A DNA stretch of 64,000 nucleotides, taken from Nocardioides sp. Root240. Its GTDB lineage: Bacteria; Actinomycetota; Actinomycetes; Propionibacteriales; Nocardioidaceae. The stretch lies in the NCBI RefSeq assembly GCF_001428825.1, contig NZ_LMIT01000016.1:146707-210706 (forward strand), given 5' to 3'. Made by a program: the position numbers and the translations under genes. Of the stretch, positions 1 to 64,000 are shown piece by piece (positions within the stretch are counted from its first letter, which is position 1; each line of letters opens with the position of its first letter). The notes below the pieces were generated by a model. It saw only the letters and a program-made list of their open reading frames with translations. It searched no databases and was not told the origin of the DNA.

Positions 1-19
1 ACGCCGGGAGCCGGTCGGA

Positions 20-50
20 TACCGCGCGGCCGCCACAGGAGCTCCGCGAC
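20..50. repeat. Short interspersed repeat, copy 1
   Basis: A stretch of about 31 bases is nearly identical to 10095-10126, sharing an exact TACCGCGCGGCCGCC core followed by CAGGAGC and CGCGAC, with two substitutions and one indel between copies. Both copies are intergenic. The rest of bases 1-105 holds nothing else I can support. Confidence 0.5.
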
Positions 51-105
51 GCCCGCAGGCACCGCGGAGAAATCACCGGAGCTCGACAAGAATCCTGCAC
101 AGGTG

Positions 106-132
106 TGTCACACCCGGGGCCCGACCGGTGTC
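106..132 (+). promoter_or_regulatory. ECF41-type promoter
   Basis: TGTCACA at 106-112 is followed by a 16-base spacer and TGTC at 129-132. The known ECF41 promoter is TGTCACA-N16-CGTC, so this is one mismatch from consensus. The expected transcription start falls at or next to the ATG at 141, so the message is probably leaderless. It is the likely autoregulated promoter of the three-gene unit that encodes the sigma factor. Confidence 0.7.
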
Positions 133-140
133 TTGATGCC

Positions 141-740
141 ATGACCACGACAAGTTCCCCCCGTATCCCCGCCCAGCCCATCACCGGCCTCTACGGCGCC
201 CTCGTCAAGAAGTTCGCGACGAAGATGTTCGGCAGCGTCCCCGAGTCGATGGGCGTCCTGTGGCACCACCTCCCCGCCCTGAAGGCGAGCATGGCCTACG
301 GCCAGAAGCTGCAGAAGTGGGACGAGTGCGACGAGACCCTCAAGACCTACGCGCACATGGCCGTCGCCTCGATGGTCGGCTGCTCGTGGTGCCTCGACTT
401 CAACTACTTCATGGCCCGCGACAAGGGCCTCGACCTCGACAAGGCGCGGGAGGTCCCGAACTGGCGGGCCTCCACGGTGTTCTCGCCGCTCGAGCGCCAG
501 GTGATGGAGTACGCCGAGGCGGCCACCCTGACGCCGCCGACCGTCACCGACGAGATGGTCGCGCCGCTGCTCGCCGAGCTCGGCCCGGCCGGTCTGCTCG
601 AGCTGACCAGCGTGATCGGGTTCGCGAACCTGACGACCCGCTCCAACACCGCGCTCGGCATCGAGTCCGAGGGCTTCTCCGCCGCGTGCGGCCTCAAGCC
701 CCTGGCGGAGCGGCCCGTCGCCGTACCCTCGGCCTCATGA
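141..740 (+). CDS. Carboxymuconolactone decarboxylase (AhpD-like) family protein
   Basis: This 199-residue protein has the AhpD/CMD fold signature: a CxxC pair at C81 and C84 (GCSWC) after a helix, then a second helical half. Members often act as alkylhydroperoxidase-like thiol redox proteins; the substrate here is unknown. An upstream in-frame GTG at 105 exists, but it lies upstream of the promoter motif, so the ATG at 141 is preferred. Its stop overlaps the start of the next gene (ATGA). CMD proteins are the commonest partners of ECF41 sigma factors, which supports co-regulation by the downstream sigma factor. Confidence 0.85.
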   Translation: MTTTSSPRIPAQPITGLYGALVKKFATKMFGSVPESMGVLWHHLPALKASMAYGQKLQKWDECDETLKTYAHMAVASMVGCSWCLDFNYFMARDKGLDLDKAREVPNWRASTVFSPLERQVMEYAEAATLTPPTVTDEMVAPLLAELGPAGLLELTSVIGFANLTTRSNTALGIESEGFSAACGLKPLAERPVAVPSAS

Positions 741-1606
741 GCGATCCGTTCGTCGCCCACCGCAACCTGCTCTTCACCGTCGCCTACGAGATGCTCGGCT
801 CCGCCGCCGACGCGGAGGACGTGGTGCAGGAGACCTGGTTGCGGTGGGCCGCGGTCGACCACGACGCGATCGACGAGCCGCGGGCCTACCTCGTCCGCAT
901 CGTCACCCGGCAGGCCCTCAACCGGCTGCGCACGCTGGCCCGCCGGCGCGAGGACTACGTCGGCGAGTGGCTCCCCGAGCCGCTGCTGACCGCGCCCGAC
1001 GTCGCCGAGGACGTCGAGCTCGCGGAGAGCGTGTCGATCGCGATGCTCACCGTCCTCGAGACCCTCGGCCCCACCGAGCGGGCGGTCTTCGTGCTGCGCG
1101 AGGTCTTCGACCTGCCGTACGACGAGATCGGCGACGCCGTCGGCAAGACCTCCGCCGCGGTCCGCCAGATCGCGCTGCGCGCTCGCAACCACGTCGCCGC
1201 CCGCAGGCCGCGGGTGGACGTCGACCGCCGCGAGCAGCAACAGGTCGTGGAGCGCTTCCTGGCCGCCGTACGCACGGGGGACCTGCAGGCGCTCATGGAC
1301 GCGATGGCGCCCGACGTGCTGCTGCGGGCCGACGGCGGCGGCATCGCCAACGCGATCCGCAAGCCGCTCGCCGGCGCCGAGCCGGTGGCCCGCCTGCTCG
1401 CGAACTTCGCGGTGTTCGCGCCCGACGGCGTCCTCGACCTGGTCTGGCTCAACGGCGCGCCCGCCGTGCTGATCCGGGCGGGCGGGGAGATCAGCGCCGT
1501 CAGCTTCCGGATCGAGGACGGCCTGATCGGCAACATCTACGTCGTCCGCAACCCGCACAAGCTGACCGCGCTCGACGCGGAGACCCTGCTCAGTCGCGAG
1601 GGTTGA
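737..1606 (+). CDS. ECF41-group sigma factor with C-terminal SnoaL-like domain
   Basis: This 289-residue protein has sigma-70 region 2 at about residues 5-70, region 4 at about 107-160, and a fused NTF2/SnoaL-like domain at about 170-270. Two motifs known to define ECF41 are visible: WLPEPL at about 78-83 in the linker and NPHKL at 272-276 (family consensus NPDKL). In this group the fused domain controls activity in place of a separate anti-sigma factor. It is translationally coupled to the CMD gene upstream and followed after 22 bases by an oxidoreductase, the classic ECF41 gene set. It probably drives its own operon from 106-132. The inducing signal is unknown. Confidence 0.92.
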   Translation: MSDPFVAHRNLLFTVAYEMLGSAADAEDVVQETWLRWAAVDHDAIDEPRAYLVRIVTRQALNRLRTLARRREDYVGEWLPEPLLTAPDVAEDVELAESVSIAMLTVLETLGPTERAVFVLREVFDLPYDEIGDAVGKTSAAVRQIALRARNHVAARRPRVDVDRREQQQVVERFLAAVRTGDLQALMDAMAPDVLLRADGGGIANAIRKPLAGAEPVARLLANFAVFAPDGVLDLVWLNGAPAVLIRAGGEISAVSFRIEDGLIGNIYVVRNPHKLTALDAETLLSREG

Positions 1607-1628
1607 GAGGGCGCGCCATGCTGGAGGC

Positions 1629-2606
1629 ATGCGCGCTGTCATGCACCAGGAGTTCGGAGACCCGGCTGAGGTCCTCACCGTCGAGGACGTGGAGGTCCCC
1701 GAGCCGGGGCCCGGCGAGGTGCGGGTCCGCACCCTGCTCGCCGCGATCCACAACCACGACCTGTGGACCATCCGCGGGTCCTACGGCTTCAAGCCGGAGC
1801 TGCCGGCCCGGTCGGGCACCGAGGCGGTCGGCGTGGTCGAGGCGCTCGGCGAGGGCGTCGAGCACCTCTCCGTCGGCCAGCGGGTCGCGAGCGGCGGCAC
1901 GTTCGGCGCCTGGGCGGAGTCCTTCGTCGCCAAGGCCGGCGGCCTGATCCCCGTCGCCGACGGCATCTCCGACGAGGTCGCCGCCCAGCTGGTGTCGATG
2001 CCGTTCAGCGCGATCAGCCTGCTCGAGTCCCTCGACCTCCAGCCCGGCGACTGGATGGTCCAGAACGCCGCCAACGGCGCGGTCGGCCGGATGGTCGCCC
2101 AGCTCGGTGCCGCCCGGGGCGTCAACGTGATCGGCCTGGTCCGTCGTACGGCCGGGGTCGAGGAGCTGGCCGCCCACGACATCGACCGGATCGTCGCCAC
2201 CGACACCGACGGCTGGGCCGACCAGGTCCGCGCGATCGCCGGCGACGCCCCCATCAAGGTCGGCGTCGACTCCGTCGGCGGCCGGGCCAGCGGCGAGGTG
2301 ATGTCGCTGCTCGCCGAGAACGCCACGCTCGTGGTGTTCGGCGCGATGCAGTCCCCGACGATGGAGATCAGCTCGGGCGACGTGATCTTCAAGCAGGCCA
2401 CGGTGCGCGGCTTCTGGGGCAGCACGGTCAGCCGGACCATGCCGGCCGAGCAGCGTCGTGCGCTCTTCGGCGAGCTGATCCAGCGCATCGGCGAGGGCTC
2501 GCTGACGCTGCCCGTCGACACGATCTACTCCTTCGACGAGGTGCGCACCGCAGCAGCGGCCAACATGGAGCCCGGCCGCACCGGCAAGATCCTGCTCCGC
2601 CCCTGA
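1629..2606 (+). CDS. Zinc-independent MDR-family oxidoreductase (quinone oxidoreductase-like)
   Basis: This 325-residue member of the medium-chain dehydrogenase/reductase superfamily starts MRAVMHQEFGDP, the usual beginning for quinone oxidoreductases, which fixes the ATG at 1629 even though the GGAGG lies unusually close. The N-terminal GroES-like domain is followed by a Rossmann domain with the nucleotide-binding loop NGAVGRMVAQLG near residue 150. No structural zinc cysteines are seen. It likely reduces an unknown carbonyl, enoyl or quinone substrate with NADPH. As third gene of the ECF41 locus it fills the oxidoreductase slot of that module. Confidence 0.85.
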   Translation: MRAVMHQEFGDPAEVLTVEDVEVPEPGPGEVRVRTLLAAIHNHDLWTIRGSYGFKPELPARSGTEAVGVVEALGEGVEHLSVGQRVASGGTFGAWAESFVAKAGGLIPVADGISDEVAAQLVSMPFSAISLLESLDLQPGDWMVQNAANGAVGRMVAQLGAARGVNVIGLVRRTAGVEELAAHDIDRIVATDTDGWADQVRAIAGDAPIKVGVDSVGGRASGEVMSLLAENATLVVFGAMQSPTMEISSGDVIFKQATVRGFWGSTVSRTMPAEQRRALFGELIQRIGEGSLTLPVDTIYSFDEVRTAAAANMEPGRTGKILLRP

Positions 2607-2614
2607 ACCGGATC

Positions 2615-2644
2615 GTCGACATGTCGAGTCCTCGACATGTCGAC
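2615..2644. repeat. 30-bp perfect palindrome
   Basis: Two 14-base arms (GTCGACATGTCGAG and its complement) are separated by TC. It begins 9 bases after the oxidoreductase stop and ends 71 bases before the VOC start. No T-run follows on either strand, so it may be an operator rather than a terminator. Confidence 0.75.
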
Positions 2645-2702
2645 AATTCCGCGGCCCGCCAAGCGGTCAGGAATCGAGAAGCACCGCCCCGGTGGACGGA
2701 CC

Positions 2703-2708
2703 TAGCGT
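2703..2708 (+). promoter_or_regulatory. -10 box of a leaderless promoter
   Basis: TAGCGT is followed by seven bases and the ATG at 2716. This spacing would place the transcription start at the start codon. No convincing -35 box is seen. Confidence 0.5.
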
Positions 2709-2715
2709 GATGCCC

Positions 2716-3333
2716 ATGAACATCACCTCCCTCACCATCGAGACCCCCGACCCCGCGGCCGCCGAGGCCTTCCACACCGCCGCCTTCGGGGCCGACCTGC
2801 CCCTGGCCTTCCGCGCGTGCGACGTACCGACCGACGGCTTCCGGGGCTTCCACATCTCCCTCATCACCGCGCAGCCCGCCGACGTCGACGCGCTCGCCGA
2901 GACCGCGATCGCGGCCGGTGCCGAGGTGATCAAGCCGGTCACCAAGTCCCTCTGGGGCTACGGCGGCGTGCTCCGCTCGCCCGACGGCACGATCTGGAAG
3001 GTCGTCAGCGAGTCGAAGAAGAACAAGGGCCCGGCCAGCCGCACGGTCCAGGGCGTCGTGCTGCTCATCGGCGCCGACGACGTCGCAGCCAGCAAGGCGT
3101 TCCACGTGGAACGTGGTTTCGGCGTCGCGAAGAGCTTCGGCAAGAAGTACGTCGAGTTCGAGGCCGGCGGCGGCGCGGTCACCCTGGGGCTGCTCAGCCG
3201 CAAGGCGCTCGCCAAGGACGCCGGCGTACCCGTGGACGGCAGCGGGTCGCACCGCCTCGCCATCTCCGGCGGGACCACAGCGGCCACCGACCCCGACGGG
3301 TTCGCGTGGGAGCCGGCCGAGGTCAGCGTCTGA
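2716..3333 (+). CDS. VOC (glyoxalase/bleomycin-resistance fold) family protein
   Basis: A protein of about 205 residues with two vicinal-oxygen-chelate half-domains, the first starting MNITSLTIETPDPAAAEAFH and the second near residue 118 (VVLLIGADDVAASKAFH). VOC proteins bind a metal and act on varied small molecules or sequester drugs; no specific substrate can be read here. The start is set by the -10 box at 2703-2708; an in-frame ATG at 2710 is the alternative. Its end overlaps the convergent P450 gene by 11 bases. Confidence 0.8.
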   Translation: MNITSLTIETPDPAAAEAFHTAAFGADLPLAFRACDVPTDGFRGFHISLITAQPADVDALAETAIAAGAEVIKPVTKSLWGYGGVLRSPDGTIWKVVSESKKNKGPASRTVQGVVLLIGADDVAASKAFHVERGFGVAKSFGKKYVEFEAGGGAVTLGLLSRKALAKDAGVPVDGSGSHRLAISGGTTAATDPDGFAWEPAEVSV

Positions 3334-4738
3334 TCGACGTCGCGCGCACCCGGCCGCCGCGACCCGGGATCATCGTCACGTTGCGGCTGATCGGCCGCTC
3401 CGGCGCGGGATCGTCGGCCACGAGGTCGGTACGGCGCGCGATCTCGGCGACCACGATCCGCAGCTCCTCCAACGCGAGGGCGGCGCCCAGGCAGCGCCGG
3501 GTGCCGCCCCCGAAGGGCAGCCACTCGTGGGTGCCGGGCCTGCGACCGACGAACCGTTCGGGCGCGAACCGGAACGGGTCGGGGTACAGGTCGGCGCGGT
3601 GGTGCACCAGCACGATGCCGATCAGCAACCGGCTGCCCGGTGGTACGACGACCTCGCCCAGCTGCCACGGGACCTGCACCCGTCGCCCGATCAGGGGGAC
3701 GACCGGCCGGACCCGCAGGGACTCGGTGATCGTGGCCTCGAGGTAGCCGTCGGGATCCTCACCCGAGCGCACCACCTCACGCAGAACCCCGTAGGTGCGG
3801 GGATTTCGCAGCAACCGCTCGAAGGTCCAGGCGATCGAGTTGGCGGTGGTCTCGTGCCCGGCGAGCACCAGCGTCAGCAGCTCGTTGCGCAGCTCGAGGT
3901 CCGTGAGCGGTCGGCCGTCCTCGTCGTGGACGTCCAGCAGCAGCGACAGGATGTCGTGGCGGGCACCGGGCTCGTGGGTCTCGCGGCGGCGCCGGATCAC
4001 GTCGTACATCGCGTTGTCGAGGCGGCGGATCACCCACTTCTGGGGGCCGATCGACTCCTCGCGATCGAGGTTGAGCAGCTCGCCGAAGCGCGCCACCGGC
4101 GACACCGAGAGGGCGAGGGTGCGCTTCATGACGTGGCGCAGCCGGGCCTCGGCGGGATCGGCGCGGTGGTCGATCCCGAAGACGCCGGACATGATCACGT
4201 CGAGCGTGATCGCCTGGGTGGTGGCGGCCAGCGGGAACGCGGTGCCCGTCTGCCAGCGGTCGAGGTGGCGGGCCGTCGCGTCGCGGATCTCCTCGCGGTA
4301 GCGGGCGATCGCCTCGCCGTGGAAGGACGGCATCATCAGCTTGCGCCGCCGGCGGTGCTGGGCACCGATTGCGGTCAGCACCGACAGCCCGACCACCGGC
4401 CGCACGGGCGACTCCCCCGCCAGCGAGGGCACCATCTCCGGGTCCGCGGTGAAGAGTGAGCGCACGTGGTCCGGGTGCTGGGTGACCACGACCGGCTTCG
4501 GGTCGAGCAGGCTGGCGAACGAGAAGGCGTCACCGAGCTCGGCCCCCGCGAAGAACTCCCGCCCGAGGTCCGCGGTGATCCGCAGGCTCTGCCGCAGCCG
4601 GCTCGGGTGCCCGCTCGCCGGCGCCGGCCGGCCGGTCGACCCGGGCGGCAGCGGCCCGGCCTCCGACGGCACGGGGACGGCCGGTGCGAGCTCGCCGCCC
4701 GTCGCGGGGCGCGCGTGCCACGGGACCATGCCGGTCAT
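3323..4738 (-). CDS. Cytochrome P450
   Basis: This 471-residue bacterial class I P450 has all expected motifs: the I-helix oxygen-activation motif AGHETT at 293-298, the K-helix ExxR (ESLR) at 339-342, and the heme loop FGGGTRRC at 409-416 with the thiolate ligand C416. It would use electrons from a ferredoxin and reductase encoded elsewhere to hydroxylate an unknown substrate. A proline-rich stretch of about 40 residues precedes the core. ATG at 4738 is used; M4 is an alternative. The next minus-strand gene upstream ends only 30 bases away, but the two functions look unrelated. Confidence 0.93.
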   Translation of the reverse strand: MTGMVPWHARPATGGELAPAVPVPSEAGPLPPGSTGRPAPASGHPSRLRQSLRITADLGREFFAGAELGDAFSFASLLDPKPVVVTQHPDHVRSLFTADPEMVPSLAGESPVRPVVGLSVLTAIGAQHRRRRKLMMPSFHGEAIARYREEIRDATARHLDRWQTGTAFPLAATTQAITLDVIMSGVFGIDHRADPAEARLRHVMKRTLALSVSPVARFGELLNLDREESIGPQKWVIRRLDNAMYDVIRRRRETHEPGARHDILSLLLDVHDEDGRPLTDLELRNELLTLVLAGHETTANSIAWTFERLLRNPRTYGVLREVVRSGEDPDGYLEATITESLRVRPVVPLIGRRVQVPWQLGEVVVPPGSRLLIGIVLVHHRADLYPDPFRFAPERFVGRRPGTHEWLPFGGGTRRCLGAALALEELRIVVAEIARRTDLVADDPAPERPISRNVTMIPGRGGRVRATSIRR

Positions 4739-4768
4739 CGTGCCACGCGCGCCGCCGACGTCGGGACC

Positions 4769-5719
4769 TCAGGAGACGGCGTACCCCTTGAAGACGTGCA
4801 CCCCGTCGTAGGAGCCGTTGGCGTTCGAGCGGTTGGTGTTGAAGTACAGCCGGGTCCCGCTGATGCCGACGCCCTCGATCTCGAACTTGGAGTACCTGCT
4901 CGACGTGATCCGGAAGGACAGGTCGGTGGCGGCGGTGCGGGTGCCGGACGTGGCCCAGTCGATGCCGCGGTAGACCAGGACGATGCTGCGGTTCTCCTTG
5001 GTGAGCGGGTAGTAGACGACCTTGCGGGTGCGGTCGTAGAAGAAGCCCTGGTTGGCGAAGGTGCCGAGGTCGGAGACCGTCGCCCCGTTGACCCGAGCGC
5101 CGGTGATGCTCAGCGTGAACGCCCGCGCCAGGTGGACGGTGCCGCTGGTGGCCGTGGCGCCGAGGCTGCCCCGGTAGACCGAGCGGCCGCTCTTGAGGAA
5201 GAAGTTGACCTTCGTGGACGACGCCGAGACCACGCTGATCCCGGACGCCTTCGCGACGGCCCCGTCGAGCCGCAGCTGGTAGCTGCCGACCTTCCAGTAC
5301 CGCGTGCCGTCGTACTTGAGCTTCACCAGCTGCGCGCCGGATCCCTTCATCGTGACGACGAAGAGGTGGTGCACGCCGGCGATGTCGACGATCGTCATGT
5401 CGTTCGCGTGCCCGAGCCAGGTGTTGTACGACGAGCCGCTCGTCGCGTTGGTCATGACCGTGCGGGCGCCGGAGGACTTGTTGACGCGGTAGATCACCGC
5501 CCGGGTGTCGTCGAGGCCGGTCTTCACCGAGTACAGGTACGTCGAGCCGGCCGCGAAGGCCTGCACCGCGGTCGTGCTGCTGACGTTCGGCGTCGCGGCG
5601 ACGTCGGAGTACTCGTTGTAGTAGGCCGCGTTCGCCGCCGGCCCGGTGCCGGCGACGATGCCGATCACCAGGGCGAGGAGGACCGCCAGCCGGCGGGCCA
5701 GAGAGGTGGTCACGTGCAT
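4769..5719 (-). CDS. Secreted protein of unknown function
   Basis: The 316-residue product has a clear Sec signal peptide: basic MHVTTSLARR, a hydrophobic core, and a likely cleavage after ANA near residue 31. The mature part is rich in Tyr, Ser, Thr and Gly with repeated short beta-strand-like units, such as FFYDRTRKVVYYPLT and LYFNTNRSNANGSYDG, which would fit a beta-propeller. No catalytic motif is recognised. The start follows a GGGAG at a fair distance. A much longer open frame extends upstream but is only the shadow of the transporter gene. Function unknown. Confidence 0.75.
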   Translation of the reverse strand: MHVTTSLARRLAVLLALVIGIVAGTGPAANAAYYNEYSDVAATPNVSSTTAVQAFAAGSTYLYSVKTGLDDTRAVIYRVNKSSGARTVMTNATSGSSYNTWLGHANDMTIVDIAGVHHLFVVTMKGSGAQLVKLKYDGTRYWKVGSYQLRLDGAVAKASGISVVSASSTKVNFFLKSGRSVYRGSLGATATSGTVHLARAFTLSITGARVNGATVSDLGTFANQGFFYDRTRKVVYYPLTKENRSIVLVYRGIDWATSGTRTAATDLSFRITSSRYSKFEIEGVGISGTRLYFNTNRSNANGSYDGVHVFKGYAVS

Positions 5720-5799
5720 GAGGTGCTCCCGAGGTCGTCGGGCGCGCCCAGCGCGCGCCCGGGCCCGAACCCTTGCCGCGCCCGGGGCGCCCCAAACAA

Positions 5800-6378
5800 T
5801 CAGAGCAGGCCGGCGCCGTCGACGATCAGCAGCACACCGAAGAGCGCGAAGAGGGTCGCGGCGCCGTAGGCGATGACCTTCTCGGGGAGGCGGCGACCGA
5901 GCAGTGCGCCGACGCCGATGGCGAGCGCGTCGGCGGCGACCATGCCGAGGGTCGAGCCGAGCCAGGTGCCGAACCAGCCCTCCCGGGTGGCCAGCGTGAT
6001 GGTGGCGAGCATGGTCTTGTCGCCGAGCTCGGCGAGGAAGAAGGCGACCCCGACGGCGAGGATCGCGGCGCCGGTGGCGTTGCGGGCCTTGTCGGCCTCG
6101 TCCTCGGTGAGCTCGTCGCCGCGCAGGGTCCACAGCGCGAAGCCGAGGAAGGCCACGCCGGCGACGATCGCGATCGGGCCCTGGTAGTCGGCGAAGGCGT
6201 CGCCGATCAGGGCACCGATGCCGACGGAGGCGAGGTGGACGAGGGCGGTGGCGGCGGTGATGCCGATGATGACGTCGCGGGCGCGGTAGCGCGCGGCGAA
6301 GGTCATCGCCATCAGCTGGCTCTTGTCGCCGAGCTCGGCGACGAAGATGACGGCGGTGGACAGCAGGAAGGCGTACAT
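5800..6378 (-). CDS. GDT1/TMEM165-family (UPF0016) manganese/calcium transporter
   Basis: A 192-residue membrane protein built of two homologous halves of three helices. Each half begins with the family signature: ELGDKS at 15-20 and ELGDKT at 117-122. Bacterial members export Mn2+ (MneA type). The loop around residues 88-98 (RGDELTEDEADKARN) is acidic. The ATG at 6378 follows AGAGGAA; a longer frame upstream would run into the leader RNA. The leader carries a manganese-sensing riboswitch (6472-6570) and a hairpin that covers the ribosome binding site, supporting a role in relieving manganese excess. Confidence 0.93.
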   Translation of the reverse strand: MYAFLLSTAVIFVAELGDKSQLMAMTFAARYRARDVIIGITAATALVHLASVGIGALIGDAFADYQGPIAIVAGVAFLGFALWTLRGDELTEDEADKARNATGAAILAVGVAFFLAELGDKTMLATITLATREGWFGTWLGSTLGMVAADALAIGVGALLGRRLPEKVIAYGAATLFALFGVLLIVDGAGLL

Positions 6379-6382
6379 CGGT

Positions 6383-6415
6383 GGTTCCTCTCGGCACCCG
6401 GACGAGAGCCGAACC
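6383..6415 (-). promoter_or_regulatory. Ribosome-binding-site sequestering hairpin (riboswitch expression platform)
   Basis: On the minus-strand RNA, 6403-6415 can pair with 6383-6393 over 11 base pairs, with a two-base bulge and a nine-base loop. The downstream arm contains the AGAGGAA Shine-Dalgarno of the GDT1 gene. Formation of this stem would block initiation, suggesting translational control by the upstream aptamer. Confidence 0.7.
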
Positions 6416-6471
6416 CCTGCGCGATGGACGCATGCTCTCGACCAGGCGCCCTTGCGGGTCGGCAATCTGGT

Positions 6472-6570
6472 CGAAAGTCTCGTCCGCCACCGCGATCTCT
6501 CGAGGTGGCCTGCCGCACCGGACCCAGGGGTCAGTGTGTCGACGCGGCTGTTGGGGACTACTCCCTTTCG
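6472..6570 (-). promoter_or_regulatory. yybP-ykoY manganese riboswitch aptamer
   Basis: The minus-strand RNA of 99 bases is closed by CGAAAG/CUUUCG. It has the hallmark GGGAGUAG just after the first strand and GACGAGACUUUCG at the 3' side, both characteristic of the yybP-ykoY class, which binds Mn2+. A -10 box TAGACT at 6577-6582 would start transcription at about the first aptamer base. Its position 93 bases upstream of a UPF0016 transporter is the classic genetic context of this RNA. Confidence 0.87.
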
Positions 6571-6607
6571 CCGATCAGTCTACCGGTGGTGCGCCGGCAG
6601 GGCCGCA

Positions 6608-7990
6608 TCAGCGCCCACTGATGCGGTCCGCGATCCGCGCGAGGGGCGAGGTGGTCGCGCGACCACGGGCCTCGGCACGGTCGGCCGCACGGTAGGCGCC
6701 GTACAGCGCCTGGACCGCGATCCACCGCAGCGGCTCGACCTCCCAGCGCCGGGTGCGGTGGCCGACCCACGGCAGCCGGGTCAGCTCGGTGTCGTGTGCG
6801 AGGACGAGGTCGGCGAGCGTGCGGCCGGCGAGGTAGGTCGCGGTGACGCCGGTGCCGACGTACCCGCCGGCCCAGCCCAGGCCCGTGGTCCGGTCGAGGC
6901 CGACGGTCGCCGACCAGTCCCGCGGTACGCCGAGCACGCCCGACCACGCGTGCGCGACCGGGACGTCGGCCGCGGCCGGGAAGAACTGCCGCAGCAGGGC
7001 GGTCAGTCCGTCGATCGTGCGCTGCTGCGTGGTGCCGTCGGTGTCGACGCGCGAGCCGTAGCGGTACGGGACGCCGCGGCCGCCGAAGGCGATCCGGTCG
7101 TCGGCGGTGCGCTGCGCGTACATGTAGACGTGGGCGAGGTCGCCGAGCGTCTCGCGACCCTCCCAGCCGAGCTCCTGCCAGGTCGCGGCCGGCAGCGGCT
7201 CGGTGACGATGAGCGAGGAGTTCATCGGCAGCCAGGTCCGGCGCTCGCCGCGCAGGGTCGGCGTGAACCCCTCCGTCGCCCGGATGACGTACGGCGCCCG
7301 GACCACGCCGTGCCGGGTACGGGCGCTGCCCGGCCGGATCTCCTCGACGTGGCTGTCCTCGTGGATCACCACGCCGCGGCGCTCGGCCGCCAGCGCGAGA
7401 CCGTGGGCCAGCCGGGCCGGCTGCAGCCGGGCGCAGTGCGGGTGCCACATGCCGCCGACCGCGTCCGCCACGCGGATCCGCTCCCGCAGCGCGGTCGCGT
7501 CGAGCAGCTCGACGTCGGTGTGCGGCCACTCCTGCTCGGCCGCGGCGGCCGCCCCGAGGCGGGCCAGCTGGGCCGGCGTGCGCGCGACGGTCAGCTCACC
7601 GCCGAGGTGGATGCCGGCGTCGATGCCCTCCCGGGCGGCGACGTCCACGACCGCACGGACCGCCTCGTTCATCGCGCGCTGCTGGGCGATCGCGGCGTCA
7701 CGGCCGTGCCGGGCGACGTACTGCTCCCGTCCTCCGGTGACGCTGTTGGTCAGCCAGCCGCCGTTGCGGCCGGACGCGCCGAAGCCGGCGAACCGCGACT
7801 CCAGCACGACCACGCGCAGCTCGGGCTGCCGCTCCTTGAGGTGGTACGCCGTCCAGAGACCCGTGTAGCCCGCGCCGACGACGCACACGTCGGCCTCGGT
7901 GTCACCGGGCAGCGCCGGACGACGGGTGGTGGGGAGGCCGACCTGCTGCCACCAGAAGGAGACCTCGCCGTTGCGGACCGATGCGCTCAC
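6608..7990 (-). CDS. FAD-dependent amine oxidase/oxidoreductase (DAO family, PuuB-like)
   Basis: This 460-residue member of the D-amino-acid-oxidase/glycine-oxidase superfamily has the dinucleotide motif VVGAGYTGLW at 38-47, then the FAD-contact stretch GRNGGWL and a C-terminal motif with GLGWAGGYVGTGV. The layout resembles gamma-glutamylputrescine oxidase, which removes the amine of gamma-glutamylputrescine, but the substrate cannot be fixed from sequence. GTG at 7990 is preferred because a CACAAT box lies six bases upstream; GTG at 8014 is the alternative but touches a 58-bp palindrome. It could feed the GABA pathway at 55,800-62,700, although it is far from it. Confidence 0.83.
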   Translation of the reverse strand: MSASVRNGEVSFWWQQVGLPTTRRPALPGDTEADVCVVGAGYTGLWTAYHLKERQPELRVVVLESRFAGFGASGRNGGWLTNSVTGGREQYVARHGRDAAIAQQRAMNEAVRAVVDVAAREGIDAGIHLGGELTVARTPAQLARLGAAAAAEQEWPHTDVELLDATALRERIRVADAVGGMWHPHCARLQPARLAHGLALAAERRGVVIHEDSHVEEIRPGSARTRHGVVRAPYVIRATEGFTPTLRGERRTWLPMNSSLIVTEPLPAATWQELGWEGRETLGDLAHVYMYAQRTADDRIAFGGRGVPYRYGSRVDTDGTTQQRTIDGLTALLRQFFPAAADVPVAHAWSGVLGVPRDWSATVGLDRTTGLGWAGGYVGTGVTATYLAGRTLADLVLAHDTELTRLPWVGHRTRRWEVEPLRWIAVQALYGAYRAADRAEARGRATTSPLARIADRISGR

Positions 7991-8013
7991 GCGGTCATTG
8001 TGCCGACGACTCA

Positions 8014-8071
8014 CGACCTTGCGTCATGGGTTCCGTGGGCTCGAGCCCACGGAACCCATGACGCAAGGTCG
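8014..8071. terminator. 58-bp perfect palindrome, probable terminator hairpin
   Basis: Two 29-base arms match perfectly with no loop, centred on CTCGAG. It starts three bases past the stop of the CAP gene and ends just before the amine oxidase. No T-run follows, so termination would rely on the very stable hairpin; an operator or cruciform role is possible. Confidence 0.65.
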
Positions 8072-8074
8072 GGA

Positions 8075-8566
8075 TCAGGGAGCGCGGTAGACCATGCTCA
8101 CGTAGATGGTCCCGTCCGAGACCCGCCACGCACCCACGGCGGCGCTGCGGAACCCGGAGCGGAGCACGTTGGCGCGGTGGCCCGGCGAACGGAGCCACGC
8201 CTCCACCACGCGGGTGGCGGTGAGGTACCGGCCCCGGGCGAGGTTCTCGCCCATCATCGAGCCGCCGCAGCGGTCGAAGACCGCGCCCAGCCCGAAGTGG
8301 ACGAGGATCCGCTCCGCGGCGAGGCGACGGGCCCGGCGCTCGGCGAAGACGTCGAGGCAGGACGAGGCGCGCAGGGCTGGCAGCCCGTGCCGCGCCCGGA
8401 CCCGGTTGACCCGGCTCAGCACGGCGCGCTCGTAGTCGGTGTTGACCGCGGACACCCGAAGGGTCGGTGCGGCCGCCCCTGCGAGCGGGGCCGCTGGGGT
8501 GGGACCGGCCGCGAGCGCGGCCGACGCGAGGAGCCCGGCCGCAGCCGGGCGCACGAAGGTCTTCAT
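8075..8566 (-). CDS. Secreted CAP/SCP-domain protein
   Basis: This 163-residue protein has an N-terminal signal peptide (MKTFVRPAAAGLLASAALAAG, low-complexity Ala/Pro to about residue 35) followed by a compact CAP domain. Family motifs are GENLARG at 106-112 and SPGHRANVL at 127-135, with H90 and H130 positioned as in the CAP cavity. C70 and C100 may form a disulfide. Bacterial CAP proteins are extracellular and of largely unknown activity. The start is supported by GGAGGAA. Confidence 0.88.
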   Translation of the reverse strand: MKTFVRPAAAGLLASAALAAGPTPAAPLAGAAAPTLRVSAVNTDYERAVLSRVNRVRARHGLPALRASSCLDVFAERRARRLAAERILVHFGLGAVFDRCGGSMMGENLARGRYLTATRVVEAWLRSPGHRANVLRSGFRSAAVGAWRVSDGTIYVSMVYRAP

Positions 8567-8702
8567 GAGGGGTTCCTCCCGAGACGGAGACGCCGCTTCC
8601 TGACGTACGACCTCGTGCGGTACCCCCGCCCCCAGGAGCTGAGACGGTCGGCGGCCCTAGGCTCGGCGCCGAGCGGAACACCCACGTCCTCGAGGAGCGC
8701 GC

Positions 8703-9080
8703 ATGAACGTCGTCGTCTGGATCGTCACCGGCCTGCTGGCGGCGCTCTTCCTGATGGCCGGGACGACGAAGCTGGCGAAGTCCCGGGAGCAGCTCGGCAC
8801 CGACCCGCGCATGGGCTGGTCGCAGGACCTGCCCGCCGGGATGATCAAGCTGATCGGGGCGGCCGAGGTGCTCGGCGGCCTGGGCCTGGTGCTCCCCGGC
8901 GCGCTCGAGGTCGCGACCTGGCTGGTGCCCGCCGCGGCGATCGGCCTGGCCGTGCTGATGGCCGGCGCCGTCGTGACCCACGCGCGCCGCAACGAGGCCG
9001 CGAGCGCCGGCTTCAACGTCGTGCTGCTGGCGCTCGCGGTCTTCGTCGCGGTCGAGCGGATCGGCCCGCAGGCCTTCTGA
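8703..9080 (+). CDS. DoxX-family small membrane protein
   Basis: A 125-residue integral membrane protein with four predicted helices, beginning MNVVVWIVTGLLAALFLMAG and carrying the DoxX-like GTTKLAKS and GAAEVLGGLGLVL segments. DoxX-like proteins are linked to redox or quinone functions, but this one cannot be assigned. GAGGAG lies at a good distance before the ATG. It is divergent from the CAP gene; the 136-base gap contains no further feature I recognise. Confidence 0.82.
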   Translation: MNVVVWIVTGLLAALFLMAGTTKLAKSREQLGTDPRMGWSQDLPAGMIKLIGAAEVLGGLGLVLPGALEVATWLVPAAAIGLAVLMAGAVVTHARRNEAASAGFNVVLLALAVFVAVERIGPQAF

Positions 9081-9093
9081 GCCCCGTGCGGGA

Positions 9094-9333
9094 TCAGCGG
9101 ATGGGCAGGCCCCGCAGTCGCTGCGAGGTGTCGCCGGGAAGGACCCCGGCGTGCCACTCCGCGAAGGTGGCCCGCTCCTCCAGGTCGACCTCCGGGTGCG
9201 CCCGGATGTAGTCGGCGACGACCCGTTCCGGGTCGGTGCGCTCACCGTTCACGATGAGCCGGCGGTAGGCAACGAGCTGCCGGACCGGAAAGGCCCGCGT
9301 GCGGTCGCCCAGCTGTCGATGTTCCCGAGTCAT
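9094..9333 (-). CDS. Small hypothetical protein
   Basis: A 79-residue basic, soluble protein (MTREHRQLGDRTRAFPVRQL...) with no recognised domain. TACGGT at 9341-9346 lies seven bases before the ATG, typical of a leaderless transcript, which supports both the gene and its start. It is divergent from the gene at 9390 with only 56 bases between the starts, so the two may share control. Confidence 0.55.
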   Translation of the reverse strand: MTREHRQLGDRTRAFPVRQLVAYRRLIVNGERTDPERVVADYIRAHPEVDLEERATFAEWHAGVLPGDTSQRLRGLPIR

Positions 9334-9389
9334 GGCGACCACCGTAACCGGATGTGGGTCGTACGTCGTCCTCAGGGACACTTGGTCCC

Positions 9390-10010
9390 ATGCACGACGA
9401 CGGCGCCCGCCTGGCTCTCTGGCTCGAGGAGCTCGGTCTCGCCGACCAGCTCGCCGGAGCCGGTCTGCCGACCTTCGACCGCGACTGCAGCGGCGTGGTC
9501 CGGTGGCGGGACCCGGGCACACGGACGCCGCTGACCGCCGACCAGGTCGCCGACCTCGACCGCCTGCTGCGCCAGGACGGCGAGGACCCCGCCCACGCCG
9601 TACCGCTGGCGCTGGTGCAGCTGCGTCGTCGGGCGCAGGTCCGCGCGGCGCTGCTGGCGAGCCCGGCGCACACCTACGCCAGCCTCGCCGCGCTGCGCGG
9701 TGCGTCCGAGAACGCGACCCGCTTCGCCGTGCACAAGGCGGCCGAGCGGCGGGCGCTGCTGGTGGTCGCCCACGACGGCGGCACGCTCGTCCCGGCGTTC
9801 CAGCTCGACGAGGCCGGCGAGCTGCGCGAGGAACTCGGCCCCGTCCTCGAGCCACTGCTCGCGGCGCAGATGGATCCGTGGCAGGTGTGGGCCTGGCTGA
9901 CCCAGCCGGCCGGTCTGCTCGGCGGGCAGGTCCCCCACGAGGCCGCCCGCGACGCCGAGGAGGCCGCGATCGTGCGGCACGCGGCGGTCCGGTTGGCCGA
10001 GCGCGCCTGA
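9390..10010 (+). CDS. Hypothetical protein with MbcA/ParS-like C-terminal segment
   Basis: A 206-residue soluble protein. Residues about 85-130 look like a helix-turn-helix with wing (YASLAALRGASENATRFAV), and the C-terminal part WQVWAWLTQPAGLLGG followed by P-EAAR resembles the toxin-binding domain of Xre/MbcA/ParS antitoxins. No RES-type toxin lies next to it, so an antitoxin role is not shown. Start chosen at ATG 9390; an upstream ATG at 9354 exists. A plain hypothetical protein is the safe reading. Confidence 0.6.
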   Translation: MHDDGARLALWLEELGLADQLAGAGLPTFDRDCSGVVRWRDPGTRTPLTADQVADLDRLLRQDGEDPAHAVPLALVQLRRRAQVRAALLASPAHTYASLAALRGASENATRFAVHKAAERRALLVVAHDGGTLVPAFQLDEAGELREELGPVLEPLLAAQMDPWQVWAWLTQPAGLLGGQVPHEAARDAEEAAIVRHAAVRLAERA

Positions 10011-10094
10011 CGCCCGACCGGCCGTCGTGCCGGAGTGGGCTCGCGCCGGCGACCGCGCCGCCCAGCCTACCGACAGGGCCGGGGGTCGGTCAGC

Positions 10095-10126
10095 TACCGC
10101 GCGGCCGCCCCAGGAGCCCCCGCGAC
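10095..10126. repeat. Short interspersed repeat, copy 2
   Basis: Near-identical to 20-50 with two substitutions and one indel. It lies in the 213-base gap between two convergent genes, upstream of the terminator at 10177-10206. Confidence 0.5.
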
Positions 10127-10176
10127 AGGATCCCGAGCAGGACCCACCGAAGCGTCAGGAGAGCCGGGAAAAGCAC

Positions 10177-10206
10177 AGTGGGCCGGCCCTGTCGGGCCGG
10201 CCCACT
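10177..10206 (-). terminator. Rho-independent terminator of the sortase-fusion gene
   Basis: A 13-bp perfect stem (AGTGGGCCGGCCC and complement) with a four-base loop. On the minus strand it is followed by GTGCTTTTCC. It lies 17 bases past the stop codon of the minus-strand gene ending at 10224. Confidence 0.85.
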
Positions 10207-10223
10207 GCTTGTCCCCAGCTAGG

Positions 10224-13200
10224 TCACTTCACCGGGACGGCGGTCACCACCAGGTTGTTGCGGTAGTGGAACCGGCCGTTGCGGTAGGTCACCTTGTCGG
10301 CACAGGTCACCAGGACCAGGCGGTGCGCCCCGTTGGTGCGGAACACGCTCGCCGGGATCCCCTTGCTCCGGGCGTACTTCGCCCGGGCGGTGATCCGGTA
10401 CTCGAACCGCTTGCCGTTCTTGGTGATCGTCACGACCTGACCCACCTTGGCGTTCCGGAGCTTCCAGAAGGCCATCGGAGTGTCGTGGTGGTCGGAGACG
10501 TGGCCGGCGATGATCGACGTACCGATCAGGTCACCGACCGCGGCGGAGCGGTTCAGCCAGCCGACCGTGCCGGAGCCGTCCGGGATCACCATCTGGCGCT
10601 TCCGGTTGACCCCGACGGTACGGACGCCCGCCTTGATGCCGACCTTCGCGATGCGCAGCTGCGTGGTCGGAGCAGCCAGGCGTGCCCAGAACGGCGGCCT
10701 GACGCCGGTCTCGATGGCGATCGGACCGTACGCCGCGCGCTGCACCGTGGTCGTCTCGTTGGCGAGACCACAGCCGTGGCTGACCACGCCGCCGGTGACG
10801 TCCTCGACCTTGACGACCCAGGTGTAGACACCGGGGCGGCCCACCTTGATGCCGGGCGAGGTCGTCGTGCCGTTGCCGACCGTGAAGCTCACCTTGCCGA
10901 CCAGGCGGGCCGGGGTGCACATCGCGGACGAGCGGGTCGCGGTCGGACCGTAGAGGTACGCCGTGGCCTGGGCGGGCGCGTCGAGGCCCGTGACCGTCAC
11001 CTTGTCGGTGAGCGGGCGGGCGACCGGCGTACCGGACGCGGTGACCGCGAGCTGCACGGTCTTCGCGGCCTGCGTGACCAGGGCCGGCGGGGCGTAGGCG
11101 AAGCCGAAGTCCAGCGTCGCGTCGACGTCGCCGTCCTCGTCGAGGTCGCCCGACTCGGCCTGCCACGTCGAGGAGTCGTTCGCTGCGTTGCCCTGACCGG
11201 TGACGGTCGGGACGTACTGGGCGAGCGCATCCTTGGTGGACGTGGCATTGCGGTCGATCTTCACCGTGTAGTGCTGGCCCGAGGGCAGTGCCGGCAGGTC
11301 GTCGAACGAGTAGCCGCCGTCGGCGTCCGTGGTCCGCGGACCGACGGGGTTGCCGAAGACGTCCGTGACCGGGTTGCCGTCGGGGCCGACGATCCGGAGC
11401 ACGACACCCTGGATGCCGGGCTCGCCCGCGTCCTGCGTGCCGTCCTTGTCCTTGTCGACCCAGACGAGGTCACCCACGGAGACCGAGGGCTCGACGAAGC
11501 CGAAGTCGAGCGACACGTCCTCGTCGCCGTCCTCGGTGAGGTCACCGGACGTGGCCTGCCACGTCGAGGAGTCCGTCGCCGAGGTGCCCTGTCCGGTCTG
11601 CGTCGGCAGCAGGTCGCCGAGTGCGGCCACCGTCGCCGGTGCGTCGCGGTCGATCTTCACCGTGTAGTGCTGACCGGCCGGCAGGACCGGCAGCTCGTCG
11701 AACAGGTAGTGACCGTTCGCGTCCGTGGTGACCGGGCCGACCACGTTGCCGTGGATGTCGGTGACCGGGTCGCCATCGGGGCCGACGACCGTGAGCACGA
11801 CGCCCTCGATGCCGTCCTCATTGCCGTCCTGGACACCGTCGCGGTCCTTGTCGAGCCACACGTAGTCGCCCACCGAGACCTCGGCCGGCACGAAGCCGAA
11901 GTCGAGCGTCATGTCGCGGTCCTGCGGGTCCGTGAGCGAACGTGCGTCCGCCCGGCCGTTCGACGAGTCGTCGGCGCCGGTGCCCTGACCGGTCTGGGTC
12001 GGCTTGTACGCCGCCAGTGCCGGCTGGTCGTTGTCGATCGTGACCGCGTAGTGCTCGCCGTCCTCGTTCACCGGCAGGTCGGTGAAGCTGTAGAAGCCGT
12101 TGGCGTCCGTGGTCGTCGTACCGATCTCCACGCCGTCGTTGTCGAGCAGCTTCACGGTGACACCGGGGATGCCGGGCTCGCCGGCGTCCTGGACGCCGTC
12201 GCCGTCGAGGTCGACCCACACGAAGTCGCCCACCGAGACCGGCTTCGGGGCGAACCCGAAGTCGAGGGTGAGGTCCTTCGCACCGGCCGTGGTGAGCTCG
12301 GCCGAGTTCGCCGTCCACAGCGACGAGTCGAGGGCGGGGTCGCCGCCCTGGCCCGCAGCGGTGGGGTTGTACGGCGCGAGCGCGTCGATGGTCGACGGCG
12401 CGGTCTGGTCGATCGTGACCGTGTAGTACTCGCCTGCGGCGAGCACGGGGAGGCCGTCGAACAGGAAGTGGCCGTTCGCGTCCGTGGTCACCGGACCGAC
12501 CGGGTTGCCGCTGACGTCGGTCACCGGGTCGCCGTTCTGGTCCGTCAGCTTCACGACGACGCCCTGCAGGCCAGGCTCGCCCGCCTCCTTGATGCCGTCG
12601 CCGTCGCTGTCGATCCAGACGAGGTTGCCGACCGACACCGACGCGGGCTTGAAGCCGAAGTCGATGGTGTGGTCGTTCTCGCCCCGGTTGCCCGTGGTGA
12701 TCTCCGCCTGCGGGTAGCCGGCGACCTTGGTGCCGTCGGAGTCGAGGCGGTCCTGGTCGTCGCCGGTGCCCTCGTCCGCGCCGGTGAGGCCGACCGCGGC
12801 GAGCGGGCCGCTGCCGGTGTGGTCCTCGGGCTTGTCGAGTCGCACCACGTAGTCGGTGTTGAAGTCGACGTCGTCGTCCACCGAGTCGAAGTAGTACTCG
12901 CCACGGCTGTTGGTCACGGTGGTCGCGACCAGCGTGGTGCCGTCAGCGGCGTACAGGTTCACGGTGACGCCGGCGATGCCGTCCTCACCCGCGTCCTGGA
13001 TGCCGTCGGCGTCGGCGTCGTTCCACACCCGGTTGCCGATCTGGATCGGCGCGAAGTCGCAGATGACCTCCATGTCGGCCATGCCCTGGCCCTTGCCGAA
13101 GCCGTCGGAGCCGGTGAGCCGGTTGCCGGCGTTGCCCGCGTTGTGCGGGACCTCGTCGGGGTCGCCGGTCGCGCCGTCGCCGACCGTGTCCAGCGACTGC

Positions 13201-14927
13201 CCGGTGCCGCGCGACATCGTCGCGTAGCCCTGGGTGAAGATGCCGAACGGGTCCATGACGTTGCTGGCGATACCGCGCTCGCCGCGGCTGAACGCGATGC
13301 CGCCGAAGCTGGCCTCGGCGTGGATGGTGCCGTCGCCGTTGAAGAACTCGCCGGCGAACTGACCCGCGGGCACCGCGGCGACGCCGCAGGCACCGTTGAG
13401 GTCGAGCACGAACATGCCGTCCGAACCGGGCGTCGGGCAGGCCTTGTTCGTGTCACCACTGACGTTGTAGTTGACCACGCCGACGGTCGAGCCGCCGGTG
13501 CCGGTGGTGTCGGCGAAGTAGGTCGAGTTCACGCCGAGCATCTGGTCACCCGTGCGGTCGCGGAAGCCGACGATGAGGTCGCCGTTGTTCTCGACGACGA
13601 TGTCGGTCATCCACGCCTGCGGGTCCGGGATCTGGCCGGACTTGTTGGCGCACGCGATGCCCACGTCGCTCCACGGCCGGTACGTCGTGTTGTCCCGTCC
13701 GACGCAGCCCGAGCCGCCGTTGAGCTCACGCCGGGTGGTCAGGGTCTGGTCCATGACCTTCTCCACAGGCGCGTAGGTGTCCGCGTCGTAGGTCAGGACG
13801 ATCGCCTTCATGTCGGCGGGGTTCTGGCTCGACTCGGCCGAGCAGACGCCACCGACGTAGAGGACGCCCTTGCGCTCGCCGAGGGCAGCCGGACGCCAGT
13901 CGGACGCCGCCGCGCAACCGGGGTTGGCGGAGAGGTCGACGACGTGGGTCGGCGCACCGGCGGTGGCGTCGGAGGCGTCGTACACGTAGAGCTTGCGGTC
14001 GAACAGGTTGATCACCTGCAGGTCGTCGCCGTCCTCGCTGACGTCGAGGTCGCCGAGCGACTCCTTGCCGACGGCGGGCGCGAAGTTCCAGTCCAGGCGA
14101 CCGCCCGGCAGGGTGTCGTTGGTGTGGGCCCGGGTGCCGGTGTTCGGCACGGTGCCCCACAGCGTGGCGCCGCCACCGCTGGCGTTCGTCACGTAGATCG
14201 CGCCGGAGCCGCCGGGGCCGTAGGCGCTGCCGCGCTTGGCGAAGGCGCCGGCGAAGACCCGCTTGTCCTGCTTGCGGTAGCCGATGCCGTAGAGCGCACC
14301 CGTCGCGGCCTTGTTCGACAGCACGGCCTTGCCGGTGTCGACGCCCTCGCCCCGGAACGGCGCGGTCACGAGGGTGTCCCCGTTGGCGTTGTCGGCGAGG
14401 CCGCCGGCTCCGTTGAACATCGGCGGCTGGCAGGCCGTGACGATCAGCGGGTTCGACTGGCAGTAGTCGCTCGAGTCCCAGAAGGCCGTCGTCATCTCGA
14501 CGGTCTGGTTGGCCGCCACGGTGACGAACTCCTCGTTCGGCGAGAGCCACTTCGCGGCCGGGGTGTCCGCCGAGGCGTCACTCTCGTGGGCCGGTGCCGG
14601 CTCGAGGGTCGCCGGGTCGGGGTTGTGGGCCACGAACCGGTAGCTGCCCGGAGGGCCTTCGAAGGTCAGCAGACCGTCGGCGCCCGTCTGCAGCGTCTGC
14701 GTCACGCCGGCCTCGTTGGTGACGTCGACATCGACGCCCACCAGGCCGGGCTCGATGAATGCGTCGTCCCAGCCCCCGTCGCCGTTGTAGTCCTGGACCA
14801 CGCGCACCTTCACCGTGCCGTCGCCCGGGGCCGCCTGTGCGACCGGTACTGGTGTGCCCACCAGTGCCAGCCCGGCTGCTCCCGTCGTCAGCGCGAGGAA
14901 GGCGCCTGTACGCCTACCACCCAACAT
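10224..14927 (-). CDS. Giant secreted SdrD B-repeat protein fused to a C-terminal sortase domain
   Basis: The protein has about 1,567 residues. A signal peptide ends near AQA. One degenerate SdrD-type repeat follows, then a long extracellular region of about 550 residues (possibly propeller-like). Five SdrD B repeats come next, each beginning VSVGDxVWxD and carrying a DxDxDG calcium loop. A linker leads to a class E/F-like sortase domain, with the apparent triad H1476 (IIAGHVSD), C1542 (LVLVTCADK) and R1556 (YRNNLV). No LPXTG signal or C-terminal membrane helix is seen. The ATG at 14927 follows GGAGAAGGA; starts at 14948 and 14960 lack such a site. It is probably a secreted surface protein with its own transpeptidase, possibly controlled by the regulators just upstream. 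Confidence 0.88.
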   Translation of the reverse strand: MLGGRRTGAFLALTTGAAGLALVGTPVPVAQAAPGDGTVKVRVVQDYNGDGGWDDAFIEPGLVGVDVDVTNEAGVTQTLQTGADGLLTFEGPPGSYRFVAHNPDPATLEPAPAHESDASADTPAAKWLSPNEEFVTVAANQTVEMTTAFWDSSDYCQSNPLIVTACQPPMFNGAGGLADNANGDTLVTAPFRGEGVDTGKAVLSNKAATGALYGIGYRKQDKRVFAGAFAKRGSAYGPGGSGAIYVTNASGGGATLWGTVPNTGTRAHTNDTLPGGRLDWNFAPAVGKESLGDLDVSEDGDDLQVINLFDRKLYVYDASDATAGAPTHVVDLSANPGCAAASDWRPAALGERKGVLYVGGVCSAESSQNPADMKAIVLTYDADTYAPVEKVMDQTLTTRRELNGGSGCVGRDNTTYRPWSDVGIACANKSGQIPDPQAWMTDIVVENNGDLIVGFRDRTGDQMLGVNSTYFADTTGTGGSTVGVVNYNVSGDTNKACPTPGSDGMFVLDLNGACGVAAVPAGQFAGEFFNGDGTIHAEASFGGIAFSRGERGIASNVMDPFGIFTQGYATMSRGTGQSLDTVGDGATGDPDEVPHNAGNAGNRLTGSDGFGKGQGMADMEVICDFAPIQIGNRVWNDADADGIQDAGEDGIAGVTVNLYAADGTTLVATTVTNSRGEYYFDSVDDDVDFNTDYVVRLDKPEDHTGSGPLAAVGLTGADEGTGDDQDRLDSDGTKVAGYPQAEITTGNRGENDHTIDFGFKPASVSVGNLVWIDSDGDGIKEAGEPGLQGVVVKLTDQNGDPVTDVSGNPVGPVTTDANGHFLFDGLPVLAAGEYYTVTIDQTAPSTIDALAPYNPTAAGQGGDPALDSSLWTANSAELTTAGAKDLTLDFGFAPKPVSVGDFVWVDLDGDGVQDAGEPGIPGVTVKLLDNDGVEIGTTTTDANGFYSFTDLPVNEDGEHYAVTIDNDQPALAAYKPTQTGQGTGADDSSNGRADARSLTDPQDRDMTLDFGFVPAEVSVGDYVWLDKDRDGVQDGNEDGIEGVVLTVVGPDGDPVTDIHGNVVGPVTTDANGHYLFDELPVLPAGQHYTVKIDRDAPATVAALGDLLPTQTGQGTSATDSSTWQATSGDLTEDGDEDVSLDFGFVEPSVSVGDLVWVDKDKDGTQDAGEPGIQGVVLRIVGPDGNPVTDVFGNPVGPRTTDADGGYSFDDLPALPSGQHYTVKIDRNATSTKDALAQYVPTVTGQGNAANDSSTWQAESGDLDEDGDVDATLDFGFAYAPPALVTQAAKTVQLAVTASGTPVARPLTDKVTVTGLDAPAQATAYLYGPTATRSSAMCTPARLVGKVSFTVGNGTTTSPGIKVGRPGVYTWVVKVEDVTGGVVSHGCGLANETTTVQRAAYGPIAIETGVRPPFWARLAAPTTQLRIAKVGIKAGVRTVGVNRKRQMVIPDGSGTVGWLNRSAAVGDLIGTSIIAGHVSDHHDTPMAFWKLRNAKVGQVVTITKNGKRFEYRITARAKYARSKGIPASVFRTNGAHRLVLVTCADKVTYRNGRFHYRNNLVVTAVPVK
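11090..13050 (-). repeat. Five tandem SdrD B-type repeat units within the sortase-fusion gene
   Basis: Five units of roughly 360-400 bases each encode a conserved head (V/I-x-V/I-GN/D-x-VWxD-x-D-x-DG-x-x-D/E-AGE) and a tail with the D-x-TLDFGF motif. Approximate unit boundaries are 13,050, 12,640, 12,240, 11,880 and 11,480. The last two units are the most alike, consistent with recent duplication. Confidence 0.8.
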
Positions 14928-15048
14928 TCGAATCCTTCTCCCACTCATCGCACGTGCCACGTCCGTGATCGACGGACGGGTCTTCCCTGCGCGACCGTAG
15001 GGCCGTTCTCAGGCAGGACTCAGGGGTTTGGTGGACACGGCCACGAAA

Positions 15049-15068
15049 TGACCCCCGGGTGGGGGTCA
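15049..15068. repeat. 20-bp inverted repeat, copy 1
   Basis: TGACCCCC-GGGT-GGGGGTCA preceded by AAA. It lies 53 bases past the end of the response regulator gene at 15121 and 122 bases upstream of the sortase-fusion start. It could be a short terminator (TTTC follows on minus) or an operator. A matching element is at 15899-15918. Confidence 0.55.
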
Positions 15069-15120
15069 CTGTCGGATCCGATGGATCGAACGGGCCCGAA
15101 CGATTGACCTCCGGGAGGGG

Positions 15121-15834
15121 TCAGGGGCGCGACGGCGGGTCGAGGTAACCGTCCTGCAGGGCGAGGTGGTTCAGGTCCAGCTTGGTCCGGGCCGGCCGCC
15201 CGGCAGCGGCGTACTTCGCCTTCACCCGGCTCAGGTACTTCTTCGCCGTGTCCTTCTTCACCCCCAGCGCCTCCGCCACCGCCTCCATCGTGGAGCCCGA
15301 CGCGTAGAGCACCAGCGCCCGCTCCTCCTGGTCGCTCAGCTGGGGCCGGTCGCTCCCCGCCGCGAGGATCCGCGCGAGCTCCGGCGACGTCCAGTGACCG
15401 TGGCCGAGGACGGTCCAGATCGCGGCGACCACGTCCTCCTCGGGGTCGCGCTTGCCGACCACACCGGCGACTCCCGCACGCATCACCTTGCGCACCAGGT
15501 CCGGTGAGGACATCGCGGACAGGACCAGGACCCGGATGCCCGACCGGACCAGGCGTCGTACCTGCTCGGGGTCGACGCTGGGGCCACGGTCGACCATGAG
15601 GTCGAGCAGAACGAGGTGGGGCCGCCTGCCGTCGCCGACGGTCTCGAGCCAGCTGAGGAGGTCCGGCAGCGTCTCCCCGCTCCAGACGACGTCGAGTCCG
15701 GACTGGGCACCGACCAGGTCCTCGGCGCGCCGGCGTTGGAGCAGGTGGTCCTCGACGAGGGCGACTCGCCACCGGAACGCGCGGGAGCGCGCACCGTCAG
15801 GTGCGTCCGTTGCTCGCCGACCTCGCCCCACCAT
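15121..15834 (-). CDS. LuxR-type response regulator (paralogue 1)
   Basis: A 237-residue two-domain regulator. The receiver domain has acidic residues E28 and D29, the phosphoacceptor D78 (VLLDLM), and a SAMSS-type switch segment followed by GKRD. The C-terminal LuxR/GerE-like helix-turn-helix begins LSDQEERALVLYASG and includes VAEALGVKKDTAKKYLSRVKAKY. It is closely similar along its length to the regulator at 15950-16636, so the pair arose by tandem duplication. It is read toward the sortase-fusion gene and is a good candidate to control it. TACGTT lies ten bases before the ATG. Confidence 0.88.
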   Translation of the reverse strand: MVGRGRRATDAPDGARSRAFRWRVALVEDHLLQRRRAEDLVGAQSGLDVVWSGETLPDLLSWLETVGDGRRPHLVLLDLMVDRGPSVDPEQVRRLVRSGIRVLVLSAMSSPDLVRKVMRAGVAGVVGKRDPEEDVVAAIWTVLGHGHWTSPELARILAAGSDRPQLSDQEERALVLYASGSTMEAVAEALGVKKDTAKKYLSRVKAKYAAAGRPARTKLDLNHLALQDGYLDPPSRP

Positions 15835-15898
15835 GACGCGGTCGAACGTAGTGACCGCGAACGGTCCCGATCGCCGCCAGCGAGGGCCCCTGAGGAAA

Positions 15899-15918
15899 TG
15901 ACCTCCGAGCGGGGGTCA
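15899..15918. repeat. 20-bp inverted repeat, copy 2
   Basis: TGACCTCC-GAGC-GGGGGTCA preceded by AAA, the same layout as 15049-15068. It lies 32 bases past the end of response regulator 2 and 65 bases before the start of response regulator 1. Confidence 0.55.
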
Positions 15919-15949
15919 GGATCGTCGGGCCTGACCTCCGCCGGGGGAC

Positions 15950-16636
15950 TCAGCGGCTCGGCGGATCGAGGTAGCCGTCCTGCTGTGCGACCGCGTTCAG
16001 GTCGAGCTTGGTGCTCGCGGGGCGCCCGGCCGCGGCGTACTTGGCCTTCACCCGGCTCAGGTACTTCTTCGCGGTGTCCTTCTTGACGCCGAGCGCCTCG
16101 GCGACCGCGTCGAGGGTGAGCCCGGACGCGTAGAGCACCAGCGCCCGCTCCTCCTGGTCGCTCAGCTGCGGCCGGTCGCTGTCACCGGCGATCACGCTGG
16201 CGAGCTCAGGCGTGAGCCACTGCCCGCGCCCGATCACGGTCCACATCGCCGCGACGATGTCCTCCTCGGAGTCGCGCTTGCCCGCGATGCCGCCGATGCC
16301 GGCGCGGAGGATCTTGCGGACCAGCTCGGGCGAGGCCATCGCGGACAGCACGAGGACCTTGATGCCGGACCTGGTCAACGCCCGGACCACGTCCGGGTTC
16401 ACGCTCGGCCCGCGCTCGACCATCAGGTCGAGGACCAGCAGGTGCGGGCGCAGCTGGTCGGGCGCCGTACCGACCCAGCCGAGGAAGTCGGGCAGGGTGT
16501 CACCGCTCCACACCACCTGCAGCCCGGCCTGCGCCGTGATGAGCTCCTCCGTGCGCTTGCGCTGCATCATGTGGTCCTCGACGATCGCCACGCGCCACTC
16601 GTAGCGGCGGGCTCCCCGCTCGGCAGGACTGCTCAC
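15950..16636 (-). CDS. LuxR-type response regulator (paralogue 2)
   Basis: This 228-residue protein has the same architecture as its neighbour: receiver with E20, D21 and phosphoacceptor D70 (LVLDLM), then a LuxR-type DNA-binding domain. Its GTG start overlaps the stop of the histidine kinase gene (GTGA-type), so the two are translationally coupled and this is the likely direct partner of that kinase. Compared with paralogue 1 the DNA-recognition stretch VKKDTAKKYLSRVKAKYAAAGR is identical, so both may bind the same sites. Confidence 0.9.
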   Translation of the reverse strand: MSSPAERGARRYEWRVAIVEDHMMQRKRTEELITAQAGLQVVWSGDTLPDFLGWVGTAPDQLRPHLLVLDLMVERGPSVNPDVVRALTRSGIKVLVLSAMASPELVRKILRAGIGGIAGKRDSEEDIVAAMWTVIGRGQWLTPELASVIAGDSDRPQLSDQEERALVLYASGLTLDAVAEALGVKKDTAKKYLSRVKAKYAAAGRPASTKLDLNAVAQQDGYLDPPSR

Positions 16637-18948
16637 GATCGATCTCCTTCGGACGACGGAACCACCACTTCGACCAGGTCCTGCGGACCCAGGTTGCGCA
16701 CCGACAGCTCGACGCCGTCGGGCAGGTGCCAGCCCTGCAGGGCCGACGACAGCCGCGGCCCCGGGCCGACGAGCGTGAACCGGAGCGCGTCCGGGCCGGG
16801 GAAGAGCGTGCTGGTCAGCTGCTCCCCCGCGGGAACGGCGGCCACCGCCGTGAGCAACAGCTCACCCAGCGCCGGCGCCACCGCGGCGTCGACGTCGACC
16901 CCGCCCGAGCGCACCGCCAGCCGGGTCTGCGCCGTGCGTGCGTCGGCGAGTCCGCGAGCGAACCACTCACCCATCCGCACCAGGTCGGGGTTGAGCTGGG
17001 TGAGCTGGCGCAGGTAGGTCTCCTCCTCCGCGCACGCGCGTTGCAGCTGCTCGTCCCTGGGATCGGCCTCGGCCCGCGCGACCCGGTCCAGGATCGCGAC
17101 CGACTCGCCCAACCCGGCCGCGGCCCACCGGCGCCGAGCCCGGCTCGCGGCATCGCGGGCGTCGGCCTCGGTGCGCAGCCGCGCGGCCGCCTCCTGGTCG
17201 GTCACCACCTGCCGGCCGACTGTCGTGACCAGGCGCTGGAAGCCGGCCCAGCCGATCGCAAGGCCGAGGCAGGCGGTACCGGCCACCAGCACGGAGGCGG
17301 CGGCACTCGTGTCCGACCGTGCCGTCACCGCGGCCACGGCAAGCACCGTGGCGAGCACCGACGCACCGGTCCAGCCGGCGCTCTTGCGCCACCGCCGGTC
17401 GCCGAGCAGGACCAGGAGCGGCCCCGTCGGGCAGATGGCCTGCCACAGGACGATGTCGTGCCGGCCGAAGTCGACGGCCGCGGCGGACAGCACGAAGGCG
17501 AGCGACGCGCCCACGGCGAGCACGACAGGGAGCAGCACCGCACGCACCCGGCCGGGCCCGTTGGTCTGCCACGCGATCGCGCAGACGAGAGCGACGATGG
17601 CGACCATCGGGTACTCCTCGGTGGGGCGCCCACGATGGTTGGTGACCGCCAACCAGACGCCGATCACCACCACCCCGACGGCGAACAGGCCGCTCGCACG
17701 GCGCTGGAGCCCGTCGACGACCGCCTGCAGCGCGTCCTCCCGATCTGGCACGACGCCCGGTCCGTCCGGCACGGCGCGACCGGTCCAGACAAGGGTCGCC
17801 CGGGTGCCCTCGCCGGGGGCCGTCACCAGGCTCACCTCGACATCGGTGCCCCTGAACCGGCCGAGCACCGACTCCGCGAGTCCCCGGCCGGTCGGGACGT
17901 GGCCGTCGAACCCGACACCGTCGTCACTGACGGTGACGACGAGGCCCCCGTCGCGGACGGCCACATCGACGACGACCTCGTCGGCGCCGGAGTGCTTCGC
18001 GGCATTGCGCACCAGCTCGGTGGTCGCGCGGGCGAGTGCCTGGAGCACCTCGGGCGGCAGGAGGGCCTCGCGGCGGGCGAGCTCCTCGTCAGGCACCCCG
18101 CGGTGCGCGACGCGGATGCCGTCGACGTGCAGGCCGCTGCGTATCCCGTTGCCGTCCATCGGCAGCCGGGCGTCGCCGGTGAGCGCCTCGACGGTGGCGA
18201 CGTCGCGTGCGCACCGGGCCCGCACGCTCTTCAGGTCGGCGACACCCGCGCCACCGTTGGCGAGTGCGCCGAGGGTGTTGATGACGGTGTCGTGCAGGAC
18301 CCGGGCGTCCTCGGCGGCGCGACGGCTCGCCGCCTGACGTACCTCGACCGCGTGCTCCTGCGTCTCAGCCAGCGCCCGCTCCTCGTCGGCACGGCGAGCG
18401 AAGTCGAGCAGGACCAGGTAACCGATGCGGGTGCCGACGAGAATGGCAAGACCTGTCGTCGCGACCGACGTGGGCAGCACGCTCCCGGAATCGGGCCAGG
18501 TCAGCACCATCGCGGTCGGCACCACGACCGCGACGGCCAGCGGAAGCAGCAGGGCGGCGCGACCGCGCATCGCGAAGCTCGGGAGTGCCGCCGCCAAGTT
18601 GGCCAGCCAGCAGGCGGCGAGCAGCAGCGGCTGGTCGAGCGAGGTGACCCACGCCCAGTCGGCCACGAAGGCGACGTACGCCAGCACCACGACCACCCAC
18701 GACGGGAGTCGGTCGGCGGCGGCCACGAACGAGATCGCCAGCAACCCGAGGTGGATGACGAGGAGAGTGGTGTGCCCGGCGGGCGAGAGCGGTTCGATGA
18801 GGACCGTCGGCACCATGACCAGCTGCCACAACCCCATGCTCCGCAGCACCACGCGCCGGATCGACGCGACCACGGCCGCCGTGGTCGAACCCTCCTCGTC
18901 GCCGAACAGGTCGCCGAGAAACTGCCGGCGGACGCGTGCCCAGTCCAC
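16633..18948 (-). CDS. Membrane histidine kinase with a second degenerate kinase-like half
   Basis: A 771-residue protein. The first half has about five membrane helices (residues 35-185), a coiled linker, a HisKA_3-type phosphoacceptor H219 (RVLHDTVINTL), an N-box ELVRNAAKHS at 311-320 and the ATP lid motif DDGVGFD at 342-348. After about residue 410 a second set of membrane helices is followed by a coiled helix and a domain with no phosphoacceptor histidine, N-box or G-box. This looks like a duplicated kinase module that lost catalysis and may now sense or regulate. It is co-translated with response regulator 2. The signal is unknown. Confidence 0.87.
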   Translation of the reverse strand: MDWARVRRQFLGDLFGDEEGSTTAAVVASIRRVVLRSMGLWQLVMVPTVLIEPLSPAGHTTLLVIHLGLLAISFVAAADRLPSWVVVVLAYVAFVADWAWVTSLDQPLLLAACWLANLAAALPSFAMRGRAALLLPLAVAVVVPTAMVLTWPDSGSVLPTSVATTGLAILVGTRIGYLVLLDFARRADEERALAETQEHAVEVRQAASRRAAEDARVLHDTVINTLGALANGGAGVADLKSVRARCARDVATVEALTGDARLPMDGNGIRSGLHVDGIRVAHRGVPDEELARREALLPPEVLQALARATTELVRNAAKHSGADEVVVDVAVRDGGLVVTVSDDGVGFDGHVPTGRGLAESVLGRFRGTDVEVSLVTAPGEGTRATLVWTGRAVPDGPGVVPDREDALQAVVDGLQRRASGLFAVGVVVIGVWLAVTNHRGRPTEEYPMVAIVALVCAIAWQTNGPGRVRAVLLPVVLAVGASLAFVLSAAAVDFGRHDIVLWQAICPTGPLLVLLGDRRWRKSAGWTGASVLATVLAVAAVTARSDTSAAASVLVAGTACLGLAIGWAGFQRLVTTVGRQVVTDQEAAARLRTEADARDAASRARRRWAAAGLGESVAILDRVARAEADPRDEQLQRACAEEETYLRQLTQLNPDLVRMGEWFARGLADARTAQTRLAVRSGGVDVDAAVAPALGELLLTAVAAVPAGEQLTSTLFPGPDALRFTLVGPGPRLSSALQGWHLPDGVELSVRNLGPQDLVEVVVPSSEGDRS

Positions 18949-19037
18949 CCCGGTTGCCCCCCTGCACCCTCCACGCGCCCCTCCGGCGTGTGGCCACGAC
19001 GCTAGTGGAACGGGGGTCGGTGTCGCACGAAAAGCAG

Positions 19038-19069
19038 CGTCCCTGACCCCTTTTCGGGGGTCAGGGACG
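19038..19069 (-). terminator. Terminator hairpin of the membrane protein gene
   Basis: A 13-bp stem (CGTCCCTGACCCC and complement) with a six-base loop lies 15 bases past the minus-strand stop at 19085. On the minus strand it is followed by GCTGCTTTTC. Confidence 0.75.
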
Positions 19070-19084
19070 CGACAGTCCTGCAGA

Positions 19085-19894
19085 TCAGGGAGCGACCGGC
19101 TGGCCGGACAGCTTCTTGTACGTGTAGCAGGTGCCGACGAGGATCACCGGGATCGCGACCAGCAGGCCGACGCCGCAGAGCACCGCGCCGACGAGGGCGA
19201 TGACGTAGGCGACGAGGTACCAGATGATCGTCGAGCCGATGTTGTTCCTCACCAGCTCGATCGACGCCTTGATCGCGTCGACCGGGGCGAGGTTCTTGTC
19301 GACCACGAAGAACAGCGAGAACATCGTCAGGAACCCGAAGATGATGCCCGGGAGCACGCACAGGATCGTGCCGATGAAGGTACCGACACCCACCAGCAGG
19401 CTGGTGACGATCACGTTGCCGATGTTCTCGAACTTGAAGACGCCGGCGGTGGTGAACGAACGTCCCTCGGTGACCCCGAGACCCTCGCGGATCAGGCCCG
19501 CGCCGATGACCTGCGCGTAGATGAAGAACACGACGTACAGCAGGGCCAGGACGATCAGGGACAGGATGCCCAGGCCGCCGTTGTCGCCGCTGCAGGCGTA
19601 CTCGCCCGCGTCATTGAAGCTGCAGGAGTAGTCCGAGTCGCCCGCCGGGATGATGATGGCGAAGAAGGCGATGCCGTAGATCAGGACGGCGCCGGCGAAG
19701 ATCGCCAGCGCGGCCAGGATCATCTGGCCCACGTTCGCCTGGAACTTCGTCCAGCCGTAGTTGACCGCGGCGCCGACGTCCCAGTTGTCCGGACCACCCG
19801 GCGGCGGGCCGCCGTAGCCACCAGCGGGGGGCGGGGGCGGGGCGCCGTGACCGCCCGGGGGAGGCGGCGGTGCCGGCGGCTCGAAGTTGCTCAT
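19085..19894 (-). CDS. Integral membrane protein with Pro/Gly-rich cytoplasmic N-terminus
   Basis: The protein has 269 residues. The first 35 are almost only Pro, Gly and Ala, a low-complexity tail common in actinobacterial membrane proteins. Four or five membrane helices follow, with a short loop containing the cysteines C96 and C107 (SYSCSFNDAGEYACSG) that may form a disulfide outside the cell. GAGGAG precedes the ATG at 19894; the longer open frame upstream is not needed. Function unknown. Confidence 0.8.
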   Translation of the reverse strand: MSNFEPPAPPPPPGGHGAPPPPPAGGYGGPPPGGPDNWDVGAAVNYGWTKFQANVGQMILAALAIFAGAVLIYGIAFFAIIIPAGDSDYSCSFNDAGEYACSGDNGGLGILSLIVLALLYVVFFIYAQVIGAGLIREGLGVTEGRSFTTAGVFKFENIGNVIVTSLLVGVGTFIGTILCVLPGIIFGFLTMFSLFFVVDKNLAPVDAIKASIELVRNNIGSTIIWYLVAYVIALVGAVLCGVGLLVAIPVILVGTCYTYKKLSGQPVAP

Positions 19895-20021
19895 GTCGTG
19901 CTCCTCATCGTGGCCGTGACGGGGGGATGCCACGTCGAACGGGACGGTCATCGAACAGTCGGTGCATCGTAGCGAGGTCGAGACCCACGAAGCGTCCCGT
20001 GACGGAGGCTTTACGCAGCGG

Positions 20022-20618
20022 TCATCCGTAGGTGTCGCGCGGTCCACGACCGTCGCGCACACCACGGCGGCCGTGCTTCCACGACGGCGCGTGCGGTCCG
20101 AGCACCTCCACGAGGGTGACCGTCCCGTCGCCGAGCTCCTTGTTGAGGCGCTGCACCAGCGTGCCGGCGAGGAGCTTGAGCTGGGTCGCCCACGCGGTCG
20201 AGTCCGTCCGTACGACGAGGGTGCCCTCGCTCAGCGTCTCCGGGGTCGAGTGGGCGCCGATCTCCTCGCCGACGATCTCGGTCCAGCGACCGAAGACCCC
20301 GCGCACCTGCAGGTCGAGTCCCCAGCCGCGCTCGCCGACGAGTCGGTCGACCTCCTTGCCGAGGCCCTGCGGGTCGCGGCCGTCGGGGCGGGCTCCGCTG
20401 AACTGCGCCTCCCCGCGCCCGCGCGAACCGAAACGGCCCGGGGTGGCACGGCCGTCCGGGCTGCGCGGGAACCGGCGCCGGGCAGGCGTCGTACCGGCGG
20501 CACCGGCGCCGGCCGCCTGGGAGCGCGCGAGGTCGAGGCCGTCGGCGCGATGCTCCTCGGGCGACTCGGGAGGCTCAGGCGCCTCAGCCGCCTCGTCGGC
20601 GGGGGTCTCGTCAGCCAC
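20022..20618 (-). CDS. dciA: DciA-type helicase-loading protein (DUF721)
   Basis: A 198-residue protein with an acidic, disordered N-terminal half and a C-terminal DUF721 domain from about residue 85 ([22 protein letters not shown]...[17 protein letters not shown]). DciA proteins help load the replicative helicase in bacteria lacking DnaC. It starts with GTG inside the last codons of recF, an 8-base overlap, in the usual actinobacterial order. In most relatives gyrB follows next; here it does not. Confidence 0.88.
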
Positions 20619-21738
20619 GGGTCACCTCTCCCGCCGCGACGTGGAAGGTCGTACCCCGCAACGCCTCCGGTACGTCGGCCGCGACCGCCGCCGTCACCAG
20701 CACCTGCTCGGCGCCGGCCACCAGCGCGGCCAGCTGCTCGCGGCGGTCCGCGTCGAGCTCGGCGAAGACGTCGTCGAGGATGAGGATCGGGTCGTCGCCG
20801 TCGGCCCGGAGAAGGTCGTAGGACGCGAGCCGCAGCGCGAGCGCGAACGACCAGGACTCGCCGTGGCTGGCGTAGCCCTTCACCGGCAGTCGGTTCTCGT
20901 CGCCGGGCCCGAGCGTGAGCACCAGGTCGTCGCGGTGCGGGCCGACCAGGGTGACGCCGCGCTGGATCTCGTCGGCCTGGCGGCGCGCGAGCTCCTCGCG
21001 GAAGGCGGCCGCGGTGTCGTCGCCGTCGGGCACCGTCGCGGCGTACTCGATGCGGGCGTCGTCACGGTTCGCGCCGCGGGCCACCGCTTCGTACGCCTTC
21101 CCCAGGTACGGCGCCAGGTCGGTCGTGAGGCGCTGGCGAGCCGTGAGCAGCTCGGTGCCCGTCGTCACCAGCTGGTCGTCCCACACCGACAGCGTCGCGA
21201 GCGCGGCCTCGCGGCTGGACCCGCGCGCGGCGTACAACGTTTTGAGGAGGGTGTTGCGCTGCTTGAGGACCCGCTCGTGGTCGGCGATAACGCCGGCGTA
21301 GCGCGGCGTGCGCAGGACCAGCAGGTCGTCGAGGAAGCGCCGCCGCTGCGAGGGGTCGCCCTTCACCAGCGCGAGGTCCTCGGGACTGAAGACCACCGTG
21401 CGGACCAGGCCGGCGAGGTCGCGTGCCCGCGACAGGGGCGAGCGGTTGATCCGCGCGCGGTTGGCGCGACCCGGGTTGAGCTCGACCTCGAGGATCGCCG
21501 TGCGGCCGTCACGCACGACCGCCGCCCGCACGATGGCCTGCTCGGTGCCGGCGCGGATCAGCGGTGCGTCGTTCGCGACCCGGTGCGAGGAGAGCCGCGA
21601 CAGGTAGTCGATCGCCTCGACGAGGTTGGTCTTGCCCTGGCCGTTGCTGCCGACGAACGAGGTGACCCCCGGTTCGAGGGCGACGTCCACGTCCGCGTAC
21701 GAGCGGAAGTCGTGGAGGCTCAGGTGGGCGACGTGCAC
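20611..21738 (-). CDS. recF: DNA replication/repair protein RecF
   Basis: A 375-residue SMC-like ATPase that loads RecA at gapped DNA. The Walker A motif GSNGQGKTN is at 30-38, the signature is near [12 protein letters not shown], and the Walker B is [12 protein letters not shown]. It begins with a GTG giving the typical [14 protein letters not shown]. It sits between gnd and dciA in the standard origin cluster and overlaps dciA. Confidence 0.95.
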
Positions 21739-21792
21739 CGCACCATCATCCCCTGCCCAGCGTCGATCCGGGCCACGCGCCCCAGGAGTCTC

Positions 21793-22698
21793 CTAGGCCG
21801 GGTTGGCCTCCCCGCCCGGGGGCGGGTCGGTGTGGACGGCGTGGCCGCCGAACTGGTTGCGCATCGCGGCGATCGCCTTCATCGCCGGGCTGTCGTCCTG
21901 GCGGGAGGTGAAGCGGGCGAAGAGGGAGGCGGCGATCACGTGCATCGGGACGGCGTTGTCGATCGCCGCCTGCACGGTCCAGCGGCCCTCGCCCGAGTCG
22001 TCGGCGTAGCCGCGCAGCTTCTCGAGGTGCTCGTCGTCCTCGATCGCCTCGGTGAGCAGGTCGAGCAGCCACGAGCGGATCACCGTGCCGTAGCGCCAGG
22101 ACTCGAAGATCGCCGGGACGTTCTCGACGATGTCGACCTTCTCGAGCAGCTCCCAGCCCTCGGCGTAGGCCTGCATCATGGCGTACTCGATGCCGTTGTG
22201 GACCATCTTGGCGAAGTGGCCGGCGCCGGGGGTCGGACCGGCGTGGACGGCGCCGCCCTCCTCGGGCTTGAGCGCGTCGAAGGCGGGCTGGACCTTGGCG
22301 ATGTCGTCGACCGAGCCGCCGTACATCAGGGCGTAGCCGTTCTCCAGGCCCCAGACCCCACCGGAGACGCCGCAGTCGACGAAGCCGATGCCCTTCTCGG
22401 CGAGCGAGGCGGCGTTGATCGCGTCGTCGGTGTACTTCGAGTTGCCCCCGTCGACCACCAGGTCGCCCTCGGACAGCAGCTCCTTGAGCTCGGCGATCGT
22501 CGAGCGGGTCGGGTCTCCGGCGGGCACCATGACCCACACGACCTTCGGCGCCGGGAGCGCCTCGACCATCTCCGCGAGGCTCGCGACGTCGGCCAGGTCC
22601 GGGTTGCGGTCGTAGCCGACGACGGTGTGGCCCGCGTTGCGCAGGCGGGTGCGCATGTTGCCACCCATCTTGCCGAGTCCGACCAGTCCGATCTCCAT
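21793..22698 (-). CDS. gnd: 6-phosphogluconate dehydrogenase, short (decarboxylating) type
   Basis: A 301-residue enzyme of the pentose phosphate pathway converting 6-phosphogluconate to ribulose 5-phosphate. The N-terminal Rossmann motif GLGKMGGNM is at 7-15, followed by a catalytic region with GAGHFAKMVHNGIEYAMMQ. The length fits the short family found between dnaN and recF in actinobacteria, which often prefers NAD. ATG at 22698. Confidence 0.93.
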   Translation of the reverse strand: MEIGLVGLGKMGGNMRTRLRNAGHTVVGYDRNPDLADVASLAEMVEALPAPKVVWVMVPAGDPTRSTIAELKELLSEGDLVVDGGNSKYTDDAINAASLAEKGIGFVDCGVSGGVWGLENGYALMYGGSVDDIAKVQPAFDALKPEEGGAVHAGPTPGAGHFAKMVHNGIEYAMMQAYAEGWELLEKVDIVENVPAIFESWRYGTVIRSWLLDLLTEAIEDDEHLEKLRGYADDSGEGRWTVQAAIDNAVPMHVIAASLFARFTSRQDDSPAMKAIAAMRNQFGGHAVHTDPPPGGEANPA

Positions 22699-22748
22699 GT
22701 CCTGAGCCTAGCCGGGCACGACGAAGGAGTGCACGGCGTGGGTCAGGA

Positions 22749-22800
22749 GGTTGAGCAAGCCCGCGGCCGAGCCCGCGAGGGCGCGACGGCGCGTCGAAAC
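22749..22800. repeat. Palindromic intergenic repeat, class 2
   Basis: It starts GGTTGAGCAAGC and ends GCGCGTCGAAAC with a dyad-rich centre. The same ends, inverted, occur at 53325-53382. It fills most of the 128-base dnaN-gnd gap. Confidence 0.55.
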
Positions 22801-22826
22801 ACCCTTCGGGAGTCGTGGAGAGGTGT

Positions 22827-23969
22827 TCAGCTGAGCAGGCGACGCGGCATCAGCAGGTAGCGGAACGATCCGCCCTGCTCGCCGGACTCGTCGTTCGTGC
22901 CGCTGATGACGACCGGCTTCGAGGCCTGCGTGAACGCGAGCTCGACCACCGACTCGTCGATGGCACCGAGGCCGTCGAGCAGGAAGTTCGGGTTGAAGCC
23001 GGTGACCAGGTCGTCGCCCTCGATCTGCGCCGCGACCGACTCCGATGCCTGCGCGTCGTCGCCCGAACCGGCGTCGAGGATCAGCGCACCGTCGCGGAAG
23101 CTCAGCTGGACCGCGGTGTTGCGGTCGGCGACGAGCGAGACGCGCTTGACCGACTCGATGAGCTCGGCCCGGTCGATCTTGGCGATGGTGAGCTTCTCCG
23201 ACGGGAACAGGCTGCGGACCTTCGGGAACTCGCCGTCGAGCAGCCGGGTGGTGGTACGGCGCACGCCGCCCGGTCCGGTGCCCTCGAAGCCGATGATCCC
23301 GTCGCCCGAGCCGGACGCGGAGAGCGCGATGGTCACCTCGGGGCCCGCGGTGAGCGCCTTGGCGGTGTCGCCGAGCACCTTCGCCGGGACGAGGGCGGCG
23401 ACCGTGGCGTCCGGCGTACCGGGGTTCCAGGTCAGCTCGCGCTGCGAGAGGCGGAACCGGTCGGTGGCGAGCAGGGCGATGGTGTCGCCCTCGATCTCGA
23501 TCCGCACGCCGGTGAGCACCGGGAGCATGTCGTCGCGACCGGCGGCGGTCACGGCCTGGGCCACGGCGTGGGCGAAGGCGTCGCTGGGGACGGTGCCCGT
23601 CGCGGCCGGCATCTCCGGGATGGACGGGTAGTCCTCGACGGGCATGGTCTGCAGCGAGAAGCGCGACGAGCCGCAGGTGAGCTGGACCCGGGCGCCGTCG
23701 AGCGTCAGCTCGACGGGCTTGTTGGGCAGGCTGCGGCAGATGTCGGCGAGGAGGCGGCCACTGACCAGCGCCTTGCCCTCGTCGTGCACCTCGGCGGACA
23801 AGGTCGCGCGGGCGGAGGTCTCGTAGTCGAACGTCGAGAGGACCAGGCCCTCGTCGTTGGCCTCGATCAGGAGTCCGGCGAGGACCGGGGCGCTGGGACG
23901 GACCGGCAGGCTGCGCGCGGCCCAGGCGACGGCGTCAGCAAGGACGTCGCGGTCGACACGGAACTTCAC
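22827..23969 (-). CDS. dnaN: DNA polymerase III sliding clamp (beta subunit)
   Basis: The 380-residue protein has the three repeated clamp domains and starts MKFRVDRDVLADAVAWAARSL, the actinobacterial DnaN beginning, from GTG at 23969. The C-terminus ends YLLMPRRL, the conserved last strand of the clamp. It rings DNA and tethers polymerase and other partners. It is downstream of dnaA in the same direction. Confidence 0.97.
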   Translation of the reverse strand: MKFRVDRDVLADAVAWAARSLPVRPSAPVLAGLLIEANDEGLVLSTFDYETSARATLSAEVHDEGKALVSGRLLADICRSLPNKPVELTLDGARVQLTCGSSRFSLQTMPVEDYPSIPEMPAATGTVPSDAFAHAVAQAVTAAGRDDMLPVLTGVRIEIEGDTIALLATDRFRLSQRELTWNPGTPDATVAALVPAKVLGDTAKALTAGPEVTIALSASGSGDGIIGFEGTGPGGVRRTTTRLLDGEFPKVRSLFPSEKLTIAKIDRAELIESVKRVSLVADRNTAVQLSFRDGALILDAGSGDDAQASESVAAQIEGDDLVTGFNPNFLLDGLGAIDESVVELAFTQASKPVVISGTNDESGEQGGSFRYLLMPRRLLS

Positions 23970-24375
23970 GTTCGTCGTACCTCATCACTGGGATCGGTTG
24001 GGGGTTGCATCCTGCCACGCCCGACCTGAGTGCGGCGACGCCCGTCGGGGGCGAGGTGGTCATTCGGTGTCCGTCGAGGTGGCTCGGGTCCGGGCCGGAT
24101 GGTCGGTGGTCCACAGGTCAGGGGCCAGGAGACGTGCTGCGGTCGATCGAGTCGTAGGTCAGTAGGGAGTGGTCATAGGTTCGGTGGAAACTGTGGAGAA
24201 CTGTCATTCGTGCAGGTCAGGTGCCAGATGAGCAGTGGATGACGCCTGTGGACAGATCGGGACGAACTACACGGTCGTGGGGACGAGCACCGCCGTGTGG
24301 AGGGCCGGCCTGCGCAGTGCACGGAATCCTCCCCGTGTAGTTCGCACAATTCCGGCCGAGTTCTCCACAGCTTCC
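23970..24375. other. dnaA-dnaN intergenic region, candidate replication origin
   Basis: This 406-base gap has no gene. DnaA-box-like nonamers are TGGTCCACA at 24107-24115, TTCTCCACA on minus at 24192-24200, CTGTCCACA on minus at 24247-24255 and TTCTCCACA at 24361-24369, each off the TTGTCCACA consensus. A 12-base inverted repeat (CGAACTACACGG at 24263-24274, its complement at 24333-24344) spans the middle. In Streptomyces and mycobacteria oriC lies in this gap, but the boxes here are few and weak. Confidence 0.5.
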
Positions 24376-25941
24376 TCAGCCCTGGCGGGCCTGCATCTTG
24401 ACCCGGTTGGTGAGCTCGCTGACCTGGTTGAAGACCGCACGTCGCTCACCGAGCAGCTGGTTGATCTTCCGCTCGGCGTACATGACGGTCGTGTGGTCGC
24501 GGTTGCCGAACTGCGCGCCGATCTTCGGCAGCGACAGTCCGGTGAGCTCGCGGCACAGGTACATCGCGATCTGCCGGGCCATCACCAGGTGCCGGCCGCG
24601 GCTGGGACCGGTGAGCTCCTCGATCGTGAGGCCGAAGTACGCCGCGGTCTGGGCGATGATCAGCGGCGCGGTGATCTCGGGCTCGCCGCCGTCGGGGATG
24701 AGGTCCTTGAGCACGATCTCGGCCAGCGTCATGTCGACGTCTTGCCGGTTGAGGTTCGCGAAGGCGGTGACCCGGATCAGCGCACCCTCGAGCTCGCGGA
24801 TGTTGGTCTGGATCTTGCTCGCGATGAACTCGAGGACGTCGGACGGCGCGGTGAGCCGGTCCATCGCGGCCTTCTTGCGGAGGATCGCGATGCGGGTCTC
24901 GAGGTCGGGCGCCTGGACGTCGGTGATCAGGCCCCACTCGAACCGGTTGCGGAGCCGGTCCTCGAGCGCCTCGAGCAGCTTGGGCGGACGGTCGGACGTC
25001 AGCACGATCTGCTTGTTGGCGTTGTGGAGGGTGTTGAAGGTGTGGAAGAACTCCTCCTGCGTCTGGGTCTTGCCCGCCAGGAACTGGATGTCGTCGATCA
25101 GCAGCACGTCCACCTCGCGGTACTTCCGCTTGAACCGGTCCTGCCGGTCGTCGCGGATCGCGTTGATGAACTCGTTGGTGAACTCCTCGCTCGAGACGTA
25201 GCGCACCTTGCTGCCGGCGTAGATCGTCCGGACGTAGTGGCCGATCGCGTGCAGCAGGTGGGTCTTGCCGAGGCCGGACTCCCCGTAGACGAGCAGCGGG
25301 TTGTAGCTCTTGCCCGGCGCCTCGCTGACCGCGACGGCCGCGGCGTGCGGGAAGCGGTTCGAGGAGCCGATGACGAAGGTCTCGAAGGTGTACTTCGGGT
25401 TCAGTCGCGACTCGCCACCGCCGGGGGTGCTCGCGCCGGGGGACGGCAGCACGGCGGGGCGCTCGGGGGCGTCGTACCCGGTCTCGAAGGCGGGGGCGGC
25501 GGTGCGCGGGGCGTCGTGCGTCGACGAATCGACCTGTCGACTTGTCGACAAATCGACCTTCGGTACGTCGACCTCGGCCGGCTCGTAGGCGGGCCCGTCG
25601 TCGTAGCGGACGGGGTCGAAGCGGGGCGTGCTCTCGAAGCCGGGCTCGTGGTGCAGTGAGCTGTCCACGGTGACGGCGAGCTGGACCTCGTGGCCGAAGC
25701 GCTCGGTCAGCGCGTCCTCGAGCTGGCCGCGCAGCCGTCCCTCGAGCCGCTTGCGGGTGAAGTCGTCGGGAACCGCGACGATCGCCGTCGACCCGTGGAG
25801 GGTGACCGGCTTGCTCGCCTGGAGCCAGGCGCGCTGATGGGCCTGGAGGTCGCCGACCACCGCCGCCCACTCGAGCTCGAGCCGGCTGGTGGCGCTGTCG
25901 GGGTTGGAGTCGTTCGGGGGCTGATCGGGGTTGCCGGTCAC
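24376..25941 (-). CDS. dnaA: Chromosomal replication initiator DnaA
   Basis: The protein has 521 residues. Domain I is at about 1-95 and domain II is an acidic, variable linker at about 96-180. Domain III carries Walker A GESGLGKT at 220-227 and Walker B LLIDDIQFL near 280-288. The C-terminal DNA-binding domain has the signature DHTTVMYA starting at about 482. It opens the origin and recruits helicase. The start is GTG. The linker around nucleotides 25519-25575 is encoded by repeated TCGAC units, including TTGTCGACAA, giving repeated VD-x peptides. Confidence 0.98.
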   Translation of the reverse strand: MTGNPDQPPNDSNPDSATSRLELEWAAVVGDLQAHQRAWLQASKPVTLHGSTAIVAVPDDFTRKRLEGRLRGQLEDALTERFGHEVQLAVTVDSSLHHEPGFESTPRFDPVRYDDGPAYEPAEVDVPKVDLSTSRQVDSSTHDAPRTAAPAFETGYDAPERPAVLPSPGASTPGGGESRLNPKYTFETFVIGSSNRFPHAAAVAVSEAPGKSYNPLLVYGESGLGKTHLLHAIGHYVRTIYAGSKVRYVSSEEFTNEFINAIRDDRQDRFKRKYREVDVLLIDDIQFLAGKTQTQEEFFHTFNTLHNANKQIVLTSDRPPKLLEALEDRLRNRFEWGLITDVQAPDLETRIAILRKKAAMDRLTAPSDVLEFIASKIQTNIRELEGALIRVTAFANLNRQDVDMTLAEIVLKDLIPDGGEPEITAPLIIAQTAAYFGLTIEELTGPSRGRHLVMARQIAMYLCRELTGLSLPKIGAQFGNRDHTTVMYAERKINQLLGERRAVFNQVSELTNRVKMQARQG

Positions 25942-26289
25942 GCCTCACACCTCTCGCTGTCGTGTGCGTGGTTGCTGGGCCTGGTCTGGCTCCACAAGTT
26001 TGTCCACAGGTTGTGAACATTTGCATCATCGTCGTGTCGATGCCCGACCGAGGCCGCTCGGAACCCACCCTCGCGCTTCGTTTGCGCAGGTCAGAGGCAC
26101 CAAGGCGGTGATCGTGACGGGAGCGACGCGGGAAGCGGTGGAGCTGGTTCGAGACCGGCGGGGAAACCCGGATCAGTCGAACCTAATGGTGCATCAGCCT
26201 GTGGATCAAGGCGCTATCCACAGGTTTTGGCGGGCACCGGTGGAAATTGCGTCCTGTATCACGGGGAGCCCGCGGAGGGGGCCGCCGGT
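25942..26289. other. dnaA-rpmH intergenic region with DnaA boxes, second origin candidate
   Basis: Part of a 558-base gap between the divergent dnaA and rpmH genes. It has one exact actinobacterial DnaA box, TTGTCCACA at 26000-26008, and a head-to-head pair CCTGTGGAT-N9-ATCCACAGG at 26198-26224. These may serve dnaA autoregulation, origin function, or both. The boxes are closer to consensus than those in the dnaA-dnaN gap. Confidence 0.5.
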
Positions 26290-26319
26290 TTGACCCCCGA
26301 TCCGCCCTGCGCGTACCGT
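26290..26319 (+). promoter_or_regulatory. Probable rpmH promoter
   Basis: TTGACC at 26290-26295, an 18-base spacer and TACCGT at 26314-26319. This would give a leader of about 170 bases before rpmH; a long leader is usual for this gene. I see no further gene in 26320-26499. Confidence 0.55.
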
Positions 26320-26499
26320 TCATTGGTCAACCGGAGTCGACCGGTGCCGCATGTCCACGAGCTTCGTGCCCGGGTCTCCCGGGAGCAGGACGCTCGTGGC
26401 TGCGCGGTGGCGGCCGACGCGCCTCACGGCTCCCGAACGGGGGTCGGCCGCAGGCAGCCGTACGACCCTTCCCGATCATTGCACTTGAAAGGCCGATTC

Positions 26500-26637
26500 G
26501 TGAGCAAGCGGACCTACCAGCCGAACAACCGTCGTCGTCACAAGGTGCACGGTTTCCGTCTGCGGATGCGCACCCGTGCGGGTCGCGCCATCCTGTCGAA
26601 CCGTCGCCGGAAGGGCCGCTCGAGCCTCGCTGTCTGA
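26500..26637 (+). CDS. rpmH: 50S ribosomal protein L34
   Basis: A 45-residue very basic protein, [20 protein letters not shown] and onward, matching L34 over its full length. It starts with GTG at 26500 behind AAAGG. It heads the plus-strand run rpmH-rnpA-yidD-yidC-jag-rsmG-parAB leading away from dnaA. Confidence 0.97.
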
Positions 26638-26690
26638 GGCCGGGCAGGCGTCCGGGGGTGTCCGCACTGCGGAACCCGCGGGGCTGACCG

Positions 26691-27086
26691 ATGCTCGCCG
26701 CCGGCCACCGGCTGACCGACCCTGAAGGATTCCGGGCCGCCAGCCGCCGGGGCCAACGAGCCGGTACCCGCACCGTCGTCACGCACCTGTTGCTCCCCCA
26801 GGAGCAACAGGTCGTCGGCATGTCCGGACCCGAGCCGCAGGTCGGCTTCGTCGTCAGCAAGGCCGTCGGTAGCGCCGTCGTGCGCAACCGCGTCAAGCGG
26901 CGCCTGCGCCACGCGCTCCGCGAACGGATCGGCGCGGTCCCCGGCGGCTCGGTGCTCGTCGTGCGTGCCCAGCCGGCGGCGGCCGGGATCTCCTACCAGG
27001 AACTGGTGGCGGACCTCGACCGTTGTCTGGAGCGGGTGGGCGTGCCGAGCGCGCCGCCCGCCGCGGACCCGACGGAGGCCCGATGA
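26691..27086 (+). CDS. rnpA: Ribonuclease P protein component
   Basis: A 131-residue basic protein with the RNase P protein signature [11 protein letters not shown] near residues 66-76 in the conserved helix that contacts the RNA. It assists the RNA subunit in tRNA 5' maturation. An insert rich in Gln and Pro ([18 protein letters not shown]) lies before the core strand. It overlaps yidD by four bases (ATGA). Confidence 0.95.
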
Positions 27087-27388
27087 AGTGGCTGCTGATC
27101 GGACTGGTGCGTGCCTACCAGCTGTTGCTGAGCCCACTCCTCGGCCCGACCTGCCGTTACTACCCGTCCTGCTCGGCGTACGCCGTCGAGGCGCTGCGCG
27201 TGCACGGTGCGTTCAAGGGCACCTGGCTCGCCGGTCGACGGCTGCTGCGGTGTCACCCCTGGTCCCCCGGCGGGGTCGACCACGTGCCGCCCCGGCGCGG
27301 TCACCGGCACGACGCCGACGGCGCCGCGCACACACCTGATCTTCTGCCGGCGTCCGCCGGCGGTTCCGACTCCCAACTAGGAGCCTGA
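27083..27388 (+). CDS. yidD: Membrane protein insertion efficiency factor YidD
   Basis: A 101-residue protein with the YidD core [20 protein letters not shown] at about 15-34 and HPWSPGGVD. Start ATG at 27083 overlaps the rnpA stop. The C-terminal 30 residues are a His/Ala/Pro-rich tail of no known function. It is linked to YidC-mediated insertion at the membrane. Confidence 0.93.
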
Positions 27389-27391
27389 CTC

Positions 27392-28438
27392 GTGGGAATC
27401 ATCGGCGACATCGGCCACTTCATCATGGTGCCGCTGTACTACATCATCTCGGCGGTGCTCCTCGGATGGCACAAGCTGTTCACGACCCTCGGCCTGGACG
27501 GTGACGGCGGCCTCTCGTGGGCCCTCTCGATCATCGGCCTGACGCTGATGATCCGTGCGGCCCTGATCCCGCTGTTCGTGAAGCAGATCAAGTCCAGCCG
27601 CAACATGCAGCTGCTGCAGCCGAAGGTGAAGGAGCTGCAGAAGAAGTACGGCCACGACCGGCAGAAGCTGGCCGAGGAGACGATGAAGCTCTACAAGGAC
27701 GCGGGCACCAACCCGTTCGCGTCCTGCCTGCCGATCCTCCTGCAGATGCCGATCTTCTTCGCCCTGTTCCGCCTGCTCTCGAGCGCGGCCAAGAGCGACA
27801 AGGCGCACGGCTTCCTGACCAAGGAGAAGGCGCACCAGTTCGGCGAGTCGAAGATCTTCGGCACGCTGCCGATCAACGGAAACTTCTGGGCCTCGCGCAC
27901 CTGGGGCGACGACCCGCATGCCGGCGTGATGATCGTCGCGGCCTTCCTGGTGCTCGCCATGACGGCCACCACGTTCACGACGCAGCGTCAGCTGATGGCC
28001 AAGAACATGCCGGCCGAGGCGATGAGCGGGCCGTACGCGCAGCAGCAGAAGATGCTGCTCTACATCCTCCCGGTGGCCTTCGGCCTCGGTGGCGTCGCCT
28101 TCCCGATCGGTGTCCTCCTGTACTGGACCACGTCGAACCTGTGGACGATGGGTCAGCAGTTCTACGTCATCCGGAACAACCCCGCGCCCGGAACGCCCGC
28201 CTTCAAGGCGAAGCAGGACCGCGACAAGGAGAAGGCCCGCCGCCACGGCCACGCCGCCGAGGAGGAGCCCTCCGCCGGTACGACGACCGTCACCGAGCGT
28301 CGTCCCGCCGCCCGGCAGCAGCCGAAGAAGCAGACCCGCGCGCAGCGCGCGAAGAGCGGGTCCAAGACCAACCCGTCGAGCCCGGGCGATCGGGCCGAGG
28401 ACGGGGAGACCGAACCCACTGAGGGAGAAGAGCGATGA
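27392..28438 (+). CDS. yidC: Membrane protein insertase YidC
   Basis: A 348-residue Oxa1/YidC-type insertase without the large periplasmic domain of Gram-negative forms. The core has the conserved KQIKSSRNMQLLQPKVKELQ cytoplasmic hairpin and the helices FPIGVLLYWTTSNLW near the end, followed by a basic, disordered tail (about residues 270-348). GTG start behind AGGAG. Its stop overlaps the jag start. Confidence 0.96.
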   Translation: MGIIGDIGHFIMVPLYYIISAVLLGWHKLFTTLGLDGDGGLSWALSIIGLTLMIRAALIPLFVKQIKSSRNMQLLQPKVKELQKKYGHDRQKLAEETMKLYKDAGTNPFASCLPILLQMPIFFALFRLLSSAAKSDKAHGFLTKEKAHQFGESKIFGTLPINGNFWASRTWGDDPHAGVMIVAAFLVLAMTATTFTTQRQLMAKNMPAEAMSGPYAQQQKMLLYILPVAFGLGGVAFPIGVLLYWTTSNLWTMGQQFYVIRNNPAPGTPAFKAKQDRDKEKARRHGHAAEEEPSAGTTTVTERRPAARQQPKKQTRAQRAKSGSKTNPSSPGDRAEDGETEPTEGEER

Positions 28439-29028
28439 GCGCCGAGATCGAGACCGAGGTCGTGACCGAGGAGACCACCGACGTGGTGGAGTCCGAGGAG
28501 ACCGCTGACGACGCCGACGAGACCGAGGAGACGGACGACACCGAGGCCCCGGCCGAGGGCGACCGGGTGAGCCGGCTCGAGCAGGAGGGCGACATCGCGG
28601 CCGACTACCTCGAGGAGCTCCTCGACATCGCGGACCTCGACGGCGACCTGGACATCGACGTGGAGGCCGACCGGGCCGCCGTGTCGATCGTGGGCGCGGA
28701 CCTGAGCCAGCTCGTCGGCCAGGACGGCAAGGTCCTCGAGGCCCTGCAGGAGCTGACCCGCCTCGCGGTCTACCGCGAGACCGGCGAGCGCTCGCGGCTG
28801 ATGCTCGACGTCTCGGGCTTCCGGGCCGACAAGCGGACCCGCCTCTCGCAGCTGGGCGCCGACACGGCCGCCCAGGTGGCCGCGTCGGGCGAGCCGGTCT
28901 CGCTCGAGCCGATGTCGCCGTTCGAGCGCAAGATCGTCCACGACGCCGTCGCCGCCGCCGGCCTGCGCTCGGAGTCGGCGGGTGTCGAGCCGCGCCGCTA
29001 CGTCGTGGTGCTCCCTGCGGACGCCTGA
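28435..29028 (+). CDS. jag: Jag/KhpB-type RNA-binding protein (KH-R3H)
   Basis: A 197-residue protein with an acidic N-terminal stretch rich in Glu, Thr and Asp (residues 1-45), a KH-like domain including VGQDGKVLEALQELTRL near 97-113, and an R3H-type C-terminal domain with SPFERKIVHDAVAAA. KhpB proteins bind RNA and affect cell division and envelope growth. Translationally coupled to yidC, as in most actinobacteria. Confidence 0.93.
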   Translation: MSAEIETEVVTEETTDVVESEETADDADETEETDDTEAPAEGDRVSRLEQEGDIAADYLEELLDIADLDGDLDIDVEADRAAVSIVGADLSQLVGQDGKVLEALQELTRLAVYRETGERSRLMLDVSGFRADKRTRLSQLGADTAAQVAASGEPVSLEPMSPFERKIVHDAVAAAGLRSESAGVEPRRYVVVLPADA

Positions 29029-29041
29029 TCGATCCACGCCT

Positions 29042-29079
29042 CGCGACCTCGACGTTTCACGTGAAACGTCGAGGTCGCG
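29042..29079. other. parS site inside a 38-bp perfect palindrome
   Basis: The parS core GTTTCACGTGAAAC lies at 29054-29067, the exact ParB-binding consensus core. Symmetry extends to 19-base arms with no loop. It begins 14 bases past the jag stop and could also act as a hairpin terminator. Confidence 0.92.
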
Positions 29080-29121
29080 TCGGTTTCTCCATCCATCACC
29101 GAACGAGCTCGAGGGGGCAGC

Positions 29122-29874
29122 ATGACCGAGGATGAATCGGTGCCCGGCCTCCCCTCTCCCCCGCCGGCGGTCACGACGCTGTTCCCCGAGTCCCGGGTCG
29201 ACGCAGCCGTGGCGTACGCCGAGCTCCTCGCCACCGACGGGGTCGTCCGCGGCCTGATCGGTCCTCGCGAGGCCCCCCGCCTCTGGGAGCGCCACGTGCT
29301 GAACTGCGCGCTGCTGGCCCCCGCACTGCCGCCGAACGCCCGGGTCGCCGACATCGGGTCCGGTGCCGGCCTGCCGGGCCTGGTGCTGGCCATCGCCCGG
29401 CCTGATATCACGATCACCCTGATCGAGCCGCTGCTGCGGCGTACGACCTTCCTGGAGGAAGCCGTCGCCACCCTGGACCTCACCAACGTGGTGGTCGTCC
29501 GGGGCCGTGCTGACGCCCTCCACGGATCCACTGACTTCGACGTGGTGACCTCGAGGGCGGTGGCTCCCCTGGGCCGCCTGCTCGAGTGGTCGATGCCGCT
29601 GGTCGCGCCGCACGGTGCGTTGGTGGCGATGAAGGGCAGCTCTGCCCCCGAGGAGATCGAGGCGGCGGCTCCCGAGCTCGCCCGGCTCGGTTGCTCGGCG
29701 CCGGTCGTCGAGACCCTGGGCAGCGGCGACGCTGCCCTTCCGGACGTGAGTCCGATCCGCGTCGTGCGGGTGACCTGGGCCGACCCGGCCCGCGTATCGT
29801 TGCCGTCCCGACCGCAGCGTGGTCCTCGGGATCCACGTCCTTCCCGCGGTCGGAACAAGAGGAGGAAGTCGTGA
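29122..29874 (+). CDS. rsmG: 16S rRNA (guanine-527-N7)-methyltransferase
   Basis: A 250-residue SAM-dependent enzyme. The class I motif VADIGSGAGLPGLVLAIARP is at about 73-92, followed by LIEPLLRRTTFLEEAV. It methylates G527 of 16S rRNA; loss in other bacteria gives low-level streptomycin resistance. The basic C-terminal tail (RPQRGPRDPRPSRGRNKRRK) is encoded by the sequence that holds the parA ribosome binding site, and the stop overlaps the parA GTG start. Confidence 0.94.
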   Translation: MTEDESVPGLPSPPPAVTTLFPESRVDAAVAYAELLATDGVVRGLIGPREAPRLWERHVLNCALLAPALPPNARVADIGSGAGLPGLVLAIARPDITITLIEPLLRRTTFLEEAVATLDLTNVVVVRGRADALHGSTDFDVVTSRAVAPLGRLLEWSMPLVAPHGALVAMKGSSAPEEIEAAAPELARLGCSAPVVETLGSGDAALPDVSPIRVVRVTWADPARVSLPSRPQRGPRDPRPSRGRNKRRKS

Positions 29875-31007
29875 CCGACTCATCGTTCCCCGACGGGTTT
29901 TCCACCGGTGGACAGGGGGGTGCTGAGCGTGAGCATCCACAGGACGGCCCTAGTTATCCACAGACCGGTGCGGAGTCGTTCGGCGCCCGGGCGGCGGATG
30001 TTTCACGTGAAACCGGCTCCTCGGAGGAGCCCGTCGTTTCACGTGAAACGACGAGGCCGGCCACGTCCGGTGTGCTGACAGCGGCCCAGCTCGCCGAGCG
30101 GAACGCCGGTTTCGACGACGACCTCACTCCCCTGGCCCGTGCCGCGCAGGCGACCGTCATGGTGCGCGCGGGCATCCCTCAGGAGCAGCTCGGCCGTCCG
30201 TCCGAGACCCGGGTCATGGTCGTCGCCAACCAGAAGGGCGGTGTCGGCAAGACCACCTCCACGGTCAACCTCGCCGCGGCGCTGACCCAGCTCGGCCAGC
30301 GCGTCCTGGTCATCGACCTCGACCCGCAGGGCAATGCCTCGACAGCGCTCAACATCGAGCACCGCCAGGGCACGCCGTCGACGTACGAGCTCCTGGTCGA
30401 CGGCCTTGCCATCGTCGACATCGCGCAGCCCTGCCCCGACGCCAACGGCCTCTGGGTCGTCCCGGCCACGATCGACCTCGCTGGCGCCGAGATCGAGCTC
30501 GTCAGTGTCGTCGCCCGCGAGCAGCGGCTGAAGAAGGCGATCGACGCCCACCCCCGCATCGGCACGGCGGCGGAGATCGGCGACGAGCGCTTCGACTACG
30601 TCTTCATCGACTGCCCGCCGTCGCTCGGCCTGCTGACCCTCAACGCACTCGTCGCCGGCGCGGAGATGCTGATCCCGATCCAGGCCGAGTACTACGCCCT
30701 CGAGGGTCTCGGCCAGCTGCTCGCCACGGTCGACATGGTGCGCGCGCACCTGAACCCCGAGCTGGCGGTCTCGACCATCGTCCTCACCATGTACGACGCC
30801 CGCACCCGCCTGGCGGCCGGCGTCGCCCAGGAGGTCCGGGAGCACTTCGGTGACCAGGTGCTCAAGACGGCCATCCCGCGCTCCGTGCGGGTGTCCGAGG
30901 CGCCGTCGTACGGCCAGACGGTGATGACCTACGATCCCGGGTCACCCGGCGCGCTCAGCTACCTGGAGGCGGCGCGCGAGATCGTCACCCGAGGGGCGCT
31001 GTCATGA
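29871..31007 (+). CDS. parA: Chromosome partitioning ATPase ParA (Soj)
   Basis: A 378-residue Walker-type ATPase that segregates origins with ParB. GTG at 29871 behind GAGGAGGAAG. The core begins near residue 114 with the deviant Walker [10 protein letters not shown] at 122-130, then [10 protein letters not shown] and [11 protein letters not shown]. The first 110 residues are a poorly conserved, probably disordered extension. It contains VSRET twice (44-48, 56-60), each encoded by a parS site. An exact DnaA box TTATCCACA (29954-29962) also lies in this coding stretch. Confidence 0.96.
30000..30013. other. parS site 2 (inside parA)
   Basis: Exact core GTTTCACGTGAAAC, read in frame as VSRET of the ParA N-terminal extension. 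Confidence 0.92.
30036..30049. other. parS site 3 (inside parA)
   Basis: Exact core GTTTCACGTGAAAC, with symmetry extending over 30032-30053 (22 bases). It is read in frame as the second VSRET of ParA, 36 bases after site 2. Confidence 0.92.
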
Positions 31008-32053
31008 ACGCCAACGCACCCCGTCGCGGCCTTGGCCGGGGCCTCGGATCGCTGATCCCGACGGCTCCGCCGCCCGGCACTCCGACCCCCGGATCCGGCC
31101 CGGCGACGGACGTGGTTGTCAACCCGGACGACCGCAATTCGGACCTTCGCGCAGGAGCGCCTTCCAGCACCTCGGCGGGCCTGGGGTCCACCGGCTCCGG
31201 GACAGGCGCTCAGATCGAGGATTCGGGTCTGACGCCGGTCGAAGGGGCCTTCTTCGCCGAGCTGCCCGTGGACCAGGTCCGACCCAATGCGGTGAACCCG
31301 CGGACCGTCTTCGACGAGGAGGCGATGGCCGAGCTGGTCCACTCCATCAAGGAAGTGGGCCTCCTCCAGCCCGTCGTGGTCCGCCGGACGGGCACTGACA
31401 GCTACGAGCTGGTCATGGGCGAGCGCCGCTGGCGCGCCACCCAGGCCGCCGGCCTCACCACGATCCCCGCGATCGTGCGCGAGACCGAGGACGACGACAT
31501 GCTCCGGGACGCGCTCCTGGAGAACCTGCACCGCAGCAACCTCAACCCGCTGGAGGAGGCGAACGCCTACCAGCAGCTGCTCGAGGACTTCGGCTGCACC
31601 CACGAGGAGCTGGCCCAGCGGATCGGTCGCTCGCGGCCCCAGATCAGCAACACGCTGCGCCTGCTCAAGCTCTCCCCCGCCGTGCAGCGCCGGGTCGCCG
31701 CTGGCGTGCTCTCCGCGGGTCATGCCCGGGCCCTGCTCGGCGTACCGGACGCGGAGCAGCAGGATCGGCTCGCCCAGCGGGTGGTGGCCGAGCAGATCTC
31801 GGTGCGTGGCCTCGAGGAGATCATCGCCGTCGGCGACGGCACGGGTACGCCGAAGCGCACGACGCGCGCGAAGCCGAAGGCACCGGGTCTGACCGAGCTC
31901 TCCGACCGCCTGGGCGACCGGCTCGAGACGCGGGTGAAGATCGACCTGGGCAAGGCCAAGGGCAAGATCAGCATCGAGTTCGCCAACACCGGCGACCTGC
32001 AGCGCATCGTCGACCTGATCGACCCGCGCAACCGCAACGACCGGATCATCTGA
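31004..32053 (+). CDS. parB: Chromosome partitioning protein ParB (CTPase, parS-binding)
   Basis: A 349-residue ParB. The N-terminus [19 protein letters not shown] is the conserved ParA-contact motif. After a flexible linker comes the CTP-binding ParB/Sulfiredoxin fold ([12 protein letters not shown]...[12 protein letters not shown]), the HTH that reads parS ([17 protein letters not shown]), and a C-terminal dimer domain. The ATG overlaps the parA stop (ATGA). Its targets are the parS sites at 29054, 30000 and 30036. Confidence 0.97.
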
Positions 32054-32066
32054 CCCGCGAACGCAG

Positions 32067-32100
32067 AACGCCCCGGCTCCCACGAGGGAGCCGGGGCGTT
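32067..32100 (+). terminator. Terminator after parB
   Basis: Perfect 14-bp stem (AACGCCCCGGCTCC and complement) with a six-base loop, 13 bases past the parB stop and followed by GTGTATTT. It may also serve the convergent acyltransferase gene. Confidence 0.88.
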
Positions 32101-32160
32101 GTGTATTTGTCGACAAGGCGACATGTCACTTTGGCAACATGTCTCCCTTCTGTGACAGAT

Positions 32161-32174
32161 GTTTCACGGGAAAC
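32161..32174. other. Degenerate parS-like site
   Basis: GTTTCACGGGAAAC differs from the parS core by one base in the centre. It lies 107 bases past the parB stop, in the gap before the acyltransferase. A TTGTCGACAA palindrome is at 32107-32116. Confidence 0.45.
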
Positions 32175-32189
32175 ACTGACCGGGGGGGA

Positions 32190-32966
32190 TCAGGCCTTCT
32201 TCTCCGCGGCCTTGGCAGCGCGCTTGGCGGCGCGGGCGCGGAGCTCGGCCTTGTCCATCTCGTCGGCCTTCTCCGGCGTCGGAGCCGAGCCGCCGAAGCG
32301 GGCGGGCGTCCACCAGGAGCCGGGCGCCTTCTCGGCCTCGGGGTACTCGGCGATCACCTCGTCGAGCATCCGCTTCATGATCACGCGCAGTTCCTCCGTC
32401 TCGGCGACGACGTCCTCCCCGGTCGGGTACAGCGGCTCGCCCACCTTGACGACGATGGTCTTGGCCGAGCGGGAGAAGTCCTTGTCGTGGTCCTTGGTCA
32501 TCAGCCGGTGCGCGCCCCAGACGATGACCGGGATCAGCGGTACGCCGGCGTCGGCGGCGATCCGCGCGGCACCGGACTTGAGCTCCTTGATCTCGAAGGA
32601 GCGGGAGATGGTCGCCTCGGGGTAGATGCCGACGACCTCGCCGGCCCTGAGGTAGGCCAGGGCGTCCTTCATCGACTGCATGCCGGAGGCGCGGTCGACG
32701 CGGATGTGGTGGAAGGAGCGCAGCAGGTGGCCCACGCCCGGCGCGTCCATCATCTCCTTCTTGATCATGAACCGGACCAGCCGCTTCCGGGGCTCCGCAC
32801 CGGCACCGGCGTAGATGAAGTCGATGTAGCCGGTGTGGTTGATCGCGAGCAGCGCGCCGCCCTTGCGCGGGATGGACTCCGAGCCGCTCACCACCACGCG
32901 CTGGCGCATGAGCTTGAAGAGCACCTTGGCGGTGACGATGACGGGCGGGTAGGTGATGTCGAGCAC
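32190..32966 (-). CDS. 1-acyl-glycerol-3-phosphate acyltransferase family protein (PlsC-like)
   Basis: A 258-residue acyltransferase of phospholipid synthesis. The catalytic HX4D motif is H44 to D49 (NHTGYID), and the acyl-acceptor motif is YPEATIS at 115-121 in place of the usual FPEGTRS. A hydrophobic N-terminal segment suggests membrane association. The C-terminus is a charged, Ala/Lys-rich tail. It faces parB convergently. Confidence 0.88.
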   Translation of the reverse strand: MLDITYPPVIVTAKVLFKLMRQRVVVSGSESIPRKGGALLAINHTGYIDFIYAGAGAEPRKRLVRFMIKKEMMDAPGVGHLLRSFHHIRVDRASGMQSMKDALAYLRAGEVVGIYPEATISRSFEIKELKSGAARIAADAGVPLIPVIVWGAHRLMTKDHDKDFSRSAKTIVVKVGEPLYPTGEDVVAETEELRVIMKRMLDEVIAEYPEAEKAPGSWWTPARFGGSAPTPEKADEMDKAELRARAAKRAAKAAEKKA

Positions 32967-33062
32967 GGAGGCGAGTCTGTCAGCCGCACCTGAGAAAGCG
33001 CGACTGCACGTCGCGCAGATTCACCCGGGGAATTCACTCCCCGTGAACAAAGAAGGCCCGGA

Positions 33063-33105
33063 GGTTTCGAGGCTCGGCCGCGGCCGGCCTCGCACCTCAA
33101 CCACC
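33063..33105. repeat. Palindromic intergenic repeat, class 1, copy 1
   Basis: 43 bases starting GGTTTCGAGGCTCG and ending CTCGCACCTCAACCACC around a 12-base variable GC-rich centre. The inverted complement of 55717-55759 has the same ends and the same length. It sits in the gap between the aminotransferase and the acyltransferase. Confidence 0.75.
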
Positions 33106-33114
33106 GCCCCGACC

Positions 33115-34338
33115 TCAGCGGCGCGTGGCCAGGAACTCCGCGATCCTGCCGATGGCCTCCTCGAGGACGTCGACGTCCGGGAGGGTGACCAGGCGGAAGT
33201 GGTCGGGGGCGAACCAGTTGAAGCCCGTGCCGTGGGTGACCAGGATCTTCTTCGAGCGCAGCAGGTCGATCACGAACTGCTCGTCGTCGTCGATCTCGTA
33301 GACATCGGGGTCCAGGCGCGGGAAGCAGTACAGCGCACCGCGCGGGCGCACCGAGGAGACACCGGGAATGTCGTTGAGGAGCCGGTCGGCCAGCATGGCC
33401 TGCTCGTAGAAGCGGCCGCCGGGCACGATCAGCTCGTTGATCGACTGGTAGCCGCCGAGCGCGGTCTGGATCGCGTGCTGGGCCGGCACGTTGGCGCACA
33501 TGCGCATGTTCGAGAGCAGCGTGAGGCCTTCGAGGAAGTCCTCGGCGAGCTCCTTGGGGCCGGACACCATCACCCAGCCGGCACGGTAGCCGCAGACCCG
33601 GTAGGCCTTGGACAGCCCGCTGAACGTCAGGCACAGGACGTCGTTGCCGGCAGCGGCGGCCGCGTGGTGGTGCACCGCGTCGTCGAAGAGGATCTTCTCG
33701 TAGATCTCGTCGGAGAAGATGACCAGGTCGTGCCGTCGGGCGATGTCGACCAGCTTCTCGACCATCTCCTTGCTGTAGACGGCACCCGTGGGGTTGTTGG
33801 GGTTGATGATGACCAGGCCGTGCGTGTTCTCGGTGATCTTGGACTCGATGTCCTCGAGGTCCGGCATCCAGCCGTTGTCCTCGTCGCAGCGGTAGTGCAC
33901 CGGCGTACCGCCGGAGAGCGACACCGCGCCGGTCCACAGCGGGTAGTCGGGCGCCGGGACGAGGATCTCGTTGCCGTCGTCGAGGAAGGTCGTGAGGACC
34001 ATCGAGATCATCTCGGAGACGCCGTTGCCGATGAACACGTCGTCGACGGCGGTGTCCTTCAGCCCCCGCGACTGGTAGTACTGCGCGACCGCGGTGCGGG
34101 CGGAGTAGATGCCGCGGGAGTCGCTGTAGCCCTGGGCGTCGGGCAGGTTGTGCACCATGTCGGCGACGATCGCCTCGGGTGCCTCGAAGCCGAAGGGTGC
34201 GGGGTTGCCGATGTTGAGCTTGAGGATCTTGTGTCCCTCGGCCTCCAGCCGCTGGGCCTCGACGAGGATGGGTCCCCGGACGTCGTAGCGGACGTTGGCG
34301 AGCTTCTTGCTCTGGCGGATCTTGCGCACGAGCCCCAT
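33115..34338 (-). CDS. alaA: Alanine aminotransferase, AlaA type
   Basis: A 407-residue class I aminotransferase using PLP. The N-terminal block VRYDVRGPILVEAQRLEAEG and NIGNPAPFGF, the NPNNPTGAVYS motif, and the PLP-lysine region FSGLSKAYRVCGYRAGW match E. coli AlaA, which moves amino groups between glutamate and pyruvate. The start at 34338 gives the length and N-terminus of that family; upstream ATGs at 34362 and 34410 would add 8 or 24 residues. It is divergent from the GNAT gene with 46 bases between starts. Confidence 0.92.
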   Translation of the reverse strand: MGLVRKIRQSKKLANVRYDVRGPILVEAQRLEAEGHKILKLNIGNPAPFGFEAPEAIVADMVHNLPDAQGYSDSRGIYSARTAVAQYYQSRGLKDTAVDDVFIGNGVSEMISMVLTTFLDDGNEILVPAPDYPLWTGAVSLSGGTPVHYRCDEDNGWMPDLEDIESKITENTHGLVIINPNNPTGAVYSKEMVEKLVDIARRHDLVIFSDEIYEKILFDDAVHHHAAAAAGNDVLCLTFSGLSKAYRVCGYRAGWVMVSGPKELAEDFLEGLTLLSNMRMCANVPAQHAIQTALGGYQSINELIVPGGRFYEQAMLADRLLNDIPGVSSVRPRGALYCFPRLDPDVYEIDDDEQFVIDLLRSKKILVTHGTGFNWFAPDHFRLVTLPDVDVLEEAIGRIAEFLATRR

Positions 34339-34370
34339 TCTCGCAGGTGCTCGCCAGTCCATTTCGGGCC

Positions 34371-34376
34371 TACCAT
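34371..34376 (+). promoter_or_regulatory. -10 box of a leaderless promoter for the GNAT gene
   Basis: TACCAT ends eight bases before the ATG at 34385. Confidence 0.55.
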
Positions 34377-34384
34377 GATGGGCG

Positions 34385-35050
34385 ATGGCCCGTACGACCG
34401 TGCCCCTCACCCTCGACCTGCTCGACGCCCTCGATGCGCCGTGCCGGTCCTGCCTGTTCTGGGAGCGCGAGCCGGTGCGCCGCGACGGCCTCTCCCCCGC
34501 CGAACGGGCCCGGGAGAAGGAGGCGTGGGTCTCGGAGGTGCTGCGCGAGTGGGGCTCCTGCGGCCGGGTGGCCGTGGTCGACGGCGAGCCGGTCGGCTAC
34601 CTGACCTACGCCCCCGCGGCGTTCGTCCCCGGCGCGGCCGCCTTCCCGACCGCGCCCGTCTCGGCCGACGCCGTGCTGCTGACGACCGCCTGGATCCGCC
34701 CGGGGTATGCCGGCGGCGGGCTGGGCCGCCTGCTGGTCCAGGGCATGGCGCGGGACCTGACCGGGCGTGACGGCATCCGCGCCGTCGAGGCCTTCGCCCG
34801 GACAGGCCGCGCCCCCGCGCCTCCGGGCGGCACCAGCGAGTGCGTCGTACCGGCCGAGTTCCTGGCCCGGGTCGGGTTCAAGACCCACCGCCCGCACCCG
34901 CGCACGCCCCGGATGCGGATGGAGATGCGCTCGCTGGTGACCTGGCGGGGCGAGATGGAGGCGGCGTGGGAGAAGATCGTCGGTGTCGTACGACGCCCGC
35001 ACGGAGCGACCGCGCCCGTACCCCGGGAAGCACGCAACCCCCGGCCCTGA
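34385..35050 (+). CDS. GNAT-family N-acetyltransferase
   Basis: A 221-residue acetyltransferase. The acetyl-CoA binding segment PGYAGGGLGRLLVQGMARDL (about 114-133) is the GNAT motif A, preceded by the strand LLTTAWI. Streptomyces carries a similar gene beside parB and trxA. The substrate is unknown. Its last residues (PREARNPRP) are encoded by a copy of a repeat that also forms the nearby terminator. Confidence 0.87.
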   Translation: MARTTVPLTLDLLDALDAPCRSCLFWEREPVRRDGLSPAERAREKEAWVSEVLREWGSCGRVAVVDGEPVGYLTYAPAAFVPGAAAFPTAPVSADAVLLTTAWIRPGYAGGGLGRLLVQGMARDLTGRDGIRAVEAFARTGRAPAPPGGTSECVVPAEFLARVGFKTHRPHPRTPRMRMEMRSLVTWRGEMEAAWEKIVGVVRRPHGATAPVPREARNPRP

Positions 35051-35051
35051 G
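35023..35051. repeat. 29-base direct repeat, copy 1
   Basis: It matches 35135-35163 with one mismatch (CCGGGAAGCA...CCGGCCCTGAG). This copy covers the end of the GNAT coding sequence including its TGA. Confidence 0.8.
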
Positions 35052-35134
35052 TCTGAGTCGTCTCGGCTCGCTGCGCTCGCTCCCCCGTCCAGCCACGGCG
35101 GGCGGCGCGACGCCCGCCAGGCACCCGAACACGT

Positions 35135-35163
35135 CCGGGAAGCAAGCAACCCCCGGCCCTGAG
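35135..35163. repeat. 29-base direct repeat, copy 2
   Basis: The second copy, 112 bases after the first, provides one arm of the terminator at 35146-35177. Confidence 0.8.
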
Positions 35164-35177
35164 GGACCGGGGGTTGC
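35146..35177. terminator. Bidirectional terminator between GNAT and trxA
   Basis: An 11-bp perfect stem (GCAACCCCCGG and complement) with a ten-base loop lies between two convergent genes. Confidence 0.75.
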
Positions 35178-35189
35178 GTGGAGCCGTGC

Positions 35190-35522
35190 TCAGGCGTTGA
35201 TGAACTCGTCGAGCTCCTTGAGGATCGCGGCCTTGGGGCGCGCGCCGACGATGGTCTTGACGACCTCGCCACCGGAGTAGACGTTGATGGTCGGGATGCC
35301 GGTGACGCGGTACGACGCCGGGGTGACCGGGTTCTCGTCGACGTTCAGCTTGTAGAACGTGATCTTGTCGCCGTGGGCGCCGGCGATCTCGTCGAGGATC
35401 GGGGCGACCTGGCGGCACGGGCCGCACCACTCGGCCCAGAAGTCCACGAGGACGGGCTTGTCGGACTTGAGGACCTGCGCGTCGAACTCGGCGTCGGTCA
35501 CGGCGGAGATGTTGTCGGCCAC
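35190..35522 (-). CDS. trxA: Thioredoxin
   Basis: A 110-residue thioredoxin with the active site WCGPC at 32-36 and the cis-proline segment VTGIPTINVYSGG. It reduces protein disulfides and is recycled by TrxB next door. The GTG at 35522 is preferred: AAGGAG lies eight bases upstream and the product has standard length, while the ATG at 35591 would add 23 unusual residues. It follows trxB after 49 bases in the same direction. Confidence 0.96.
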   Translation of the reverse strand: MADNISAVTDAEFDAQVLKSDKPVLVDFWAEWCGPCRQVAPILDEIAGAHGDKITFYKLNVDENPVTPASYRVTGIPTINVYSGGEVVKTIVGARPKAAILKELDEFINA

Positions 35523-35571
35523 GGGGGCGCTCCTTCGGATCTGGGGTGAACGTGAAGTCTGTGGGTGGAAC

Positions 35572-36543
35572 CTACGCGCCCGCTGGAACATTCCCGGCAG
35601 TGGCGGCGGCGTGGTCGAGCTCGGCGATGTAGCGCTCGGCGTCGAGGGCAGCCGCGCAGCCGGTGCCGGCAGCCGTGATGGCCTGGCGGTAGGTGTGGTC
35701 GACCAGGTCGCCGGCGGCGAAGACGCCGCGGACGTTGGTCGCCGTGGAACCGGGCTGGACCAGGACGTACCCGTTGTCGTCGAGGTCGACCTGGCCGACC
35801 AGCAGCTCGGAGCGGGGCTCGTGGCCGATCGCGATGAACAGGCCGGTGGCCGGCAGCTCGCTGGTCTCGCCCGTGACGGTGTCCTTGAGGGTCAGCGACT
35901 CGAGGGAGTCGGCGCCGTTGATCGACTCGACGACGGAGTTCCACACGATCTCGAGCTTCGGGTCGGCGAAGGCGCGCTCCTGCATGATCTTGGAGGCACG
36001 CAGCTCGTCGCGGCGCACGATCAGGGAGACCTTCGAGCCGAAGCGGGTGAGGAAGGTGGCCTCCTCGACGGCCGAGTCGCCACCGCCGACGACGGCGATG
36101 TGCTGCTCGCGGAAGAAGAAGCCGTCGCAGGTGGCGCAGTAGGACACGCCGCGGCCGGACAGGCGCTCCTCGTCGGGCAGGTCGAGCTTGCGGTAGCCCG
36201 AGCCGGTCGCGAGGATCACCGCGCGGGCGGTGTAGGTGTCGGTCGCGGTCTTGACGACCTTGATGTCACCGGTGAGGTCGACCTCGACGATGTCGTCGGC
36301 GATCAGCTCGGCACCGAAGCGCTCGGCCTGGGCGCGCATCTCGTCCATCAGGGCCGGGCCCATGATGCCGTCGCGGAAGCCGGGGAAGTTCTCGACCTCG
36401 GTGGTGTTCATCAGCGCGCCACCGGCGGTCACGGAGCCCTCGAAGACCAGCGGGCTCAGCTGCGCGCGGGCGGCGTAGACCGCTGCGGTGTAGCCGGACG
36501 GGCCGGACCCGATGATGATCACGTTGCGGACGGACTCGGACAT
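35572..36543 (-). CDS. trxB: Thioredoxin-disulfide reductase
   Basis: A 323-residue FAD/NADPH enzyme. FAD motif [17 protein letters not shown] at 10-26, redox-active CATC with C136 and C139, NADPH motif [15 protein letters not shown], and a final FAD motif [14 protein letters not shown]. It transfers electrons from NADPH to thioredoxin. ATG at 36543. The promoter just upstream matches the SigR/SigH class, so expression should rise under disulfide stress. Confidence 0.96.
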
Positions 36544-36579
36544 GGGACTCCCCAATGCGGTGGAACGGGACAAGACTTC

Positions 36580-36606
36580 AACCCGATCGTAGGCGGCCGC
36601 ATTCCC
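36580..36606 (-). promoter_or_regulatory. SigR/SigH-type promoter for trxB-trxA
   Basis: On the minus strand GGGAAT (36601-36606) is followed by exactly 18 bases and GTT (36580-36582). This matches the Streptomyces SigR consensus GGAAT-N18-GTT, which is known to drive trxBA there. The expected start of transcription is about 30 bases before the trxB ATG. Confidence 0.8.
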
Positions 36607-36621
36607 CGCGCGTACGACGGC

Positions 36622-37455
36622 TCAGCCTGTGGTGGCGAGGACCGTCGAGTGCAGGACGTCGCCCGTCCCGCAGGCCAGCACCTCGGCCTCCTGGTTGTCG
36701 CCCACGGGCTCGCGGAAGGCGACCAGGGCGGGCTTGCCGCCGTAGGTGACGCCGACGAGGTAGCCGGTGCCGTACGCGGCCGGACCGCACATGAAGTCGT
36801 CCGGCGCGCTCAAGGTGCCGATCGCGTAGTCGGCCGAGGCGAGCTTCGGCACCGAGACGTGCTGCAGGGCGACCAGGTCCTCCCGCAGGTGGTCGGGGCG
36901 GACCGCGCGGACCGGGCCGTCGGTCACGACCCGGCGCAGCTCGAGGGCGTACTTGGAGGAGGTGTCGCCGAGGGTGTCCTGCGGCGTCGCCTGGTCGCCG
37001 CCCGACGCGGCGACCTCGGGTGCCGCCGGAGAGTTGGCCGACTGGTCGGCCTCGAGCCCGGCGGCCGTGTCGTCGCGCGCGGGTGCCTCGTCGGCCGCGG
37101 TCCCCTCGGCGCTCATCGTCTTGTCGTCGCTGCCGGGCTGCCCCTGGATCACGCCCGCGCCGACACCCACGGCGACGACGGCCGCGGCCGCGCCGAGCAG
37201 GGCGCGCACGCGGAGCCGGCGCCGGCGGGCGGCGGCGTCCATGGGGATGACGATCCCGGCGCTCTCGGGGTGGGACACCGAGGGAGTGCGCCGCTCGGCC
37301 ACCAGGTCCTCGAGCACGCCGTCGAGCCGCGCCACCACCTCTGCGGGCGTGGTCTCGGGTCCCCCGGCCTCGGCGAGGGTACGACGGACCGCCTCCTCGC
37401 GCGCGGCGTCGAGGGGCGGCTCGAGCGGGCTGTCCGGCTCGTGGGGTGCGGTCAT
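36622..37455 (-). CDS. Putative anti-sigma-M factor (membrane protein)
   Basis: A 277-residue protein with a cytoplasmic N-terminal half (helical, residues 1-80), one membrane helix at about 83-105 (ALLGAAAAVVAVGVGAGVIQG), and an extracellular domain after a low-complexity Ala/Glu/Asp linker. The outer domain has two cysteines (FMCGP and VLACGTG). Its place between sigM and trxB equals that of the mycobacterial anti-sigma-M gene. Sequence similarity alone is not strong, so the role is inferred from position and topology. ATG at 37455. Confidence 0.7.
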   Translation of the reverse strand: MTAPHEPDSPLEPPLDAAREEAVRRTLAEAGGPETTPAEVVARLDGVLEDLVAERRTPSVSHPESAGIVIPMDAAARRRRLRVRALLGAAAAVVAVGVGAGVIQGQPGSDDKTMSAEGTAADEAPARDDTAAGLEADQSANSPAAPEVAASGGDQATPQDTLGDTSSKYALELRRVVTDGPVRAVRPDHLREDLVALQHVSVPKLASADYAIGTLSAPDDFMCGPAAYGTGYLVGVTYGGKPALVAFREPVGDNQEAEVLACGTGDVLHSTVLATTG

Positions 37456-37498
37456 CTCGGGTCCCTGGGGTGCGTGCCGCACCTCGGGGTGCGGCAGG

Positions 37499-38224
37499 TC
37501 AGTCGACGGTCGGGGCGTCCGCCACCGGCGGTCCACGACGCGTCAGGGATCCGACGTCGGGGCCGGCGGGGCGGTTCCCCCCGGCATCGGTGGGCACCGG
37601 AGCGGTGGCGGTGGGCTCGCCCACGTCGAGGACGTCGGCGAGCAGCCCGGCCAGGCGGGCCCGGGCGCGGGAGCAGCGGCTCTTCACGGTGCCCTCGGCG
37701 CAGTCGAGGATCAGCGCGACCTCGGCGACGGAGTACCCCTCCATGTCCACCAGTACGACGGCCGCGCGCTGCTCGTCGGGGAGCTGGCGCAGCGCCGCGT
37801 GCACCCGCCCCCTGCGTTCGGTGGCGAGCACGTGCTGCGCGGGGTCGACCGCGTCGGTCGGGGCCTGGCGGACCGGCCGGGCCTCGTCGAGGTCGTCGGG
37901 CAGCGGCTCGGCCCGGCGTACCTTCGCGGCACGGAGGCGGTCGAGGCAGGCGTTGACGACGATCCGGTGCAGCCAGGTGGTGACCGCGGCCTCGCCGCGG
38001 TAGGAGCCGGCGCGGCGGAAGGCGGCGATCATGCCCTCCTGGAGGCCGTCGGCCGCGGTCTCGGGGTCGCTGCAGGTGCGCAGGGCGACGGCCCAGAGCC
38101 GGTCGCGGTGGCGGGCGAACAGGATGCCGAAGGCCGCGTCGTCGCCGGCGACGTGCGCAGCGAGGAGGTCGGCGTCGGTGACGACGTCGTCGACCTCGGC
38201 CGAGGCCTCAGGCAGCGCCGCCAC
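37499..38224 (-). CDS. sigM: ECF sigma factor, SigM type
   Basis: A 241-residue ECF sigma factor. Region 2 is at about 20-90 (FARHRDRLWAVALRT...TWLHRIVVNACLDRLR) and region 4 at about 120-175 (LPDEQRAAVVLVDMEGYSVAEVALILDCAEGTVKSRCSRARARL). It has a Pro/Ala-rich C-terminal tail. The GTG at 38224 has a GAGGTGG upstream and a start matching the family; ATG at 38266 would overlap the previous gene further. Gene order pseudokinase-sigM-anti-sigma-trxBA is conserved in actinobacteria. Confidence 0.88.
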   Translation of the reverse strand: MAALPEASAEVDDVVTDADLLAAHVAGDDAAFGILFARHRDRLWAVALRTCSDPETAADGLQEGMIAAFRRAGSYRGEAAVTTWLHRIVVNACLDRLRAAKVRRAEPLPDDLDEARPVRQAPTDAVDPAQHVLATERRGRVHAALRQLPDEQRAAVVLVDMEGYSVAEVALILDCAEGTVKSRCSRARARLAGLLADVLDVGEPTATAPVPTDAGGNRPAGPDVGSLTRRGPPVADAPTVD

Positions 38225-40130
38225 GAACCACCACCTCGGCCATCTCCCCGCGGAAGTCCCCGTCATCGACCTCGGGCAGCGAGGTCAGCCAGAGGACAAG
38301 GTAGCGGGCGCCCACCGCCTGCCCGTCCGCCGGTGCCAGGGTCACCGGGCCGCTGCCGGTGGTCCGCGCGACCGGCTTGCCGGTGGGTGCCGCGGTGGGG
38401 GTCTCGGTGGCGGCGTACAGCTCGATCGTGGTCTGACCCTCGCCCAGCCGTACGTCGACCGAGCTGACCTGCTGCACGCTGCCGAGGTCGAGCAGGATCC
38501 CGACCCCGGTCTTGAGGCCCGGCGGCGGGCCGAGCTGGTCGCGGTAGGTGCTGGTGCGCCAGCGGGTGCCGGCCTTGCCGTCGGTGAGGTACCGGACGTC
38601 GCCGGAGTTCTCCTCGCCGTCCTGGCCGAGCGGGTCGAAGTCCTTCGCGGTCACGGTCTTGATGACCGCCGGCTGACCGGCGCTGCTCGAGGGAGCGACC
38701 GACGGCTCCTCCTCGCTGCCCCCGCCACCGAGCGCGTTGCGCCCGCGACCGAGGTTGAACGCGATCGCGATGGCGACCAGCAGCAGCACGGCGAGGGCGA
38801 CGGCCATCGCCAGCCGCAGCCAGCTGCGGCCCGGGACGGCGTCGTCGGTCGTGTCGGGGTCGTGGGCGCCGGGCGGTCCGCCGTCGGTGTCCCAGGGCCA
38901 GTAGCCGGTGCCGCCGGCGCCGGCGTCGTCGGGCAGCGCGGCGGGCCAGCCGTTGCCGGCGGGTCCGGGCCCGAGGTCGGGGCGCGGGCGCCGGGTGCCC
39001 TCGGACGCGAAGAGCGGACGCTCCGGGAGCGCCTCGAAGGGCGGTGGTGGCGGCGGCGGGGTGCTGCGGGTGCGCAGCCACTGGACGTCGTCCTCCCCCG
39101 CGCCGAACACGGGCAGCCCCGGCTCGGTGGGCAGGTCGGTGACCCCGGTCCCCGCCGCGGGTACGACGGGCGGGTCGCTCAGGTCGACCCGGTCGAGGTC
39201 GATGTCGGCCTCCACGGCGGGGGGCACGACCGGGATGTCGTCGCGGGAGGAGTCGTGGGGCAGCGGGTCCGCGACGGCCGGCAGCCACACCGGACGCAGC
39301 TCGTTGACCTGCGGGATGGCCTGGGCGAGCGACTCGGGCATCCCGGTGGGGTCGCCGACGAAGGCGAGCAGCTCCTCGGCGATGCCGCGAGCCGAACTGA
39401 CGTCGGGGTGCTCGCTGCCGAGCATCCGGCGGCGCACGTGGACGCCGGTGCACTCGAACTCGCGCCACAGCAGGTCCAGCTGGTTGGGGACGCCGGCGCG
39501 GACCTGGCGCGGGCTGAGGAAGGCGCCGTTCTCGCGGGGCGCGGCGGGCACGATCGAGCCGGACGGTCCCGGCCACACGCCGGTCAGCGCGCAGTAGAGA
39601 AGGCCGCCGAGGTCCTCGAGGTCACCCTGCACGTCGCCGGCGGGCAGGCCGTGGAGGGCGGCGTCGACGCACATGCCGATCAGCCGCACCGAGCCGTAGC
39701 GGTCGATCAGCACGTTCTCCGGGTTCAGCCGGCCGTGCGTCACGCCCGCGGCGTGGGCGCGGGCGATCGCCGCGGCGACGTCGGCGACCAGCCAGGCCGC
39801 GCGGCGCGGACCGAGCGGACCGGCGTGCGTGACGAGGATGTCGAGCGACGTACCGGTGCCCCACTCGTTGACGACGAAGCAGCGCCCGTCCTCCTGCTCG
39901 GCGTCGAGCACGCGCAGGATGCGGGGGTCGAGCACGCCGGCCGAGGTGCGGGCGGCAGCCACCAGGCCGGGTGCGCGGGGGTCGTCCTCGGCGATGACGT
40001 GCAGCGCGACGAACCGCTCGAGGACGGCGTCATGGGCGCGCCAGAAGCGCCCGCCGCCGCTCTCGCTCAGCAGGTCGATCAACCGGTAGCGGCCAGCGAG
40101 CACATCCCCCGACCGCGTCGACGTCGCCAC
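38208..40130 (-). CDS. Membrane pseudokinase with extracellular carbohydrate-binding-like domain (MurJ partner)
   Basis: This 640-residue protein has a Ser/Thr-kinase-like fold at about 10-270 whose catalytic residues are lost: the ATP lysine is replaced (VALH at 41-44), HRD reads HGR (132-134, then LNPEN), and no DFG is seen. A Pro/Asp-rich linker, one membrane helix at about 437-457 and an outer F5/8C-like beta domain follow. In mycobacteria these parts are fused to MviN/MurJ, where the pseudokinase recruits FhaA to restrain cell wall synthesis. Here it is a separate gene 67 bases after murJ, as in Streptomyces. Confidence 0.88.
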   Translation of the reverse strand: MATSTRSGDVLAGRYRLIDLLSESGGGRFWRAHDAVLERFVALHVIAEDDPRAPGLVAAARTSAGVLDPRILRVLDAEQEDGRCFVVNEWGTGTSLDILVTHAGPLGPRRAAWLVADVAAAIARAHAAGVTHGRLNPENVLIDRYGSVRLIGMCVDAALHGLPAGDVQGDLEDLGGLLYCALTGVWPGPSGSIVPAAPRENGAFLSPRQVRAGVPNQLDLLWREFECTGVHVRRRMLGSEHPDVSSARGIAEELLAFVGDPTGMPESLAQAIPQVNELRPVWLPAVADPLPHDSSRDDIPVVPPAVEADIDLDRVDLSDPPVVPAAGTGVTDLPTEPGLPVFGAGEDDVQWLRTRSTPPPPPPPFEALPERPLFASEGTRRPRPDLGPGPAGNGWPAALPDDAGAGGTGYWPWDTDGGPPGAHDPDTTDDAVPGRSWLRLAMAVALAVLLLVAIAIAFNLGRGRNALGGGGSEEEPSVAPSSSAGQPAVIKTVTAKDFDPLGQDGEENSGDVRYLTDGKAGTRWRTSTYRDQLGPPPGLKTGVGILLDLGSVQQVSSVDVRLGEGQTTIELYAATETPTAAPTGKPVARTTGSGPVTLAPADGQAVGARYLVLWLTSLPEVDDGDFRGEMAEVVVRGGAA

Positions 40131-40197
40131 CTAGTGGAGTCCCTCCTTGGTCCTCACCGATCATCGTCATCCTAGGACGCCGGTTGAGCCGTCCGTG

Positions 40198-41874
40198 TCA
40201 GCGCCGCACACGTGCCAGCACGGTCCCGACGACGGAGGTCACCTCGTCGAGCCGCAGCAGCTTCGCGGCGCCCAGCAGCGCCATCCCGGCGCCTGCGGAC
40301 ACGACCACCAGCTCGACCCCGGCCCACACCCAGCCCGGCGAGCTGACGAGCTCGTCGATGGTGTCGCTCGCGACCACGTCGAGGAAGCGCGCCACGGCCC
40401 AGACGACCGCCGCGGCGGCGAGCAGGCGCAGCACGAAACCGCGCCAGGCCCGCGCCCCGCCGGCCGGGTGGCCGCCGCGGCGCAGCAGCCGCACCAGCAC
40501 CACGCTGGAGAGCGTCGCTCCGACGGTGTAGGCGCCGCCGTAGGCGAGGATCAGCATCGGCGAGGTGTCCCAGGGGTCGACCCGGCCGACGAAGAGGATC
40601 GCCAGGGTGATGTTGGTCGCCGCGATCACGCACTGCACCCAGAACACCGTGCGGTTGCGCTCGAGGGCGTAGAACCCGCGCAGCATCAGGTAGTGCACGG
40701 TGAAGGCGACGACCGCGAAGCCGAAGAGCACCATCGACGACTCGAAGCGGTAGAAGGTGTCCCTGGTGGCGCCGTGGCCCCAGATCACCTGCGCCAGCGG
40801 GAGCGCGATCGACGGCAGCAGCGCCGCGAACGGTACGACGACCGACAGCGCGGTGCGCAACGTGCTCCCGAGCGTCGCGGCCAGCCGCGTCATGTCACCG
40901 GCGGCGGCGGCCGCGGACAGGCGCGGGAGGATCGCGGTCGCGAGCGAGACGGTGATGATCGAGTGCGGCACCATCACCACGAGCATCACGCTGGAGTAGA
41001 TCGTGATGCCGGTGCCGTCGTCGGCCGCGGCGGTGCCGTTGGAGGCGAGGCGGACCACGACGACGTACGCGACCTGGTTGACGACGACGAAGAGCACCGT
41101 CCACACCGCGAGCCTGAAGGTCTGGCCCAGGCCCACGCCGCGGAAGTCGAAGCGGGGGCGGTAGCGGATGCCGGCCGAGCGCAGGTAGGGCACGAGGATC
41201 AGCAGCTGTGCCGCGATGCCCAGCGTCGAGCCGATGCCGAGCAGGCTCTCCTGACCGGGCGTGAACGGCCCGTGCTGCTCGGCCTTGGTCGCCGGGCCGA
41301 ACACGAACAGGTAGGTCACCAGCACGGCGACCGAGATGACGTTGTTGGCGATCGGGGCCCACATCATCGGGCCGAAGCGGCCGCGTGCGTTGAGCACCTG
41401 CCCGATCAGCACGAACATGCCGTAGAAGAACACCTGCGGCAGGCAGAAGCGGGCGAAGTCGACGGCGGACTGGCGCTCCTCGACGAGCCCGCGGCCGTCG
41501 TACTCGGACCCGAGGACGAGCTGCATCACCAGCGGTGCGCACACGACCAGCAGCACGGTGACCGTGCCGAGGAAGAGGACCGCCAGCGTGATGACGCGGT
41601 CGACGTACGCCGCCCCCGCGTCGGCGTCGTTCTTCATCGCCCGCACCAGCTGGGGCACCAGCACCGCGTTGAAGACGCCGCCCGCGAGCAGGATGTAGAG
41701 CATGTTCGGGACGGTGTTGGCGACCGTGAAGATGTCGGCGTGCAGCGAGATGCCGAGCGCCGCCGCCAGCAGGGTCGAGCGGATGAAGCCGCTGAAGCGC
41801 GACACGACCGTGCCGGCCGCCATCACGGCGGTGTTGGCGAGGATCCTCCGGTCCTCGGCGTTCGCCTCGCTCAC
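40198..41874 (-). CDS. murJ: Lipid II flippase MurJ (MviN)
   Basis: A 558-residue membrane protein with about 14 helices of the MVF/MATE type. The N-terminus (VMAAGTVVSRFSGFIRSTLL) and GVFNAVLVPQL are typical of MurJ. It moves lipid II across the membrane for peptidoglycan synthesis. It begins with GTG at 41874, overlapping the DUF6049 gene stop by four bases. Confidence 0.94.
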   Translation of the reverse strand: MSEANAEDRRILANTAVMAAGTVVSRFSGFIRSTLLAAALGISLHADIFTVANTVPNMLYILLAGGVFNAVLVPQLVRAMKNDADAGAAYVDRVITLAVLFLGTVTVLLVVCAPLVMQLVLGSEYDGRGLVEERQSAVDFARFCLPQVFFYGMFVLIGQVLNARGRFGPMMWAPIANNVISVAVLVTYLFVFGPATKAEQHGPFTPGQESLLGIGSTLGIAAQLLILVPYLRSAGIRYRPRFDFRGVGLGQTFRLAVWTVLFVVVNQVAYVVVVRLASNGTAAADDGTGITIYSSVMLVVMVPHSIITVSLATAILPRLSAAAAAGDMTRLAATLGSTLRTALSVVVPFAALLPSIALPLAQVIWGHGATRDTFYRFESSMVLFGFAVVAFTVHYLMLRGFYALERNRTVFWVQCVIAATNITLAILFVGRVDPWDTSPMLILAYGGAYTVGATLSSVVLVRLLRRGGHPAGGARAWRGFVLRLLAAAAVVWAVARFLDVVASDTIDELVSSPGWVWAGVELVVVSAGAGMALLGAAKLLRLDEVTSVVGTVLARVRR

Positions 41875-44099
41875 GCGGTGGCCTCCGACGGGGTCGGTGT
41901 GTCCTCGACCTGCCCGCGCCGGCGGAAGCGGCGGACCAGGCGGATCGCGATGGCGACGAACAGGATGCCGCCGCCGGAGCCGATGATCGCCCAGATCACC
42001 ACGCCGGCCTGGCCGGTGCGCAGCGGGAGGGTGTCCTCGTCGCCGAGCGCGGTGCCGTCGTCGGCCGTGAGCCGGAGGGTGACGTTGTGGACGCCGGTGC
42101 GGTTCATGTCGGCGTCGATCGGCACCGACGAGCGGCTGTGCGCGGCGAGGACGATCGGGTTGGCGACCTTGATGGTGGCGCCGGAGTCGGTGGTGGCGCG
42201 GATCGCGACGGTGACGGGCTGGTCGAGGTCGTTGCGGACCGAGACGCTGAAGCTGCCCGACGTACCGGAGAGGGTGACGCCGCTCGGGGCGTCGATGGTG
42301 ACGGCGCCGAGCTGGTCCTCGACCCACTCGCGGGTCTGGGCCAGCCGGTGGGCCGCGTCGCCGTCGGCCCGCATGGCGTACGACGTGCCCGCCAGCGCCT
42401 CCTCCACCAGCTCGGCCCCGACGGTGTAGTCCTCGCCGAGGATCGCCTGGTAGGTCTGCGCGGCCCGGACCAGCCGTCCCGCCTCGGCGACGACCGTGCC
42501 GGGGAGCTCGGCCTCCTCCTGCGTGGCGGGGTAGCTGAGCTCGGTCGGGTCGATCTGGCGCTCCGCCGGGGTCTTGCCGTCGGCCGAGGACCCGGGCGGT
42601 ACGACGACGTCGTCGAGGTCGCTGAGGTCGACCCACGGCACGTCGAGCCCGGCCCAGAAGTCCGCGGCGCCGGCGGCGGTCACGCTCGCGGGCAGCACCA
42701 CGACGAGCGGGTCGGGGTCCTTGCCGCGGGAGCGGAGGATCCGGACGGCGGCCTCGGCGAGGATCCGCTGGCGCAGCGCGATCGGGGCCAGCGCCGGGTC
42801 GGGTCCGGGCCCGCCCTCCGCCGCACTGGTCGCGGTCACCACGACGGGCCGGTCGCCGACCAGTCCGGCCACCGGCGGCCGGGCGGAGAAGCTCTCGCGC
42901 GGGAACATCTGCTGGCCGAGCAGCAGGGTCGCGCCGTCGTCGACGGCGTCGATCCCGCGGGCGTCGAGGTAGCCGTCGGGAGCGCCCACGACGGGCATCG
43001 TGTCGAGGTCCCACGAGGCCAGCTCGCCGCCCTGCTGGGCCCGGGCCACCGGGTAGAGGCTGGGCAGGGTGCTCGCCACGGCGGAGAGGTCGGGGTCGCC
43101 GTAGGGCAGGGCGGCGATGGGGTCGTTCGCCAGCACGCTCCGGGCCTGGGACAGCCAGACCCGCGCCGAGCGGGCCAGCGGGGTCTCGAGGTCGGGGTCG
43201 TCGTCGTCGGACGTGGCGTCGCTGGACGCGGACGAGCTCTCGCTCGGCGACGGCTCCTCGGGGTCGGGGGTCGCCGTGACCTCGCGGGCGGGGTTGCCCG
43301 TCGCGAGGCGTCGTACGGCGTCGGGGACCGCGGGGTCGAGCAGCCAGCTGACCGGGGAGGTGCCCGCGGCCGCGCCGAAGGCGAGCGGTCCACCGAGCTC
43401 GCCGTCGATCCCGAGGGCCTGCTCCCAGCTGCTGGTGCGCCCGATCGCACCGTCCTCGTCGTGGGCGACCCGGCTGCGCAGGGGCAGCACGACGGCCGTC
43501 CTCACCCGGTCCGGGTTGGCCCCGGCGACGTACGGGAGGAAGGTGCGGGCCCGGCCGTCGGCGGTCACACTGTCGTTCGGGGTGCTCGCGCTGGCGCCGA
43601 GGGCGTGCACGCCCAGCCAGTAGACGCCCGAGGACGGCTTCGGGAAGAGCGAGCGGAGGACCGGCTGCGGGATCCGCAGCGTGTACCGCAGCGACTGGCC
43701 CGGCTCGAGCTTCGCGATGTCGTAGCGGGCGTTCGTCTCGCGCACGCCGACCGGCGCCTCGGGGTCGGAGTCGGCCGCAGCCTCCAGCTCGGCCTCGGTC
43801 GTCATCACCTCGGCGCACGCACCGGAGGAGCAGTCGGAGCCCGCGTTGAACATCGGGTAGAGCCGGATCGTCGTCCAGGTCTCGAGGTCGACATTGGTGA
43901 TCGTGCCGCTGATCTCCAGCGGACCCGACCGCGGGAGGACGCCGGGCGTGAGCTGGTCGATGGTGATCTCGAGCGGGGCGTCGTACCCGTCGTCGTCGGG
44001 ACGCGCGGTGGCCGCAGGGGCCGCCACGACCGACGTCGCGAGCGCCAGTCCCGTCACCACTCGCACCAGTGCGCGCAGGAGTGACGGTCGGGAAACCAC
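41871..44099 (-). CDS. DUF6049-type secreted/membrane-anchored protein
   Basis: A 742-residue protein with an N-terminal signal peptide (ending near ATA), a large extracellular part with immunoglobulin-like beta segments at the start and end, and one C-terminal membrane helix (AGVVIWAIIGSGGGILFVAIAI) with a basic tail inside. It is the standard neighbour of murJ in actinobacteria (Rv3909-like position) and is translationally coupled to it, suggesting a role in envelope building. Function not established. GTG start with TACCCT six bases upstream (44106-44111), so probably leaderless. Confidence 0.82.
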   Translation of the reverse strand: MVSRPSLLRALVRVVTGLALATSVVAAPAATARPDDDGYDAPLEITIDQLTPGVLPRSGPLEISGTITNVDLETWTTIRLYPMFNAGSDCSSGACAEVMTTEAELEAAADSDPEAPVGVRETNARYDIAKLEPGQSLRYTLRIPQPVLRSLFPKPSSGVYWLGVHALGASASTPNDSVTADGRARTFLPYVAGANPDRVRTAVVLPLRSRVAHDEDGAIGRTSSWEQALGIDGELGGPLAFGAAAGTSPVSWLLDPAVPDAVRRLATGNPAREVTATPDPEEPSPSESSSASSDATSDDDDPDLETPLARSARVWLSQARSVLANDPIAALPYGDPDLSAVASTLPSLYPVARAQQGGELASWDLDTMPVVGAPDGYLDARGIDAVDDGATLLLGQQMFPRESFSARPPVAGLVGDRPVVVTATSAAEGGPGPDPALAPIALRQRILAEAAVRILRSRGKDPDPLVVVLPASVTAAGAADFWAGLDVPWVDLSDLDDVVVPPGSSADGKTPAERQIDPTELSYPATQEEAELPGTVVAEAGRLVRAAQTYQAILGEDYTVGAELVEEALAGTSYAMRADGDAAHRLAQTREWVEDQLGAVTIDAPSGVTLSGTSGSFSVSVRNDLDQPVTVAIRATTDSGATIKVANPIVLAAHSRSSVPIDADMNRTGVHNVTLRLTADDGTALGDEDTLPLRTGQAGVVIWAIIGSGGGILFVAIAIRLVRRFRRRGQVEDTPTPSEATA

Positions 44100-44154
44100 C
44101 CCCCGAGGGTAGTGGTGACACCTGTGCGGTTCGGGGACGCACCCGACCGACGCC

Positions 44155-44160
44155 TAGAAT
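44155..44160 (+). promoter_or_regulatory. -10 box of a leaderless promoter for cca
   Basis: TAGAAT ends eight bases before the GTG at 44169. This favours that start over the longer frame from 44112. Confidence 0.55.
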
Positions 44161-44168
44161 CAGCGCCC

Positions 44169-45653
44169 GTGACCGACGCCGACACCCCCTCCGCACCCGA
44201 GCCGGGTACGCCGCTGCGTCTGGTCGACGTCCAGGCGGCCGTCGGCGCCGAGCTGGACCGGATCGCGCCGGTCATCGACGAGCTCGGTGCGCTCTTCGCC
44301 GAGGCCGGCCACGAGCTGGCCCTCGTCGGCGGCCCGGTGCGCGACGCGATGCTCGGCCGCCCGTCCAACGACCTCGACTTCACCACCTCCGCCCGACCCG
44401 AGCAGATGGACAAGCTGCTGCGTGCCTGGGGCGACGCCTGGTGGGACATGGGCCGCGAGTTCGGCACGATCGGCTGCCGCAAGGGCGACTGGGTCGTCGA
44501 GGTGACGACCTACCGCTCCGAGTCCTACGACCCCGACTCCCGCAAGCCCGAGGTGCGCTACGGCGACAGCCTCGCCGGCGACCTCGGCCGCCGCGACTTC
44601 ACCGTCAACGCGATGGCGGTGCGGTTGCCCGGCCGCGAGATCGAGGACCCGTACGGCGGCGTGGTCGACCTGGCCCACCAGGTGATCCGCACCCCCGGGA
44701 CGCCGGAGCAGTCCTTCTCCGACGACCCGCTGCGGATGATGCGGGCAGCGCGCTTCGCCGCGCAGCTGGGATTCGCCGTCGACCCGTCGGTCGTGCGCGC
44801 CATGACCGAGATGGCCGACCGGATCGGGATCATCTCGGCCGAGCGGGTGCGCGACGAGCTGGTGAAGCTGATCTGCGCGCCCCACCCCCGTCTCGGGCTG
44901 GCCCTCCTCGTCGAGACCGGCCTCGCCGACCGGGTGCTGCCGGAGCTGCCCGCGCTCAAGCTGGAGCGCGACGAGCACCACCGCCACAAGGACGTCTACG
45001 AGCACACGCTCACCGTCCTCGAGCAGGCCATCGACCTCGAGCCGCGGCTGTCCGAGCGCAGCGACCTCCCCGCCGGCCCCGACTTCGTCTCCCGCTTCGC
45101 CGCGCTGATGCACGACGTCGGCAAGCCGCGTACCCGCCGCTTCCAGGACGACGGTGCGGTCACCTTCCACCACCACGACGTGGTCGGCGCCAAGCTCACC
45201 CGCAAGCGGATGAAGGAGCTGAAGTTCAGCAACGACGAGATCGCCGCCGTCGGCGAGCTGGTCGAGCTGCACCTGCGCTTCCACGGCTACGGCTCCGGCG
45301 AGTGGACCGACTCCGCCGTGCGCCGCTACGTCCGCGACGCCGGCGACCAGCTCGAGCGCCTGCACGTGCTCACCCGGGCCGACTGCACCACGCGCAACAA
45401 GCGCAAGGCGGACCGGCTCCGTCGTACCTATGACGACCTGGAGGCCCGGATCGACCTGCTCTCCGCCGAGGAGGAGCTGGCATCGATCCGGCCCGACCTC
45501 GACGGCAACCAGATCATGGGCATCCTCGGGATCGGCCCCGGTCGTGAGGTCGGCGAGGCCTACAAGTTCCTGCTCGAGCTGCGCCTCGACAACGGCCCGA
45601 TGTCCGAGGAGGCCGCCACGGCGGCGCTCAAGGAGTGGTGGGCGGCCCGCTAG
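44169..45653 (+). CDS. cca: CCA tRNA nucleotidyltransferase with HD domain
   Basis: A 494-residue enzyme adding or repairing the 3' CCA of tRNAs. The head domain has ALVGGPVRDAMLG followed by the metal-binding DLDFTT, then the neck RRDFTVNAMAVRL and the RFAAQLGFAVD signature. A C-terminal HD phosphohydrolase domain has LMHDVGKPRTR. The fusion with HD is usual in actinobacteria. No NUDIX gene lies between it and the murJ group, unlike in mycobacteria. Confidence 0.94.
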   Translation: MTDADTPSAPEPGTPLRLVDVQAAVGAELDRIAPVIDELGALFAEAGHELALVGGPVRDAMLGRPSNDLDFTTSARPEQMDKLLRAWGDAWWDMGREFGTIGCRKGDWVVEVTTYRSESYDPDSRKPEVRYGDSLAGDLGRRDFTVNAMAVRLPGREIEDPYGGVVDLAHQVIRTPGTPEQSFSDDPLRMMRAARFAAQLGFAVDPSVVRAMTEMADRIGIISAERVRDELVKLICAPHPRLGLALLVETGLADRVLPELPALKLERDEHHRHKDVYEHTLTVLEQAIDLEPRLSERSDLPAGPDFVSRFAALMHDVGKPRTRRFQDDGAVTFHHHDVVGAKLTRKRMKELKFSNDEIAAVGELVELHLRFHGYGSGEWTDSAVRRYVRDAGDQLERLHVLTRADCTTRNKRKADRLRRTYDDLEARIDLLSAEEELASIRPDLDGNQIMGILGIGPGREVGEAYKFLLELRLDNGPMSEEAATAALKEWWAAR

Positions 45654-45775
45654 CGTCTTCGGCTCGGGGCACCAAGGAGCGCTCCGGTCTTGTGGTGGGC
45701 ATCACGTACCGCCGGTCTGCTACCCGACGGTAGTTTCGCGGGATCCGACGATGCTGTCACCAGAAGGGCTCCACC

Positions 45776-46258
45776 ATGACCGACACGTACGAGAAGCTGC
45801 TCGAGGACTCCATCGAGATCGCTGCCCCCGCCGCCGAGGTCTGGGCGCTGGTCACCGACCTCCCGCGGATGGCGAAGTGGAGCCCCCAGGTGGTGAAGTC
45901 GTCGGTCAAGGGCGGCGAGGTCAAGCTCGGCGCGACTTTCTCGAACCTCAACAAGCAGGGCATCAAGCGTTGGCCGACGGCCGGCAAGGTGGTCCGCTAC
46001 ACGCCCCCGGCCGCCGGGGCCAAGGGCGACTTCGCGTTCAAGATCCGCGAGAACCGGACCATCTGGTCCTTCGAGCTGGAGCCCACTGCTGACGGAGGCA
46101 CGAAGCTGACCGAGCGCCGGGAGACCCCGCAGGGCGTCTCCAACGTCTCGCTGGTGCTGACCAAGGTCGTCCTCGGCGGCCAGAAGGGCTTCACCGACGA
46201 GCTGCGCCAGGGCATCCGCCAGACGCTCGAGCGGATCAAGGCCGAGGCCGAGGCCTGA
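45776..46258 (+). CDS. SRPBCC (START/polyketide-cyclase fold) protein
   Basis: A 160-residue protein with one SRPBCC lipid-binding-type fold: the opening DSIEIAAPAAEVWALVTDLPRMAKWSP is characteristic. It likely binds a hydrophobic ligand; which one is unknown. The 122-base gap before it holds a short dyad CTACC-CGAC-GGTAG at 45720-45733 that could be an operator or part of the promoter. Confidence 0.85.
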   Translation: MTDTYEKLLEDSIEIAAPAAEVWALVTDLPRMAKWSPQVVKSSVKGGEVKLGATFSNLNKQGIKRWPTAGKVVRYTPPAAGAKGDFAFKIRENRTIWSFELEPTADGGTKLTERRETPQGVSNVSLVLTKVVLGGQKGFTDELRQGIRQTLERIKAEAEA

Positions 46259-46265
46259 GGGCCGA

Positions 46266-46292
46266 GGCCGGGCCACTTCGGAGGTCCCGGCC
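46266..46292 (+). terminator. Weak hairpin after the SRPBCC gene
   Basis: A seven-base stem GGCCGGG/CCCGGCC with a 13-base loop, eight bases past the stop. No T-run. Confidence 0.35.
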
Positions 46293-46324
46293 CGTCGTGA
46301 CGGCGGGCCGGGTTGAATGACCCT

Positions 46325-47389
46325 GTGAGCGACGACCGTCCGGGGGAGCCGGCCGACGAGGGAGCGGGCACCCCCGACGAGTCGGCGGACGCCCCGAAGC
46401 CGCCCCTGCCGCGCGCGGCCGTGGGGCCCAGCCCCGTCGCCCAGGTCGCGACCGCCGCCGTGGTGGTGGTCGTCCTCGTCGTGCTCGGCGTGGTCTTCCT
46501 CGTGCAGGGCGGCGGCAAGAAGTCCGCGCTCCCGGAGCAGGACATCGACACGGTGCCGACGGCGCCGTCGTCCGGCTTCCAGCCCAGCCGCGCCGACCCG
46601 CTGCCGCCGCTGCCGAGCATTCCGGCGTCGCTGTGCCCGAAGGCGCCGCTGAAGAAGCCGCTGACCGTGCTGACCTTCAACATCCACCACGGCGCGACCA
46701 AGGACGAGCACCTGCAGCTGGGCCGGATCGGCACCGAGATCAAGACCTGGGACCCGGACATCGTGCTGCTCCAGGAGGTCGACCAGGGCCGCAGCCGCAC
46801 CGGCGGCATCCAGCAGGCCGAGGCGCTCGCCAAGGCCACCGACCTCACCTGGGTCTACGGCGGCAACCAGCGCAGCCGCGGCTCGGGGCCGATCGGCAAC
46901 GCGATCCTGTCCCGGTTCCCCGTGGTCGAGTGGCACAACACCCTGCTGCCGATCGCGAGCGGCCGGGAGCAGCGGGGCCTGCTGCACGCGGTGATCAACG
47001 TCGACGGCACCGAGATCAGCGCCTACGCCACCCACTTCGACCACGCCAGCGGCGTCGCGCGGCTCGCGCAGGCCCGCACGACGATCAAGGTGCTGGCAGC
47101 CGACCCGCGCCCGAAGATCCTCGCCGGCGACCTCAACACCGGCCCCGGCGGCGCCCCGATCCGCGCGTTGCGCTCGGCCGGCCTGGGCGACGCGTGGGCG
47201 GTGGGCTCCGGCGCCGGCAACACCGTGCCGGCCCGCAACCCGCGCAACCGGATCGACTACGTCCTCCACGACGGCTGGTTCACGCCGCTGCAGGCGGTCG
47301 TGCTCGCCTCGGGGGTCTCCGACCACCGCGCGGTGTGGACCCGGCTCGAGTTCCGTCAGGAGCTGGGCTGCTTCAAGGTCGGCGGCTGA
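46325..47389 (+). CDS. Membrane-anchored endonuclease/exonuclease/phosphatase family protein
   Basis: A 354-residue protein with a short acidic/proline-rich cytoplasmic part, one membrane helix at about 38-62 and an extracellular EEP domain from about residue 115. Catalytic motifs: NIHHG, LLQEVD (metal-binding Glu), GDLNTGPGG (Asp/Asn) and the terminal SDHR (His). Such domains hydrolyse phosphodiesters of nucleic acids, phospholipids or inositol phosphates; here the substrate is unknown, though inositol phosphate synthase lies next door. GTG start with TTGAAT six bases upstream. Confidence 0.87.
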   Translation: MSDDRPGEPADEGAGTPDESADAPKPPLPRAAVGPSPVAQVATAAVVVVVLVVLGVVFLVQGGGKKSALPEQDIDTVPTAPSSGFQPSRADPLPPLPSIPASLCPKAPLKKPLTVLTFNIHHGATKDEHLQLGRIGTEIKTWDPDIVLLQEVDQGRSRTGGIQQAEALAKATDLTWVYGGNQRSRGSGPIGNAILSRFPVVEWHNTLLPIASGREQRGLLHAVINVDGTEISAYATHFDHASGVARLAQARTTIKVLAADPRPKILAGDLNTGPGGAPIRALRSAGLGDAWAVGSGAGNTVPARNPRNRIDYVLHDGWFTPLQAVVLASGVSDHRAVWTRLEFRQELGCFKVGG

Positions 47390-47483
47390 CGGTCCCCTGC
47401 TGCGGTGGCCTGGGGCGGCCGCGCGGTCGCCGACCGACCCCCGGCGGCCAGCCCGACCCTGTCAGGCAACCTCGAAAACAGGA

Positions 47484-47513
47484 CCGCCCCGATCCGCGAA
47501 CGGATCGGGGCGG
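47484..47513. terminator. Bidirectional terminator
   Basis: A 13-bp perfect stem CCGCCCCGATCCG with loop CGAA between the convergent EEP and ino1 genes. On the minus strand TCCTGTTTTC follows, so it mainly serves ino1. Confidence 0.9.
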
Positions 47514-47535
47514 TGCTGGTGTCAGCGCAGTGAGG

Positions 47536-48621
47536 TCACTCGCCGGCGATGAACTTCTCGAGGAGCGCGCGGCCCTCGGTGTCCTCGATCTGGACCGGCG
47601 GGCTCTTCATGAGGTACGCCGAGGCCGGGATGATCGGGCCGCCGATGCCACGGTCCTTGGCGATCTTCGCGGCGCGGACGGCGTCGATGATGATGCCGGC
47701 CGAGTTCGGGGAGTCCCAGACCTCGAGCTTGTACTCGAGGTTCAGCGGGACGTCACCGAAGGCGCGACCCTCGAGGCGGACGTAGGCCCACTTGCGGTCG
47801 TCGAGCCACGCGACGTAGTCGGACGGGCCGATGTGCACGTTGCGGTCGTCGGCGCCCACGTTGGCGAGCGAGCCGTTGAGGTTGGAGGTGACGGCCTGGG
47901 TCTTGGAGACCTTCTTGGACTCGAGGCGCTCGCGCTCCAGCATGTTCTTGAAGTCCATGTTGCCGCCGACGTTGAGCTGGTAGGTGCGGTCCAGCGCGAC
48001 GCCGCGGTCCTCGAACAGCTTCGCCATCACGCGGTGGGTGATGGTGGCGCCGACCTGCGACTTGATGTCGTCACCGACGATCGGGACGCCGGCGTCCTCG
48101 AACTTCTGGGCCCACTCGGGGTCGGAGGCGATGAAGACGGGCAGGGCGTTGACGAAGGCCACGCCGGCGTCGATCGCGCACTGGGCGTAGAACTTGTCGG
48201 CCTCCTCGGAACCCACCGGGAGGTAGGAGACGAGCACGTCGACCTGCGCGTCCTTGAGGGCCTGCACGACGTCGACCGGGTCGGCCGAGGACTCGTCGAT
48301 GGTGAGTCGGTAGTACTTGCCGAGGCCGTCGAGCGTCGGGCCGCGCTGGACCTCGACACCGAGCGTGGGCACGTCGGCGATCTTGATGGTGTTGTTCTGC
48401 GAGGCGTTGATGGCCTCGGAGAGGTCCTTGCCGACCTTCAGGTCGTCGACGTCGAACGCGGCGACGAACTCGACGTCGCGGACGTGGTACTCACCGAACT
48501 GGACGTGCATGAGCCCCGGAACGGTGCTCGTGGCGTCAGCGTCCCGGTAGTACTGCACGCCCTGGATGAGGGACGTGGCGCAGTTGCCCACGCCCGCGAT
48601 CGCTACTCGAACCGAACCCAT
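47536..48621 (-). CDS. ino1: Inositol-3-phosphate synthase
   Basis: A 361-residue NAD-dependent enzyme making 1-D-myo-inositol 3-phosphate from glucose 6-phosphate, first step toward phosphatidylinositol and mycothiol. Rossmann motif [15 protein letters not shown] near residues 7-21; active-site region with [16 protein letters not shown] and the [11 protein letters not shown] segment. ATG at 48621 is supported by AGGAAGG. The PadR-type gene directly upstream in the same direction is its usual partner. Confidence 0.95.
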
Positions 48622-48661
48622 GGGGTTTCCTTCCTTGGTACTCATGACATCTCGTGAATGA

Positions 48662-49255
48662 TCAGGACGGCGCCGACGGTGATGCCGTCGGTGCGTCCGG
48701 AGCTGGCGTTGACTGGACCTGCACGTTGCGCTCGGCGTTGATCAGGTCCGACAGCCACCGGACCTCGCGCTCCACCGACTCGACACCGTGGCGCTGGAGC
48801 TCCGCGGCGTATCGGTCGGCCTCCGCCTGGGTCATCGACAGCTCCCGCTGGACGCGGTCGAGCCGCTCCTGGAGGCGGGAGCGGCGTCCTTCGAGGACGC
48901 GCAACCGGATCTCCATGTCCGTGGAGGAGAAGAACCGGAACCGGATGTCGAAGTTGTCGTCCTCCCATGCAGCAGGACCCACCTCCGACATCAGGCGCGC
49001 GAACTCCTCGGTGCCGAGGTCGGTGACCTTGTAGACGATCCGCTGCCGGCGGGTCGGCGGACCCGAAGGCACGGTCTCCTCGATGAGGTCGCCGCGGAGC
49101 ATCTTCTTCAGCGCCGGGTAGAGCGACCCATAGGAGAGCAGTCGACCCCAACCGAGCATCAGGTTGAGCCGCTTGCGCAGCTCGTAGCCGTGCATGGGTC
49201 CCTCGTGCAGCAGTCCGAGGACTGCCAGCTCGATGGTGTCTCCACGCCGTGCCAT
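48662..49255 (-). CDS. PadR-family transcriptional regulator
   Basis: A 197-residue regulator: N-terminal winged helix ([22 protein letters not shown], residues 9-30, and [12 protein letters not shown]) and a long C-terminal coiled coil for dimerisation (about 110-170). It lies 40 bases before ino1 in the same direction and probably controls itself and ino1. TACGAT at 49263-49268 is seven bases before the ATG, so the message looks leaderless, and a small palindrome overlaps that box. Confidence 0.9.
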
Positions 49256-49261
49256 GCGACC

Positions 49262-49274
49262 TATCGTAGCGATA
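49262..49274. promoter_or_regulatory. Palindrome over the PadR-gene promoter (candidate operator)
   Basis: TATCG-TAG-CGATA, immediately next to GATATATC at 49271-49278. It covers the -10 box of the PadR gene, an AT-rich island in GC-rich DNA, and suits autorepression. Confidence 0.5.
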
Positions 49275-49359
49275 TATCCGCGGAACGTGAACTTTCGATG
49301 GATCGGGAGTGTCCCCGAGGGGTTCCGGCGGGGAATCGGGCGGGCTCGGGCGTGCGCCG

Positions 49360-49365
49360 TACCCT
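49360..49365 (+). promoter_or_regulatory. -10 box of a leaderless promoter for the PBP gene
   Basis: TACCCT ends seven bases before the GTG at 49373, which fixes that start within a longer open frame. Confidence 0.55.
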
Positions 49366-49372
49366 GTCCACC

Positions 49373-51733
49373 GTGGTTGAGGGAAAGCGCAAGTCAGGTG
49401 GGTCCGCCTCCGGACGCCCGAAGCGCACGCGCAAGGGAGCCGAGAAGACCCCGCGCACGTGGAAGCAGCGGCTCAAGAGGTTCACCCTGTGGGGTCTCGT
49501 CGTCGCGGTCGTGATGGGCCTGCTCGGCGTCGTCAGCTTCTGGATCGCCTACCGGTCGATCGACATCCCGGACCCCAACGCGGAGTTCCTCACCCAGACC
49601 ACGCAGGTCTACTACAGCGGCGGCAAGTCCGAGATCGGGCAGTTCGCCATCCAGAAGCGCGAGTCGATCCCCTACGACGAGATGCCGCAGTTCGTGAAGG
49701 ACGGCGTCGTCGCCGCCGAGAACCGGACCTTCTGGACCGACAACGGCCTCGACCCCAAGGGCATCATCAGCGCCGCCTTCAGCAACGCGCAGGGCAACTC
49801 CACCCGCGGTGCCTCCACGATCACGCAGCAGTACGTGAAGATCCTCTACCTGACCCAGGAGCGCACCTGGAAGCGCAAGGTCAAGGAGGCGATCCTCTCC
49901 CTCAAGATCAAGAACCAGAAGAGCAAGCAGGAGATCCTCGAGGGCTACCTCAACACGATCTACTTCGGCCGCGGCGCCTACGGCATCCAGGCCGCGGCGC
50001 AGTCGTACTTCGACGTCGACGCCAGCAAGCTCACCCTGGCCCAGTCGGCTGTGCTGTCGGCCGTCCTGAACAACCCGGTCGGCCTCGACCCGGCCAACGG
50101 CGACGCTGCCGAGGCCGCGCTGCTCGGTCGCTACCAGTACGTCCTGGACTCGATGGAGGACATGGGGACCGCGACGTCCGCACAGGTCTCCGAGATCCGC
50201 GCCGCGCTGCCGAAGTTCCCGAAGATCCGCAACGTCGAGCAGTACGGCGGCCAGCGCGGCCACGTGCTGACGATGGTCCGCAAGGAGCTGGTCCGGCTCG
50301 GGTTCAGCGAGCAGGAGATCAACGGCGGCGGTCTCAAGATCACCACGACCTTCACCAAGAAGGCGATGAACGCCGCCAAGGACGGGGTGCTGGAGGAGAA
50401 GCCCGAGGGCTTCGGCAGGAACCTCCACGTCGCCGTCGCCTCGGTCGAGCCCGGCACCGGCGCGGTCCGCGGCATCTACGCCGGCCAGGACTTCCTCGAC
50501 TCGCAGCTCAACTGGGCGGTCGCGGGTGGCCAGGCCGGGTCGACGTTCAAGCCGTTCGCGCTCGCGGCCGGCATCGAGGACGGCTTCGAGCTCAAGGACA
50601 CCTTCGACGGCAACTCCCCCTACGAGCTGCCGGGCGGTGGCCGGCCCTTCACCAACCAGGGTGACGAGGACTACGGCCGGGTCAACCTGATCAAGGCGAC
50701 CGAGAGCTCGATCAACACGGCCTTCATCGACATGACCCTGGCGATGGACGACGGCCCGCAGAAGATCATCGACACGGCCAACCGGATGGGCATCCCGCCG
50801 CGGGAGCCGGCCAACCCGCCCTACGGCTTCCCGACGTCGAGCCCCGGCCTGAAGCCGGACACGGGCGTCGCGCTCGGTGCGCAGACGGTCAGCCCGATCA
50901 ACATGGCCAACGGCTACGCCACCATCGCCAACCGCGGCATGGCCGCCGACGCCTACATCATCGAGAAGGTCGTCGACGCCGACGGCGACGTGCGCTACTC
51001 GCACAAAGTGACCGACCACCGCGCGATCAGCGAGGGTATCTCCGATGACGTGGGCTACGCGCTGCAGCAGGTGATCAAGACCGGCTCCGGCACCAAGACC
51101 CTGCCGCTGGGCCGGCCCGCCGGCGGCAAGACCGGCACGGCGACCAACGGCAAGGGCGAGGTCTCCTCGGCCTGGTTCGTCGGCTACACCCCGCAGCTCT
51201 CGACGGCCGTGATGTACGTCCGCGGCAAGGGCAACGAGCAGCTCAAGGACTGGCTGCCGTCGTACTTCGGTGGCACGTACCCCGCGCTCACTTGGACCGC
51301 GGTGATGGAGAAGGCGCTGGAGGGCGAGGAGGTCCTCGACCTGCCGGGCGCGGCCTACGTCAAGGGTGACGCCCCGAGCGAGGGCCACGCCCCCGCGCCG
51401 CCGAAGCCGACGAAGAAGCCGAAGCCGAAGCCGTCGAAGACGACCGAGGCGCCGCCGACCACCACCGCTCCCACGGTGCCGCCGACCACGGTGCCGCCGA
51501 CCACCGAGGCGCCGGTCGACTCCGACGGCGACGGCATCTCCGACGCCGATGAGATCGCGCAGGGCACCGACCCCAACAACCCGGACACCGACGGTGACGG
51601 CACGCCCGACGGCTCGGACCCGCAGCCGACCAACCCGCTGGTCAACGGCGGCGGGGGCAACGGCAAGCCCGCGGGCGCCCTCTCGGAACGGTCCCGCACG
51701 AGGGCGGGCCGCCGCCGTCGTACCGCCGCCTGA
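49373..51733 (+). CDS. Class A penicillin-binding protein with C-terminal thrombospondin type 3-like repeats
   Basis: A bifunctional peptidoglycan synthase of 786 residues. A basic tail and one membrane helix (40-60) precede the GT51 transglycosylase domain (VVAAENRTFW with E116; RGASTITQQYVK). The transpeptidase domain follows, with SxxK at S390 (AGSTFKPF), SxN near SSIN, and KTG at K586 (GGKTGTATN). After a Pro/Lys/Thr linker the C-terminus (about 716-765) has acidic DSDGDGISDADE and DTDGDGTPDGSDP repeats like calcium-binding TSP type 3 units, unusual for a PBP. Divergent from the PadR gene; GT87 gene follows after 14 bases. Confidence 0.94.
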   Translation: MVEGKRKSGGSASGRPKRTRKGAEKTPRTWKQRLKRFTLWGLVVAVVMGLLGVVSFWIAYRSIDIPDPNAEFLTQTTQVYYSGGKSEIGQFAIQKRESIPYDEMPQFVKDGVVAAENRTFWTDNGLDPKGIISAAFSNAQGNSTRGASTITQQYVKILYLTQERTWKRKVKEAILSLKIKNQKSKQEILEGYLNTIYFGRGAYGIQAAAQSYFDVDASKLTLAQSAVLSAVLNNPVGLDPANGDAAEAALLGRYQYVLDSMEDMGTATSAQVSEIRAALPKFPKIRNVEQYGGQRGHVLTMVRKELVRLGFSEQEINGGGLKITTTFTKKAMNAAKDGVLEEKPEGFGRNLHVAVASVEPGTGAVRGIYAGQDFLDSQLNWAVAGGQAGSTFKPFALAAGIEDGFELKDTFDGNSPYELPGGGRPFTNQGDEDYGRVNLIKATESSINTAFIDMTLAMDDGPQKIIDTANRMGIPPREPANPPYGFPTSSPGLKPDTGVALGAQTVSPINMANGYATIANRGMAADAYIIEKVVDADGDVRYSHKVTDHRAISEGISDDVGYALQQVIKTGSGTKTLPLGRPAGGKTGTATNGKGEVSSAWFVGYTPQLSTAVMYVRGKGNEQLKDWLPSYFGGTYPALTWTAVMEKALEGEEVLDLPGAAYVKGDAPSEGHAPAPPKPTKKPKPKPSKTTEAPPTTTAPTVPPTTVPPTTEAPVDSDGDGISDADEIAQGTDPNNPDTDGDGTPDGSDPQPTNPLVNGGGGNGKPAGALSERSRTRAGRRRRTAA

Positions 51734-51747
51734 GGCTGCCTGAACCG

Positions 51748-53226
51748 ATGCCGACCGAGCGCAGGCCGCACGTCCACCCCACGCTGGACGACCCGGTCGT
51801 CACCGGGCTCAGCGAGGTGGTGGGCGGACCGATGGGCGAGCGCGCCCGGCCGCACCGGTGGTGGACGCCGCTGCGGGTGCTGCTCCTGCTGACCGCGTGC
51901 ACCTTCGCGCTCGGACTGGTGCAGAAGGCGCCGTGCTCGCTGGCGGAGGGCAAGGACCAGAACTGGGTCTACTCCCACATGTGCTACACCGACCTCAAGC
52001 CGCTCTACGTCCCGCGCGGCATGGCCGAGCACGCGTGGCCCTACAGCGACGACGCGCAGACCCGGGCGCGCTACGAGACGATGGAGTACCCCGTCGGGAT
52101 CTCCTACTGGGCCTGGGGCACGGCCTGGGTGACGCACTGGCTCAACGGCTCCCCCGACGTCGAGGCGCGCTACAAGGAGCCCGTCGACGCCCTGTACGCC
52201 GACCCCGAGGTCGAGCAGGAGAAGACCATCTTCCTGCTGGTCAACGCCCTGGGCTTCGGCGCGCTCGCGCTGGCGGCGACCTGGCTGCTCTCGCGCGCCC
52301 ATCCGCTGCGGCCCTGGGACGCCGCCGCCTTCGCCCTCTCCCCCACGTTGCTGCTGACCGGGCTGATCAACTGGGACCTGATCGCCGTGGCGCTGGTCGC
52401 CGGGGCGCTCTGGTCGTGGTCGCGCGACCGGCCGGTGCTGACCGGCGTGCTGATCGGCCTCGGCACGGCCGCCAAGCTGTACCCGCTCTTCCTGCTCGGC
52501 GGGCTGCTCGTGATCTGCCTGCGCCGGCGGCGCTACGGCGCCTTCGCGGCGGCCACGCTGGCCGCGGTCGTCGCCTGGCTGCTGGCCAACGCGCCGGCGT
52601 ACCTGAGCGGGGCGGAGCAGTGGAAGCACTTCTGGACGTTCAACGCCGACCGCACGGCCGACCTGGGCTCGGTCTGGATGCTGATCGATCAGGCCGGTGA
52701 CGTCGGCTTCCGGGCCCACACCATCAACGTCTGGTCGTGGATCCTGTTCGGCGCCTGGTGCGCCGCGGTGTTCGTGATCGGCATGACCGCCGGACGCCGG
52801 ATCCGCCCGGAGGCGACGGTGCCGCGGCTGGCCCAGCTCGGCTACCTGATCGTCGTCGGCTTCCTGCTGGTCAACAAGGTCTACTCGCCGCAGTACGTGC
52901 TGTGGCTGCTGCCCCTCGCCGTCCTCGCGCGGCCGCGCTGGCGCGACCAGATCATCTGGCAGGCCACCGAGGTCCTCTACTTCTGCACCGTGTGGTGGTA
53001 CCTCGGCGGCTACCTCCAGCCCGCGGGCGGCGGTGACGCCGGGTTCTACTGGGTGGGCATCGCGGTGCGCGTGCTCGGCGAGCTGTACCTCGCGGCCGTC
53101 ATCGTCCGCGACATGTACCGCCCCGACCGGGACCCCGCGCGCGAGGACCCGCTGCTCGACGTACCCGTCGCACCGCGGGAGCCGGCCGCGCGGAGCCTGG
53201 AGATCGCAGGCTTCCGGCGGCGCTGA
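51748..53226 (+). CDS. GT87/DUF2029-type membrane glycosyltransferase
   Basis: A 492-residue polytopic membrane protein with about ten helices. It is related to polyprenol-phosphate-mannose-dependent transferases (GT87). Supporting features are the long first extracellular loop with several Trp/Tyr residues and the YSPQYVLWLLPLAVL segment near residue 380. It probably adds a sugar to an envelope glycan. It shares an operon with the PBP gene, a conserved pairing in actinobacteria. Confidence 0.85.
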   Translation: MPTERRPHVHPTLDDPVVTGLSEVVGGPMGERARPHRWWTPLRVLLLLTACTFALGLVQKAPCSLAEGKDQNWVYSHMCYTDLKPLYVPRGMAEHAWPYSDDAQTRARYETMEYPVGISYWAWGTAWVTHWLNGSPDVEARYKEPVDALYADPEVEQEKTIFLLVNALGFGALALAATWLLSRAHPLRPWDAAAFALSPTLLLTGLINWDLIAVALVAGALWSWSRDRPVLTGVLIGLGTAAKLYPLFLLGGLLVICLRRRRYGAFAAATLAAVVAWLLANAPAYLSGAEQWKHFWTFNADRTADLGSVWMLIDQAGDVGFRAHTINVWSWILFGAWCAAVFVIGMTAGRRIRPEATVPRLAQLGYLIVVGFLLVNKVYSPQYVLWLLPLAVLARPRWRDQIIWQATEVLYFCTVWWYLGGYLQPAGGGDAGFYWVGIAVRVLGELYLAAVIVRDMYRPDRDPAREDPLLDVPVAPREPAARSLEIAGFRRR

Positions 53227-53324
53227 CCCGCCCTCGTTCGTCGAGGAGGTTGCGCAGCAACCGTCTCGAGACGTCTGGCCGTGGTGCTGGGACCGGGCGG
53301 GCACCTCTGCTGCGCGAGACGACG

Positions 53325-53382
53325 GGTTTCGACGCGCGGTCCTCGCCGCTCGCAAGCTCGCGTCGACGCGCTTGCTCAACCT
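53325..53382. repeat. Palindromic intergenic repeat, class 2, inverted copy
   Basis: It starts GGTTTCGACGCGC and ends GCTTGCTCAACC, the inverted form of 22749-22800. It lies in the 190-base gap between two convergent genes and may act as a terminator-like structure. Confidence 0.55.
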
Positions 53383-53416
53383 CGTCGACCGACGCAGCCC
53401 GCTCGTTCCTCGCGGA

Positions 53417-54493
53417 CTACTGGTCGATGACGACCCGGTCGAACGTGGTCGCGGTGTAGCGGACGCGGACGTCGACGTCCTCGCCGACCTCCGGCACGCG
53501 CGCGCCGTGCGGCACGAACAGCATCGAGGCCTGCATGTGCGGGGGCTCGGCGAAGAGGCGCTGCTTGCGGTCGATGGAGTACGGCGAGCGGACGAAGCCG
53601 ACCGCGTCCATGCCGCCGCGGGCCAGGCTGGCGGCGCGTGCCTTGATCGTCTGCTCGCCGGTGGGCGCCTCGAGGCCGATGCCGTGGGCCGTGCCGCCGC
53701 TGACCACCAGCACGTGGCCGGACTTGGGCGCGGTGCGGCCGCGGTAGCCGAAGGCGTCGCCCCGCTCGACCGGGTGCACGTCGAGGACCGTCGCGGTCAC
53801 GCTCAGCGCGCCACGATCGCCGAGCCAGAGGCCCGTGCCGATGCGCGGGCGGAAGGCGAAGTCGCCGTACTGGCCGCGGAGGGTGGCGAGCTCGGCGTCG
53901 GTCAGGTGGCTGACCCAGACGGCCGGCGTCCCGCGGGTGGGGACCTCGGCGGCGACGAAGTCGTTCATCAGCCGGGTGACCTCGCCGAGGTGGGTGCCCT
54001 GCCCGAGCGGGAGGTGGAGCGCGAGGCCCTCGATCCGGGCGCCGGGGTGCTTGCGGAGCAGCTCACCGGCCTCCCACAGCTCGCGCGCGGCCATGCCGTG
54101 GCGACGCATCGAGGTCATCCGCTCGAGCACGATGCGGGCGCTCGGGTCGGCGTGCAGCAGGTCGCGGAGGTCGACCACGCGGCTGACCGTGTGGACCAGG
54201 CGGCGGCGGGTCGCGGGGTCGGGCAGCGGCACCCACGGGCGCCACGGGGTCAGCACCAGCAGGTCGCCGTCCCAGCGCTGCGCGACCTCGGGCAGCTCGT
54301 CGTAGGTGCCGACGGCGAGCGTGCGGACGTCGTGGCCGCGGTCGGCGAGCCACTGCGCCTTGCGGGCCAGCCGGCCGAGGGTGAAGCCGTAGCCGTTGCC
54401 CTTGGCGACCGGGACCAGCCCGGCGTGGGTCGCGGCGACCTGCTCGAGGTGGGCCCGCCAGCGCGGGCCGTCGACGGTGAGGGTGAGGCTCAT
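53417..54493 (-). CDS. Alanine racemase-like PLP enzyme
   Basis: A 358-residue fold-type III PLP enzyme. The PLP-lysine motif PVAKGNGYGFTLG has K31 as the likely Schiff-base lysine. The C-terminal beta domain carries SPYSIDRKQRLFAEPPHMQASMLFV. It differs from canonical Alr (no HTHM-type tail is evident), so D-alanine formation is likely but not proven. It sits next to a FemX-like gene on the same strand with a seven-base gap; the pair is conserved near this PBP in actinobacteria. Confidence 0.8.
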   Translation of the reverse strand: MSLTLTVDGPRWRAHLEQVAATHAGLVPVAKGNGYGFTLGRLARKAQWLADRGHDVRTLAVGTYDELPEVAQRWDGDLLVLTPWRPWVPLPDPATRRRLVHTVSRVVDLRDLLHADPSARIVLERMTSMRRHGMAARELWEAGELLRKHPGARIEGLALHLPLGQGTHLGEVTRLMNDFVAAEVPTRGTPAVWVSHLTDAELATLRGQYGDFAFRPRIGTGLWLGDRGALSVTATVLDVHPVERGDAFGYRGRTAPKSGHVLVVSGGTAHGIGLEAPTGEQTIKARAASLARGGMDAVGFVRSPYSIDRKQRLFAEPPHMQASMLFVPHGARVPEVGEDVDVRVRYTATTFDRVVIDQ

Positions 54494-54500
54494 GCTCGGT

Positions 54501-55631
54501 TCACCCCCGTCGCGCCAGGTAGAGCTGGAAGGCCTTGTAGAGCGGCCGGTTGACGGGCATGTCCCACTCGCCGGCGTACTCGACCGCCTCGCCGCCGGTG
54601 CCGACCTTGAACTGGATCAGCCCGACGTGCAGGTCGTCGGCGTCGAGGGTCTCGGTGATGCCGCGCAGGTCGTAGACGGCAGCGCCGTGGGCGATCGCGT
54701 CGCGGATCATCGCCCACTGCACGGCGTTCGAGCCGCGGACCTCGCGCTTCTCGGTGGACGAGGCGCCGTAGGAGTACCACGCGTGCTCGCCGACCCGGAT
54801 CGCGATGGTCGACGCGACCAGGTCGCCGTCGTGGCGGGCCAGCCAGAGGGTGAACCGGTCGGGGGCGTCGGCGGTCAGGGCGTCGTACATGGTCTGGAAG
54901 TAGCGCAGCGGACGCGGGGTGAAGTGGTCGCGCTGGGCGGTGTGCACGTAGAGCTCGTGGAACGCCGCCAGGTCGTCGCGGCCGCCGACGGTGACCTCGA
55001 CGCCCTCCTTGGCGGCCTTCTTGATGTTGCGGCGCCAGAGCTGGTTCATGCCCTTGAGCACGTCGTCCTCGGAGAGCTGGGCGCCGTCGGCGTCGCGCAG
55101 CGGGACCTGGAAGACGAACTGCGGCTGACCCGCCGCGAACCCGCCCTCGACGCCCTGGTGGCGCCACCCGAGCTCGTGCAGCTGGGCCACCGCGCGGGCA
55201 CCGACCGGGTTCCGCTCGGCCGGCGGGATCTGGCTGAGCAGCGCGACCTCGGCGTCGGCGATGCCCTCCTTGACCTGCGCCGTGGTCCAGCGCCGGGTGA
55301 CGACCGGCGGTCCGATCCGTACGGCGAAGGCCCCCTGCTTCCTCAGGTGCGCCACCATCGGGTCCAACCACGCGGCGAGGTCGTCGCCGGCCCAGTCGAT
55401 GACCGGGCCCTCGGGCAGGTAGGCCAGGAAGCGCTTGAGCTTCGGCAGCTGCCGGTAGAGCACCAGCGCGACCCCCACCTGCACGCCTTCGTCGTCGAAC
55501 CATCCGATCGACTCGCTACGCCACTCCCCCTTCACGGCCGCCCACCCGGGCGTCTGGAGGAAGCTCGCGGACGGCAGCGTGGTGAGGAAATCACGGTGCT
55601 CGGTCGGGCTGATCGGGCGCACGCTGGGCAT
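54501..55631 (-). CDS. FemX/FemABX-family peptidoglycan bridge aminoacyltransferase
   Basis: A 376-residue protein of the Fem (FemABX/lipid II:glycine transferase) family made of two GNAT-like halves. Visible blocks are LPSASFLQTPGWAAVKGEW at the N-terminus, LWRRNIKKAAKEGVEV mid-protein and WYSYGASSTEKREVRGSNAVQWAMIRDA. Such enzymes load an amino acid from charged tRNA onto lipid II to build the peptide cross-bridge. TAGCCT at 55639-55644 lies seven bases before the ATG, indicating a leaderless message that includes the racemase gene. Confidence 0.9.
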   Translation of the reverse strand: MPSVRPISPTEHRDFLTTLPSASFLQTPGWAAVKGEWRSESIGWFDDEGVQVGVALVLYRQLPKLKRFLAYLPEGPVIDWAGDDLAAWLDPMVAHLRKQGAFAVRIGPPVVTRRWTTAQVKEGIADAEVALLSQIPPAERNPVGARAVAQLHELGWRHQGVEGGFAAGQPQFVFQVPLRDADGAQLSEDDVLKGMNQLWRRNIKKAAKEGVEVTVGGRDDLAAFHELYVHTAQRDHFTPRPLRYFQTMYDALTADAPDRFTLWLARHDGDLVASTIAIRVGEHAWYSYGASSTEKREVRGSNAVQWAMIRDAIAHGAAVYDLRGITETLDADDLHVGLIQFKVGTGGEAVEYAGEWDMPVNRPLYKAFQLYLARRG

Positions 55632-55638
55632 GGGTCCG

Positions 55639-55644
55639 AGGCTA
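55639..55644 (-). promoter_or_regulatory. -10 box of a leaderless promoter for the femX-like gene
   Basis: On the minus strand TAGCCT is followed by seven bases and the ATG at 55631. Confidence 0.55.
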
Positions 55645-55716
55645 TCGGGTGCCGCCCGGCTCCCCGAGTTGGCGGCACGAGCCGCCAGCGACGACCCCTT
55701 GAAACCGCTCCCTCCC

Positions 55717-55759
55717 GGTGGTTGAGGTGCGAGGAGCGCCAGCGACGAGCCTCGAAACC
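55717..55759. repeat. Palindromic intergenic repeat, class 1, copy 2
   Basis: 43 bases starting GGTGGTTGAGGTGCGAG and ending CGAGCCTCGAAACC, the inverted form of 33063-33105 with a different 12-base centre. It lies in the 168-base gap after gabT. Confidence 0.75.
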
Positions 55760-55799
55760 TCTGGGCTCGGTGCTGGGACTGGCCCGTGCCGCCGGCGCG

Positions 55800-57137
55800 T
55801 CAGGCGAGCGACGCGAAGATCTCCTCGAGCACGTCGAACCCCTCATCGAGGAGAGCGTCGGAGATGCTCAGCGGCGGAAGGAAGCGCAGCACGTTGCCCC
55901 AGGTGCCGCAGGTCAGCACGATCAGGCCCTGGGCGTGGGCGGCGGTCGCGACCCGCTTGGCGAGGTCGGCGTCCGGCTCGAGCGTGCCGGGGCGCACCAG
56001 CTCGACGGCGATCATCGCGCCGCGGCCGCGGACGTCGCCGATCCGCGGGTCGCGTGCCTGGAGCGCGGTCAGCCGGGCGGTGAGGCGGGCGCCGATGCCG
56101 GCGGCCCGGGCGACCAGGTCCTCGGTCTCGATGGCCTCGACGACGGCGAGCGCCGCCGCGCAGGCGACGGGGTTGCCGCCGTACGTGCCGCCGAGGCCGC
56201 CGGCGTGCGGGGCGTCCATCAGCTCGGCGCGGCCGGTGACCGCGGCGAGGGGGAGGCCGCCGGCGATGCCCTTGGCCGTCACGATCAGGTCCGGTACGAC
56301 GCCCTCGTGGTCGCACGCGAACAGCTCACCGGTGCGGGCGAAGCCGGTCTGCACCTCGTCCGCGACGAAGAGCACGCCGTTCGCGCGGCACCACGCGGCC
56401 AGGGCGGGCAGGAAGCCGTCGGCCGGGACGACGAAGCCGCCCTCGCCCTGGATCGGCTCGATGACGACGGCAGCCAGGTTGGCGGCGCCGACCTGCTTGT
56501 CGATCACGTCGATCGCCCGGGCCGCGGCGGTGGCACCGTCGCAGCCGTCACGGAACGGGTAGGACATCGGCGCCCGGTAGACCTCGGCGGCGAACGGACC
56601 GAACCCGTCCTTGTAGGGCATGTTCTTCGCCGTCATCGCCATCGTGAGGTTGGTCCGCCCGTGGTAGGCGTGGTCGAAGACCACCACGGCGTCGCGCCCG
56701 GTCGCGTGGCGGGCGATCTTGACGGCGTTCTCGACCGCCTCCGCGCCCGAGTTGAAGAGCGCCGACCGCTTGGCGTGCTCGCCCGGCGTGAGCCGGTTGA
56801 GCGCCTCGCAGACCTCGACGTAGCCGTCGTAGGGCGTGACCATGAAGCAGGTGTGCGTGAACGCCGCCACCTGCCGGGCCACCGCCGCGGCGACCCGCGG
56901 GTGCGCGTTGCCGACCGTGGTCACCGCGATGCCGGAGCCGAGGTCGATCAGCGAGTTGCCGTCGACGTCGACGAGCACGCCGCCGCCGGCCGCCACGGCG
57001 TACACCGGCAGCATCACGCCGATGCCGCCGGAGACGGCGGCCTCCTTGCGGGCCTGCAGCTCGAGGGAGCGCGGGCCGGGGATCGCCGTGACGAGCCGGC
57101 GCTCCTGTGGCGGCGCGGGAGGGGTCAGGTCGGGCAC
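55800..57137 (-). CDS. gabT: 4-aminobutyrate aminotransferase
   Basis: A 445-residue class III aminotransferase. Features are the FNSGAEAVENAVKIAR block, FADEVQTGF-like LFVADEVQTGFARTG with D260, and the PLP lysine K289 (LIVTAKGIAGGLPLAAVTG). It converts GABA and 2-oxoglutarate to succinate semialdehyde and glutamate. The GTG start lies behind GAGGAG that overlaps the gabD stop. It is the last gene of the potADBC-gabD-gabT unit. Confidence 0.93.
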   Translation of the reverse strand: MPDLTPPAPPQERRLVTAIPGPRSLELQARKEAAVSGGIGVMLPVYAVAAGGGVLVDVDGNSLIDLGSGIAVTTVGNAHPRVAAAVARQVAAFTHTCFMVTPYDGYVEVCEALNRLTPGEHAKRSALFNSGAEAVENAVKIARHATGRDAVVVFDHAYHGRTNLTMAMTAKNMPYKDGFGPFAAEVYRAPMSYPFRDGCDGATAAARAIDVIDKQVGAANLAAVVIEPIQGEGGFVVPADGFLPALAAWCRANGVLFVADEVQTGFARTGELFACDHEGVVPDLIVTAKGIAGGLPLAAVTGRAELMDAPHAGGLGGTYGGNPVACAAALAVVEAIETEDLVARAAGIGARLTARLTALQARDPRIGDVRGRGAMIAVELVRPGTLEPDADLAKRVATAAHAQGLIVLTCGTWGNVLRFLPPLSISDALLDEGFDVLEEIFASLA

Positions 57138-57146
57138 GGCCGCTCC

Positions 57147-58496
57147 TCAGACGGTCCGGATCAGCTTCTTGTTGACGAACTCCTCCATGCCGAACCGACC
57201 GAGCTCGCGGCCGAAGCCCGAGCGCTTGATGCCGCCGAAGGGCAGCTCGGCCGCGTCGAGGCCGACGCCGTTGACGAAGACCATGCCGGCCTCGATCTGG
57301 TCGGCGACGCGCTGCGCCTGCGCGGGGTCGGCGGAGAAGACGTAGGACCCGAGGCCGTAGGGCGTGTCGTTGGCGATCCGTACGGCGTCGGCCTCGTCGC
57401 TCGCGCGGAACACCATCGCGACCGGGCCGAACAGCTCCTGCTGGTACGCCGGGTTGTCGGTCGTGATGCCCGACAGCACCCCGCTCGGGAAGAACGCGCC
57501 GTTGCGCTCGCCCTTGCTGGCCAGGCTCGCGCCGCCGGCGACCGCTGCCTCGACCTGGGTGGCGAGGTTGTCGGCGGCCGTCGCGGACGACAGCGGCGAG
57601 CTTTCGGAGGCGGCGAGGACCTTCTCGGTGAAGCGGGAGACGAAGTCGTCGTACAGCTCGTCGAGGACGATGAACCGCTTGCCGCCGTTGCAGACCTGGC
57701 CGGCGTTGTCCATGCGGGCGAAGACCGCGGCGTCGACGGTCGCGTCGAGGTCGTCGGTCGAGAGCACGATGAACGGGTCGGAGCCGCCGAGCTCGAGCAC
57801 GACCTTCTTCAGGTTGCGCCCGGCGATCTCGGCGACGGCCGCGCCGGCCCGCTCGGAGCCGGTGAGCGAGACGCCCTGGATGCGCGGGTCGGCGATGACG
57901 TCGGCGATCTGCTCGTTGGTGGCGTAGATGTTGACGTAGGCACCCTCGGGGAAGCCGGCGTCACGGAAGATCTGCTCCTGCAGCGCGGCCGAGCGCGGGC
58001 ACTGCGGCGCGTGCTTGAGCACGATCGTGTTGCCGGTCGTCAGGTTCGGGCCGGCGAAGCGGGCGATCTGGTAGACGGGGAAGTTCCACGGCATGATCCC
58101 GAGCAGCGGGCCGACCGGCGTCCGGCGGACCACCGCGGTGCCCTCGCCCTCGCCGAGCGCGATCTCCTCGTCGGCGAGGAAGCGCTCCGCGTTGTCGGCG
58201 TAGAACTCGTAGATCGACGCCGAGAAGTCGACCTCGCCCTCCGCGTCCTCGAGCGGCTTGCCCATCTCCTCGACCATGGCCGCGGCCAGCTCGGCCTGGC
58301 GCTCGCGGTGCAGCTCGGCGACCCGCCGGATCAGCGCGACCCGGTCGGCGAGGGCCGAGGTCCGGCCCCAGGTGGCGTACGCCGCCGCGGCCGCGTCGAC
58401 CGCGGCCCTCACCTCGGCGTCGGTGGCCGTGGGGAAGGACTCGACCAGCTCCCCGGTGGCGGGGTTGCGGACGGCGTACTCGATCGGGGTGGTCAT
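57147..58496 (-). CDS. gabD: Succinate-semialdehyde dehydrogenase family protein
   Basis: A 449-residue aldehyde dehydrogenase. GIMPWNFPVYQ, the catalytic-glutamate region VVLELGGSDPF near residue 235, and the nucleophile C269 (NAGQVCNGGKR) are present. It oxidises succinate semialdehyde made by GabT to succinate. Somewhat short and lacking the N-terminal extension of NADP-dependent GabD; it resembles the Sad/GabD2 type. Cofactor cannot be told. Confidence 0.92.
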   Translation of the reverse strand: MTTPIEYAVRNPATGELVESFPTATDAEVRAAVDAAAAAYATWGRTSALADRVALIRRVAELHRERQAELAAAMVEEMGKPLEDAEGEVDFSASIYEFYADNAERFLADEEIALGEGEGTAVVRRTPVGPLLGIMPWNFPVYQIARFAGPNLTTGNTIVLKHAPQCPRSAALQEQIFRDAGFPEGAYVNIYATNEQIADVIADPRIQGVSLTGSERAGAAVAEIAGRNLKKVVLELGGSDPFIVLSTDDLDATVDAAVFARMDNAGQVCNGGKRFIVLDELYDDFVSRFTEKVLAASESSPLSSATAADNLATQVEAAVAGGASLASKGERNGAFFPSGVLSGITTDNPAYQQELFGPVAMVFRASDEADAVRIANDTPYGLGSYVFSADPAQAQRVADQIEAGMVFVNGVGLDAAELPFGGIKRSGFGRELGRFGMEEFVNKKLIRTV

Positions 58497-58538
58497 GCGG
58501 TGCTCCTGGGGGTTCGGGGAGGTTCGGGAGGTGGGGGA

Positions 58539-59339
58539 TCAGCGGACGGCGTCGACGTCGGAGGACAGGCGCTGCGCCAGCCAGACGGGGATGATCGAGA
58601 ACACGATCAGGACGACGGCCACGACGTTGACGACGGGTGCCTGGTTGGGCCGGAACATGTTGTTCAGGATCCAGATCGGCAGGGTCGTCGCGCCGTCGCC
58701 GGCGGTGAAGGTGGTCACGATGATCTCGTCGAAGCTGAGTGCGAAAGCGAGCATGCCACCGGCGAGCAAGGCCGAGCGGAGCTGCGGGAGGGTGACCAGC
58801 CGGAAGGTCGTGAACACGCCCGCGCCGAGGTCGGCGGACGCCTCCTCGAGGCTGGTGCCCATCCGGCGCAGCCGCGCCTGCACGTTGTTGAAGACCGTGA
58901 CGATGCAGAAGGTCGCATGCGCGATCACGATTGTCCACAGCGTCAGGTCGATGCCGAGGATCCCGCGGAAGCCGTTGTTGAGCGCGATGCCGGTGACGAC
59001 GCCCGGCAGCGCGATCGGCAGGATCACCAGCAGGTTCACGGTGTTCTTGCCGAAGAACGAGTACCGCTGCAGTGCCATCGCGAGCAGGGTGCCGAGCACC
59101 AGCGCGATGCCGGTGGCGACGGCGCCGACCTCGAGGCTGGTCAGCAGCGCGTCGCGAGCTCCGGCGCTGTGCCAGGCGCGCTGCCACCACTCGAACGTGA
59201 GGTGGTCGGGCGGCCAGGTCATCGACTCGTTGGAGTTGACCGAGTTCGCGACGACGACCAGCAGGGGCAGGTAGATCAGCGCCAGCACCCCGAAGGTGAC
59301 GGCGGCCAGCAGCCGCTTGGCGGTGGTGGAGAGGGTCAT
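58539..59339 (-). CDS. potC: ABC transporter permease, PotC type
   Basis: A 266-residue inner-membrane permease with about six helices. The EAA-type coupling loop EEASADLGAGVFTTFRLVTLPQL is near the middle, and MVARRLRRM-like NNVQARLRRMG precedes it. It forms the channel of a putrescine/spermidine or GABA importer with the permease gene overlapping by one base (ATGA-type). Substrate inferred from gabTD. Confidence 0.9.
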   Translation of the reverse strand: MTLSTTAKRLLAAVTFGVLALIYLPLLVVVANSVNSNESMTWPPDHLTFEWWQRAWHSAGARDALLTSLEVGAVATGIALVLGTLLAMALQRYSFFGKNTVNLLVILPIALPGVVTGIALNNGFRGILGIDLTLWTIVIAHATFCIVTVFNNVQARLRRMGTSLEEASADLGAGVFTTFRLVTLPQLRSALLAGGMLAFALSFDEIIVTTFTAGDGATTLPIWILNNMFRPNQAPVVNVVAVVLIVFSIIPVWLAQRLSSDVDAVR

Positions 59340-60256
59340 CAGATGTTCTCCAGGGCGCCGGTACGCCGGATGGCGGTGAGCATGACCAGCATGACGACGA
59401 TCGGGATCATCGCGATGGCAGCGGCCAGCGGCAGGTTGTTGGCCGCGCCGGCGTTCACGAAGACCAGGTTGCCGAGCATCTGGTTGGCGCCGCCGACGAT
59501 GTTGACGGTGATGTAGTCGCCGAGGGTCAGCGAGAAGCTGAAGATCGCGCCGGCGACGATGCCGGGCACGAGCAGGGGCAGCACGATCGAGCGCAGCACC
59601 ATCGGGCTCGGCGCGCCGAGGTCGCCGGCCGCCTCGAGCAGCGAGTCGGGGACCCGCTCGAGGGCGGCGAAGATCGGCAGGATGACGTACGGCAGCCAGA
59701 TGTAGGACTGCGTGATGATCACCGCGGTCAGGCCGTAGCCCGGGGAGCCGATGCCGGACCAGTCGGCGAGGCCGCCCTCGGAGAGGACGATGCGCCAGGC
59801 GAAGACCTTCACCAGGTAGCTCGCCCACAGCGGCGTCAGCACCGCGACGACGAGCATCCGGCGCGCCCGCGGTGAGGCGACCTTGGCCATGTAGAAGGCG
59901 ATCGGCAGCGCGATCGCCACGTCGATCACGGTCACCGCGAGGGCGACCGAGACCGTGCGGATCGTGACCCTTCGGTAGACGTCGCTCTCCCAGAGGGTGC
60001 GGAAGTTGTCCAGCGTCCACGTGCGGTCGATCTCGCTGCTGAGGCTGTCGACCGACCACAGCGAGGTGATCAGCAGGGCCGCGAGAGCGACGACGTAGAC
60101 GAGGATCATCCAGGCGAGTGGGGCGGACAGGAGCAGGGTCAGCCGCAGCCACACCCGGCGGTGCAGCAGCCGGGAGACCGGCCGGGCAGCCGGCCCCCGC
60201 AGAGCGGGGGCCGGCGCCTTGTCGAGGACGGGGGACGGGTCGGCGACGTGACTCAT
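59339..60256 (-). CDS. potB: ABC transporter permease, PotB type
   Basis: A 305-residue permease with about six helices and the EAA loop LEAAGDLGAPSPMVLRSIVLPLL. ATG at 60256 gives MSHVADPSP; the longer frame from 60358 runs into the inverted repeat region and is not needed. The 157-base gap to potD contains a long inverted repeat whose left arm covers this start codon. Confidence 0.9.
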   Translation of the reverse strand: MSHVADPSPVLDKAPAPALRGPAARPVSRLLHRRVWLRLTLLLSAPLAWMILVYVVALAALLITSLWSVDSLSSEIDRTWTLDNFRTLWESDVYRRVTIRTVSVALAVTVIDVAIALPIAFYMAKVASPRARRMLVVAVLTPLWASYLVKVFAWRIVLSEGGLADWSGIGSPGYGLTAVIITQSYIWLPYVILPIFAALERVPDSLLEAAGDLGAPSPMVLRSIVLPLLVPGIVAGAIFSFSLTLGDYITVNIVGGANQMLGNLVFVNAGAANNLPLAAAIAMIPIVVMLVMLTAIRRTGALENI

Positions 60257-60405
60257 GCCTGGATCACCCACCCGCGCGCGCCGGGCACGCGCCTCGCGGC
60301 GTTGGCCGCGCTCGGAAGACGGCCCGGTATGCCTTCGCACGGCCGCCTTGCGATGCACGCACCCTGCGCACGCGTGCGGGCAATCCCGTCATGAGTCACG
60401 TCGCC
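60242..60405. repeat. Inverted repeat in the potD-potB gap
   Basis: A 16-base arm GGCGACGTGACTCATG at 60242-60257 is perfectly complementary to 60390-60405. Similarity continues inward imperfectly for about 19 bases. A stem here would hide the potB start and could lower permease output relative to the binding protein. Confidence 0.7.
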
Positions 60406-60413
60406 AGCCATGA

Positions 60414-61592
60414 TCAGCCCTTGATCTCCGTCCAGGCCTGGGTCCACTGGGCGTAGTTGGTGCACTGGACGTCCGTACGGCCGTCGAGGCACTTCTCGAC
60501 CGGCGTGCGCCAGAACCACAGCTGCTTGGCGTACTCCTCGTCACCGGCGTGGAAGGTCTCGCAGTGCTTCGGGTCGGTGGTCTTCTCGCACGCCTGCGGG
60601 CTGTTGGGGGCCTCACCGAAGTACTCGGTGGCCTGCGCGTTCGCCTCGGGGCTCAGGATGTAGTCCATCCACGCGTAGGCACAGTTCGGGCTCTTCGACT
60701 GCGACGAGAGCATCCAGGTGTCGTTCCACGCGGTCGCGCCCTCGGTGGGCAGCGTGACGTCGACGTCCTTGTTCTTGATGTTGTTCTTGATGACCTGCCA
60801 GGTCGTGCCGACCACGGAGTCACCGGTCTCGAAGGCCTGGATCTCCTTGAGGTAGTCCGACCAGTACTCACCGACGTACTGGCGCTGCACCTTGAGCAGG
60901 TCGACGGCCGCGGCGAGCTGGTCCTCGTCGAGGGCGTACGGGTTGGTGATGCCCAGGTCGGGCTGCGTCTTCATGAGGTAGAGCGCGGCGTCGGCGATGT
61001 AGATCGGCGAGTCGTACGCCGTGACCTTGCCCTTGTTCTTCTCGAGCTGGTCCTTCTCGAAGACCGCTCCCCACGAGGTGGGCGCGTCGACGTCCTTCTT
61101 GTTGAACATGAGCAGGTTGGCGCCGTAGCCGTGCGGGACGCCGTAGTTCTTGCCGTCCACCGAGTTCCACTCGGTGTCCTTGAGGAAGTCGTAGACGTTG
61201 GCGTAGTTCGGCACCAGGTCGGTGTTGATGGCCTGCGCCTCGTCCGACGCGATCAGGCGCAGCGACAGGTCGCCGGAGGCGGCGATCACGTCGTAGTCAC
61301 CGGACTTGGCGAGGTTGAGCGCCTCGTCCGAGGTGCCGTAGGCCTTGCTGGTGACCTCGCAGCCCGTCTTCTTCTCGAAGGCGGAGACCCAGTCGACGTT
61401 CGGGTCGTTGCTGCCGTCCTCGACGTAGCCGGGCCACGCCAGGATCGAGACCTTGCCCTCCATCTTGCCGAGCTTCTCGACCTCGTCGGTCTTCTTGTCG
61501 TCGTCGCTGCTGCCGCAGGCGGTCAGCACGGAGACCGACACCAGGGACAGGCAGGCCAGGGCCACACGGCCGCTCCGGAAGGTGGATTTCAT
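60414..61592 (-). CDS. potD: Extracellular solute-binding lipoprotein (PotD type)
   Basis: The 392-residue protein has a lipoprotein signal with lipobox LTAC near residue 26, then a linker rich in Asp/Lys. The mature part matches bacterial type 1 solute-binding proteins for spermidine/putrescine (VSILAWPGYVEDGSNDPNVD; GSGDYDVI-like KSGDYDVIAASGD). Extra Cys pairs near the C-terminus (CEKTTDPKHCE, CLDGRTDVQC) suggest disulfides. It captures the amine substrate for PotABC. Confidence 0.9.
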   Translation of the reverse strand: MKSTFRSGRVALACLSLVSVSVLTACGSSDDDKKTDEVEKLGKMEGKVSILAWPGYVEDGSNDPNVDWVSAFEKKTGCEVTSKAYGTSDEALNLAKSGDYDVIAASGDLSLRLIASDEAQAINTDLVPNYANVYDFLKDTEWNSVDGKNYGVPHGYGANLLMFNKKDVDAPTSWGAVFEKDQLEKNKGKVTAYDSPIYIADAALYLMKTQPDLGITNPYALDEDQLAAAVDLLKVQRQYVGEYWSDYLKEIQAFETGDSVVGTTWQVIKNNIKNKDVDVTLPTEGATAWNDTWMLSSQSKSPNCAYAWMDYILSPEANAQATEYFGEAPNSPQACEKTTDPKHCETFHAGDEEYAKQLWFWRTPVEKCLDGRTDVQCTNYAQWTQAWTEIKG

Positions 61593-61638
61593 GGGTGTCC
61601 GCTTTCTCTAGGGATGGTGGGGACGGGAGCTTGTCGGG

Positions 61639-62721
61639 TCAGGGGGCTGGGGTGAGGGCGACGACGTCGGCGCGCGCGAAGCGCACCGTGACCTGCTCGC
61701 CGCGGTGGCCGCTGTCGTCGAGCGAGCCGGTCGACTGCTCGAGGGCGACGAGCTCGAGGCCGTCCTCGGTGCGCAGGTGCACGCGGTTGCCGGTGCCGAG
61801 GTAGATCGTCTCGACGACGACCGCGGGGATCCGGACCTCGCCCGCGTCGGCGGACTCGGTGTCGTTCGCCGGGGTCAGGCGCAGCCGCTCCGGTCGCAGC
61901 GCGTGCTCCGCCGCGACACCGAGCAGTCGCTGGGAGGTCTCCGCGTCGAGGAGGTTCGTCGTACCGACGAAGCCGGCGACGTACGCCGAGGACGGCTGCT
62001 CGTAGATCTCCTGCGGCGTGCCGAGCTGCTGGATCCGGCCGGCGTCGAAGACGGCGATCCGGTCGCTGAGCGTCAGCGCCTCCTCCTGGTCGTGGGTGAC
62101 GAACACGAAGGTGATGCCGAGCTCGCGCTGCAGCTGCTTCAGCTCGACCTGCATCTGCTCGCGCAGCTTGAGGTCGAGGGCGCCGAGGGGCTCGTCGAGG
62201 AGCAGCACCCGCGGCTCGAGGACGATCGCCCGGGCCAGGGCGACCCGCTGGCGCTGGCCGCCGGAGAGCTGGGTCGGCCGGCGGGAGCCGAGGTGGCCGA
62301 GGCGGACCGTGTCGAGCGCCTGCTGGGCACGCTCGCGGCGCTGCTTCTTGGCCATCCCCCGCACCCGCAGCCCGTAGGCGACGTTGTCGAGGACGCTCAT
62401 GTGCGGGAAGAGCGCGTAGTCCTGGAACACGGTGTGCACGTCGCGCTCGAAGGGTGCGGCCTTCGTGACGTCGACGCCGCCGAGTTCGACGGTGCCGGCG
62501 CTGGCCGACTCGAAGCCGGCGATCAGGCGCAGGACGGTGGTCTTGCCGGAGCCCGACGGGCCGAGCATCGAGAAGAACTCGCCGTCGGCGATGTCGAGGT
62601 CGACGCCGTCGACGGCGGCCACGTCACCGAAGTGCTTCTGCAGGCCGCGCAGGCGGATCGCCGTCTGCGGGGCGCCGGTGGCGGCCGGGGCGGCGGCGGG
62701 AGGCGTGGTGGCTTGGGTCAC
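61639..62721 (-). CDS. potA: ABC transporter ATP-binding protein (PotA type)
   Basis: A 360-residue ATPase with Walker A GPSGSGKTT at 54-62, Q-loop VFQDYALFPHMS, signature LSGGQRQRVALARA, Walker B LLLDEPLGALD, and a C-terminal TOBE-type regulatory domain. It powers uptake through PotBC. The GTG start is preceded by six bases and TATGTT, so the message is leaderless. It heads the operon potADBC-gabDT. Confidence 0.92.
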   Translation of the reverse strand: MTQATTPPAAAPAATGAPQTAIRLRGLQKHFGDVAAVDGVDLDIADGEFFSMLGPSGSGKTTVLRLIAGFESASAGTVELGGVDVTKAAPFERDVHTVFQDYALFPHMSVLDNVAYGLRVRGMAKKQRRERAQQALDTVRLGHLGSRRPTQLSGGQRQRVALARAIVLEPRVLLLDEPLGALDLKLREQMQVELKQLQRELGITFVFVTHDQEEALTLSDRIAVFDAGRIQQLGTPQEIYEQPSSAYVAGFVGTTNLLDAETSQRLLGVAAEHALRPERLRLTPANDTESADAGEVRIPAVVVETIYLGTGNRVHLRTEDGLELVALEQSTGSLDDSGHRGEQVTVRFARADVVALTPAP

Positions 62722-62727
62722 ACCTAA

Positions 62728-62756
62728 AACATATGATCCCAGAGGTTATATGTCTA
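62728..62756 (-). promoter_or_regulatory. potA promoter with internal palindromic operator
   Basis: On the minus strand TAGACA (62751-62756), a 17-base spacer and TATGTT (62728-62733) form a good housekeeping promoter. The imperfect palindrome ATATGATCCC-A-GAGGTTATAT (62731-62751, spaced across the centre base 62741) fills the spacer. It is the likely binding site of the divergent GntR regulator and one of the most AT-rich stretches in the window. Confidence 0.65.
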
Positions 62757-62813
62757 GAGTCGTCTCTGTAACGTTTCCGTGACTGCACCGCACGAGCCGC
62801 CAGGAGGGTGAGG

Positions 62814-63575
62814 ATGAGCGCGACGTCCCGCCCCCGCTCGAGCCCGCGGCACGGCACCCGCACCCGCGGCGCGATCTTCGCCCCGCTCGAGGACGTCGGT
62901 CGCGCGGTCCGCGTCGAGCAGCGGCTCGCCGACGCGATCCGCTCCGGCGTGCTCCGCGACGGCGAACGGCTGCCCAGCGAGTCCGAGCTCGCCGCGATGC
63001 TCGGCGTCGCCACCGTCACCGCCCGCGAGGCGCTCGTCGCGCTGCGCGCCCAGGGCCTGATCAGCACGGTCCGCGGCCGCAACGGCGGCAGCTACGTCAC
63101 CCGCGCCAACCTCCACGACCCCGACGCCCAGGCCGCCCGGCTGGCGGCGATGTCGCGCGTCGAGCTGCGCGACCGCGGCACGCTGCACCTGGTCATCCTC
63201 ACCGGCTGCGCCGAGCTCGCCGCCGAGCTCGCCGACGAGGCCGACGTCGACCTGCTCGCCTCGCTCCTGCCCGCCGCCGACGACCACGACCCGGGCCACT
63301 GGCGCCACGCCGACGCCGAGCTGCACCTGAGCCTCGCCGCACTCAGCCAGTCGGCCCGGATGACCCGTCAGGTGGTGGCCCTCGAGGCCGACTTCGGCGC
63401 CCTGCTGCGCCAGCCGCTCGGCGATGAGGCGTTCCAGGCGTTCACGCGCACCTGCCACGAGGAGCTGCTCGCCGCGGTGCGGGCCCACGACGGAGAGGCG
63501 GCCCGGGCCGCCGTACGACGGCAGCTGGCGGGAGCGCTCGACGAGCTCGCGGTGCTGCACGCGTCGTACCGGTAG
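62814..63575 (+). CDS. GntR-family (FCD-type) transcriptional regulator
   Basis: A 253-residue regulator: N-terminal winged helix (RLPSESELAAMLGVATVTAREALVALRAQGLI, about 53-84) and an all-helical C-terminal ligand domain of the FCD/FadR group with the metal-binding type D-H-H pattern (HADAELH and CHEELLAAV). ATG at 62814 is preferred: AGGAGG lies six bases upstream, whereas GTG at 62808 would sit on that site. Divergent from the potA operon and probably its repressor, released by a pathway intermediate. Confidence 0.9.
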   Translation: MSATSRPRSSPRHGTRTRGAIFAPLEDVGRAVRVEQRLADAIRSGVLRDGERLPSESELAAMLGVATVTAREALVALRAQGLISTVRGRNGGSYVTRANLHDPDAQAARLAAMSRVELRDRGTLHLVILTGCAELAAELADEADVDLLASLLPAADDHDPGHWRHADAELHLSLAALSQSARMTRQVVALEADFGALLRQPLGDEAFQAFTRTCHEELLAAVRAHDGEAARAAVRRQLAGALDELAVLHASYR

Positions 63576-63671
63576 AGGTCATCGAGGGTGGAGTTCCTTG
63601 ACATGCGGCCGGACGTGCCGTTCGGTAGCCGAGGGGAACCGGTCCGGCTGGGCCCCGGAAGGAGTGTGTCC

Positions 63672-64000
63672 ATGGGGTCGATGGTGATCGAGGGGGCGAG
63701 CGGCTCGGCGTCGCCGGAAGCACTCGCCTGTGCCCGCGAGGTGGAGGCCTACTTCACCGGTGTCATCGAGGCGCTCGACGTGCTCCGCGCCGGCCTCGAC
63801 GAGGTCTGCCGGCGTCCCGTGCTGCCCGCGGCCGACCTGGTCGCCGCCGCACACCCGCTGACCCGCGACCTGCTCGCCGGGCTCCCCCTCTTCGGCGGCG
63901 GCTTCGTCGCCGCGCCCGGCTTCCTGGCCGACCACCACCTCTACCTCGCCTGGTGGCAGGGCGAGGAGCACCAGCTGCTGGCCCAGTCGACGGTCTCCGG
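63672..64000 (+). CDS. Unrecognised protein, cut off by the window end
   Basis: The reading frame from ATG at 63672 stays open to the end (at least 109 residues) and has AAGGAG eight bases upstream. The product is acidic and helical at first, with GGGFVAAPGFLADHHLYLAWWQ near residues 76-97. That block is reminiscent of extracellular cache-type sensor domains but I cannot assign it. A TTGACA at 63598-63603 is a possible -35 box. It may belong to the same regulon as the divergent amine operon, but nothing shows that. Confidence 0.6.
   Translation, partial: MGSMVIEGASGSASPEALACAREVEAYFTGVIEALDVLRAGLDEVCRRPVLPAADLVAAAHPLTRDLLAGLPLFGGGFVAAPGFLADHHLYLAWWQGEEHQLLAQSTVS

Follow-up and report, generated by a model that had tools for sequence, protein, structure and literature searches.

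A surface protein of Nocardioides that ends in a class F-like sortase, with a putative sorting motif of its own

Sortases are normally separate enzymes that act on other proteins. We analysed a stretch of 64,000 nucleotides (hereafter the window) from the 5.13 Mb genome of Nocardioides sp. Root240, in which one long gene encodes a protein of the kind that is usually a sortase substrate, yet carries the enzyme at its end. The locus therefore raises the question of what a sortase does there. The original prediction, made from the DNA letters, had suggested that the protein might attach itself, cross-link to its neighbours or form polymers at the surface. The gene and its product are laid out as follows, with residues counted from the ATG at 14927; an alternative GTG start lies at 14960 (open frame 10224-14960, minus strand, 1578 codons), and numbering from it is 11 higher.

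10227..14927, minus strand: coding sequence of a 1567-residue secreted protein with a C-terminal sortase (stop codon 10224-10226)
14829..14927, minus strand: signal peptide, cleavable Sec-type, with a hydrophobic core and an AQA-A site (direct reading, crude hydropathy and AxA scan)
13044..14828, minus strand: N-terminal passenger domain without a Pfam match (Pfam scan)
11100..13043, minus strand: five SdrD_B repeats (12651-13043, 12252-12635, 11892-12236, 11496-11876 and 11100-11480)
10725..11087, minus strand: Ig-like domain of the 'YLYGP..CGL.ETT' type, N-terminal of the sortase
10704..10715, minus strand: junction motif I1405-E1406-T1407-G1408, with the proposed cut between T1407 and G1408
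10662..10703, minus strand: variable linker from the motif to the sortase
10227..10661, minus strand: class F-like sortase domain, which reaches the C-terminus
10500..10502, minus strand: catalytic His, H1476 (from conservation)
10368..10370, minus strand: R1520, invariant in fused homologues (from conservation)
10302..10304, minus strand: catalytic Cys, C1542 (from conservation)
10254..10256, minus strand: N1558, an Asn close to the catalytic Arg position of class F (from conservation and excerpts of the class F report PMC6998099)

The ATG at 14927 has a Shine-Dalgarno-like GGGAGAAGG 6 bases upstream, and no match to a -35/-10 promoter or to a terminator was found near the gene. The signal peptide and the five calcium-loop repeats that had been proposed were both borne out, the former by the hydrophobic core and AQA-A site seen in a crude scan and the latter by a genome search that gives five SdrD_B stretches within the gene. 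The repeats match SdrD_B at 4.3e-96 in Pfam and also the prealbumin-like SpaA model, and the protein scores far below the cut-offs of the full-length NCBIfam MSCRAMM models for SdrC and SdrD (212 bits against 1700 and 199 against 2500). A fused protein of N. carbamazepini has a homologue of the N-terminal domain that is 84% identical. In a hydropathy scan the window protein had neither a C-terminal hydrophobic segment nor a basic tail, so the layout of an LPXTG sorting signal is absent. The claim that the protein has no C-terminal anchor stands on this evidence, but the claim that it has no sorting signal is probably wrong in view of the putative internal motif IETG.

Both domains of the proposed architecture were recovered in domain searches. 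The Pfam sortase model PF04203 matched residues 1436-1577 (numbered from the GTG) with 50.2 bits against a cut-off of 26.6. The best of the sortase-class NCBIfam models was that of class F, NF033748, which gave 69.3 bits where its cut-off is 166, and for this reason we name the domain class F-like and do not count it as a member of class F. A search of the PDB by sequence gave weak sortase matches only (best E 0.051). AlphaFold2 was run on the last 287 residues, which cover the Ig domain and the sortase (32 sequences), and the best model had a pLDDT of 92.7 and a pTM of 0.88; three of the five models exceeded 91 pLDDT and the other two reached 74.1 and 71.4. When this model was compared with solved structures, all 50 matches listed were sortases in each of two comparisons, the best having a Z of 17.7 and an rmsd of 2.7 over 150 residues. 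The C-terminal residues are thus predicted to adopt a sortase fold, as had been proposed.

Conservation was read from 50 non-redundant fused homologues (less than 80% identical) and 31 other class F-like sortases, including that of the split locus L100. Both H1476 and C1542 are conserved, each in 49 of the 50 fused homologues and in all 31 of the others. By contrast, R1556, which had been proposed as the catalytic Arg, is kept in 12 of 50 and is rejected on this ground as the probable third catalytic residue, so that fold, His and Cys stand and the Arg probably does not. Two residues further on, N1558 is Asn in 33 of the 50 fused proteins and in 30 of the 31 others. According to the part of PMC6998099 available, Asn replaces the catalytic Arg in class F sortases, and by our own alignment N1558 is probably the position of this change. 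Residue 1520 is Arg in 50/50 fused homologues and Lys in 28/31 others. In its fold, its His and Cys, the Asn at the Arg position and its best-matching model, the domain resembles stand-alone class F sortases such as P. acnes SrtF. It differs from them in that it ends a large secreted passenger and has no membrane anchor of its own, the whole being a 1567-residue protein with a cleavable-type signal peptide and not a stand-alone membrane enzyme. It differs also in two sequence details, namely HVSD where class F has HVDS, and the invariant Arg for Lys at 1520.

A profile built from 27 sequences of the Ig domain, motif and sortase (the module) was used to search 215 genomes of the same genus and found at least 98 copies (E <= 1e-40) in at least 51 of them, three being in the source genome. 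The frames that hold these copies are 402-2428 residues long (median 1101) and have no internal stops; this number of intact copies rules out a frameshift or an assembly join as the origin of the fusion. Where fused frames were read, 0-10 residues separate the end of the sortase match from the stop. In a crude hydropathy scan, 45 of 49 fused frames showed a hydrophobic segment and an AxA-like site near the N-terminus, and one frame only (L098) had a hydrophobic segment flagged within the last 330 residues, about 300 residues before its end. PF04203 exceeded its cut-off in 8 of the 11 other fused proteins that were scanned; of the rest, L057 fell just under it (26.1) and two, L046 and L053, gave no listed match. 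Among the matches listed from a class-wide search of 393 genomes, the full-length module belonged to members of the genus and family only (10 rows in 6 genomes) and the remaining matches lacked its front part; one copy was also seen in Janibacter indicus. Pimelobacter simplex ATCC 6946, a laboratory type strain, is among those that have fused genes. The module, class-wide and Ig searches are lower bounds because a part of the candidates per genome was scored. The same holds for the at least six sortases that a Pfam search gave in the source genome, since this search missed the window copy that hmmscan scored at 50 bits.

The passengers of the module are varied. In the 11 fused proteins scanned and in the window protein they comprise NHL propellers with Ig or cadherin repeats, DUF11/DUF7507 stalks (two of these passengers having a sub-threshold lectin match), DUF5979 with a thioester domain, SdrD_B repeats, or nothing known. 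The fusion is therefore not a feature specific to SdrD proteins, which widens the original setting. The Ig domain was also tried as a sign of the module and rejected: 11 Ig loci lacking a fused sortase were picked among the matches listed, and besides one split gene pair (L266) and one protein with a sorting signal (L267) there were nine, all more distant, that end at or near the Ig domain with neither. Eight of the long frames listed with class F domains in other families were considered as well. Seven of these look like ordinary stand-alone sortases, including one that runs into Ns past the sortase, and the remaining one (L222) is a real independent fusion that is described below.

What stands at the end of related passengers when the module is absent? 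L063, which has an N-terminal domain 32% identical to that of the window protein and an SdrD_B repeat, ends in LAATG followed by a hydrophobic segment and KRR, and another SdrD_B protein (L042, genome G014) ends in LPGTG, a hydrophobic segment and RRR. A search for SdrD_B in 149 genomes of the family found matches in 24, and frames were taken from 18; the remaining six genomes comprise the two fused ones (G000 and G239) and four outside the comparison. Among the 16 frames that match the window repeats by BLAST, 10 have an LPXTG-like end by eye, two run off the stretch and four have none. The Ig protein L267 ends in LPNTG, a hydrophobic segment and RRR. Because relatives of the passengers end in sorting signals, the module appears to occupy the place of the sorting signal. 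The window protein is like wall-anchored Sdr/SdrD_B and other LPXTG proteins in its signal peptide, N-terminal domain, repeat stalk and terminal anchoring element, and its passenger is kin to theirs. It differs from them in having Ig domain, motif and sortase in place of the C-terminal signal with its hydrophobic and basic tail.

The junction between the Ig domain and the sortase is 26-118 residues long across the family and variable except for a consensus of P-x-[V/I]-[D/N/E/P]-[T/G/S/A]-G-[F/Y/G]. All 49 non-redundant junctions that were parsed contain the core [V/I/F]-x-[T/G/S/A]-G, where shuffled linkers average 9.3 with 18 at most, and a fiftieth junction outside the parsed set (L074) reads IETGY. 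The Gly is invariant. The residue before it, the putative P1, is Thr in 26, Gly in 15, Ala in 4 and Ser in 4; the Gly cases are nearly one clade, and Gly, Ala or Ser would be unusual at P1 of a sortase substrate. In the window protein I-E-T-G is a putative counterpart of the LPXTG recognition motif with its scissile T/G bond; the canonical sorting signals of the source genome include five LPNTGG. A paralogue, L057, retains the motif and has lost both His and Cys.

Two simpler origins of the motif were rejected. It is not a piece of the Ig fold, since the core occurs in one of 19 Ig-Ig junctions (two further linkers have a Gly-rich TG off the pattern, QPDTGAGG in L076 and QSGTGSGG in L077) and since it docks in a model that has no Ig domain (see below). 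Nor is it a generic N-terminal feature of class F-like sortases, because it lies upstream of the domain in only 3 of 36 others, a set that includes the sortase of L100 and the second sortase in L085. We also considered covariation between P1 and residue 1558 (32 Thr/Ser/Ala with Asn, 15 Gly with Tyr/Phe/Ser, and two Thr/Ala with Tyr) and dropped it as evidence because it is mostly one clade in the tree.

Four loci (L227, L100, L099 and L266) encode the passenger and the sortase in two genes side by side. All four passengers carry the motif, as a substrate would and a lid would not, and the sortases have an export signal of their own. The passenger of L100 ends in ...YVPAGGSRRGDLR, its stop overlaps the start of the sortase gene (ATGA) and the sortase has a lipoprotein-type signal. 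In L099 the overlap is GTGA and the motif is followed by a hydrophobic and basic tail, so this passenger could also serve another sortase. In L266 the passenger has ...DIPTGP and then about 16 residues, and the ATG of the sortase lies 12 nt past the passenger stop with GGAG ahead of it. These three loci are from Nocardioidaceae. The fourth belongs with the independent fusion mentioned above: in another order of small-genome actinobacteria, L226 (the same as L222) and L228 are fused via ...GFVATG... to a class F sortase. In L222 this sortase passes NF033748 with 174.2 bits and the passenger is an ice-binding domain, PF11999. The passenger of L227 is 78% identical (PF11999) and terminates in ...GSVATGGRTQ, the GTG of a sortase with its own signal peptide overlapping the stop (GTGA); several relatives of this passenger have LPKTG/LPKTS-type ends. 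A frameshift dividing the domains in relatives had been named as evidence against the original prediction, and the separated forms are instead gene pairs, with ATGA or GTGA overlaps or a 12-nt gap. With the motif staying on the passenger and the sortase having an export signal of its own, they speak for that prediction and not against it.

A tree was built from 88 sortase domains, of which 52 are fused, 32 stand-alone (three rows being one gene) and 4 split. It placed L226, L228 and L227 in one group (100/95) apart from the Nocardioidaceae fusions. The main division between the two sets has 91/96 and is unstarred, and L266 is on a long branch. It requires that the fused state changed two or more times, and in the best tree it changed five times. 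From these sequences, the fused state seems to have arisen at least twice.

Fusion, its recurrence, conservation of the motif, the swap for sorting signals, the split pairs and the two origins are all read from sequence. We think it fairly probable that they reflect a natural self-sorting surface protein, in which the sortase cuts its own T/G bond and transfers the passenger, probably to peptidoglycan. The precursor would be exported through Sec and lose its signal peptide. The sortase domain would emerge last, fold at the membrane and bind its own upstream [V/I]-x-T-G in the active-site groove, and attack of C1542 on the T1407-G1408 bond would form a thioester between passenger and enzyme and free Gly1408. 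The passenger would then be taken off the enzyme by an amine, in all likelihood that of the cross-bridge in a peptidoglycan precursor. The adhesin-like domain and its SdrD_B stalk would end up covalently on the wall, and the sortase part of 160 residues would be shed as a one-shot enzyme. Such a module would stand in for the sorting signal, with its motif and membrane-retaining tail, and would also make a separate sortase unnecessary; as it has no such tail, the protein would be lost if the reaction were slow. Cutting in cis, the T/G bond, the nucleophile and the wall attachment are the steps that we infer.

Engineered proteins make the chemistry of self-cleavage plausible because they cut themselves. 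According to excerpts of the respective reports, STEPL fusions (protein-LPETG-sortase) are self-cleaving and functional (PMC11561820) and BISOP fusions, which have the mirror layout sortase-LPETG-protein, are self-cleaving (PMC2901362). Both join a sortase to its substrate via the cutting motif and cleave themselves with an amine as nucleophile, and STEPL has the same order as the module. They differ in being man-made from SrtA and LPETG, whereas the module is natural, from a divergent branch of sortases, and has its own motif.

Where does the motif lie on the enzyme? We modelled L096, in which the natural linker is about 100 residues, with AlphaFold2 and with the Ig domain left out. The first ten residues, which take in the motif as far as the Thr, had a mean pLDDT of 85, the linker blocks 36-81 and the barrel mostly 92-98. 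The window model was less confident here, with 74 for the motif block and 58 for the linker. Compared with the 50 chains listed, the L096 model aligned from residues 1-3 with 19, all class C or C. diphtheriae SrtA, and from residues 107-113, the barrel, with 30 (other class A, D and E and two others); SrtE1 (5cuw) aligned from residue 7. If the alignment has no gaps, the motif residue V8 would fall on the Pro and T10-G11 would coincide with the scissile bond, both with 4g1h (lid D84-F86, 78 at residue 1) and with 4g1j (lid D90-Y92, 86 at residue 3). The window model against 5k9a (117 to 74) gives the same register, with what we take to be the lid residues of C. diphtheriae SrtA; presumed lid positions in 2w1j and 2w1k shift it by one residue either way. 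The register is good to about one residue because it comes from the first aligned residues only, the ranges giving end points. The motif is thus predicted to sit where pilin sortases hold their pseudo-substrate lid, and the available part of PMC3493515 describes class C lids as overlapping a bound LPAT peptide in the groove. In this pose AlphaFold2 may be reproducing the lids of class C enzymes and not showing a substrate. Of the open class C structures spoken of in that part of the paper, S. suis 3re9 aligns from the barrel and GBS SrtC1 3o0p from the motif.

These models bring up an alternative in which the motif is an inhibitory lid as in class C pilin sortases, and the tethered sortase acts in trans while the passenger only positions it. 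Class C enzymes are the top structural matches, they have a segment N-terminal to the barrel in the groove, where one is predicted here too, and the frequent Phe or Tyr after the motif Gly and Asp, Glu or Asn before it recall the DPF/DPW/DPY lid (excerpts of PMC3493515). But the segment here is [V/I]-x-[T/G/S/A]-G, its small P1 and invariant Gly being unlike DPX, and no DPX lid was found in the window junction; the C-terminal membrane segment of class C is likewise absent. In all four split loci the motif travels with the passenger gene and not with the sortase gene, and only 3/36 other class F-like sortases have it. There is also one sortase per passenger and the passengers have kin with ordinary sorting signals, so a role in trans is uncalled for. 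We regard a lid as unlikely.

It has also been proposed that the protein might form polymers. In this case the fused sortase would cross-link passengers into pilus-like chains, with a Lys of the SdrD_B or Ig domains as the nucleophile. Pilin polymerases are among the closest folds, the repeats match the SpaA model, and VPTG, found at four junctions (L095, L096, L058 and L133), is the core of the group A streptococcal pilin motif [E/Q]VPTG; in the part of PMC3019223 available, the pilus sortase of these streptococci cuts EVPTG at its Thr-Gly bond. However, the passengers are unlike in fold and have no evident common nucleophile, the same passengers elsewhere end in wall-sorting signals, and pilin-type genes were absent among the window neighbours scanned. 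Polymerization appears quite unlikely to us.

Release of the passenger to the medium after hydrolysis of the motif would fit the lack of any anchor after the cut. Sortases hydrolyse their substrate if an amine is absent. Yet secretion with no sortase at all would achieve the same, and since relatives of the passengers carry wall-sorting signals, attachment looks like the usual need; we consider release very improbable. That the domain is no longer an enzyme and has a structural or wall-binding role hardly seems credible: the loss of His and Cys in L057, the lack of conservation at the catalytic Arg position and the divergence implied by PF04203 being passed by 8/11 other fused proteins would suit it, but His and Cys are kept in 49/50, the change from Arg to Asn is general in class F (PMC6998099, in the part available), and a structural role leaves the motif and the split pairs unexplained.

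Together, the conserved motif, the signal swaps in relatives and the split pairs support the idea that the enzyme is carried by the sort of protein that usually serves as substrate and might attach it, as the original prediction had allowed. Among the open-access literature searched, a scope that leaves subscription papers aside, no natural fusion of a sortase and a surface protein was recognised in the parts available. The parts are known already, and their natural arrangement may be new. If the reading is true, a substrate equipped with both a sortase and the motif for it would represent a new anchoring route for surface proteins. The wider proposal seems to us evenly balanced: that there is a one-shot self-sorting class in which a C-terminal sortase cuts an upstream [V/I]-x-[T/G/S/A]-G and moves the passenger to the wall, replacing signal and housekeeping sortase; that this class evolved two or more times in Actinomycetota through fusion of a passenger gene with the neighbouring gene of a dedicated, translationally coupled sortase; and that this gives class F-like sortases a role. 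In excerpts of PMC13251363, a quadruple srtF deletion in Actinoplanes caused no phenotypic change and the physiological role of class F is called unknown, and in one survey nearly half of the fibrillar-adhesin-like proteins had no recognised anchor (PMC8286594, in part). Self-sorting, if true, would help to account for both, and the module family would offer ready-made self-ligating cassettes with a non-LPXTG motif.

Upstream of the fusion gene lie regulatory genes on the same strand.

15121..15834, minus strand: response regulator, directly upstream of the fusion gene (Response_reg 28.3 bits, just under the cut-off of 30.2)
15950..16636, minus strand: second, related response regulator (Response_reg 28.7 bits, just under the cut-off of 30.2)
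16633..18948, minus strand: histidine kinase with HATPase_c (domain scan)

Homologues of the regulators, the kinase or both are found close to other fused genes too.

Two-component genes adjoin the sortase-fusion gene and recur near several other fused genes. In the window they are arranged as follows:

Window 15121-18948, minus strand: genes for a pair of related response regulators and for a histidine kinase, immediately upstream of the sortase-fusion gene

Homologues of the regulator and/or the kinase were found near the fused genes at loci L073, L076, L077, L078, L079, L083 and L085; L076 and L085 are neighbours on one contig, as are L078 and L083. This recurrence raises the possibility that some fused genes may be controlled by a dedicated two-component system. 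Other frames lie close to, or over, fused genes:

L073:8923-9645: small sortase-like protein with AHTW and VVCSGK, near a fused gene
L077:15989-16771: small sortase-like protein with AHTW and VVCSGK, near a fused gene
L037:1011-3608: 866-aa reading frame, adjoining another fused gene
L040:858-3566: 903-aa reading frame, adjoining another fused gene
Window 10035-15107, plus strand: 1690-codon open frame, antisense to the sortase-fusion gene

The small second sortase-like proteins differ in type from the fused sortase. Judged by eye, the ends of the 866- and 903-aa frames look LuxR-like. The antisense frame has most probably arisen as a side effect of G+C-rich codon usage.

A fused paralogue, L057 (G029:C21; last 140 residues), keeps the proposed cleavage motif but has lost both the catalytic His and Cys. 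By its sequence, this is a natural dead sortase, which gives it value as a control. Class F sortases are also fused (L226, L228) or adjacent (L227) to ice-binding-domain proteins in another, small-genome actinobacterial order, and several relatives of these proteins carry LPKTG-type sorting signals.
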